From Acidobacteriota bacterium (lineage in GTDB: Bacteria; Acidobacteriota; Vicinamibacteria; Marinacidobacterales; Marinacidobacteraceae), in NCBI GenBank assembly GCA_009835985.1, contig VXWI01000018.1:1-34830 (forward strand): 34,830 nt of DNA. The letters are read 5' to 3'. Both the position numbers and the translations under genes were made by a program. This document shows, piece after piece, positions 1 through 34,830 of the stretch. Position 1 is the stretch's first letter. Each line of letters begins with the position of its first letter. The notes below the pieces were generated by a model. That model made no database searches. It was not told the origin of the DNA and saw nothing but the letters and a program-made list of their open reading frames with translations.

Positions 1-828
1 GCCCAGGACACCCCCATGCCCGAAATGGTGGAAATCAAGGGTGGCGTCTTCTTCATGGGCTCGCAGGCCGGGCCGCCCCAGGAAAAGCCGATCCACGCCG
101 TCCAGGTCTCGGACTTCTGGATCTCGAAGTACGAGGTGACGACCGCCGAGTTCGCCGCCTTCGTCGAGGACACCGGTTATGAGACCGAGGCGGAGAAGTT
201 CGGCACCGGCCGGATCCTCCGGGACGGCCGCTTCGTCTATTCCCCGGGCTTCACCTGGAAGGAGCCCCATGGTCCCGGCTCCGAGGTCACCGAGCCCGAG
301 AAGTACCCGGTCGTTCAGGTGAGCTGGAACGACGGGGTCGCCTACACCCGCTGGTTGAGCCGGCAGACCAGCCAGGCCTACCGGCTACCCACCGAGGCCG
401 AGTGGGAGTACGCCTGCCGCGGCGGCACGCAGACGACCTACTGGTGGGGCGACGACTTCGACCAGACAAGAGTGAACACCGCGGGCACCTGGCGTCCGGG
501 AGGCGCTCCGTGGCCCCGGGACGAGCACACCCTCATCACCCGGATCGACCGCTACCCGGCCAACCCCTTCGGACTCCACGACATGCTCGGGAACAACTGG
601 GAATGGGTCCAGGACTACTCCTCCGCCGACTACTACGCCGCGCAGGTGCGGCGGCCGGAGTCACCGGTGGTGGATCCCCAGGGACCCGCTGCCGGTAACG
701 AGCGCGTCCTCCGCGGTGGAGGCTGGAACGTGAACCCGGACCGGGCGACCTGCTCCTTCCGCTTCCTCGCCGACCCTCCGGTGTACCGCAGCGACCACGT
801 CAGCCTGCGCGTAGTCAGAAACCCCTGA
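1..828 (+). CDS. SUMF1/FGE-domain exported protein (5' partial)
   Basis: This is a formylglycine-generating-enzyme-like (SUMF1) domain protein. The frame is open from base 1, and the residues before the first Met (AQDTP) resemble the end of a signal peptide, so the gene probably begins upstream of the window. Family hallmarks are the opening MVEIKGGVFFMGS, the ISKYEVTTAEFAAF segment, the central RLPTEAEWEYACRGG, then GLHDMLGNNWEWVQD and the closing RGGGWNVNPDRATCSFRF. Authentic sulfatase-activating FGEs carry two cysteines in that last segment; only one is visible here. The protein is therefore more likely a SUMF1-fold protein of other function than a true FGE. It lies upstream of a TonB receptor, but a 494-nt gap separates them and co-transcription is not evident. 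Confidence 0.85.
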   Translation, partial: AQDTPMPEMVEIKGGVFFMGSQAGPPQEKPIHAVQVSDFWISKYEVTTAEFAAFVEDTGYETEAEKFGTGRILRDGRFVYSPGFTWKEPHGPGSEVTEPEKYPVVQVSWNDGVAYTRWLSRQTSQAYRLPTEAEWEYACRGGTQTTYWWGDDFDQTRVNTAGTWRPGGAPWPRDEHTLITRIDRYPANPFGLHDMLGNNWEWVQDYSSADYYAAQVRRPESPVVDPQGPAAGNERVLRGGGWNVNPDRATCSFRFLADPPVYRSDHVSLRVVRNP

Positions 829-1322
829 GGCGCACGACGCCTCCCGGACGGGGCCTGCCCGCAGCACACGCCGGCCGGTAGCGGGCTCCGGTCCCGGCGC
901 CGAGGGCGCCGTCCGTGCGCTGACTCCTCCGGCGGGCCGGATTCCGCAGCCGGGCCGCGGGCGCGCGACGGGGGCCCGGTCGAGCTCGGTACGGCGGGCC
1001 GCCAGCGCAGCCGAGAGATCCGAATCTCCCGACATTCGCTCCGGAAACCCGGTCTTGTTCGGTCCGGAACGTTGAACACGAAACGGAGAGTTTGATTCAT
1101 CCAAGAATCCGCTCCTCCGCTTGATTGGAGACCCGGGACCCGGGCGAGTGGACCCGCGGGCGCCCCGGGCGGCTACTCCATTGGAAACAGCGACTCATCG
1201 CGAGTCTCCGGCTGCGTTCGGGCGTTCGGTCGCCCGGTTGCACTTTCCGGGGCGGCATCGGCCGGACCGGATTGTCCGGCTCCGCCAAGGACGCAACTGC
1301 GCAACTTCAAAAAGGAGAAACC
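829..1322. other. long intergenic region / leader of the TonB receptor gene
   Basis: I find no credible gene in these 494 nt. Two GC hairpins follow the preceding stop: 827-832 with 838-843 (6 bp), and 895-901 with 905-911 (7 bp, GAG loop). Neither has a T tract. A weak promoter-like pair, TTGAAC at 1072 and ATTCAT at 1095, would leave a leader of over 200 nt before the receptor. An open frame continues upstream of 1323 to an ATG at 1125, but its residues are Arg-rich and lack a signal peptide, so I treat it as leader rather than coding sequence. Confidence 0.4.
1311..1317 (+). promoter_or_regulatory. ribosome binding site deciding the TonB receptor start
   Basis: AAAGGAG lies five bases before ATG 1323. 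It is one of the strongest Shine-Dalgarno sequences in the window and fixes the start 66 codons downstream of the longest open frame. Confidence 0.8.
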
Positions 1323-4300
1323 ATGCGAAAGTCCACTTGTGCGCTGCTGCTCGCAGCTTGCCTTGCCATTCCGGCGATGGCGCTCGGCCAGGGCGGCGAT
1401 TCGAGCATCCGGGGCACGGTCACCGACAACTCGGGCGGAGTCATTCCGGGGGTCACCGTCACTGCCACCAGCCCGGCGCTGATCGCCCCCGAGGTCACCG
1501 TCACCGACAGCCAGGGCGCCTATCGCCTGTTGAACCTACCGGTGGGCGCCTTCACGATCGAAGCCTCGCTCCAGGGGTTCGCCACTTCCCGGCAGGAAGG
1601 CATCGTCGTGCGCGCCAGCACGAACATCGGCGTGGACGTGGTGATGTCCATCAGCGAACTCGAAGAGACCATCACGGTCACCGCCGAGACGCCGATGCTC
1701 GAGATCGCCCGCCCCGGCAACATCCTCACCATCGAGGGCGACTTCCAGCGCGACCTGCCGATCCAGGCGCGCGGCAACTGGAGCGACTTCCTCGAGATGA
1801 CTCCCGGCGTGAACGCCCGGCCCTTCGATGACGGTTCGGGCCGGATGGTGTACTTCGGCCACGCGACCGAGCACTTCGCCCACGTTATCCAGCTCGAAGG
1901 CATGGCGGCGGCCGGCTACCAGGACGCCCAGGTCACCTACGTCGGCATGGGTTCCGACGTGATCGAGGATGCCTCCGTGAAGACCGGGGGCGCCGAAGCG
2001 AAGGATCCCCTCGGCACCGGGCTGATCATCAACATCGTCACCAAGAGCGGCGGGAACGACCTCTCCGCCTCGGCCTCGTACGACCACCAGGAGTACGACT
2101 GGGGGACGGGAGATGCGGAGGGGCTCGGCGGCTTCTTCGGCGACAACGAGTTGCCCGGCGACTTCAACCCCTTCGCCTCCGAGCTGGCGGAGTTCGCGGC
2201 GCTCGGCGTGTACGACCCGCCCGAAAACCGGGCGGCCGGCGCCGGAACCCCGACCGCGCATCTCGTTCGGCAGGCCGACTTCTCCGTCGGGGGACCGATC
2301 CTCCGCGACCGGGCCTGGTTCTTCGCCACCTACCGCTACGCCGACCTCGCCGCCCGGATCAGCCGCAGCGGGGTGGACGTGGACCGGCTCACCCAGCTCT
2401 CCGGGATCCAGCTCGCCAGCGGACTCGGCAGCGCGCCGACCTACGACGCGTTCCCGAACACGACGAAGAGCCACCAGCCGTACGTCAAGCTGACCGCCCG
2501 GCTGAACCCGAGCCACGAGCTCTCCGCCTACTACCAGCGCGACCAGCTCGACAACACCTCGAACCGCGAGTACGACATCGCCCCGCGGTTCACGGTCAAG
2601 ACCGGCGGCGACCTGTTCGGCGCAAAGCTGACCTCGGTCTTCGGCGCGAACACGACGGGGCAGTTCCTCGCCTCGTGGAACAACAAGGCGAGCGAGGTCC
2701 TGCAGGACGCGCAACCGCAGCTCGACTCGATTCCCCTCTACTTGGAGATCCACGACGGTTTCACCGTGAACCCGTCCGGGACGACCGGCGACGGCGGACG
2801 GATCGCGGCGCTCGGCACCGGGGGAGGAGGAGCCAACGGGAATCAGGGCCAGGTCCGGCCTACCCGCCTGTTGCTGCTCCGCGGCGACCTGACTCACTAC
2901 GTGGACGACTTCGCCGGTTCGCACGAGATCGGCTTCGGCGTCTATGCCGCCCCCTGGAACCTGTACGAGGAGACGCGTCTGTATTCGCCCGCGGGCGCCT
3001 GGCGGCAGGAGTGGCACGCTCCGGTGGACGCGAACGGCAACCAGGTCTCGGATCTCTCGCAGGCGGTGCGCACCGTCTGGTACCGGCGCCGCTGGAACGG
3101 CACCGAAACGGCGCCCGCCAGCGAGCTGCTGGTCCGCGACGCCCGGGACAGCGACCTCGCGGTCTATCTCCAGGACGCCTGGCGGCCGAACGACCGTCTC
3201 ACCCTGAACCTCGGACTGCGCGCCGATTGGGTCAAGCGCCGCGACGGCATCCTCGACATTGACCGGATGGACACCCTGGCCCTGGGCCCGCGCGCCGGGT
3301 TCTCCTACCAGCTCACCGGGGACGGCCGCACGGTGCTGCGAGGCAACTACGGCCGCGTGCACGAGCAGGTGAACGGGCGCGACCAGGTCACGTTCAGTCA
3401 TTCGGGCTCGACGATCGGCGAATACAACGAGTACGACCACGACGGGGACGGCATCCCCGACCACAGCGTCTTCACGCAACCGGTCGCCGGACTCCCCGCC
3501 GACGTACTGTTCGATCCCGACATCGGGCAGCCGTTCGTGGACGAGTTCATCGGCGGCATCCGACGGCAGTTCCCTGGCCAACTCGCGATGGACGTCGCGG
3601 TGGTGCACCGGCGCTACACCGACAACTACGCCTTCCTCGAGCAGAACGGCTTCTGGCCCGCCGAGTCGCCGGCTTCGGTTCCCCGCGGCGAGTTCCAGTA
3701 CGGGCGCGTGGATCCCGATACCGGCAATGTGTACCAGCAGACGAACAACTCGTGGAGCAACCTCGTCTATACGGCGCTCGAGATCACGACCACGAAGCGC
3801 ACCGAGCGGATGTCAGCGACGCTGAACATCAACCGGCAGTGGCAGCACTTCGCGGGCGACTGGAACCCGAACGACCCGGCCCGCTACATCCAGCCCGACA
3901 AGTTCGACTCCAACCGGGCGCTCTACATGCCGCGGGGCAACAACGAGCACAACACGCTGCGCAGCAACAACGCGCTCTCCTACGCCCCGACCTGGCGGCA
4001 GTTCTCGGTCCGCGGCGGGCTCACCTACCTGCTGCCCTTCGACATCACGGGCGGCGTCAGCTACACGGCGAATGCCGGCCCCTGGTCCGGTCCGCCGCTC
4101 GCGCGGCTCGCGGCGGACGACCCGCAGGTCACGCAGTACGGTCCGGGACAGGCGAACAACGGCCAGACCAACCCGCTCTCGACCCGCTACCGCATCGTCG
4201 GCGCCGATCGCGGCGAACTCCAGCCGCAGGCGCCGACCGTGCACACGGTCGGGCTCTCGCTCGGCAAGATCGTGGACCTCGAGGCCGCGCAGCTCGAGGT

Positions 4301-4451
4301 CACGGCGCAGATGTTCAACCTGCTCGACGCGTACAACCACAACCAGTTCACGTACAGCTCGGCGAACCGCGCGTTCAGTTCGAACTTCCTCCAGCTCCGG
4401 AGCCGGCAGAACGCCCGGACGATGCTGCTCCGGGGAACGCTCCGCTTCTAG
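1323..4451 (+). CDS. TonB-dependent receptor, Oar-type with N-terminal carboxypeptidase-regulatory-like domain
   Basis: This is an outer-membrane TonB-dependent transporter of 1042 residues. The start at 1323 is chosen because AAAGGAG lies at 1311-1317 with ideal spacing and the protein then opens with a signal peptide (MRKSTCALLLAACLAIPAMALGQ). An open frame extends to 1125 but lacks these signs. Domains in order: signal peptide (about 1-24); a carboxypeptidase-regulatory-like beta-sandwich (about 28-110, with RGTVTDNSGGVIPGVTV); a plug domain (about 120-250); then a long beta-barrel ending in an aromatic residue (LLRGTLRF), as outer-membrane barrels do. Residues 705-713 (DHDGDGIPD) look like a calcium-binding loop within an extracellular loop. 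The substrate cannot be told; relatives import oligosaccharides, peptides or metal chelates. It is monocistronic and followed by a strong hairpin. Confidence 0.9.
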   Translation: MRKSTCALLLAACLAIPAMALGQGGDSSIRGTVTDNSGGVIPGVTVTATSPALIAPEVTVTDSQGAYRLLNLPVGAFTIEASLQGFATSRQEGIVVRASTNIGVDVVMSISELEETITVTAETPMLEIARPGNILTIEGDFQRDLPIQARGNWSDFLEMTPGVNARPFDDGSGRMVYFGHATEHFAHVIQLEGMAAAGYQDAQVTYVGMGSDVIEDASVKTGGAEAKDPLGTGLIINIVTKSGGNDLSASASYDHQEYDWGTGDAEGLGGFFGDNELPGDFNPFASELAEFAALGVYDPPENRAAGAGTPTAHLVRQADFSVGGPILRDRAWFFATYRYADLAARISRSGVDVDRLTQLSGIQLASGLGSAPTYDAFPNTTKSHQPYVKLTARLNPSHELSAYYQRDQLDNTSNREYDIAPRFTVKTGGDLFGAKLTSVFGANTTGQFLASWNNKASEVLQDAQPQLDSIPLYLEIHDGFTVNPSGTTGDGGRIAALGTGGGGANGNQGQVRPTRLLLLRGDLTHYVDDFAGSHEIGFGVYAAPWNLYEETRLYSPAGAWRQEWHAPVDANGNQVSDLSQAVRTVWYRRRWNGTETAPASELLVRDARDSDLAVYLQDAWRPNDRLTLNLGLRADWVKRRDGILDIDRMDTLALGPRAGFSYQLTGDGRTVLRGNYGRVHEQVNGRDQVTFSHSGSTIGEYNEYDHDGDGIPDHSVFTQPVAGLPADVLFDPDIGQPFVDEFIGGIRRQFPGQLAMDVAVVHRRYTDNYAFLEQNGFWPAESPASVPRGEFQYGRVDPDTGNVYQQTNNSWSNLVYTALEITTTKRTERMSATLNINRQWQHFAGDWNPNDPARYIQPDKFDSNRALYMPRGNNEHNTLRSNNALSYAPTWRQFSVRGGLTYLLPFDITGGVSYTANAGPWSGPPLARLAADDPQVTQYGPGQANNGQTNPLSTRYRIVGADRGELQPQAPTVHTVGLSLGKIVDLEAAQLEVTAQMFNLLDAYNHNQFTYSSANRAFSSNFLQLRSRQNARTMLLRGTLRF

Positions 4452-4467
4452 GAGTCGCGCGCCGCGG

Positions 4468-4495
4468 GGGCGCCTTCCCATGCGGGAGGGCGCCC
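4468..4495. terminator. strong hairpin terminator between convergent TonB receptor and SDR genes
   Basis: A 12-bp stem (4468-4479 with 4484-4495) contains a single G-T wobble and closes an ATGC tetraloop. It lies 16 nt past the receptor stop codon and 48 nt past the SDR stop on the other strand. There is only a TT after the stem, so this is a GC-rich, T-poor terminator that could serve both directions. Confidence 0.65.
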
Positions 4496-4543
4496 TTCCG
4501 GCAGGACGCGGTTCGGGTCAGCGAGGATTGCGAACCGGCCTGA

Positions 4544-5329
4544 CTATCGAGCGCAGGTGAGGTGCCGGCCGCCGTCCACCGGGATCGTGACCCCGGTGCA
4601 GAAACCGGCGTCGTCCGACAGCAGGAACAGCGCCAGGTCGGCAACCTCCTCCGGCTTGCCGATGCGGCCGATCGGGTGGGTGGTCTTGCTGTGCTCCACG
4701 AAGGCCGCATAGCGGTCGTCGTCGAGCCCGCCGGCCAGGTGAAGTTCGGTCCGCGTCACCCCGGGATTCACGGAGTTGATGCGCACTCCCTTGGCGGCCA
4801 GTTCGAGAGCCGAGCACCGCGTCAACTGGTCGAGGGCGGACTTGCTCGCGTTGTAGGCGAGCACTCCCGGGAACGAGCGGATGCCGTTGACGCTCGAGAC
4901 GTTGACGATGCTGCCCTTGCGCTCGAGCAGGTGCGGCACCGAGAGCCGCATCAGATCGAAGACGGCCTCCACGTTCAGGGCGAACATGCGCTGCCAGGCA
5001 TCGAGTCCGGTGTTCTCGATGGTGCCGAACGCGATCACCCCGGCGGAGTTCACGAGGTGGTCCAGCCCGCCGAAGCGCTCGACAGTCTCCTCCACCACCC
5101 GCGATCGGAAGTCCGTTTCGGTTACGTCGCCCGCCAGGGGCAGCGCCGCCCCGCCGGCCATCTCGATCTCGCGCGCCAGTGCTCCGAGGCGCTCGGGCCG
5201 GCGGGCCGTGACGGTGACCTTCGCGCCCTCCCCGCCGAGCGCCAGAGCGGTGGCCCGCCCGATCCCGCTGGAGGCTCCGGTCACGATGGCGACCCGGTTC
5301 TGAAAGCGTTGCTGCGCGCGATTCGGCAC
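4544..5329 (-). CDS. short-chain dehydrogenase/reductase (SDR) family oxidoreductase
   Basis: This is an NAD(P)-dependent classical SDR of 261 residues, a usual length. The start is taken as GTG at 5329 because AGGAG precedes it at normal spacing; the frame extends 19 codons further to an ATG, but that extension is Arg/Ala-rich and non-homologous. Visible motifs are the cofactor loop TGASSGIG (17-24), VNSAGV in the place of the usual NNAG, the catalytic serine in NVSSVNGI, YNASK (YxxxK), and the NPG following VRINSV. The C terminus, DDAGFCTGVTIPVDGGRH, is typical of the 3-oxoacyl-ACP reductase-like or glucose-dehydrogenase-like SDR branch. The substrate is not determinable. It is divergent from fpg with about 80 nt between starts and converges on the TonB receptor gene. 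Confidence 0.9.
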   Translation of the reverse strand: MPNRAQQRFQNRVAIVTGASSGIGRATALALGGEGAKVTVTARRPERLGALAREIEMAGGAALPLAGDVTETDFRSRVVEETVERFGGLDHLVNSAGVIAFGTIENTGLDAWQRMFALNVEAVFDLMRLSVPHLLERKGSIVNVSSVNGIRSFPGVLAYNASKSALDQLTRCSALELAAKGVRINSVNPGVTRTELHLAGGLDDDRYAAFVEHSKTTHPIGRIGKPEEVADLALFLLSDDAGFCTGVTIPVDGGRHLTCAR

Positions 5330-5410
5330 GGTTGATCTCCTCTGCCTGACAGCGGCGGCGGCGCGCCGCCCGCTGGACATCCCCAAACCCCGGGCGGGAG
5401 ACTATCGCCC

Positions 5411-6391
5411 GTGCCCGAATTCCCCGATGTCGAGCTCTACCGCTCCGCGATCGGGGACCGGATCGTGGGTACCCGCCTTTCGGCGTTTCAGATCGCGGCC
5501 CCGCACCTCCTCGCCTCGGTCGAGACGCCTCCCGAGGCGCTGATCGGACGGGTCGCCACCGGAGTCCGCCGGATCGGCAAGCAGGTCGTCATGGAATTCG
5601 AGGAAGAGCTGTTCTGCGCCGTCCACCTGGCGGTGGCGGGACGGTTCCACTGGACCGCGAGTGCCGGCTCGGGAAAGCCGGTGCGACTGTCCCCGCGCGG
5701 CAACCTGGCCGTCTGGAGTTTCGAGGCGGAAACCGGGAGCGGCGGAAAGTTGCGGCTCGTCGAGCGGAGCCCGAAGAAGCGGGCTTCCATCCGGGTCGGC
5801 CAAGGTCCGGAACCGCTTCGGGCGCTCGACCGCGGCGGGCTGGAGATTCCCGGATCCACTCGTGAAGAGTTCGCGGCCCGCCTCGCGGGCCTGACGAACA
5901 CCATCAAGCGGGCGCTCACCGAGCCGGCCCGTTTCGCCGGAGTCGGGAACGCCTACTCGGACGAGATCCTCTACCGGGCCCGGCTCTCGCCTTCGAAGCG
6001 CGCCGGCAGCCTCACGACCGAGGAAACCGGCCGTCTGCACGCCGCCGCGGAGTCCGTCCTGACCGAGTGGGCCGCACGGCTTCAGGAAGAGTGCGGCAGC
6101 GCCTTTCCCACGGGCGTCACCGCCTTCCGAGAGGGAATGGCGGTGCACGGCCGCTTCGGCCAGCCCTGTCCGGACTGCGGGTCCCCCGTGCAGCGGGTGC
6201 GCCGCGCCGAGAACGAGTTCAACTACTGCGCGACCTGCCAGACCGGTGGCCGTCTGCTGGCGGATCGGGCGATGTCCCGGCTGCTCCGGAAGAAGTGGCC
6301 GCGGACCCTCGCGGCGGCCGAGGAACGCCGGCGGCGGCTCAGGACGCCGGAAGCCGGCCCGTCATCCCCGGACGACCGCGGCCCTTCCTGA
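5411..6391 (+). CDS. Fpg/Nei-family DNA glycosylase-AP lyase
   Basis: This is a base-excision-repair enzyme of the formamidopyrimidine-DNA glycosylase / endonuclease VIII family, 326 residues and longer than the usual ~270. The start must be GTG 5411, because catalysis uses the N-terminal proline exposed after Met removal (protein opens MPEFPDVE). Conserved elements: Pro/Glu at 2-3, the lysine in RRIGKQVV near 57, the H2TH segment around GNAYSDEILYRARLSP, and a C-terminal zinc ribbon (CPDC ... YCATC). Differences from canonical Fpg: the HLGMSG segment reads HLAVAG, so the intercalating Met is not obvious, and the usual Arg of the zinc-finger turn is absent (ENEFNYC). About 45 residues follow the zinc ribbon. 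Specificity may differ from 8-oxoG. Confidence 0.88.
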   Translation: MPEFPDVELYRSAIGDRIVGTRLSAFQIAAPHLLASVETPPEALIGRVATGVRRIGKQVVMEFEEELFCAVHLAVAGRFHWTASAGSGKPVRLSPRGNLAVWSFEAETGSGGKLRLVERSPKKRASIRVGQGPEPLRALDRGGLEIPGSTREEFAARLAGLTNTIKRALTEPARFAGVGNAYSDEILYRARLSPSKRAGSLTTEETGRLHAAAESVLTEWAARLQEECGSAFPTGVTAFREGMAVHGRFGQPCPDCGSPVQRVRRAENEFNYCATCQTGGRLLADRAMSRLLRKKWPRTLAAAEERRRRLRTPEAGPSSPDDRGPS

Positions 6392-6400
6392 GTCCGGCCG

Positions 6401-7012
6401 CTACCAGGGCAGGAGGGAATCCAGCGCGAAGATGCTGAGGATTCCGGCCCCGAAGACCGCGACGACGAGTCCGAAGAGAAGGGCGCGCACGACCCCGGTC
6501 ACCAGGTAGATCACGATGCCCCGGCCGGCCGAACAGCCCCCCATGTCCATGATCGAGCGCACCTCCAGGACGATGGAGTAGATCCCGGCGAACGCGCCGA
6601 CGAGCGGGACCAACCCGAACATCCATGGGCTGACGGTGAAGTACTGCGACCGGATCCAGTCGGGATAGGCCGGCAACCCTCCCGCGGGCGATTCCTTTAC
6701 GAGCAGTTGAGTAACGAACCGCGACAGGGCGCAGTGGAAGGTGAGCCAGGCGAGGACCAGCATGGGATAGACGAGCGTCAGGAACGCGCCCAGCGTCGCA
6801 ACGCTGCCCACGAGCGCGATTCCGAGCAAGGCGACAAGAACACTCTGGAACGTGCGGGGAGCCTCCGCGATGTACCGGAAAGCCCCTGGCGAGAGGGTGA
6901 GGACAGCCACCAGGCGCTCCCCGAGGCCCTGTCCGAGGGCCGGATCGGCGGGGGTGGATGGTGCCCCGTCAGGCGTGCTCTGACTTTCGGAAGCGGGAGA
7001 TGACGAATCCAT
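6401..7012 (-). CDS. Yip1-like multi-pass membrane protein
   Basis: This is a predicted inner-membrane protein of about 203 residues. A polar N-terminal tail (MDSSSPASESQSTPDGAP...) is followed by about five hydrophobic segments with the Yip1-like spacing (LTLSPGAFRYIAEAPRTFQS, then SQYFTVSPWMFGLVPLVGAFAGIYSIVLEVRSI). The frame stays open to 7129, with other starts at 7030 and 7069. I prefer ATG 7012 because a TACCTT hexamer lies 8 nt upstream and the longest version would approach the vapBC operator. No strong Shine-Dalgarno is seen. It converges on fpg with a 9-nt gap. The molecular function of bacterial Yip1-like proteins is unknown. Confidence 0.7.
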   Translation of the reverse strand: MDSSSPASESQSTPDGAPSTPADPALGQGLGERLVAVLTLSPGAFRYIAEAPRTFQSVLVALLGIALVGSVATLGAFLTLVYPMLVLAWLTFHCALSRFVTQLLVKESPAGGLPAYPDWIRSQYFTVSPWMFGLVPLVGAFAGIYSIVLEVRSIMDMGGCSAGRGIVIYLVTGVVRALLFGLVVAVFGAGILSIFALDSLLPW

Positions 7013-7111
7013 AAGCGTCCAAGGTACCATGAGTTGCAAGCGAGTTGGAGAAGTACGGTCGTACATGGCCCGGACACCCGCGGAGGCGTCAGGGCTGGCC
7101 AATCCTGACCC

Positions 7112-7156
7112 TTTGCGCACGCGGCGCAAATAGACTAGTCTTATGTCTAGTCAGAC
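7112..7156 (+). promoter_or_regulatory. palindrome-rich operator/promoter of the toxin-antitoxin operon
   Basis: Three inverted repeats are stacked here. TTTGCGC (7112-7118) and GCGCAAA (7124-7130) form a perfect 7-bp repeat with a 5-nt spacer. AGACTAGTCT (7132-7141) is a perfect 10-bp palindrome. GTCT/AGAC arms (7145-7148 and 7153-7156) enclose AGTC. CTAGTC occurs twice, at 7135 and 7147, 12 bp apart. TAGACT (7131) or TAGTCT (7136) could be the -10. Phd/VapB antitoxins usually autorepress by binding such palindromes together with the toxin, which is the inferred role here. Confidence 0.6.
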
Positions 7157-7171
7157 AATGACGAAGACCCC

Positions 7172-7432
7172 ATGAGCAACCGCTGGCAGGTTCAGACGGC
7201 GAAGGCCCGATTCAGCGAATTCCTCGAACGGAGTCTGGACGAAGGACCCCAGATCGTGACCCGGCGCGGAGTCGAGACTGCGGTACTCGTGCCGGTCGAG
7301 CAGTGGCGTCGCCTTGAGCGAATGACCAGGCCCGACTTGAAGCAGTTGCTTCTCGCACCCGACGCCCGCACCGACTTCCTGACGCCACCCCGACGCGAAC
7401 TGGCCCGGCGCCCGCCGCCGGATCTCGGTTAG
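7172..7432 (+). CDS. type II antitoxin, Phd/YefM family
   Basis: This 86-residue protein has a typical antitoxin layout. The N-terminal part, MSNRWQVQTAKARFSEFLERSLDEGPQIVTRRGVETAVLVPVEQWRRL, matches the Phd/YefM DNA-binding fold: an opening strand, the KARFSEFL helix, and the beta-hairpin with RRGVETAVLVP. The C-terminal tail, rich in Arg and Pro, would wrap the toxin. The toxin gene starts 4 nt after its stop, the usual antitoxin-first order. The palindromes upstream are the likely autoregulatory sites. Confidence 0.88.
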   Translation: MSNRWQVQTAKARFSEFLERSLDEGPQIVTRRGVETAVLVPVEQWRRLERMTRPDLKQLLLAPDARTDFLTPPRRELARRPPPDLG

Positions 7433-7436
7433 TTCG

Positions 7437-7847
7437 GTGTATCTGCTCGACACGAATGTCGTGTCGGAGCTGCGCCGCAAGAAGCCGGACCCGGCGGTTG
7501 AGAGCTGGATTCGAGCGATACCCGCGGAAAGACTGCTTCTCTCGGCGGTGACGGTCGGAGAAATCCAGGCCGGAATCGAGATCACCCGGGAACAGGATCC
7601 GACCAAGGCTCGCGAACTCGAGAGATGGCTCGACCAGGTGATTGCCAGCTACCAGGTGCTGGTTCTCGACGCTCCCGTGTTGCGTGAATGGGCTCGTCTG
7701 ATGCACCGGAAATCGGACACGCTCCTCCAGGACGCGTTGATCGCCGCGACTGCCGCGGTCCACCGGTTGACCGTGGTGACCCGCAATGTCCGGGACTTTG
7801 AACTGTTCGGCGTCGGGACTCTCAATCCGTTTCATCCGCAGGCGTAG
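7437..7847 (+). CDS. type II toxin, PIN-domain ribonuclease (VapC/FitB-like)
   Basis: This is a 136-residue PIN-domain protein starting at GTG, 4 nt behind the antitoxin stop, which implies translational coupling. The acidic metal-binding residues are visible: D5 in YLLDTNVVSEL, E42 in VTVGEIQAG, D99 in LLQDALIAATA, and D120 in TRNVRDFELFG. PIN toxins of this family cleave structured RNAs such as tRNA; the target here is unknown. All expected acidic residues and the full length are present, so the pair looks intact. It could act in growth control or simply in maintaining this locus. Confidence 0.9.
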   Translation: MYLLDTNVVSELRRKKPDPAVESWIRAIPAERLLLSAVTVGEIQAGIEITREQDPTKARELERWLDQVIASYQVLVLDAPVLREWARLMHRKSDTLLQDALIAATAAVHRLTVVTRNVRDFELFGVGTLNPFHPQA

Positions 7848-8078
7848 CGCGAGGGCGCGTGCCGACCAGAGGTCGGCGGTCCGGGCCGGCGCGCCGCGCG
7901 GACGGATGGAATTGCGACATGCGCGGCGCGCCAGTTCTCCCGGTGGGGGGGCGCCGCGCATGCCGGTCTGGAGGGCCCCACCGGGAGAACTGCCCCGCGT
8001 TCCAAGCCGCTGTGCCGCCTCGCTTCAGGAACGATGCGCTGTGCCGGCTGAAGCCGGCGCTCCAAGCCGTCGCGCCCC
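7848..8078. repeat. cluster of overlapping inverted repeats in a convergent intergenic region
   Basis: Between vapC and the first DUF4013 gene lie several perfect inverted repeats: 7861-7867 with 7871-7877 (7 bp); 7888-7899 with 7921-7932 (12 bp); 7918-7929 with 7951-7962 (12 bp, mutually exclusive with the previous one); 7932-7948 with 7976-7992 (17 bp); and 8043-8049 with 8052-8058 (7 bp). GCGYTCCAAGCCG occurs directly repeated at 7997 and 8057, as does GCTGTGCCG at 8009 and 8038. No coding potential is seen. The region could terminate transcription from both sides or be a graveyard of small mobile repeats. Confidence 0.75.
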
Positions 8079-8834
8079 TTAGACCGGTTCCTCCCGGACC
8101 CCCATCAGGCGGCCGGTACGGCCGATCGCCGCTCCCGCGACCGTCATGCCCCAGAAGTATCCCGGGATGGCGCCGACCAGGCAGAGGAGGACCGTGAGAT
8201 CGGCAATGAAGGCAAACAGGATCAGGCTCAACAGCAGGACGATGTAGTTGCCGAAGTTGGCTCGAATCAGGCCGACGTTCTGGTTCAACCGGAAGGCCGC
8301 GGTGAACCGGCCGGTCGCCGCCAGTTGCACGATCCCGGCCGGGATGAGCGCCTTGGCGATCAGCGCCGCGAACACGAGGAAGAAGATGGAGGTCAAGCTC
8401 CCGACCACCGAGGTCGCCACGACCGCCGGAGAACCCATGGACTGTCCGATCAGCGCCCAGAAGACGCCGATGGCCACGAGAACGAGGCCCATCACGACCG
8501 CGGCCAGCGTGTAGCCCGCGATCACCCCGAACACCTTGATGCCGTCCAGCAGGATCCCTCCGAAGTCATCCCAGTCGGCCATCGGGTGCTCGTCGCCGCG
8601 TAGAGCGCCCCGGGCCGTGCGAACGCCGAAACCGAGCAGCGCCAACAGGCCCAGTCCGAACAGCGGGATGAGCACCACCATGAGGCTGCCGATCACGAAC
8701 TTGGAGAGCGCCTTCGGATCCCGGAACGCAAAGGCGAACAGGCGGCCCAGGTCGAATCGCTCCGGGGCCGGCGGGGCGGGCGGCGGCGGAGGCGGCGGCT
8801 CGTCTGGCGGCAGGACTGGCTGGTCTTCGGTCAT
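8079..8834 (-). CDS. DUF4013-like membrane protein, paralogue 1
   Basis: This is a 251-residue multi-pass membrane protein. The start ATG 8834 is preceded by GGAAGGA at good spacing. A Pro-rich cytoplasmic N terminus (PPDEPPPPPPPAPPAPE) precedes a conserved block, FDLGRLFAFAFRDPKALSKF. Next come hydrophobic segments, the GALRGDEHPMADWDDFGGILLDG motif, a long hydrophobic pair, KALIPAGIVQLAATGRF, and a last hydrophobic pair with GYFWGM and AAIGRTGRLMGV. It is the third gene in transcription order of three homologous neighbours, 91 nt behind the second. No enzymatic motif is apparent; the family is of unknown function. Confidence 0.82.
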   Translation of the reverse strand: MTEDQPVLPPDEPPPPPPPAPPAPERFDLGRLFAFAFRDPKALSKFVIGSLMVVLIPLFGLGLLALLGFGVRTARGALRGDEHPMADWDDFGGILLDGIKVFGVIAGYTLAAVVMGLVLVAIGVFWALIGQSMGSPAVVATSVVGSLTSIFFLVFAALIAKALIPAGIVQLAATGRFTAAFRLNQNVGLIRANFGNYIVLLLSLILFAFIADLTVLLCLVGAIPGYFWGMTVAGAAIGRTGRLMGVREEPV

Positions 8835-8925
8835 CGTTTTCCTTCCCGGATCGCCGGGCTCGTTCCCCTTCCCCAACAGCAGTTAACGAAGGCGGCTCGG
8901 GATGGTTCTTGGGAACGTCGGACTC

Positions 8926-9600
8926 CTAGATCCCCATCGTGCGGGCGCTCTGGCCGAGGCCGATTCCAAAGGCGGCCTGGCTCCAGAACAGTCCCGGGAT
9001 GATCCCTATGCCGCAGAGGGCGAAACTCGCGGCCTCCAGAATCTCGATCAGGATCACGATCAGCAGGAAAACGACGTAGGCGCCGAGGTGGGCCTGGATG
9101 AGCCGGAGGTTCTCCTGGATCCGGAACGCGGAACCGATCTCGTCGCTCGCCACCATCCGGGCCAGCGCAACGGGCAGGAGGATCACCGCGAGCAGGCCGA
9201 GAAGCAGCGTCACGGGACCGAGGACGAAGTCCGCGAGGCTCCCCAGCACCGGGATGACGCTGAGGACCGCAGCCACGAGGGTCAGCGCGAGCGGAGCCAG
9301 GAGATAGCCGAGGGCCACCCCGAGCACCCGAAGCCCGTCACCCAGCAGACGTCCGATGTCCGCCCACTCGGGCATCGGATGCTCTTCGCCCGCCCGCGCG
9401 CGCTGCGCCGTCTGGAAAGCGAACCCGAGCAGCGCCAGCAGGCCGAGTCCAAAGAACAGGATGCCGATCACCGCGAGGCACCCGCCGAGGAATTTGGGCA
9501 GGGCGCGGGGGTCGCGGAACGGGCCTCCGAGAATGGCTCCGAGATCCAGTGTTGCGGACGCGGCGGCGGCGCCGCTCGGGGTGGGTTGTTCGTCGGTCAT
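8926..9600 (-). CDS. DUF4013-like membrane protein, paralogue 2
   Basis: This 224-residue membrane protein is homologous to both neighbours. GAGGGA precedes the ATG at 9600. It keeps the N-terminal LDLGAILGGPFRDPRALPKF block, the ARAGEEHPMPEWADIGRLLGDGLRV motif and the GIIPGLFWSQAAFGIGLGQSARTMGI end. It has lost the PAGxxQLAATGR motif that the other two share, reading instead ILLPVALARMVASDEIGSAFR. It lies 30 nt after paralogue 3 in the same orientation and so is probably in one operon. Sequence loss at the shared motif suggests it has diverged in function or serves as a non-equivalent subunit. Confidence 0.82.
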   Translation of the reverse strand: MTDEQPTPSGAAAASATLDLGAILGGPFRDPRALPKFLGGCLAVIGILFFGLGLLALLGFAFQTAQRARAGEEHPMPEWADIGRLLGDGLRVLGVALGYLLAPLALTLVAAVLSVIPVLGSLADFVLGPVTLLLGLLAVILLPVALARMVASDEIGSAFRIQENLRLIQAHLGAYVVFLLIVILIEILEAASFALCGIGIIPGLFWSQAAFGIGLGQSARTMGI

Positions 9601-9630
9601 GCGATGTCCCTCAGCAATCCGTAACGGGTT

Positions 9631-10473
9631 TCAGTCCTCCGCGGTTTCCGCCGCTTCCATTTCGACCCCCATGATGCGGCCCGCATGGCCGATCGCGGCG
9701 CCGGAAGCCGTCCAGGTCCAGAAGAGGCCCGGCACCAGACCCACCAGGAACAGCGACAGGCTGAGGTTGGCGAGGACGCCGAAGAGCACGAGGATCAGCA
9801 GGAGCAGGATGTACGTCCCGGGGTGGGCGCGGATCCGCCGCAGGTTCCGGACCCAGCCGAGGGCGGGACGGATCCGTCCGGTCGCGGCAAGCTGCATCAG
9901 CCCGGCCGGCAGGAGCGCCTTGGCGAACCCGGCCAGCAGCACCACGAACCAGCCGGTGACGACCAGACCGAAAACGGCGGCGGCTCCCATCAGGCCGGCG
10001 CCCGCAACCGGGACCGCGACCATTTCGGGAAGGACCTGGCCGAAGACGTCGGGGGCAATGCCGCTCTCCATCGCGGCGCCGGCGATCCCGGCGAAGATGC
10101 CGCCGGCGATCCCGACGGCCACCAGCCCGATCAGGGTGCCCACCAGGAAGAGCCCGCCCCCGACGACGGCCACCACGGCGGCATAGACGAGGACGACCAC
10201 CACCACCCGCAGACCGTCGGCGAGCTGGCTGGCCACCGCATCCCAGCCGGGCATGGGGTGCTCCTCTCCCCGCAGCGCGCCGCGCGCCGTCTGGACCGCG
10301 AAACCGAGCAGCCACAGCAGCCCGAACCCGAGGAACGGGATCAGCAGGACGGCCAGGCAGCCGACCATCCACTTGCGGAACGCGCGTGGATCCCGGAACG
10401 CGAACCCGAGCAGGAAACCGAGATCGATCCGCGCCGGCGGCGCGTCAGCAGCGGTGGTCGCTTCGTCGTTCAT
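9631..10473 (-). CDS. DUF4013-like membrane protein, paralogue 3 (first in operon)
   Basis: This 280-residue protein is the longest of the three paralogues. It opens with an acidic tail and IDLGFLLGFAFRDPRAFRKW, has ARGALRGEEHPMPGWDAVASQLADGLRV, an enlarged Gly/Ala/Val-rich hydrophobic middle region, AKALLPAGLMQLAATGRIRPALGWVRNL, and ends GLFWTWTASGAAIGHAGRIMGVEME plus an acidic tail. Compared with paralogue 1 the extra length is in the central membrane region. It starts 52 nt from the divergent aconitase gene. A perfect 6-bp hairpin lies 3 nt ahead of its start codon. Function is unknown. Confidence 0.82.
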   Translation of the reverse strand: MNDEATTAADAPPARIDLGFLLGFAFRDPRAFRKWMVGCLAVLLIPFLGFGLLWLLGFAVQTARGALRGEEHPMPGWDAVASQLADGLRVVVVVLVYAAVVAVVGGGLFLVGTLIGLVAVGIAGGIFAGIAGAAMESGIAPDVFGQVLPEMVAVPVAGAGLMGAAAVFGLVVTGWFVVLLAGFAKALLPAGLMQLAATGRIRPALGWVRNLRRIRAHPGTYILLLLILVLFGVLANLSLSLFLVGLVPGLFWTWTASGAAIGHAGRIMGVEMEAAETAED

Positions 10474-10476
10474 CTT

Positions 10477-10492
10477 GGCCCCCGGAGGGGCC
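10477..10492 (-). promoter_or_regulatory. start-proximal leader hairpin upstream of the DUF4013 operon
   Basis: In the minus-strand transcript GGCCCC pairs perfectly with GGGGCC around a four-base TCCG loop, ending three bases before ATG 10473. The 3' arm is the only purine-rich stretch near the start, so the hairpin could hide the ribosome binding site. TAAGGC (10501-10506 on the minus strand) could be the -10. Confidence 0.4.
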
Positions 10493-10525
10493 GGGCGTTA
10501 GCCTTACCGCCCCTCGCCGCAGCCG

Positions 10526-13237
10526 ATGTTACATAACTCCTTCGGATCCCTGGAAAAACACCGCACTGCCGGCGGGGACGTGCACGTCTACGCCCTCGAA
10601 GCGGTGGAGCGGGAAGGACTCGGGTCCATTTCCCGGCTTCCCTTCTCGATCCGGGTCCTTCTCGAGTCGTTGCTCCGCGGGGTGGACGGACGGACGGTTC
10701 GCGAAGAGGACGTGGCCGCCCTGGCGGCGTGGAACGCCGAAGCGCCGGCCCGGCGCGAGGTTCCGTTCCGGCCGGCCCGCGTCATCCTGCAGGACTTCAC
10801 CGGGGTTCCCGCGCTCGTGGACCTCGCCGCCATGCGGTCCGCGCTGGCCCGGATGGGCGGCGATCCGGCGCGCATCAACCCGAAGGCGCCGGTGGACCTC
10901 GTCATCGACCACTCGGTGGTGGTGGATTCCTTCGGCACCCCGATGGCGGCGCGCCAGAACGCGGTGATCGAGTTCGAACGGAACCAGGAGCGCTACCGGT
11001 TCCTGCGCTGGGGAGCGGAGGCGTTCTCGCGCTTCCGCGTCGTTCCCCCCGCCACCGGCATCGTCCACCAGGTGAACCTCGAACTCCTGGCCAAGGTGGT
11101 CATGGAGGACGGCGAGGGCGACGAGCGGGTGCTGCTTCCGGACACCCTGGTGGGAACCGATTCCCACACCACGATGATCAACGGCCTCGGCGTCCTCGGC
11201 TGGGGCGTCGGGGGCATCGAGGCCGAGGCGGCCATGCTCGGCCAGCCGTGCTACCTCATCACGCCGAAGGTGGTCGGTTTCCGCCTGAGCGGCGCCCTGC
11301 AGGAAGGGGTCACCGCAACCGACCTCGTGCTCACCATCACCGAGCGGCTGCGCGCCCACGGGGTGGTGGAGAGCTTCGTGGAGTTCTTCGGCGAAGGGCT
11401 TTCGGAGATCTCGCTCTCCGACCGCGCCACGGTGGCCAACATGGCGCCCGAGTACGGCGCCACGATGGGCTTTTTTCCGGTGGACGCGGAGACCCTCTCC
11501 TATCTCCGCCGCACCGGGCGGAGCGACGAGGAGGTGGACCGGGTCGAGGCGTACACCAAGCGGCAGGGCCTCTTCCGGACCGACGCGACGCCGGCCCCGG
11601 AGTACACCGACGTGCTCGAACTCGACCTGGGAACGGTGGAGCCGAGCCTCGCCGGTCCGAAGCGTCCGCAGGACCGGGTGGCGCTCTCCGACATGCAGCG
11701 CGCCTTCCGCGCGTCGCTGACCGCCCCGGTGGCGGAGCGGGGTTTCGCCCTCGAGTCCGAGCAGCTCGCGCGGACCGCGAGCGCCGGGAACGGCCGAAAC
11801 CTGGGCCACGGCGCCGTGGTGATCGCGGCGATCACCTCCTGCACGAACACCTCGAACCCGGGCGTGATGCTCGCCGCCGGGCTCCTGGCAGAGCGGGCGG
11901 TGAAGCTGGGGCTCACCACCCCGGATCACGTCAAGACCTCGCTCGCGCCGGGTTCGAAGGCGGTGACCGAATACCTGCGGGACGCGAGACTGCTGGGCCC
12001 GCTCGCGGATCTCGGCTTTCACCTGGTGGGCTACGGGTGCACGACCTGCATCGGGAACAGCGGACCCTTGCCGGAGAGGGTGGAGCAGGCCATCGAGAGC
12101 GCCGACCTGGTCGCGGCCTCGGTCCTTTCCGGGAACCGCAACTTCGAGGGCCGCGTGCATCCGAGCGTGCGCGCCAACTACCTGGCGTCGCCGCCGCTGG
12201 TCGTGGCCTACGCGCTCGCCGGGACGGTGGACATCGACCTGGAGGAGGAGCCGCTCGGCACCGGCGCCGACGGCAATCCGGTGTTCCTGCGCGACATCTG
12301 GCCGAGCAGCGAGGACGTCCGGGACGCTCTCGACCGGGCGCTCCGCCCCGAGACCTTCCGCCGCATGTACGGCAACGTCTGGGACGGGAACCCGACGTGG
12401 AACGAGATCCCGGTGGACGCCTCCGAGATCTACCCGTGGGACGAAGCCTCCACCTACATCCAGGAGCCGCCCTTCTTCTCCGGAATGACCGCCGACCCGG
12501 CGCCCCCGGCCGACATCCGGGGAGCGCGGGTGCTCGTCCGCTGCGGCGATTCGGTCACGACCGACCACATCTCGCCCGCCGGGACCATCGCTTTCGATTC
12601 GCCGGCCGGCAGCTGGCTTCGGGAGCGCGGGATCGAGCGGCGCGACTTCAACTCCTACGGCTCGCGCCGCGGCAACGACCGGATCATGCTCCGCGGCACG
12701 TTCGCGAACATCCGCTTCCGGAACCAGCTCGCCGGCGGCGCCGAAGGCGGATTCACGGTGCACCACCCGTCGGGTGAGCGGACCACCATCTTCGACGCCG
12801 CCAGGCGCTACCGGGAGGAGGGCACCCCGCTCGTGATCCTCGCCGGCAAGGAGTACGGGACCGGCTCCTCCCGCGACTGGGCCGCCAAGGGAACGCTGCT
12901 CCTGGGCGTCAAGGCGGTGATCGCCGAGAGCTTCGAGCGCATCCACCGCAGCAACCTGGTCGGCATGGGTGTCCTACCCCTCGAGTTCCCGGCCGGAGAG
13001 AACGCGGAGTCCCTCGGTCTGGTGGGAGACGAAACCCTGGATATCGAGGGCGTGAGCAACGGTCTGGGACCCGGCGCCCGGGTCACGGTGACCGCCACCC
13101 GGAACGGGGAGTCGCGCTCGTTCGAGGCGCGCTGCCGCCTCGACTCGGCGGTGGAAGTGGACTACTACCGCAACGGCGGCATTCTGCAGACGGTGATGCG
13201 CGACCTGGCCCGGGAGGGCGCCGCGCCCACCAACTAG
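10526..13237 (+). CDS. acnA: aconitate hydratase (AcnA type)
   Basis: This is a cytosolic TCA-cycle enzyme interconverting citrate and isocitrate through cis-aconitate; its length of 903 residues is typical of AcnA/IRP1. The [4Fe-4S] ligands are visible as C439 ([13 protein letters not shown]), C505 and C508 ([13 protein letters not shown]). Other signatures are [59 protein letters not shown], and the C-terminal swivel domain with [33 protein letters not shown] and [16 protein letters not shown]. The N terminus [12 protein letters not shown] supports the ATG at 10526, although no Shine-Dalgarno is seen; TAGCCT at 10499 may be the -10. It is divergent from the DUF4013 operon and appears monocistronic. 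Confidence 0.97.
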
Positions 13238-13250
13238 GACCGGCGTTCCC

Positions 13251-14231
13251 TCAGCGGGCCGAGGTCGGCGTCTCTCCGGCGAGGATGCGCCGGAAGACGC
13301 CCATCTCGATGTTGCCGCCGGACACCACGGCGACGATCCGCCGTTTCCGATCCGCCTCCCCCGGGCGCCGCGGCACCCGGCCGGCGAGCGCCACCGCCAC
13401 CGGGCTGGCGCCCGCGCCTTCGGCCACGATCCGGCTCCGCGCCGCCAGGGTGCGCACCGCCTCGGCGATCTCGTCGGGAGTGGCCAACAGGGGTTCCTCC
13501 AGGAACTCCTGGACGAGGGGCCACATCGGATCCAGCACGGTGTTCCCGCCGATTCCGTCGACGAAACTGGACTCGGTGTCGATCCACTGGGGCGATCCAT
13601 GCCGGACCGCCGCCGCGACCTTCGCCGACGTGGTGACCTCGACGGGGTGCACTCGCGCGCCGGAGCCCTTCACACGGAGGGCGTTCGAAATCCCGCAACT
13701 CAGGCCGCCGCCCCCGAAGGGAACCAGCACGGCGTCCACGTCCGGCAGGTCCTCAAGGATCTCCAGCCCGGCGGTGGCGTTGCCCACCATGACCTCCCTC
13801 TCCTCGACCGGGTGGACGAAGCGGGCGTCGAGCCCCGGGTGGGTGTGGGTGACAATCGCCTTCCACCACTCGGGAAACGGCTGGACCACGATCTCCGCCC
13901 CGAGCGCGGCGATCGATCGCCGCTTGTTCTCCGGCGAGGTCTCCGGGACGACGACGGTGCAGGGAACGCCCCGCTCCCGCGCCATGAACGCGGCCGCCTG
14001 AGCCCAGTTCCCGGCGCTCGCGGTCATGACCCCGCGGGAGAGTTCCACGTCGCTGAGCGAACCGAAGAGATTGGCGGCGGCGCGGATCTTGAAGCACGCG
14101 AACGGCTGCAGGTTCTCGAGCTTCAACCAGATCTCGTCGGGACCCTCGGCCGGCAGCCTCACCAGCGGGGTCCGGACCGCGTAGGGCGCGATCCGGGCGC
14201 GCGCCGCCTCGATCTCGGTTAGCGGGATCAT
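13251..14231 (-). CDS. PLP-dependent threonine/serine ammonia-lyase-like enzyme
   Basis: This is a fold-type II PLP enzyme of 326 residues without a regulatory ACT domain, resembling catabolic threonine deaminase and serine racemase. The Schiff-base lysine is K48 in ACFKIRAAAN. The asparagine loop reads TASAGNWAQ, with Trp where classical enzymes have His. The phosphate-binding loop is PFGGGGLSCGIS, and the ring-nitrogen contact is in VVSGGNIEM. These substitutions place it in a separate subgroup, so the substrate (Thr, Ser or another hydroxy amino acid) is uncertain. It begins 12 nt after the coaX stop, so the two probably share a transcript. It converges on acnA with a 13-nt gap. Confidence 0.85.
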   Translation of the reverse strand: MIPLTEIEAARARIAPYAVRTPLVRLPAEGPDEIWLKLENLQPFACFKIRAAANLFGSLSDVELSRGVMTASAGNWAQAAAFMARERGVPCTVVVPETSPENKRRSIAALGAEIVVQPFPEWWKAIVTHTHPGLDARFVHPVEEREVMVGNATAGLEILEDLPDVDAVLVPFGGGGLSCGISNALRVKGSGARVHPVEVTTSAKVAAAVRHGSPQWIDTESSFVDGIGGNTVLDPMWPLVQEFLEEPLLATPDEIAEAVRTLAARSRIVAEGAGASPVAVALAGRVPRRPGEADRKRRIVAVVSGGNIEMGVFRRILAGETPTSAR

Positions 14232-14243
14232 GGGCGCGGGAGT

Positions 14244-15020
14244 CTATGCGGGGGACGCGGCGTCCCGGGAAACCACGATCCGGACGCCCTCCAGCGTCAG
14301 GCGCTCGTTCACGAGGTCCACCACCCCGGTCCACTCCGCTACCTGGTGGGCGAGCCCCCCGGTGGCGATGACCGTGTAGTTCCCGCCGAGTTCCTCCTTC
14401 AGCAGCCGCACCATCTCGCGCACCATGCCGGTCCAGCCGTGGACCAGCCCGGACTGCATGGCGGCGACGGTGTGCGTCCCGACGACCCGTTTCGGCGGCC
14501 GCAGCTCCACCCTCGGAAGCCGGGCCGTCCGGCGAACGAGCGCTTCGGCCGAGACCCCGAGCCCGGGGGCGATGGCCCCGCCCCGGTACTCCCCCTCGCG
14601 GGAGATCACGTCGAACGTCAGCGCCGTGCCCGCGTCCAGAACGATGGCGTCCACACCGTAGAGGTGATGGACGGCCACCGTGTTGGCGATGCGGTCGGGG
14701 CCGGTTTCCTCGGGAGTGTCCACGGCCAGGCGGATCCCGCGGGCGGTCTTGTGGTTCAGCACGAAGAGCCGGCTCCCGAAGTGGCGATCCGCGAGGTTCC
14801 GCAGGATCGCGGTCGCCGAGGGGACTACGCTGGCCGCCGCGAGCCCGTCAACGTCCTGACGCGAGACGTCTGCCCCGGCAAGCAGACTGTCGAGCAGCGC
14901 CGCCGTCTCGTCCGCCAGCCGGTCCGCCTGGGTGGAGATCCGCCAGTCCCGCACCCAGGCGTCACCGTCGTGCAGACCGATGGCGGTCTTCGTGTTGCCG
15001 ACGTCGAAGACGAGGAGCAT
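14244..15020 (-). CDS. coaX: type III pantothenate kinase
   Basis: CoaX phosphorylates pantothenate, the first step of coenzyme A synthesis. It belongs to the ASKHA fold and is insensitive to CoA feedback in known members. At 258 residues it has the normal length. Motifs: FDVGNTKTAIG at the N terminus (phosphate 1 loop), TGPDRIANTVAVHHLYG, VLDAGTALTFDVI (phosphate 2), GGAIAPGLGVSAEAL, GTHTVAAMQSGLVHGW, and ATGGLAHQVAE. A TAGGAT hexamer ends 9 nt before the ATG, which would make the mRNA almost leaderless. Upstream, between coaX and the BASS transporter gene, lies structured repeat A. Confidence 0.95.
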   Translation of the reverse strand: MLLVFDVGNTKTAIGLHDGDAWVRDWRISTQADRLADETAALLDSLLAGADVSRQDVDGLAAASVVPSATAILRNLADRHFGSRLFVLNHKTARGIRLAVDTPEETGPDRIANTVAVHHLYGVDAIVLDAGTALTFDVISREGEYRGGAIAPGLGVSAEALVRRTARLPRVELRPPKRVVGTHTVAAMQSGLVHGWTGMVREMVRLLKEELGGNYTVIATGGLAHQVAEWTGVVDLVNERLTLEGVRIVVSRDAASPA

Positions 15021-15029
15021 TTGCCCCGA

Positions 15030-15035
15030 ATCCTA
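15030..15035 (-). promoter_or_regulatory. candidate -10 element of coaX
   Basis: TAGGAT on the minus strand lies 9 nt before the start codon. It matches hexamers in the same position at accD (TAGGAT) and, as TAGGCT, at the BASS and Dyp genes. Transcription would begin within a few bases of the ATG. No clear -35 is seen; repeat A occupies the sequence upstream. Confidence 0.4.
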
Positions 15036-15043
15036 CGGGACTC

Positions 15044-15262
15044 AGCAGTCTGCGGTGGAACTCGCGCGGCGTTCGAACGGCGATGCATCCCGCCTGAACC
15101 GGGCCGCTGCGCGGCCCTCTTCGTTGCGTTTCGGTCGGAATACACCCGGTATTCCTCCCTCACGCGCCTTGTCAGCCGGGCCCCCACCGGGAGGACTGGC
15201 CCCACCGGGAGAACTGGGCCTCGCCGCTCTCGGTGCTCACGCCAGTTCCACCACAGGCTGCT
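15044..15262 (+). mobile_element. MITE-like structured repeat, copy A
   Basis: This non-coding element of about 219 bp is bounded by 23-bp imperfect terminal inverted repeats (15044-15066 and 15240-15262, 20 of 23 matching). Inside are a perfect 7-bp hairpin (15101-15107 with 15111-15117), a second 7-bp hairpin (15137-15143 with 15149-15155), and two tandem 18-mers at 15182-15199 and 15200-15217. A 60-nt stretch, 15122-15181, matches copy B at 59 positions, with copy B on the opposite strand. Its right terminal repeat supplies the stop codon of the BASS gene. No transposase is present, so mobility would need an enzyme supplied elsewhere. It could alternatively be a structured RNA element. Confidence 0.75.
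15182..15217 (+). repeat. tandem 18-mer inserted in repeat A
   Basis: Two 18-nt units, CCCCACCGGGAGGACTGG and CCCCACCGGGAGAACTGG, differ at one base. Copy B lacks this block. The 17-base core of the second unit recurs exactly at 7976-7992 and, inverted, at 7932-7948. Confidence 0.85.
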
Positions 15263-16229
15263 AAACCCGCCGCTCTTCGGTGTCCGATCCGGGCGCCGCC
15301 TGACGCACGGCGGACGCGCGCCACACCCCGGCCAGCACACTGCCGATGAGCGAGTGGAAGAGGCTCGAGATGGCGCTTGGCACCGCGACCAGCGGGCTCG
15401 TGAAGTTCTGCTGAGCGAGAACCGTCCCGAGGCCGGAGTTCTGCATGCCGACCTCGATGGCCACGGTCCGCGCGGTCGGGACGCGGCGGGACACGAACCG
15501 GGTCAGGGTGTATCCGAAGAAGAAACCTCCCGCGTGGAGCAGGAATACGGCAACGACCAGCAGATCGCCCGATTCGAGGATGATCGCCCGGCTCGAGCCG
15601 ATGATCGAAGCCACGATCAGCGTGATCAGCACCACGGACGTGAGGGGGCCGTAGGGCAGGACCGCGCGGGTCAGTCCGTGGGCGTACCGCCGCAGAACGA
15701 GGCCTGCCGCGACGGGCAGGATCACGACCTGCACGGTACTGAGCAGCAGGCCCGCCGCGGGAACGTCGATGCGGCTGCTCGCCAGCATGGCGGTCAGCGC
15801 CGGAGTCATGAGGACGGACAGCGATGTCGAGACCGCGGTCATCGAAACCGAGAGCGGGACGTCGGCCAGCGCCAGGTAGGAGATCACGTTCGAGGCCACG
15901 CCGCCGGGGCAGCAGGAAACGAGGATGAGCCCAACCGCGAACTCGCGCGGCAGGTCGAGCGCCGCCGCCACCGTCCACCCCATCAGGGGCATGACGAAGT
16001 ACTGGAGCACGACGCCCAGGCCGATCGGCGCCGGCCGCCGCAGGACGCGCCGGAAGTCGTCCACCTCGAGGGTCAGTCCCATCCCCAGCATGATGAGTCC
16101 CAGCCCGACCGTGATCAGCCCGCCGCTGAACCAGGTGAAGATCTCCGGCCGCCAGAGCGCGAGCAGGCTGGCCAACAGCACCCAGACCGGGAAGGCAAAC
16201 GTCCCGATCCGCAGGGCCTGGTGGAGCAT
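15261..16229 (-). CDS. BASS-family (bile acid:sodium symporter-like) transporter
   Basis: This is an inner-membrane secondary transporter of 322 residues with about ten hydrophobic segments. Family features are GLGLIMLGMGLTLEVDDF near residue 45, CCPGGVASNVISYLALADVPLSVSMTAVST, and the second crossover segment VAIEVGMQNSGLGTVLA. It belongs to the YocS/PanS-like branch rather than the eukaryotic bile-acid carriers; some members carry pantoate or ketopantoate. CoaX is the next gene downstream on the same strand, which makes pantothenate-related uptake a reasonable but unproven idea. Structured repeats flank it on both sides, and its last codon and TAG stop lie in the end of copy A. TAGGCT ends 6 nt before the ATG. 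Confidence 0.9.
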   Translation of the reverse strand: MLHQALRIGTFAFPVWVLLASLLALWRPEIFTWFSGGLITVGLGLIMLGMGLTLEVDDFRRVLRRPAPIGLGVVLQYFVMPLMGWTVAAALDLPREFAVGLILVSCCPGGVASNVISYLALADVPLSVSMTAVSTSLSVLMTPALTAMLASSRIDVPAAGLLLSTVQVVILPVAAGLVLRRYAHGLTRAVLPYGPLTSVVLITLIVASIIGSSRAIILESGDLLVVAVFLLHAGGFFFGYTLTRFVSRRVPTARTVAIEVGMQNSGLGTVLAQQNFTSPLVAVPSAISSLFHSLIGSVLAGVWRASAVRQAAPGSDTEERRV

Positions 16230-16235
16230 CGGGGG

Positions 16236-16241
16236 AGCCTA
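16236..16241 (-). promoter_or_regulatory. candidate -10 element of the BASS transporter gene
   Basis: TAGGCT on the minus strand ends 6 nt before ATG 16229. If this is a -10, the transcript would begin at or next to the start codon and be leaderless. Structured repeat B lies about 45 bp further upstream. Confidence 0.35.
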
Positions 16242-16286
16242 GTGCGGTGGTCCGACCGGACCGATAGTGTTTGCGGTCCGGCGCCC

Positions 16287-16471
16287 TAGCAGCCTGTGGA
16301 TAAAGTGACGTGAGCACCGAGAACGCCGAGGCGCCCGGCTGACAAGGCGCGTGAGGGAGGAATACCGAGTGTATTCCGACCGAAACGCAACGCAGAGCGC
16401 CTCGTAGAGGCGCGGTTCAGGCGGGATGCATCGGCGTTCGAATGCCGCGTGACTTTGTCCACAGGCTGCTA
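16287..16471 (-). mobile_element. MITE-like structured repeat, copy B (inverted relative to copy A)
   Basis: This element of 185 bp has 24-bp terminal inverted repeats (16287-16310 and 16448-16471, 22 of 24 matching), each beginning TAGCAGCCTGTGGA. Read on the minus strand it carries the same internal order as copy A: a 7-bp hairpin (16397-16403 with 16407-16413), a 7-bp hairpin (16359-16365 with 16371-16377), and the conserved 60-nt block (16333-16392). The terminal TA could be part of a TA target duplication, as in IS630/Tc1-type elements; this is inference. It lies in the divergent region between the BASS gene and the permease-prefix gene, whose Shine-Dalgarno starts 15 nt beyond its edge. 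Confidence 0.8.
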
Positions 16472-16501
16472 AACCCGCGTCGTTCGGAGGGGGCGCCAGA
16501 C

Positions 16502-17863
16502 ATGAACCGCGAGACCACCGGGCGAGACGAGCCGGCGCGCTTCGCCGCGTGGCGCTCCCATCGGCTTCGGAACGGCAGGAGGTCGAGAACCGACCTGGAC
16601 GAACTGGAGGAAGCGCTCTCCGGCGCATTCAGCTCGCTGCAGGAGGCCGGACTCGCCCCTGACGAAGCGTTCCTCGTGGCCCTGAGACGCGTCGGGGAAC
16701 GGGATCCTCCAACCCGCGAGTTCGCCCGGCAGCACGCCGATCGGATGCTGGAGCCGCCGGCCCAAAGCGAGACCGGCCGCTGGGGAGTCGGCGCCGAGAC
16801 CTGGGGCGCGCTGGGCCTGGCGGCGCTCGCCGCCGCCGCCGCCAAGGCGCTGCAGCTCTTCGGCCCTCCGCTCACGGAGGACGCCATCGCCTTCTACGCC
16901 CGGAACGGGACCGTTGTGGCGCTGGGATGCGTCGCCGGCTACTTCGCCTGGAAGCGCGGGCTGGTCACCTCCGGCCCGGTTCGAATCGCGGCGGCCCTCT
17001 TTGCCGCGGCGGTCCTGATCAACCTGTTCCCGTTCACGCCGGCAGGGGCCACCGAAGTGCTCACCACGCTTCATCTGCCGATCGCGCTGTGGCTGGCGGT
17101 CGGCATCGTCCATAGCGCGGGACGCTGGGGCGTCTCGGCGAACCGGATGGGCTTCGTCCGGTTTTCCGGCGAACTCTTCATCCACGGCGTCCTGATCGCG
17201 CTCGGCGGGCTGGTCCTCTCCGCCATCACGCTCACCCTGTTCGGGAGGATCGGCGTGGACACCGACCGGCTCTGGGGAGCCTGGGTGTTGCCCTGCGGAG
17301 CGGCCGGCGCCGTCGTGATCGCCTCCTGGCTCGCGGAAAGCAGGACTCGCGTTACCGGCAGCCTGGCGCCGCTCCTGGCCCGGATCTTCACTCCCCTCTT
17401 CGCCTTCGCGCTGCTCGCACTGCTCGTGACGATGGCGTGGACGGGCGCCGGACTTCGGATCGAGCGCGAGGTCCTCATCGTTCTCGACCTGCTCCTGGCC
17501 GTGGTCGTGGGTCTGGTTCTCTACGCCGTCTCGGCTCGCGAGCCGGACAAGGAGCCGGGCCCGTTCGACGCACTGCAGTTGTTTCTGGTCGCGCTCGCGC
17601 TGGTCGTGGACCTGCTGGCGCTGGGGGCCATCGGGGCCCGCATCGCCGAGTTCGGCTTCACCGCCAACCGGACGGCGGCGCTCGGCCTGAACCTGGTCCT
17701 GCTCGCCAACCTGGCCGGGTCGGCTTGGCTCTATCTGCGCTTTGTGCGCGGGCGGGGACCGTTCGCCGCGCTCGAACGCTGGCAAACCGGCTTCCTTCCG
17801 GCGTACGCCGCGTGGGCCGCGGTGGTCGCCGCCGCCTTTCCCCCGCTGTTCGGCTACCTCTAG
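16502..17863 (+). CDS. permease-prefix-domain membrane protein
   Basis: This is a 453-residue protein. ATG 16502 is preceded by GGAGGGGG at good spacing, and starting further upstream would read into repeat B. The soluble N-terminal segment (about 25-70, LDELEEALSGAFSSLQEAGLAPDEAFLVALRRVG) resembles the permease prefix domain often fused to ABC permeases and other membrane proteins. About ten hydrophobic segments follow, ending LPAYAAWAAVVAAAFPPLFGYL. No transport motif is recognisable, and the C-terminal part recalls DUF4153-type proteins only loosely. No partner ATPase is adjacent, so it is not clearly an ABC permease. It converges on the outer-membrane protein gene with a 21-nt gap. Confidence 0.78.
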   Translation: MNRETTGRDEPARFAAWRSHRLRNGRRSRTDLDELEEALSGAFSSLQEAGLAPDEAFLVALRRVGERDPPTREFARQHADRMLEPPAQSETGRWGVGAETWGALGLAALAAAAAKALQLFGPPLTEDAIAFYARNGTVVALGCVAGYFAWKRGLVTSGPVRIAAALFAAAVLINLFPFTPAGATEVLTTLHLPIALWLAVGIVHSAGRWGVSANRMGFVRFSGELFIHGVLIALGGLVLSAITLTLFGRIGVDTDRLWGAWVLPCGAAGAVVIASWLAESRTRVTGSLAPLLARIFTPLFAFALLALLVTMAWTGAGLRIEREVLIVLDLLLAVVVGLVLYAVSAREPDKEPGPFDALQLFLVALALVVDLLALGAIGARIAEFGFTANRTAALGLNLVLLANLAGSAWLYLRFVRGRGPFAALERWQTGFLPAYAAWAAVVAAAFPPLFGYL

Positions 17864-17884
17864 CCCGCGCTCCTGCGGAGCCGC

Positions 17885-18835
17885 TCAGAATCGGAGCTTC
17901 AGGAAGACGCTGAGCGCCGTGTAGGCCACGCTCTCCTCGGTCCGGATGCGGAAGGTCACCGGCTCGCTGCCGTCGAGACGGAGCTGCGAGGCGTGGCTCC
18001 GGAGGCGCTCCCACTCGGTCTCGTCCTCGAACGGGTCCGAACGGACGTAGCGCGCCTGGAGCCCCAGCGAGGCGTTGTCGTTCACCTCCCAGTCCACGCC
18101 GGCGAGAGCCTGGAACGCCGTGAGGCGGTCGCTCAGTTCTCCCTGCTTGCTGGTGGTCGTTGCGGCGAGGTTCCTCCGGACCTCCCCCTCGTTCGGCAGC
18201 CCCGCCGCGGTGGCGATCTTCGCCGGGTCGGCGTTGCGCACCCACAGGTCTCCGTAGTCCAGCTCCGTCCAGGAGACTCCCACGCCCAACCCGGCGAAGG
18301 GCTTGAGCGCGCCGTCCACGGGCAGGTCGAAGACCAGGTTCAGGAAGACGTTGCGGGAGGAAACGCTGCCGATCCGGTCTTCGGCGCGCACGATCTCGCC
18401 CTCCAGCTTGCCGGCGGTGTCACCCGTCGCGCTCCCCACCGGGGAGGTCTGGTCGTATTCAGATTCCCGATAGAAGGTCTCCACCTCCATCCGGAACCAG
18501 TCCGAGACCCGGTGGCCGACCGCGAGGCCGGCCAGGGCCCCGTAGGCCGGATCGAAGGCGGTCTGCCAGCCCGCCGCCGAGCCCCGGTCCGGATCCGTGC
18601 AGCCGGAGAGTTCGGCGTAGCGCGGGTTGATGAACTCGTCGCAGCGGCTCGCCCGGTCGTTGCTCTTGCCCAGGAGCACCACCCCCGCCGCCCGGTTCGC
18701 CCCGAAGTCGCCGCGCAGGTAGATGCCGGAGCGCTCTTCTTCGGCGAGCGCGACCGGCGCGCCGGCGAACAGGAGCGCGGCCGCCAGTGGGGCGCCGATC
18801 TTCAGGCGCCGCGCGGGGGCGGAAGGGAATCTCAT
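17885..18835 (-). CDS. outer-membrane beta-barrel protein with signal peptide
   Basis: This 316-residue exported protein has a signal peptide of about 31 residues (MRFPSAPARRLKIGAPLAAALLFAGAPVALA). The mature part alternates polar and aromatic residues as in small beta-barrels: GIYLRGDFGANRAAG, WFRMEVETFYRES, LKPFAGLGVGVSWTELDYG, ALAGVDWEVNDNASLGLQARYVRSDPF. It ends in Phe (FLKLRF), the expected BAM-recognition residue. Two cysteines about 15 residues apart in the first large loop (SRCDEF and SGCTDP) could form a disulfide. Its ATG overlaps the stop of the MqnD-like gene as ATGA, so it is probably translationally coupled. The role is unknown; structural or small-solute porin roles are possible. 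Confidence 0.82.
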   Translation of the reverse strand: MRFPSAPARRLKIGAPLAAALLFAGAPVALAEEERSGIYLRGDFGANRAAGVVLLGKSNDRASRCDEFINPRYAELSGCTDPDRGSAAGWQTAFDPAYGALAGLAVGHRVSDWFRMEVETFYRESEYDQTSPVGSATGDTAGKLEGEIVRAEDRIGSVSSRNVFLNLVFDLPVDGALKPFAGLGVGVSWTELDYGDLWVRNADPAKIATAAGLPNEGEVRRNLAATTTSKQGELSDRLTAFQALAGVDWEVNDNASLGLQARYVRSDPFEDETEWERLRSHASQLRLDGSEPVTFRIRTEESVAYTALSVFLKLRF

Positions 18836-19671
18836 CGGATCAGCTCGAAATCGGGAGCTTCGGAAACCACCCCGGCGCGCTCGGCCATCCTGAAGAGCAC
18901 CCGGAGCGCCGCCTCCCCGGAGTCCCCCATGTCGCGGGTCAGAGCGGAGACGTACATCTTGACGAACTTCCGCCCCAGCTCGCGTTCGAGCCCGCGGCCG
19001 AATAGGAGCGCGTAGTCGAGCGCTTCGTCCTCGTTCGCGTAGGCCCAGTCGATGCTCGCCCGCATCGCCCGGTTCACCTCGATCGCCAGGTCGCGGCCGA
19101 GGTCCCGCCTCACCACGTCGAGTCCGAGCGGCAGGGGCAGCCCGTGCTCCTCCTCGAAACGGACCCCGAAGTCCGAGAGCAGGTGGAATCCGCGCGCCTC
19201 GTAGGTCAGTTGCCCTTCGTGGATGACGACGCCCGCTTCGGCCCGGCCTTCATCGACCGTTTCGAAGATGCGGTCGAAGGGAACGACCACCGGCTCGAAC
19301 TCGCCGATGTAACAGCGGGCCAGCAGCGCCGCCGTGGTCCGCGGACCGGGAATCGCCACCCGGCGCCCTTCCAGGTCCTCGAGCCTTCCGGCCTTCCGGC
19401 TCACCACCACCGGGCCGTATCCCTCCCCCATGCTGGCTCCGGTCGCCATGATCCAGTAGCGGTCCGCGACCGACAGGTAGGCGTGGGCCGAGATCGCGGT
19501 GATCGGAAGTTCCCCGGCGAGGGCGCGGTCGTTCAGGCTCTCGATGTCCTCCAGCACGTGCTCCACCTGGTAGTCGCGGATGCGCACCGCGCCCTTCGCG
19601 AGGGCGCAGAACATGAAAGCGTCGTCGGGGTCGGGGCTGTGCCCGACCCGCAGGATGGGAGGAGGCGTCAC
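18832..19671 (-). CDS. MqnD-like protein (1,4-dihydroxy-6-naphthoate synthase family)
   Basis: This is a periplasmic-binding-protein-fold enzyme of the MqnA/MqnD family; MqnD acts late in the futalosine route to menaquinone. At 279 residues it has the family's length and no signal peptide, so it is cytoplasmic. Signature regions are LRVGHSPDPDDAFMFCALA (canonical MqnD has a SPCPNDTFIF-type sequence), VEHVLEDIESLNDRAL, ITAISAHAYLSVADRYWIMATGASMGEGYGPVVV, and GVVIHEGQLTYEARGF. The changed substrate-loop residues suggest the alternative branch annotated in some lineages. The start is GTG, overlapping the udk stop as GTGA. No other mqn genes are in the window. Confidence 0.82.
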   Translation of the reverse strand: MTPPPILRVGHSPDPDDAFMFCALAKGAVRIRDYQVEHVLEDIESLNDRALAGELPITAISAHAYLSVADRYWIMATGASMGEGYGPVVVSRKAGRLEDLEGRRVAIPGPRTTAALLARCYIGEFEPVVVPFDRIFETVDEGRAEAGVVIHEGQLTYEARGFHLLSDFGVRFEEEHGLPLPLGLDVVRRDLGRDLAIEVNRAMRASIDWAYANEDEALDYALLFGRGLERELGRKFVKMYVSALTRDMGDSGEAALRVLFRMAERAGVVSEAPDFELIR

Positions 19672-20330
19672 GGATTCGTTCCTTTCGCTTGGAATGCGGG
19701 CGGAGGAGCGGAAGTATCCCCTGTCACGCGAGCCGTGGCCCGGTCCACGCCTTCGTCGCCCCAGTCCACCGGGAAAACGAGGTCGGCGGCCCGGGCCGCA
19801 CCTGCCAGGTAGCGCCGCTGTGCCGGGATCACCATGTTCTCGAACCGTTCCCGGACCTCGGCCGGCGTATAGGCGCGCTCCGCGCCGTCCCGCCTGATAC
19901 GCCTGCGGAGGAGCACATCGAGATCGCCCTCGAGGAGGATGCGGAGATTCGCGGCCTCCCGGACCCGAGCATCCCAGAGGGCGAAGACCCCCTCCGCAAC
20001 CACCAGCTTTGTGGGGCCGAGGGAGCCGGCCACCCGGCGCGCGCCCGTCGCGAAGTCGTAGTCCAGATCGGGGACGGATCCACCGGCGCGCAGCGCCTCG
20101 AGGTGTTCGGCGAACAGGTCCAGGTCATAGGACTCCGGCTCGTCGTAGTTGACGTCCGTGCGCTCGGTGCGGGACAGGTGCGAGGTGTCCCGGTAGTAGT
20201 CGTCCTGCGAGAGCACGACCGCCTGCCGGGCGGGAAACCGCGCCGCCAGAGCCCGGGCGAAACGGGTCTTCCCGGTGCACGTCCACCCGGCGACGGCCAC
20301 CACGCGGACGCTGTGGGGCGCAGCGATCAG
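19668..20330 (-). CDS. udk: uridine kinase-like P-loop kinase
   Basis: This is a nucleoside kinase of the uridine kinase/phosphoribulokinase family, expected to phosphorylate uridine and/or cytidine in pyrimidine salvage. Motifs: Walker A in VAVAGWTCTGKTRFA, the substrate motif LSQDDYYRDTSHLSRTERTDVNYDEPESYD, VVAEGVFALWD, RRRIRRDGAERAYTP, and a closing aliphatic strand (ADLVFPVDWG). No ATG or TTG fits. CTG at 20330 overlaps the gatB stop as CTGA and has GGGAG upstream, giving 220 residues. GTG at 20303 (211 residues) is the conventional alternative, but it would leave only five residues before the P-loop glycine and has no ribosome binding site. Function is more secure than the start. Confidence 0.8.
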   Translation of the reverse strand: MIAAPHSVRVVAVAGWTCTGKTRFARALAARFPARQAVVLSQDDYYRDTSHLSRTERTDVNYDEPESYDLDLFAEHLEALRAGGSVPDLDYDFATGARRVAGSLGPTKLVVAEGVFALWDARVREAANLRILLEGDLDVLLRRRIRRDGAERAYTPAEVRERFENMVIPAQRRYLAGAARAADLVFPVDWGDEGVDRATARVTGDTSAPPPAFQAKGTNP

Positions 20331-21817
20331 GACTCTCCCGAGCCTCGCTCGAGCGCTCGTTCGAGCGCCGCCCGGGCCTCGCGGGCATCCGCTTTCCCGC
20401 GGAGTTCGCGCATCAACTGCCCTACGAAGAAGCCGATCACCTTCTTCTTGCCCGCGCGGTAGGCGTCCCGGTCCTCGGGGTGTTCGGCGACGAGCCGGGC
20501 GGCGGTCTCGTCCAGGCGGGACCCACCCGCCAGGTCGGCGAATCCGAGTTCCGCCATGAGTTCGCGGGCGGTGCGTCCGGTGTCGCACATCGCCTGGAAG
20601 ACCTCGCGCGCGGCGTTCCGCGGCAACTCCTTCGCGGCGAGGAGATGCACCAGCTCGCCGAGCCGCTCCGGAGGCGCCGCGAACCGTCCGTCCAGCTTTT
20701 CCCGGGAAACCACTTCGGTGGTGATCCAGCCGGCGGCCACTGCCGCGGCCTCGACGACCGGAGAACCGGCGCCCGTCGCCGCGGCCACGGTCCCCTCGTA
20801 GTAGTCCGCCAGGTCCCGGCGCGCGGCGATCCGCCCGGCCTGGTCCGAGGCGATGCCGTGCTCGCTCCGGTAACGGGCGGCGCGAGCCCGCGGGAATTCG
20901 GGCAGCGCGCTGCGCGCCGCTTCGAGCAACCCTTCGGGGAGCCGGAGCGGGGGGAGGTCGGGATCGGGGAAGTAGCGGTAGTCCTCGGCCTCCTCCTTGC
21001 TGCGCATGGGCTCGGTCACTCCGCGCGCCTCGTCGTAGAGACGCGTCTCCTGGACGACCTTTCGTCCGCCAGCCAGGGCCTCGCGCTGGCGCTGCTCCTC
21101 ATACTCGAGCGCCCGCTGGAGGAACCGGAACGAGTTCAGGTTCTTGAGCTCCACCTTGACCCCGTAGTCGACGTCGCCTCGCCGCCGGACCGAGACGTTG
21201 CCGTCCATGCGCAGGTTGCCCTTCTCCATGTCCGCATCGGACACCCTGCAATAGACGATCCGGCTCTTGAGTTCCCGGGCGTAGGCGACCGCCTCGGCGG
21301 CCGAACGCATGTCCGGGTCGCTCACGATCTCGATGAGCGGCACGCCGGCGCGGTTGAAGTCCACTCCGCTCCGCTTGTCCGACCCCGGGAAGCCGTCGTG
21401 AACCAGCTTTCCGGCGTCCTCCTCGATCTGGATCCGGTTGATCCCGACGTTGCGATCGACCGGCTCCCCGTCCCGCTCCTCCTCGAGCCGGATGTGGACG
21501 GACCCCGCCTCCGCCAGCGGAAACTCGTACTGGGTGATCTGGTACCCCTTGGGGAGATCGGGATAGAAGTAGTGCTTCCGCTCGAACACCGACTCTTCGT
21601 TGATCTCGCAGTCGAGGGCGAGCCCGGCGCGCACCGCGAGTTCCACCGCTCTCCGGTTGGGCACCGGGAGCGCTCCGGGGAGGCCGTAGCACACCGCACA
21701 CAGGTGCGTGTTCGGGGGTGAGCCGAACTTGTTCGGGCAGCCGCAGAAGAGCTTCGTCCGGGTATCGAGCTGGACGTGCACCTCCAGCCCGATGACGGTC
21801 TCGAAAGGGTCGGTCAC
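20327..21817 (-). CDS. gatB: Asp-tRNA(Asn)/Glu-tRNA(Gln) amidotransferase subunit B
   Basis: GatB is the tRNA-binding kinase subunit of GatCAB, which converts mischarged Glu-tRNA(Gln) or Asp-tRNA(Asn) to the amidated form. At 496 residues it is of usual length. Features: IGLEVHVQLDTRTKLFCGC; a four-cysteine zinc site (C25, C27, C40, C43); KHYFYPDLPKGYQITQYEFPLAEAG; GINRIQIEEDAGKLVHD; DFNRAGVPLIEIVSDPDMRS; MEKGNLRMDGNVSVR; and a C-terminal YqeY-like tail with GKKKVIGFFVGQLMRELRGKAD. The start is GTG, 18 nt after the acyl-CoA synthetase stop. gatA and gatC are not in the window, so the subunits are encoded at separate loci. Confidence 0.96.
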   Translation of the reverse strand: MTDPFETVIGLEVHVQLDTRTKLFCGCPNKFGSPPNTHLCAVCYGLPGALPVPNRRAVELAVRAGLALDCEINEESVFERKHYFYPDLPKGYQITQYEFPLAEAGSVHIRLEEERDGEPVDRNVGINRIQIEEDAGKLVHDGFPGSDKRSGVDFNRAGVPLIEIVSDPDMRSAAEAVAYARELKSRIVYCRVSDADMEKGNLRMDGNVSVRRRGDVDYGVKVELKNLNSFRFLQRALEYEEQRQREALAGGRKVVQETRLYDEARGVTEPMRSKEEAEDYRYFPDPDLPPLRLPEGLLEAARSALPEFPRARAARYRSEHGIASDQAGRIAARRDLADYYEGTVAAATGAGSPVVEAAAVAAGWITTEVVSREKLDGRFAAPPERLGELVHLLAAKELPRNAAREVFQAMCDTGRTARELMAELGFADLAGGSRLDETAARLVAEHPEDRDAYRAGKKKVIGFFVGQLMRELRGKADAREARAALERALERGSGES

Positions 21818-21835
21818 CGGGCCCGGACGGAACCG

Positions 21836-23620
21836 TCAGGAATACAGGGACTCGATCAGGTCGGCATACCGCTCCGCCACCACCCGGCGCTTCACCTTCA
21901 TGGTGGGCGTCAGCTCCCCGCTCTCGATGGTGAAGGACGCCGTCACCACGGCGATCTTCTTGACCTGCTCGAAGGACGCGAGTCCCTCGCTCAGCCGGCC
22001 GATCTCGGTCATCAGATGCCCCTGGACGCGTTCGTCGGCGGCCATCGCCTCGGGGCTGTCGGCCGATATTCCTTCTCCCTCGCACCACCTCGCGAGCTGC
22101 TCGAAGTCCGGCGCGACCAGCGCCGAAAGGTAGGGCTTGCCGTCCCCGACCATCACCAGTTCGGCGATGTAGACGCTCGACTTGAGGCTTCCCTCGATCG
22201 GTTGCGGCGCGACGTTCTTGCCTCCGGCGGTGACGAGCAGGTCCTTCTTCCGATCCGTGATCCGCAGGAAGCCGTCCTCGTCGAAGGCCCCGACGTCGCC
22301 GGTGTGGAACCAGCCGTCCACGATCGCCTCGTTGGTGGCCGCCTCGTTGCCGAAGTACCCCTTCATCACGTTGTGGCCGCGGCAGAGGATCTCCCCGTCG
22401 TCGGCGATCTTCACGTCCACGCCGCGAATGGGGGTCCCCACCGTTCCGAACCGGAAGCGCTCCCGGCAGTTCACGGTGATGACCGGCGAGGTCTCCGTCA
22501 GTCCGTAGCCCTCGATCACGACCCAGCCCGCCGCCAGGAAGAACTCGGCGACGTCGCGGGGAAGCGCCGCCCCGCCGGAGACGAAGAGCTCCATCCGCCC
22601 ACCCATCCGGGCGTGGAGCTTGCTGAACACCAGCTTCGTCGCCAGGCCGTACTTGAACTTCAGGCCCGCCGGCACCGCGGCGCCGTCCTGGCGGTGCTTG
22701 CCCACGGCGTACCCGACCGAGAACGCCCAGTTGAAGATCTTCTGCTTCAGGGAGCTGCCGGCGGCCGCCGACTCGAGGACCTTGTCCCGCATCTTCTCGT
22801 AAAAGCGCGGCACGCACGCCATCACCGTGGGGTGGACCTCCCCGATGTTCTGGACCAGGGTGTCCATGCTCTCGGCGATCGCGATCGTGACCCCGGCGTG
22901 CGGATACAGGTAGTGCGCCACCATGCGCGCGAACACGTGGCTGTACGGCAGCACGGAGATCGCGCGATCCTCCGGAGTCAGCGTCAGCGCCTCGTGCGAG
23001 GCGAGGGTGTTCTGAACCAGGTTCGCCTGGGTGAGCATCACCCCCTTCGGATTGCCGGTGGTTCCGGAGGTGTAGATGATGGTGGCGACGTCGTCACCCG
23101 AAACCGCCGCCGCGAGGCGCTCGGCCCCGCCGGAATCCACCGCGCGCGAACTCTTGCCGGCGTCGGTCACCCTCGACCACGACTGACCCCCCGAACCGTC
23201 CACCGGCGCGTCGAGCGTGAAGACCATCTCGACGGCGGGCAGCGAGTCGCGGACTGCCGCGATCTTGGCCTGCTGCTCCGCTGAGGAGGCGATCACCACC
23301 CGCGCACCCGAGTCCTGGATGATGTAGGCGGCCTGCTGCGCCGTGAGGGTGGGATAGATCGGGACCGTCACGGCGCCCAGGATCTGAAGTCCCGCTTCGA
23401 TGGTGAACCACTCCAGGCGGTTCTCCGAAAGGAGCACCACCCGGTCTCCCTTCTGCACTCCGCGCAGCGACAGCCCTACCGCCGCGTCCCGCGCGGCGTC
23501 GAGCCACCCCGCGGACGAAAGACTCTTCCACTCGCCGCCCTCCTTGTGGAGGATGGCGTCGTCCTTGTTGTGCCGCTCGCAGGCGGCGGCGAAAAGCTGG
23601 TTGAGGGTCTGCGCTTCCAT
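21836..23620 (-). CDS. long-chain acyl-CoA synthetase (AMP-binding)
   Basis: This is an ATP-dependent fatty-acid:CoA ligase of the adenylate-forming family, 594 residues. The start at ATG 23620 has GGAGGTGT six bases upstream; the frame extends 98 codons further into REP-like hairpins and is not credible there. Motifs: IIYTSGTTGNPKGVML (P-loop, about 181-196), EGYGLTETSPVI (about 370-381), a DGWFHTGDVGAFDEDGFL segment and DRKKDLLVTAGGKNVAPQPIE. It resembles the bacterial and plant long-chain synthetases of the FadD15/FAA type. It heads the five-gene minus-strand run and is divergent from the LysE gene. TAAGAT at 23641-23646 (minus strand) may be its -10. Confidence 0.93.
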   Translation of the reverse strand: MEAQTLNQLFAAACERHNKDDAILHKEGGEWKSLSSAGWLDAARDAAVGLSLRGVQKGDRVVLLSENRLEWFTIEAGLQILGAVTVPIYPTLTAQQAAYIIQDSGARVVIASSAEQQAKIAAVRDSLPAVEMVFTLDAPVDGSGGQSWSRVTDAGKSSRAVDSGGAERLAAAVSGDDVATIIYTSGTTGNPKGVMLTQANLVQNTLASHEALTLTPEDRAISVLPYSHVFARMVAHYLYPHAGVTIAIAESMDTLVQNIGEVHPTVMACVPRFYEKMRDKVLESAAAGSSLKQKIFNWAFSVGYAVGKHRQDGAAVPAGLKFKYGLATKLVFSKLHARMGGRMELFVSGGAALPRDVAEFFLAAGWVVIEGYGLTETSPVITVNCRERFRFGTVGTPIRGVDVKIADDGEILCRGHNVMKGYFGNEAATNEAIVDGWFHTGDVGAFDEDGFLRITDRKKDLLVTAGGKNVAPQPIEGSLKSSVYIAELVMVGDGKPYLSALVAPDFEQLARWCEGEGISADSPEAMAADERVQGHLMTEIGRLSEGLASFEQVKKIAVVTASFTIESGELTPTMKVKRRVVAERYADLIESLYS

Positions 23621-23640
23621 GGGAACACCTCCGGCCGGTG

Positions 23641-23646
23641 ATCTTA
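23641..23646 (-). promoter_or_regulatory. candidate -10 element of the acyl-CoA synthetase operon
   Basis: TAAGAT on the minus strand lies 20 nt before ATG 23620, leaving room for the GGAGGTGT ribosome binding site between them. No -35 is evident. Confidence 0.35.
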
Positions 23647-23678
23647 CGCAAGTGGCGTCGAAGCACCGGCCTCGGAGC

Positions 23679-23717
23679 GCCAGCCTCCGGCTGGCATCGC
23701 GGCCCGGGAGGGCCGCG
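23679..23717. repeat. pair of REP-like hairpins in a divergent intergenic region
   Basis: Two perfect hairpins stand two bases apart: 23679-23685 with 23689-23695 (7 bp, TCC loop) and 23698-23705 with 23710-23717 (8 bp, GGGA loop). GGAGCGCC precedes the first. The same octamer, in reverse complement, is joined to the hairpin at 8043-8058 (GCCGGCTGAAGCCGGC), suggesting one REP-like family. They lie between divergent genes and so cannot be conventional terminators for either. Confidence 0.65.
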
Positions 23718-23761
23718 AAACCCGCATTTACGTTGCCCGGGCCCGAGCGGCACTCCGGGGG

Positions 23762-23767
23762 TAGATT
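23762..23767 (+). promoter_or_regulatory. candidate -10 element of the LysE gene
   Basis: TAGATT followed by CCCC lies 24 nt before ATG 23792. It fits the TA-n-n-n-T pattern seen upstream of several genes here. A CTCCC run rather than a Shine-Dalgarno precedes the start. Confidence 0.3.
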
Positions 23768-23791
23768 CCCCGGCGTCCCTCCCATCCCCCC

Positions 23792-24391
23792 ATGCTCGAC
23801 CTCATCCTCCCCGTCGCGCTCTTCGCGTTCTCCATGTCGATCACGCCCGGGCCCAATAACGTCATGGTCACCGCCTCGGGGGCGAACTTCGGATACCGGC
23901 GGACGATCCCGCACCTCCTGGGCATCGGCCTCGGGTATCCGGCGATGGTGGCCGGGGTCGGATTCGGCCTAGGAGGCGTCTTCGAGGCCGTCCCTGCGGT
24001 GCATGTCGTCCTCAAGTACCTGGGCTCCGGCGCCATCCTCTGGATGGCCTGGAGGATCGCCACGGCCAGCGAGATCGGGCAGACGGCCCAACGGTCCGGA
24101 CGCCCGTTCACCTTCCTGCAGGCCGCCGCCTTCCAGTGGGTGAACCCCAAGGGGTGGGTCGTCGCCATCGGGGCGATCAGCGCCTTCACGACCGTCGAGG
24201 GAGACCTCTTTCTCGAAGTGGGTGCGATCACCTTGAGCTTCGTCTCGGTGAACTACGCCTGCGCTTCGGTCTGGACTCTCTTCGGCGTCGGGATCGGGCG
24301 GCTCCTGAAGCGCGGCAACCGGCTCCGGATCTTCAACGTCACGATGGGTCTCCTGCTCGTCGCCGCCATCGTGCCGTTTTTCGTGGACTGA
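23792..24391 (+). CDS. LysE/RhtB-family amino-acid exporter
   Basis: This is an inner-membrane export protein of 199 residues with six expected hydrophobic segments. The N-terminal signature SITPGPNNVMVTASGANFGYRRTIPHLLGIGLGY is diagnostic for the LysE/RhtB superfamily. A further conserved block is FLQAAAFQWVNPKGWVVAIGAISAF, where the NPK motif is typical of the RhtB branch. Likely substrates are homoserine, threonine or another neutral amino acid, but this cannot be decided from sequence. It is divergent from the acyl-CoA synthetase and 113 nt ahead of accD, which probably has its own promoter. Confidence 0.92.
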   Translation: MLDLILPVALFAFSMSITPGPNNVMVTASGANFGYRRTIPHLLGIGLGYPAMVAGVGFGLGGVFEAVPAVHVVLKYLGSGAILWMAWRIATASEIGQTAQRSGRPFTFLQAAAFQWVNPKGWVVAIGAISAFTTVEGDLFLEVGAITLSFVSVNYACASVWTLFGVGIGRLLKRGNRLRIFNVTMGLLLVAAIVPFFVD

Positions 24392-24487
24392 AGTCCCGGC
24401 CAGGTCGCCCGGAAAGCGGCGGATCACGGCCGCCGGCAGCCTCCGGAGAGCTCCCCGTCGCCTCCCGGCGGCGACCCACCCGTCTGT

Positions 24488-24493
24488 TAGGAT
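24488..24493 (+). promoter_or_regulatory. candidate -10 element of accD
   Basis: TAGGAT, followed by ACCC, ends 11 nt before ATG 24505. It is identical to the hexamer before coaX. The predicted leader is only about 4-5 nt, and no separate Shine-Dalgarno is seen. Confidence 0.4.
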
Positions 24494-24504
24494 ACCCGGC
24501 TCAT

Positions 24505-25440
24505 ATGTCCACCTCGGAAGGGCGCGGGAATCCCGGCGCCAGCGGAGACAGTCGCCCCGGACCCCAGGTCCCGCAGGGCCTCTTCGTCCGCTGCGAGGGG
24601 TGCTCGGAGATCATCTACGGACGGGCGCTCCGCGAGAACCTCGAGGTCTGCCCCCGGTGCGACTTCCACCTGCGCCTCGGCGCGCGCGAGCGCATCGAGA
24701 TGCTGGTTGACGAGGGGGTCTACCGGGAGATTTCGGCAGACATCCGCTCGAACGATCCGCTCCGCTTCCGCGACCGGGTGGAATACCGCGACCGGCTCTC
24801 GAAGGGCGCGGAAAAGACCGGCCTCGACGACGCCGTCATCGTGGTGCGCGCCGAGATCGAGCGCACCCCGGTGGTCCTCGCCGTCATGGAGTACGCCTTC
24901 ATCGGCGGGAGCATGGGCGTGGTGGTGGGCGAGCAGATCACCCGCGCGGTGGAAACCGCCTGCGAGGCCCGGGTCCCGCTGATCGTGGTCTCCTGTTCGG
25001 GCGGCGCCCGGATGCAGGAGGGCGCCCTCTCGCTGATGCAGATGGCCAAGATCTCGTCGGCGCTTGCCGTGCTCGACGATGCGGGACTGCCCTACATCTC
25101 GGTGCTCACGCATCCGACCACCGGCGGCGTCACGGCCAGCTACGCGATGCTCGGCGACATGAACCTCGCCGAGCCCGGAGCCCTCATCGGGTTCGCCGGT
25201 CCCCGCGTGATCCGCCAGACGATCCGCGGCGAACTGCCTCCCGGTTTCCAGCGTTCCGAATTCCTGCTCCGCCACGGGATGCTCGACCGGGTGGTCCACC
25301 GCCGGGACCTTCGGGGCGCGTTGGGCAGTTTCCTGCGATTCATGTACGAACCCGCCGAAGCCGCGGCTTCGGTGGAGAAGGACGCCGCCGCCACGGTGCA
25401 CACCGCACCGGAGCCGGCGCTGGTCCGCACCGCCCGGTAG
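24505..25440 (+). CDS. accD: acetyl-CoA carboxylase carboxyltransferase subunit beta
   Basis: AccD with AccA transfers carboxyl from biotin to acetyl-CoA, making malonyl-CoA for fatty-acid synthesis. At 311 residues it has the normal length. It carries the N-terminal zinc ribbon (C30, C33, C49, C52: RCEGCSEI ... EVCPRC) found in bacterial AccD and absent from propionyl-CoA carboxylases. It continues with GLDDAVIVVRAEI, FIGGSMGVVVGEQITRA, CSGGARMQEGALSLMQMAK, THPTTGGVTASYAMLGD, and AEPGALIGFAGPRVIRQTI. ATG 24505 begins the protein although the frame is open further upstream. folC follows by 27 nt, a common bacterial pairing. accA is not in the window. Confidence 0.96.
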   Translation: MSTSEGRGNPGASGDSRPGPQVPQGLFVRCEGCSEIIYGRALRENLEVCPRCDFHLRLGARERIEMLVDEGVYREISADIRSNDPLRFRDRVEYRDRLSKGAEKTGLDDAVIVVRAEIERTPVVLAVMEYAFIGGSMGVVVGEQITRAVETACEARVPLIVVSCSGGARMQEGALSLMQMAKISSALAVLDDAGLPYISVLTHPTTGGVTASYAMLGDMNLAEPGALIGFAGPRVIRQTIRGELPPGFQRSEFLLRHGMLDRVVHRRDLRGALGSFLRFMYEPAEAAASVEKDAAATVHTAPEPALVRTAR

Positions 25441-25467
25441 AGCCGGCGGTCCCTTCCGCACCTCCCC

Positions 25468-26874
25468 ATGTTGTACGAGGAGGCGCTCGCTTTCCTGAAG
25501 AGCCGCGAGCAGTTCCACGTCAAGGTGGGCACCCGGAACATCCGGCTGCTCGCTCGGGCGCTCGGCCACCCCGAGCACCGGTTCCCATCGGTGGTCGTCG
25601 CGGGAACGAACGGGAAGGGATCCACCGTCGCCATCCTGGACTCGATCCTGCGAGCCCACGGGCTTCGAACCGGGCGCTTCACCTCGCCCCATCTCGTTTC
25701 CATCGGCGAGCGCATCCTGGTGAACGGGCGCCAGCTTCCGGAGGCCGAGTTCGCCGGACGGATCGGTGAGATCGCCAGCGCGGCCGAGCGCCTGCCTGCG
25801 GATCAGCAGCCGTCGTTCTTCGAGACCATCACCGGCGCCGCTTTCCTCGCCTTCGCCCGGCACGAGGTCGACGCGGCCGTGTTCGAGGTCGGGATGGGCG
25901 GCCGCTGGGACGCCACGACCGCGACCGACGCGCCGCTCGGACTCGTGACCCGCATCGCCCTGGATCACGAGCGTTATCTGGGCCGGACGGTTCGCGAGAT
26001 CGCGGGCGAGAAGGGCGCGATAGCGCGGCCCGGCGGCGAGTTGCTGGCGGCCCGGCAGGATCCCGAAGCGGCCGAGGTCCTCGCGGCCAGTGCCCGGGAC
26101 CGCGGCGCCCGCTTCCGGGACGTGGCCCGGGAAACGACCCTCGATTGCGCGGTCCACCGGACCGGCGCCGCCGGAGTTCTTTCGACCCCCGGAGCGACCT
26201 ACGACGACCTCTGGCTGCCGCTGCCCGGCCGGCATCAACTGGACAACCTCGCGCTCGCGGTCCGGGGGGCGGAGCGGCTCTTCGCCCGGGAAAAACTCGG
26301 AGCGATCGACCCGGTTCGGGTCCGGCAGGGCGTCTCTGCGGTCCGCTGGCCGGGACGACTGGAATGGCTGCCCGCTGACGGGAGCCGTCCGCGTCTCCTC
26401 CTCGACGCCGCCCACAATCCGAGCGGCGCCGAGCGGCTCGCCGAGTACCTGCACACCCTCGGGCGGAACGGGCGTCGGGTGCTGGTCTTCGGAGCCAGCC
26501 GCGACAAGAGGGTCGAGGAGATGCTGGAGCCGCTGGCGCCGCACTTCCAGCAGGTCCTCCTGACCGCCGCCGCGACCCGGCGGGCGCTCCCCATCGCCGA
26601 CCTGAAGGCCAGCGCGGAGCGGGTGTTTGCCGCAAACGGCGCCCGCGCGGAAACCGTAGAGGACGTACCGCAGGCGCTCGCCAGGGCCTGCCGGCTCGCC
26701 GGCCGCAACGGTGAGGTGGTGATCGCGGGCTCGATCTTCCTCCTCGGGGACGCACTTCGTCTGCTCCGCGAGGCGAAGGGCGACCGCCTCGATCAGGAAG
26801 TGATCGAGATGCCGCTGCTCCCGACGGAGCCATCCGGCCGGACCGGAACCGAACGGCGTTCCTCCGCCGCCTGA
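25468..26874 (+). CDS. folC: folylpolyglutamate synthase / dihydrofolate synthase
   Basis: FolC adds glutamate to dihydropteroate and to reduced folates, using ATP. It is a Mur-ligase-fold enzyme of 468 residues. Motifs: VVVAGTNGKGSTVAIL (P-loop, G46-S52), GRFTSPHLVSIGERI, FEVGMGGRWDATTATDAPLGLVTRIALDHERYLGRTVREIAGEKGAI with the lysine normally carbamylated, LPGRHQLDNLALAV, VRWPGRLEW, and the C-terminal domain entry LLLDAAHNPSGAERL. It lies between accD and proS in one orientation with short gaps, so co-transcription is likely. Confidence 0.94.
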   Translation: MLYEEALAFLKSREQFHVKVGTRNIRLLARALGHPEHRFPSVVVAGTNGKGSTVAILDSILRAHGLRTGRFTSPHLVSIGERILVNGRQLPEAEFAGRIGEIASAAERLPADQQPSFFETITGAAFLAFARHEVDAAVFEVGMGGRWDATTATDAPLGLVTRIALDHERYLGRTVREIAGEKGAIARPGGELLAARQDPEAAEVLAASARDRGARFRDVARETTLDCAVHRTGAAGVLSTPGATYDDLWLPLPGRHQLDNLALAVRGAERLFAREKLGAIDPVRVRQGVSAVRWPGRLEWLPADGSRPRLLLDAAHNPSGAERLAEYLHTLGRNGRRVLVFGASRDKRVEEMLEPLAPHFQQVLLTAAATRRALPIADLKASAERVFAANGARAETVEDVPQALARACRLAGRNGEVVIAGSIFLLGDALRLLREAKGDRLDQEVIEMPLLPTEPSGRTGTERRSSAA

Positions 26875-26901
26875 CGCGCTAGGCGGCCGTCGGGTCGTCG
26901 G

Positions 26902-26907
26902 TACACT
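26902..26907 (+). promoter_or_regulatory. candidate -10 element of proS
   Basis: TACACT followed by CCGC ends 16 nt before ATG 26924 in the 49-nt folC-proS gap. It could provide a second promoter within the accD-folC-proS-plsB run. Confidence 0.3.
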
Positions 26908-26923
26908 CCGCCCCGCTTCCCCG

Positions 26924-28690
26924 ATGCGACTCGCCCACCACTTCGGTCTCACGCTCCGCGAGGCCCCCGCCGGCATCGAAGCCGAGAGCCATCGGCTGCT
27001 CCTCCGCGCCGGCTTCATCCGGCAGCTCGGCCAGGGCCTTTACTCCTATCTCCCGCTGGCGCACCGCTCGATCACCCGGATCGAGAACATCCTGCGCGAG
27101 GAAATGAACCGGATCGGCGGTCAGGAGATGACCATGCCGGTCGTCCACCCGGCCGAGATCTGGCGCCGGTCGGGTCGCTACAACGCCGTCGGGCCGGAGA
27201 TGGCGCGGTTCAAGGACCGCAAGAACAGCGACCTCGTCCTCGCCATGACCCACGAAGAGGTGGTGGCCGACCTCTGCCGGAGCGAGATCCGGTCCCACCG
27301 GCAGCTTCCCCAACTCGTCTACCACATCCAGACCAAGTTCCGGGACGATCCCCGGCCCCGGGCGGGACTGATCCGCGTGCGCGAATTCACGATGAAGGAC
27401 TCCTACACCCTCGACCAGGACGCCGAGGGACTCGAGCGCCAGTACCGCGCCCACTACGAGGCCTACTTCCGCATCTTCGGGCGCTGTGGGTTGCCCACGA
27501 TCGCCGTCGGCTCCGATGTCGGCATGATGGGCGGCAGCCAGGCGCACGAGTTCATGTACCTGACGCCGGTGGGCGAGGACACCCTGGTGCTCTGCGACGG
27601 CTGCGGCTACTCGGCGAACCGGCAGATCGCCTCCTTCGCCAAGACCCCGGCGGAGCCGGAGGCGCCGCTGCCGCTCGAACGGGTCGATACCCCGGGCGCC
27701 CGCACGATCGACGAACTCAGCACCTTCCTGGAGATCCCGGCCGCCCGCACGGCGAAGGCGGTGTTCCTCACCGCCGGGCTCGACGGCGGCGCCCGGGAGG
27801 AACTTGTGGTCGCGATCATCCGGGGCGACATGGATGTCAACGAGACGAAGCTCGCGAACGCGGTCGGCGCCTCCTGGCTCCGCCCCGCCGAGGACGAGGC
27901 GATCCTGAGCGCCGGCGCCACGCCCGGATACGCCTCGCCGATCGGGCTCGACTCCGGCACCGTGGTCGTCGATGACTCGATTCCCGCCTCACCGAACCTG
28001 GTGGCCGGCGCAAACGAGCGCGACGTCCACTTCCGGAACGTGAACGCGGGACGGGACTACGACCCGGGGCTCGTCACCGACATCGCGGTGGCGGAGGATG
28101 GCCACTGCTGCGTCATGTGCGGAAAGCCGGTCCGCACCTCGCGGGGCGTCGAAGTCGGCAACATCTTTCAACTCGGAACCCGCTACGGCGACGCCGCCGG
28201 CGCCCGTTTCCTCGACGAGGAGGGTGCCGAGCGGCCCATCTGGATGGGTTCCTACGGCATCGGCTCGGGCCGGCTCCTCGCCTGCGTGGCGGAGGAGCAC
28301 CACGACGCGAACGGCCTCCGCTGGCCGATGAGCGTTTCCCCGTACGACGTGCACCTGATTCCGCTGGCCGGCCGCGCGGCGGAGGACGAGGCGGGCGCGG
28401 TTGCGGAACGCCTGCACGACGAACTCCAGGACGCCGGGCTCGAAGTGTTGCTCGACGACCGGGACGAACGGGCGGGGGTGAAGTTCGCGGACGCCGACCT
28501 CATCGGAATCCCCCTGCGGGTGGTGATCTCGGGACGCTCGCTGGGCCGCGGCGGCGCGGAGGTTCGCATCCGCGGTGAGGACGCGTCCGAAATCGTGCCG
28601 CTCGCGCGCCTCGCCGAAGCCCTCACGGTGCGCCGGACGGCACTCCTGGAACAGATCGAGGAAGCCGTCCAGGTCCCGGCATTCGGCTGA
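26924..28690 (+). CDS. proS: prolyl-tRNA synthetase, bacterial type with editing insertion
   Basis: This is a class II aminoacyl-tRNA synthetase charging tRNA(Pro), 588 residues. The order is motif 1 region (GLYSYLPLAHRSITRIENILREEMNRIGGQEM), motif 2 (QTKFRDDPRPRAGLIRVREFTMKDSYT), the bacterial INS editing domain between about 225 and 400 that hydrolyses Ala-tRNA(Pro), motif 3 (GSYGIGSGRLLACVAEEHHD), then the anticodon-binding domain (VSPYDVHLIPL ... VLLDDRDERAGVKFADADLIGIPLRVVI). Its length and insertion place it in the prokaryote-like rather than eukaryote-like ProRS group. Two extra Cys pairs are seen, DGCGYSANR and CCVMCGKPV, and could bind zinc. The plsB-like gene follows by 19 nt. Confidence 0.96.
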   Translation: MRLAHHFGLTLREAPAGIEAESHRLLLRAGFIRQLGQGLYSYLPLAHRSITRIENILREEMNRIGGQEMTMPVVHPAEIWRRSGRYNAVGPEMARFKDRKNSDLVLAMTHEEVVADLCRSEIRSHRQLPQLVYHIQTKFRDDPRPRAGLIRVREFTMKDSYTLDQDAEGLERQYRAHYEAYFRIFGRCGLPTIAVGSDVGMMGGSQAHEFMYLTPVGEDTLVLCDGCGYSANRQIASFAKTPAEPEAPLPLERVDTPGARTIDELSTFLEIPAARTAKAVFLTAGLDGGAREELVVAIIRGDMDVNETKLANAVGASWLRPAEDEAILSAGATPGYASPIGLDSGTVVVDDSIPASPNLVAGANERDVHFRNVNAGRDYDPGLVTDIAVAEDGHCCVMCGKPVRTSRGVEVGNIFQLGTRYGDAAGARFLDEEGAERPIWMGSYGIGSGRLLACVAEEHHDANGLRWPMSVSPYDVHLIPLAGRAAEDEAGAVAERLHDELQDAGLEVLLDDRDERAGVKFADADLIGIPLRVVISGRSLGRGGAEVRIRGEDASEIVPLARLAEALTVRRTALLEQIEEAVQVPAFG

Positions 28691-28709
28691 CGGACGGAGG
28701 CCGAGGGCC

Positions 28710-30134
28710 GTGTTCGAATGGATCTCCGTTCCGCTTCCCGTTTTCGCGCTGCTGGTGGCCGGGTGCCTCTACGGACTGATCGTCCGGCCGCTCTGGCGGC
28801 GGCGTAGCGAGCGGCGCAACACCCACGCCTTCCATGAGGCGCAGGGCCGGCTCGCAATTCAGCCGTCCGCCTTCCAGCTCCTGAAGCCGACCAGCACGGC
28901 CGACCTGCTGATGGTGGACCCGCTCGTGCAGGAGGCGATTGTCAAGGAGGCGGAGCGGAGCGAAACCGACCAGTGCGACGCACTGGTCGAGGCGCGGAAC
29001 TATGCCCGGGAGATCGTTCCCTCACTCAGTGCCGGCCTGTACTTCCGGCTCATTCACGGTCCGGTGAAGCGGACCATGCTCAATCTCTTCCGCGTGCGGG
29101 TCCGCTACGTGGACGAAGGGGCGATCGTGCGGGCCGCCCGGACCTCCACCCCGGTCTTTGTCCTCAACCACCGCAGCAACCTCGACTATGTGATCGCGGC
29201 GACCTCCCTCGCCGACCGGGCCATCCTTTCGTTCGCGGTGGGCGAATGGGCGCGCTACTGGCCGCTTGAGGGCCTCCTCCGCGCTCTCGGCGGCTTCTTC
29301 GTGCGCCGCGGGTCCGGGAACCCTCTGTACCGCGCTGTCCTCGCCGCCCATGTGAAGACCGCCATCGGCGCCGGCGTACCGCAGGCGTTCTTCATCGAGG
29401 GCCGCTTCTCGGACGACGGGAAGCTCGGGAGCCCGCGCCTCGGCCTCCTCGACTACGCGGTGCGGTCCTTCGACCCCGAAACAGGCCGCGACGTGGCGTT
29501 CGTACCGGTGGCGGTCAACTACGACCGCGTCATCGAGGACAAGAACCTCCAGATCATGAAGGCCAGCGGCAAGCGGGCGACGCGGTTCGGATCCTGGCGA
29601 GCGACAGCGGCGTTCCTGGGCCACCAGCTCTGGCTGCGGCTGAACCGCCGCTGGAAGCCCTTCGGTCACGCCACGCTCAGCGTGGGCGCACCTCTGTCGC
29701 TCCGGGACTGGCTACAGGGCCGGGATTTCGACCCCCGAACGGTCGACCGCGAGGCACGCTTCGCCGAGGTGGGGGTGCTCGCCGACGACCTCATGCGGCG
29801 CATCGCCGACATCATGCCGGTGCTCCCGGTGCCGCTGATGGCGACGGTCATTCGCGACCGGGGCGATGACGGCGTCACGAAGACCGAGGCGCGGGCGGCC
29901 GCCTTCGAGATCCTGGAGACCCTGGCTGCACGCCCGGGCGAGGCCGACATACCGCGGGAGGACTGGGAACCCGCTGTGGAGCTGGGCGTCCAACTCCTGA
30001 TTCAACGGCAGATGGTCAAAGCCGACAGAGGGCGCCTGCGGATCCTCGAGCCACGCCGCCACTTCGTGGACTATTACGCCAACTCGATCGGACACCTCAT
30101 CCCGGAGCGGCCCGCCGCGACGTCAGGCCGTTGA
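28710..30134 (+). CDS. PlsB-like glycerol-3-phosphate/lysophospholipid acyltransferase
   Basis: This is a membrane acyltransferase of 474 residues. The start is GTG 28710, preceded by GGAGG; upstream codons of the open frame overlap proS and are Arg/Ser-rich. One N-terminal membrane segment (about 5-25) is followed by the four acyltransferase blocks: NHRSNLDY (153-160, the HX4D catalytic pair), FFVRRGSGNPLYR (about 196-208), FFIEGRFSDDGKL (about 227-239) and VPVAVNYDRV (265-274). Spacing and the EGR block match PlsB, but E. coli PlsB is about 807 residues and this protein lacks its long N- and C-terminal parts. It probably makes lysophosphatidate or a related lipid. It overlaps the convergent DUF418 gene by 12 nt. 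Confidence 0.85.
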   Translation: MFEWISVPLPVFALLVAGCLYGLIVRPLWRRRSERRNTHAFHEAQGRLAIQPSAFQLLKPTSTADLLMVDPLVQEAIVKEAERSETDQCDALVEARNYAREIVPSLSAGLYFRLIHGPVKRTMLNLFRVRVRYVDEGAIVRAARTSTPVFVLNHRSNLDYVIAATSLADRAILSFAVGEWARYWPLEGLLRALGGFFVRRGSGNPLYRAVLAAHVKTAIGAGVPQAFFIEGRFSDDGKLGSPRLGLLDYAVRSFDPETGRDVAFVPVAVNYDRVIEDKNLQIMKASGKRATRFGSWRATAAFLGHQLWLRLNRRWKPFGHATLSVGAPLSLRDWLQGRDFDPRTVDREARFAEVGVLADDLMRRIADIMPVLPVPLMATVIRDRGDDGVTKTEARAAAFEILETLAARPGEADIPREDWEPAVELGVQLLIQRQMVKADRGRLRILEPRRHFVDYYANSIGHLIPERPAATSGR

Positions 30135-31367
30135 AGAGCTCGTTTTCGTACCCGGCAACCGTCCATACGTGAGTGTCCGCCACAGCCACTCCAGCGGGCC
30201 GTAGGCGTACCGGCGCATCCAGATCGGCGACAGCCACAACTGAAACCCCCACACCGCGAAGACGATCAGGAGTTGCTGGTAGCGCTCGACGCTCCCGAAG
30301 AGGCCCAGCCCGTGGCCGTAGAAGATCGTGGTGCAGAGCACCGTCTGGAGCAGGTAGTTCGTGAAGGCCATCCGGCCCACCGCCGCGAGCCGCGCCTGGA
30401 GGCCCGGCAGGAAGCCGCGGCGCACGGCCAGCATGACCAGGCCGACATATCCAAGCGCCACCGGGATGCAGCCCCAGGAATTGAAGAGAGTGCCGAAGAA
30501 CATGGACCGCTGCCAGGCCCAATCGCCCGCGAAGTTCCACCACATGCCGAAAGCCACCAGCGGCAAGCCCGCCAGGAGGCCGATGGAGGCGAGCCGCCGA
30601 TAGAACCGGTCGTCCTTCGCCGCGCTCAGCACTCCCCACTTGTAGAGCGCCATACCGATGAGCATCAGCCCGCCGCAGAACCAGATGGCGAAGAACGGCA
30701 GCAAGCCGAGGTGGATTCCGAGCGCCTCCGCCGCCCGGACCGGCTGCTGTTCGCTCCAGCCGCCCCGGTAGGCCGCGACCTCGGCCTCCAGTTCGGAGGC
30801 GTCGGGCTTCCATCCCCTCTCGACCTCGGAGATCGCTTCGTCCGGGATTTCGGGAAGCGTCAGCGCGGATCCGGCGGCGACCAGGAGCAGACTCGTCGCC
30901 GTGAGCGAGGCCAATCCAGCGACCAGCAGCGTGCGCGGGCGGCGTCGCCGCAACAGATAGACCAGACATCCGCAGATCGCGTAGGTCACCAGGATGTCCC
31001 CGGCCCAGAGGAGATAGGCGTGCGCCAGTCCGAACGTCAGCAGCCAGCCCATCCGGCGGTAGTGCCATCCTGCGGGGCGGCCGGCCCGCGCCTCGATGCG
31101 ATCGGCGAAGAGGCAGACTCCCGCACCGAACAGCATCGAGAACAGGGTGAGGAGCTTCTGGCTGAAGAAGACGTGAGCGAATGCCCAGACCCCGAGGTTG
31201 ATCCCGGTGAGGTCACCAAACGCCGTCGGGTTCTGGTACGCCGGGGCCGGCATCGCGAAGAGCTGGATGTTCATCACCAGGATGCCGAGCAGCGCGAAAC
31301 CGCGCAGGACATCCAGGCCGGCGATGCGCCCGCGAGCCTCCACCGGCTTCGCGAGGCCGGCGCTCAA
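30123..31367 (-). CDS. DUF418 / YeiB-like multi-pass membrane protein
   Basis: This 414-residue inner-membrane protein has about nine to ten hydrophobic segments. It opens RIAGLDVLRGFALLGILVMNIQLF, shared by YeiB-like proteins and related to acyltransferase-3 folds, and ends with the DUF418 signature (MAFTNYLLQTVLCTTIFYGHGLGLF ... RRYAYGPLEWLWRTLTYGRLP). The start is taken as TTG 31367, three codon positions after the aquaporin stop with CGGAG upstream; GTG eight codons later is an alternative. The tight junction suggests translational coupling to the aquaporin. Function of the family is not established. Confidence 0.88.
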   Translation of the reverse strand: MSAGLAKPVEARGRIAGLDVLRGFALLGILVMNIQLFAMPAPAYQNPTAFGDLTGINLGVWAFAHVFFSQKLLTLFSMLFGAGVCLFADRIEARAGRPAGWHYRRMGWLLTFGLAHAYLLWAGDILVTYAICGCLVYLLRRRRPRTLLVAGLASLTATSLLLVAAGSALTLPEIPDEAISEVERGWKPDASELEAEVAAYRGGWSEQQPVRAAEALGIHLGLLPFFAIWFCGGLMLIGMALYKWGVLSAAKDDRFYRRLASIGLLAGLPLVAFGMWWNFAGDWAWQRSMFFGTLFNSWGCIPVALGYVGLVMLAVRRGFLPGLQARLAAVGRMAFTNYLLQTVLCTTIFYGHGLGLFGSVERYQQLLIVFAVWGFQLWLSPIWMRRYAYGPLEWLWRTLTYGRLPGTKTSSSTA

Positions 31368-31368
31368 C

Positions 31369-32031
31369 TCAGGCTCCGGGCGAGTCCCTGTACAACCAGC
31401 CGACGAAACGGGTCGCGATGAGCGCGCCGACGATCTCCATGAGCACGAACATGGGAGCGTCCATTGGCCGAATGCCGCAGAAGGTGTCCGTGAAGCTCCG
31501 CGCGAGGGTCACTGCCGGGTTCGCGAACGAGGTCGAAGCGGTGAACCAGCAGGCGGCGAAGATGTAGATGCCCACCGCGGCCGCCACCGCTCGCGGGCGG
31601 ACCTTGATGCAGCCGAAGATGGTCAGGATCAACCCGAAGGTGGCCACCACCTCGGAGACCCACTGCCCCGGTCCGGTCCGCACCTGGGTCGCGGTCTGGA
31701 GGAGCGGGAGGTCGAACATCAGGTGCGTCACGAGCATCCCGGCGAGGCCGCCCGCCGCCTGGACGACGACGTAGAGCGCGGCGTCGCGCCCGGAAATCTC
31801 CTTCCGGAGCAGGAAGGCGAGCGTCACCGCCGGATTGATGTGGCAGCCGGACACCGGAGCGAAGAGCCAGATGAGGACCACGAGGCCAGCGCCGATGGCC
31901 GCGGTGGTCCCGATGAGCGCCACCCCGTCGTTGCCGCCCGACAGGTTGACGGCCATGATGCCGGCGCCGATGATCACCGCGAGCAGGCCGGCGGTGCCGA
32001 GGAATTCGGCGACGAGGCGTCGGGTCAGCAT
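31369..32031 (-). CDS. MIP-family aquaporin/glyceroporin-like channel
   Basis: This is a 220-residue channel with six membrane segments and two NPA half-helices: SGCHINPAVTLAF and TSFANPAVTLARSF, the latter including the selectivity-filter Arg. The segment IYIFAACWFTASTSFANPAVTLARSFTDTFCGIRP closely resembles the small bacterial aquaporins often encoded in arsenic-resistance operons (AqpS-like), which pass arsenite or methylated arsenicals. No ars genes are visible here. It lies between a Dyp peroxidase gene (58 nt upstream) and a DUF418 gene (1 nt after the stop), all on the minus strand. The solute could be water, glycerol, peroxide or a metalloid. Confidence 0.9.
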   Translation of the reverse strand: MLTRRLVAEFLGTAGLLAVIIGAGIMAVNLSGGNDGVALIGTTAAIGAGLVVLIWLFAPVSGCHINPAVTLAFLLRKEISGRDAALYVVVQAAGGLAGMLVTHLMFDLPLLQTATQVRTGPGQWVSEVVATFGLILTIFGCIKVRPRAVAAAVGIYIFAACWFTASTSFANPAVTLARSFTDTFCGIRPMDAPMFVLMEIVGALIATRFVGWLYRDSPGA

Positions 32032-32089
32032 CGAACGTGCGCGGTGCGTACGGTAATCGCTTGGCGGCGTTCCGCGACGGCCGCCGCGC

Positions 32090-32995
32090 TCAGCCGAGGA
32101 GGCTCAGGTCGGCGCGGCCGTCCCGCAGGGGAGGACACCAGAAGGTCGCCCCCGTCACCGGCCGGGTGAACCGGAACAGGTGATCCGCGATCCGGTCGGC
32201 AGCGCCGGTCATCCGGGCGAGGTGGTACTCGAAGGCGTCCAGGCGGTTCCCGAAGGCGACGAACACGAGCCCCGCACGCCGCGCGTCCGCCCAGGGCATC
32301 GAGCGGCGGAGCAGAAAGACGGGCGGGTCGGGGGCTTCCTGTTCGGTGCGCTGAACGTGGGCGGCGTCCGGCCCGTCCTTGAGTTCCACGTTGTCGCTCC
32401 TGCGGCGCCCGATGATGTGGTCCTGCGTCCGGGAGGAGAAGGACTCGAAGCGGTCGAGGTCGTGGACCCACTGCTGGACCGCCGCGAACGAGGATCCGTC
32501 GAGTCCGGGGCCGTAGCCGGAAACGATGGCCGCCTCCACCGCGGCGTCGCCCTTCGGGTTCTCGGTGCCGTCCTCGTAACCGGTCAGGTCGAGGCCCGTC
32601 CGGTAGCGGAAGGCGTCAAGCACATCGTCCAGCACGAAGACGCCGGCGAGCGCCGTCGCCACCCGGCGAGTCTCGTGGACCAGCTCACCGCGCTCCTCCG
32701 ACCGCAGCCAGACCCAGAGCGCCGCGGGAGTCGAGGGGACCGCGAACCCCGGTCCGCTCGAGGCCGGGAACTCGCGGAGCCCCGGGACCTCGGCTCCCAG
32801 TTCGCGCACCAGCGACGCGCCCAGGCCGAAGACGAGCGGCAGCCCGGGATGGGGATCGGCGAGCCGCTCCAGCGCATCGCGCGGGCTGGGCGATGACGCG
32901 CACCTCCGGAACGTCAGATAGCGCGCGTGGGACGGGATTTCCGCCAACACGCCGGGCTGGGCAAGCGAACGTCCGTTTGCAGTTTCCAATGTCAT
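32090..32995 (-). CDS. Dyp-type heme peroxidase
   Basis: This is a dye-decolorizing-type peroxidase of about 301 residues, the size of the compact DypB/YfeX class. It has the distal GxxDG motif in TGYEDGTENPKG (catalytic Asp at about 142), a probable proximal heme histidine in AAHVQRTEQEAPDPP, and LLRRSMPW followed by GLVFVAFGNRLDAFEYHLARM. No signal peptide is seen, so it is cytoplasmic or encapsulin-loaded; no encapsulin gene is adjacent. ATG 32995 is preferred; a GTG two codons upstream (33001) is possible. An inverted repeat spans the start region. It leads the dyp-aquaporin-DUF418 run. Confidence 0.92.
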   Translation of the reverse strand: MTLETANGRSLAQPGVLAEIPSHARYLTFRRCASSPSPRDALERLADPHPGLPLVFGLGASLVRELGAEVPGLREFPASSGPGFAVPSTPAALWVWLRSEERGELVHETRRVATALAGVFVLDDVLDAFRYRTGLDLTGYEDGTENPKGDAAVEAAIVSGYGPGLDGSSFAAVQQWVHDLDRFESFSSRTQDHIIGRRRSDNVELKDGPDAAHVQRTEQEAPDPPVFLLRRSMPWADARRAGLVFVAFGNRLDAFEYHLARMTGAADRIADHLFRFTRPVTGATFWCPPLRDGRADLSLLG

Positions 32996-33022
32996 GTTCA
33001 CTCTGTTTCCATTGGAAGCCTA
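32984..33022 (-). promoter_or_regulatory. inverted repeat and -10 candidate at the Dyp peroxidase start
   Basis: TTCCAATG (32984-32991) and CATTGGAA (33010-33017) form a perfect 8-bp inverted repeat with an 18-nt spacer straddling the start codon. TAGGCT (33017-33022 on the minus strand) abuts the upstream arm and could be the -10. A repressor bound here would block initiation. The site also lies about 55 nt from the divergent M24 peptidase start. Confidence 0.4.
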
Positions 33023-33077
33023 GCGCCCGACTCCACGCTCCAGTGCGTGCTTCGAACGATCCGGGAGAGCCCCCACC

Positions 33078-34553
33078 ATGATCCCCACGCCCACTCGTTT
33101 CCGTCGGACTGCCACCCTGCTCTGCTGCCTGTTCGCTTCGACCGCCCTGGCCCAGGACGCCCCGATCTTCACCGGAGACTTCCCGGCGGAAGAGTTCCAG
33201 GCTCGCCGCGAAGCCGTGCTGGACGCGGTCGGGCCGGGAGGCGTGGCGGTCCTCCAGGGAGCCGGCTCCCCACTCGCCTACCAGCGCTTCCGGCAGACGA
33301 ACTCGTTCTACTACCTCACCGGCGTGGAGACGCCGCACGCCTACCTGCTGCTCGACGGCGCCTCCCGCCGCTCCGTGCTCTACCTGCCGCACCGGAACGC
33401 CCGGCGGGAAGCCTCCGAGGGGCGCCTGTTGACGGCAGAGGACGCGGAATCGGCCCGGGAACTCACCGGGGTGGACGATGTGTTCGGAACCTGGAAGCTG
33501 AGCGACGACCTCGCCCGGATGGCCTGGGGCAATCGCCCGCCGACCCTCTACACCCCGCTCAGCCCCGCCGAGCTCGCCGCCATGAGCCGCGACCTCGCCA
33601 CCCGGGGCAACTCCGACATCGCGAACGACCCGTGGGACGGGCGGCCCTCCCGGGAGGCGAACTTCGCCGCCCGGCTCCGGGACCGCTTCCCCAAGCTGGA
33701 CGTCGAGGACCTGTCGCCGGTGCTCGACCGGCTGCGGCTGATCAAGAGCGAACGGGAGGTCGCCCTCATCCGCAAGGCGACCGACCTCTCCGGCCTGGGG
33801 ATCATGGAGGCGATTCGGTCGACCCGGCCGGGGATCTACGAGCACGAACTCGACGCCGTCGCGAAGTTCATCTTCTTCCGGGACGGCGCCCAGTCGGAGG
33901 CCTACTACTCGCTGGTGGCGACCGGGACCAATGCCTGGTACCCGCACTACCACCGCGGGGCGAGCCGGCTCGAGGACGGCGACCTGGTCCTCATGGACTA
34001 CGCGCCGGACATCGGCTACTACACGAGCGACGTCACCCGGATGTGGCCGGTGAACGGGGTCTTCAGCGAGTGGCAGCGCGACCTCTACGGGTTCTACCTC
34101 GCGTGCTACCGGGCGATCCTGGACGCCATCCGGCCGGGCGACGTGGCCACCATCATGGGCGAAGCCGCCACCAGGATGGAGGAACTGGCCCGGACCTGGC
34201 CGTTCACGAGGTCCCACTACCGGCCGGCCGCCGAAGCGTTCGCGGCCGCCTACCGGCGCCGCGCTGCGGGACGAAGCTCGCTGGGCCACGGCGTGGGGAT
34301 GGCGGTCCACGACGTGGGAGACGCCGACGGCAGGCTGACCCCGGGGATGGTGTTCACCATCGAACCCCAGTTCCGGGTGCCCGAGGACCGGATCTACATC
34401 CGTCTCGAGGACGTGATCCTGATCACCGGGGACGGCGCCGAGAACCTCTCGGAGTTCGTGCCGCTGGAGATGGACGCCATCGAGGCGCTGATGGCGCAAC
34501 CGGGGTTGCTGGAGCTCTACCCGAGCCCGCTGAAGGAGCGCCCGAACCGCTGA
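33078..34553 (+). CDS. exported M24B (Xaa-Pro aminopeptidase-type) metallopeptidase
   Basis: This is a dinuclear-metal aminopeptidase expected to release N-terminal residues preceding proline, 491 residues. A signal peptide is visible (FRRTATLLCCLFASTALA with cleavage before Q26), so it acts outside the cytoplasm. The N-terminal creatinase-like domain (SFYYLTGVETPHAYLLL) precedes the pita-bread domain with all five metal ligands: D307 and D318 (LMDYAPDIGYYTSDVTRMW), H404 (LGHGVGMAVHD), E429 (FTIEPQF) and E444 (IRLEDVILIT). GGGAGAG precedes the ATG. It is divergent from the Dyp operon. A decayed copy of its last codons lies about 125 nt downstream. Confidence 0.94.
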   Translation: MIPTPTRFRRTATLLCCLFASTALAQDAPIFTGDFPAEEFQARREAVLDAVGPGGVAVLQGAGSPLAYQRFRQTNSFYYLTGVETPHAYLLLDGASRRSVLYLPHRNARREASEGRLLTAEDAESARELTGVDDVFGTWKLSDDLARMAWGNRPPTLYTPLSPAELAAMSRDLATRGNSDIANDPWDGRPSREANFAARLRDRFPKLDVEDLSPVLDRLRLIKSEREVALIRKATDLSGLGIMEAIRSTRPGIYEHELDAVAKFIFFRDGAQSEAYYSLVATGTNAWYPHYHRGASRLEDGDLVLMDYAPDIGYYTSDVTRMWPVNGVFSEWQRDLYGFYLACYRAILDAIRPGDVATIMGEAATRMEELARTWPFTRSHYRPAAEAFAAAYRRRAAGRSSLGHGVGMAVHDVGDADGRLTPGMVFTIEPQFRVPEDRIYIRLEDVILITGDGAENLSEFVPLEMDAIEALMAQPGLLELYPSPLKERPNR

Positions 34554-34678
34554 CGGACGGCTTTCGGGACCGATCCGGCGGAACTCGGAACCGGAAACTC
34601 GCGATTGGTCGCAATCCAACGGTGGTTTCGTTGATTTGACGGTCAATTTCACGAAACGGCCGTCGTTTTGACGAAACG

Positions 34679-34752
34679 TCGTGCCGATTAGGTGGACACC
34701 ATCGAGGCGTCGATGGCGGAACCGGGGCCGCTGGACCTCGATCCCGCTGATC
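34679..34752 (+). pseudogene. decayed duplicate of the 3' end of the M24 peptidase gene
   Basis: This stretch aligns with the peptidase gene at 34456-34530. Both start TCGTGCCG, then TGGACxCCATCGAGGCG, GATGGCG, AACCGGGG, GCTGGA and CCCGCTGA. In the equivalent frame it reads VDTIEASMAEPGPLDL against MDAIEALMAQPGLLEL. A one-base loss and small deletions are visible. It appears to be the remnant of a tandem duplication or of a former second peptidase gene whose upstream part was deleted. The 125 nt between (34554-34678) are more AT-rich than the rest of the window, with ACGAAACG repeated at 34651 and 34671, and hold no gene I can support. Confidence 0.65.
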
Positions 34753-34830
34753 GGAGTTTCGACGTGCGCGGCGCGTCGGTTGCTGTGAGAAATGCAACGG
34801 TGCGGGGCTGGCCAGCAGCTGTGGTGGCGC

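Follow-up and report, generated by a model that had tools for sequence, protein, structure and literature searches.

Gene order and junctions at the gatB locus

The window analyzed here, 34,830 nucleotides in length, is one whole contig (C99) of the 3.34-Mb draft genome (124 contigs) of an uncultured Acidobacteriota bacterium, labeled G000 below. On its minus strand, an acyl-CoA synthetase gene is followed by gatB, a P-loop kinase gene, an mqnD-like gene and an outer-membrane beta-barrel gene (omp), in that order. The features of this region are, from upstream to downstream:

21836..23914, minus strand: acyl-CoA synthetase gene (Pfam AMP-binding, 2.2e-79), 18 nt 5' of gatB and without overlap
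20327..21817, minus strand: gatB, the upstream partner (Pfam GatB_N, 4.3e-115; NCBIfam gatB equivalogs above cut-off)
20335..20338, minus strand: GGAG, Shine-Dalgarno-like, part of GGGAG, 4 nt 5' of the CTG
20327..20330, minus strand: CTGA, gatB stop overlapped by the proposed CTG start of the kinase (from sequence; also in G003, G005, G006, G007 and G009)
19668..20330, minus strand: gene of a 220-aa (counted from the CTG) P-loop kinase, uridine kinase/phosphoribulokinase family (Pfam PRK, 4.7e-26)
20298..20303, minus strand: GTG GTG tandem, rival kinase starts at residues 10 and 11 (from sequence)
19668..19671, minus strand: GTGA overlap of the kinase gene (stop TGA 19670-19668) and the mqnD-like gene (GTG 19671)
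18832..19671, minus strand: mqnD-like gene, menaquinone biosynthesis, MqnA/MqnD-type (Pfam VitK2_biosynth, 1.9e-67; product with no NCBIfam match)
18832..18835, minus strand: ATGA overlap holding the mqnD stop and the omp start (ATG 18835)
17885..18835, minus strand: omp, outer-membrane beta-barrel gene (Pfam OMP_b-brl, 2.2e-09)

The gatB gene starts at a GTG (21817) and ends in the codons GGA GAG TCC TGA, the stop lying at 20329-20327. In the kinase frame, a CTG at 20330-20328 shares bases with this TGA, producing the CTGA. The sequence bore out all three junctions named in a preliminary description of this DNA (CTGA for gatB/kinase, GTGA for kinase/mqnD and ATGA for mqnD/omp), as well as the GGGAG upstream of the CTG. 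The same description had found no suitable ATG or TTG for the kinase, and indeed the open frame upstream of the CTG in G000 contains no in-frame ATG or TTG. The in-frame GTGs are the tandem at 20303 and 20300 and one located 86 codons up, inside gatB.

The name udk, previously given to the kinase gene, held at the superfamily level, as the product scored 92.3 bits against Pfam PRK (gathering cut-off 22), but it fell below both NCBIfam uridine-kinase cut-offs (144.3 versus 180 for PRK05480.1 and 130.7 versus 220.3 for TIGR00235). Solved structures related to the kinase include uridine kinases (best 3w8r, 8e-36).

Overlaps of stop and start codons were frequent in a 577-kb sample of G000, in which 78 of 320 same-strand gene pairs were joined by ATGA, GTGA or TTGA. 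Runs of at least three adjacent overlaps accounted for 2 of 62 runs when CTGA was not counted and for 6 of 67 when it was. The overlap chain is itself ordinary, and the proposed CTG start is its sole unusual element.

The preliminary description had gone further in proposing that strict translational coupling fixes the ratio of the four products, and this was not supported by comparison of the relatives. The kinase/mqnD overlap was present in four of the six genomes of the genus and absent in G003 and G006, in which the kinase ends eight codons sooner, and the mqnD/omp ATGA was present in three and lost from three. The omp homologue of G004 lies approximately 2.9 kb away from mqnD, and in G008 mqnD is on the opposite strand. 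In addition, mqnD retains an AGGA 8 nt before its own GTG, within AAAGGAAC, in all six genomes of the genus, so that it can probably start independently. A CTGA at the mqnD/omp junction of G005 and G007 was considered as a start and dropped, there being an in-frame ATG 29 nt past the stop.

The start codon of the kinase

The gatB/kinase locus was found in eight genomes, G001 and G002 having no match for gatB or the kinase. The conservation of the CTGA junction among relatives, proposed earlier as a check, was confirmed in five of the six genomes of the genus and in G009, which belongs to another genus. In all five genus genomes with the CTGA, the gatB TGA is overlapped by CTG ATC, and GGAGAG is found shortly 5' of it. 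The G009 kinase has no ATG, GTG or TTG in the 127 open codons upstream of its CTG, and its nearest downstream canonical codon is 34 codons on, beyond the P-loop. Unless the assembly is wrong, the G009 kinase therefore could not be made from a canonical start. The remaining two genomes differ: G004 reads TGA AGC CTG ATC, where an in-frame TGA precedes the CTG by two codons and a GTG follows it at a distance of four codons, and G008 has no in-frame CTG at the junction and has a GTG. The kinases of G004 and G008 can use GTG.

Based on these comparisons, we consider CTG 20330 the probable start codon of the kinase, reached by termination-reinitiation at the end of gatB. In agreement with it, the hexamer coding signal, obtained with a scorer that we built ourselves, reaches 20333. 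Several other observations were of limited help. A CTGA alone carries little weight because C is frequent before TGA (135 of 285 TGA stops in the 577-kb sample). The junction contains 17 nt that are invariant in five genomes of the genus, but 25 of 312 invariant runs in the region are at least that long, and we do not take this conservation as proof. Changes among the five genomes in the nine codons between the CTG and the GTG fall, by eye, mostly in codon positions 1 and 2; a stretch of nine codons is too short for coding constraint to be demonstrated.

The main alternative is a non-overlapping kinase start at GTG 20303 (or 20300), 23 nt downstream of the gatB stop; the CTGA would then simply reflect how often C precedes TGA. 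GTG 20303 is one of the regular start codons and is kept in five of the six genomes of the genus, the same five that have the CTGA. The predicted fold (mean pLDDT 85) places the first strand at residues 9-15, and a start at residue 10 would keep most of it; as the fold tolerates such a start, the predicted structure was not accepted as proof of the CTG. Against GTG 20303, no Shine-Dalgarno-like motif was found 5' of it, whereas GGAG lies 4 nt before the CTG. Moreover, it would leave five residues ahead of the P-loop glycine, and none of 70 relatives had its canonical starts, counted within 60 residues, confined to so short a distance. The commonest distance of the nearest ATG from this glycine was seven residues, and in the seven relatives in which it was two to five residues there were other starts too. 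A 20-nt gap nearly abolished reinitiation in tested pairs, according to the excerpted account in PMC10666635, so GTG 20303 would need independent initiation. Although this GTG exists as a canonical start in G000, G009 has none at the corresponding place. Overall, we regard a start at GTG 20303 as unlikely, and the earlier proposal of CTG 20330 is strengthened by G009 and by the recurrence of such junctions elsewhere, the GTG keeping a smaller share of the probability in G000.

We also considered translation of the kinase from further up, by a start inside gatB, by frameshifting or by readthrough from gatB. The kinase frame of G000 is open for 257 codons upstream and holds the GTG 86 codons up, which would allow this. 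However, what is added to the protein would come from out-of-frame reading of gatB, and a start inside gatB is excluded in G004 by the in-frame stop and in G009 by the lack of canonical codons across its open upstream frame. For G000 we judged such a start unlikely, and translation from further up by any of these routes appears very improbable.

CTGA junctions in other gene pairs

Initiation at a CTG that overlaps a preceding stop appears not to be restricted to the kinase. A gene for an FG-GAP-repeat protein lies behind an FMN-dehydrogenase gene (Pfam assignments on the G000 pair, and for FG-GAP also on G009), and the junction of the two is CTGA in eight of the nine genomes containing its 5' end (G000, G002, G003, G005, G006, G007, G008 and G009). 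G001, with a more distant relative only, was left out of this set. In the eight CTGA genomes there is no canonical codon within 44 codons upstream, the nearest being 187 codons away in six of them. Seven of the eight also lack any canonical codon ahead of a conserved QPRF-like segment, the exception being G005 with a TTG at codon 10. A signal-peptide-like stretch, recognized by eye, starts at the CTG. In the ninth genome, G004, the FG-GAP gene has a GTG and the FMN-dehydrogenase neighbor has been lost. The GTGA there was rejected as a matching overlap, as its TGA closes a frame of only 147 codons whose C-terminus is unlike FMN dehydrogenase.

At the 3' end of the FMN-dehydrogenase gene, the final four fourfold sites, including the base that makes the CTG, are invariant in all eight genomes, compared to 28 of 152 such sites overall (approximately 0.001 if the sites are independent, for a set chosen post hoc). 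Changes of the last CGC of this gene to CGA, CGG or CGT would be silent and would yield ATG, GTG or TTG, respectively.

The junction preceding a GerMN-domain gene (Pfam Germane) reads GTGA in seven genomes, G000 and G002-G007, whereas G009 has CTGA in that position. The upstream frame ended by this TGA is 480 codons or longer in each of the eight genomes and extends beyond the locus. In G009, a GGAG stands 7 nt ahead of the CTG, and the open frame upstream is free of canonical codons. By eye, the GerMN gene encodes a lipoprotein-like N-terminus. G009 also has a CTGA at a DCC1-like gene (24.1 bits for the first 60 residues, under the cut-off of 27.8), in which an in-frame stop lies three codons before the CTG and the first ATG is inside the CxxC motif. 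The evidence does not include weaker candidates in G006 (esterase-like, lipoprotein-like and membrane-protein-like genes), in which canonical codons occur 35-68 nt beyond the stop.

An automated count gave a borderline result. The genes were called with the same self-built hexamer scorer. Three kinds of pair were excluded: those scoring below 40, those whose start was estimated to lie over 60 nt away from the stop, and those joined by CTGATG, in which an ATG overlaps by 1 nt. A canonical start was lacking from -60 to +75 at 5 of 44 CTGA junctions; the corresponding figure for pairs in the other two frames was 9 of 230 (p = 0.055), a difference that supports CTG starts weakly and was not accepted as proof. 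By genome, the numbers were 0/9 in the sampled part of G000, 2/15 in G006, 3/20 in G009 and 0/11 in G014, the only outgroup in the count. The five comprised the kinase, GerMN and FG-GAP genes of G009 and, in G006, the FG-GAP gene and a gene with a later ATG (+86, start by eye) that proved false on inspection. The G000 FG-GAP pair came from a directed look-up and lies outside the sampled part. CTG starts are a minority even among CTGA junctions, and the case for them is built on single genes from a small number of related draft genomes. Together, the relatives suggest that this uncultured Acidobacteriota group sometimes starts genes at a CTG overlapping the preceding stop.

Proposed reinitiation at overlapping codons

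The gatB/kinase junction resembles the NTGA reinitiation pairs described in PMC6728339, PMC10666635 and PMC12548453, in which stop and start share bases and the upstream gene contains an SD-like motif. In the tested pairs of these accounts the downstream protein depends on translation of the upstream gene, and overlaps couple translation in the tests published in PMC6728339. The gatB/kinase pair differs in that N is C; the main texts do not contain the words CTGA (PMC6728339), CTG (PMC10666635) or CUG (PMC12548453).

By comparison with these systems, we propose that the ribosome, or its 30S subunit, would terminate gatB at the TGA, stay in place through the GGGAG near the 3' end of gatB and restart on the overlapping CUG, a termination-reinitiation of the NTGA kind with N = C. 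In this Acidobacteriota family, CTG would then occasionally serve, probably with low efficiency, as a fourth codon for restarting at overlaps. We infer initiation at the CUG, coupling, low yield and IF3 sensitivity from the sequences compared here.

Codons outside ATG, GTG and TTG, with low yield expected, are likewise found in two IF3-controlled genes discussed in sections of PMC5472188, infC (AUU or AUC) and Streptomyces sigR (GTC). The latter is also part of a translationally coupled pair, but as the upstream gene, whereas here the odd codon would be a downstream restart overlapping the stop. In the sigR-rsrA pair the non-canonical start unbalances the products, according to the same sections. 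By analogy, far less kinase than GatB should be made, contrary to a one-to-one ratio.

CUG starts have very rarely arisen in prokaryotes, the reconstruction reported in an excerpt of PMC5622118 deriving them from 2 of 61,358 ancestral AUG, 1 of 5,080 GUG and 1 of 2,468 UUG. In contrast to the rarity described there, in the lineage studied here CTG at a stop overlap appears to recur and, in one gene pair, to have been kept across three genera, and it is this that we consider new. Caution comes from the dnaA leader, where, as reported in part of PMC8443254, a CUG behind a Shine-Dalgarno sequence gives toeprints, yet is unused in vivo. For S. aureus, the portion of PMC13009471 available reports AUU and AUA starts and no CUG. 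Reinitiation at non-canonical codons in PMC4648390 was set aside as a parallel, the system studied there being a eukaryotic expression system, and PMC11445065 had no bearing on CTG.

More broadly, and with considerable doubt, we speculate that in this family CTG could be a true fourth start codon mainly at CTGA, restarting ribosomes being less choosy than those initiating afresh. At some junctions the weak codon might have been maintained by selection against silent changes to ATG, GTG or TTG, setting a low, upstream-dependent dose of the downstream protein. The testable question raised is whether reinitiating ribosomes escape the IF3 start-codon check of ordinary initiation.

Start prediction by gene finders generally accepts only ATG, GTG and TTG, as stated in a section of PMC5472188. 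Use of CTG at overlaps would mean that starts are misplaced and that some annotated proteins in this lineage are too short, with the annotated FG-GAP and GerMN proteins losing their signal-peptide-like ends.

Kinase gene and its neighborhood

window 19668-20330 (-), P-loop kinase gene, directly downstream of gatB
window 16442-17863 (+), 473-aa protein, convergent with the outer-membrane beta-barrel gene omp

The window kinase scored below both NCBIfam uridine-kinase cut-offs, and its Walker A motif reads GWTCTGKT; the corresponding motif of the kinase from G009, a genome of another genus, is GASCTGKT. Searches of two genus genomes, G001 and G002, for gatB and the kinase returned no match to either gene, even though the completeness of G002 is given as 91%; these absences probably represent assembly gaps. 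The 473-aa protein was hydrophobic, as judged by eye, and had no match in a Pfam search.

Another CTGA pair in the window's genome

L276:2496-4492, FMN-dehydrogenase/FG-GAP gene pair, junction CTGA

The upstream partner, the FMN-dehydrogenase gene, terminates TCG GTG CTC CGC CGC TGA.

Candidate start codons of infC

At the infC loci of the window's genome and G003-G009 (L188-L195), no canonical start was found 3' of the in-frame stop. For E. coli, one paper gives ATT as the infC start, and for Streptomyces it gives ATC (PMC5472188). The candidate start was ATC, preceded by AGGTGAT, in the window's genome, G003-G007 and G008, and CTG or ATA in G009.
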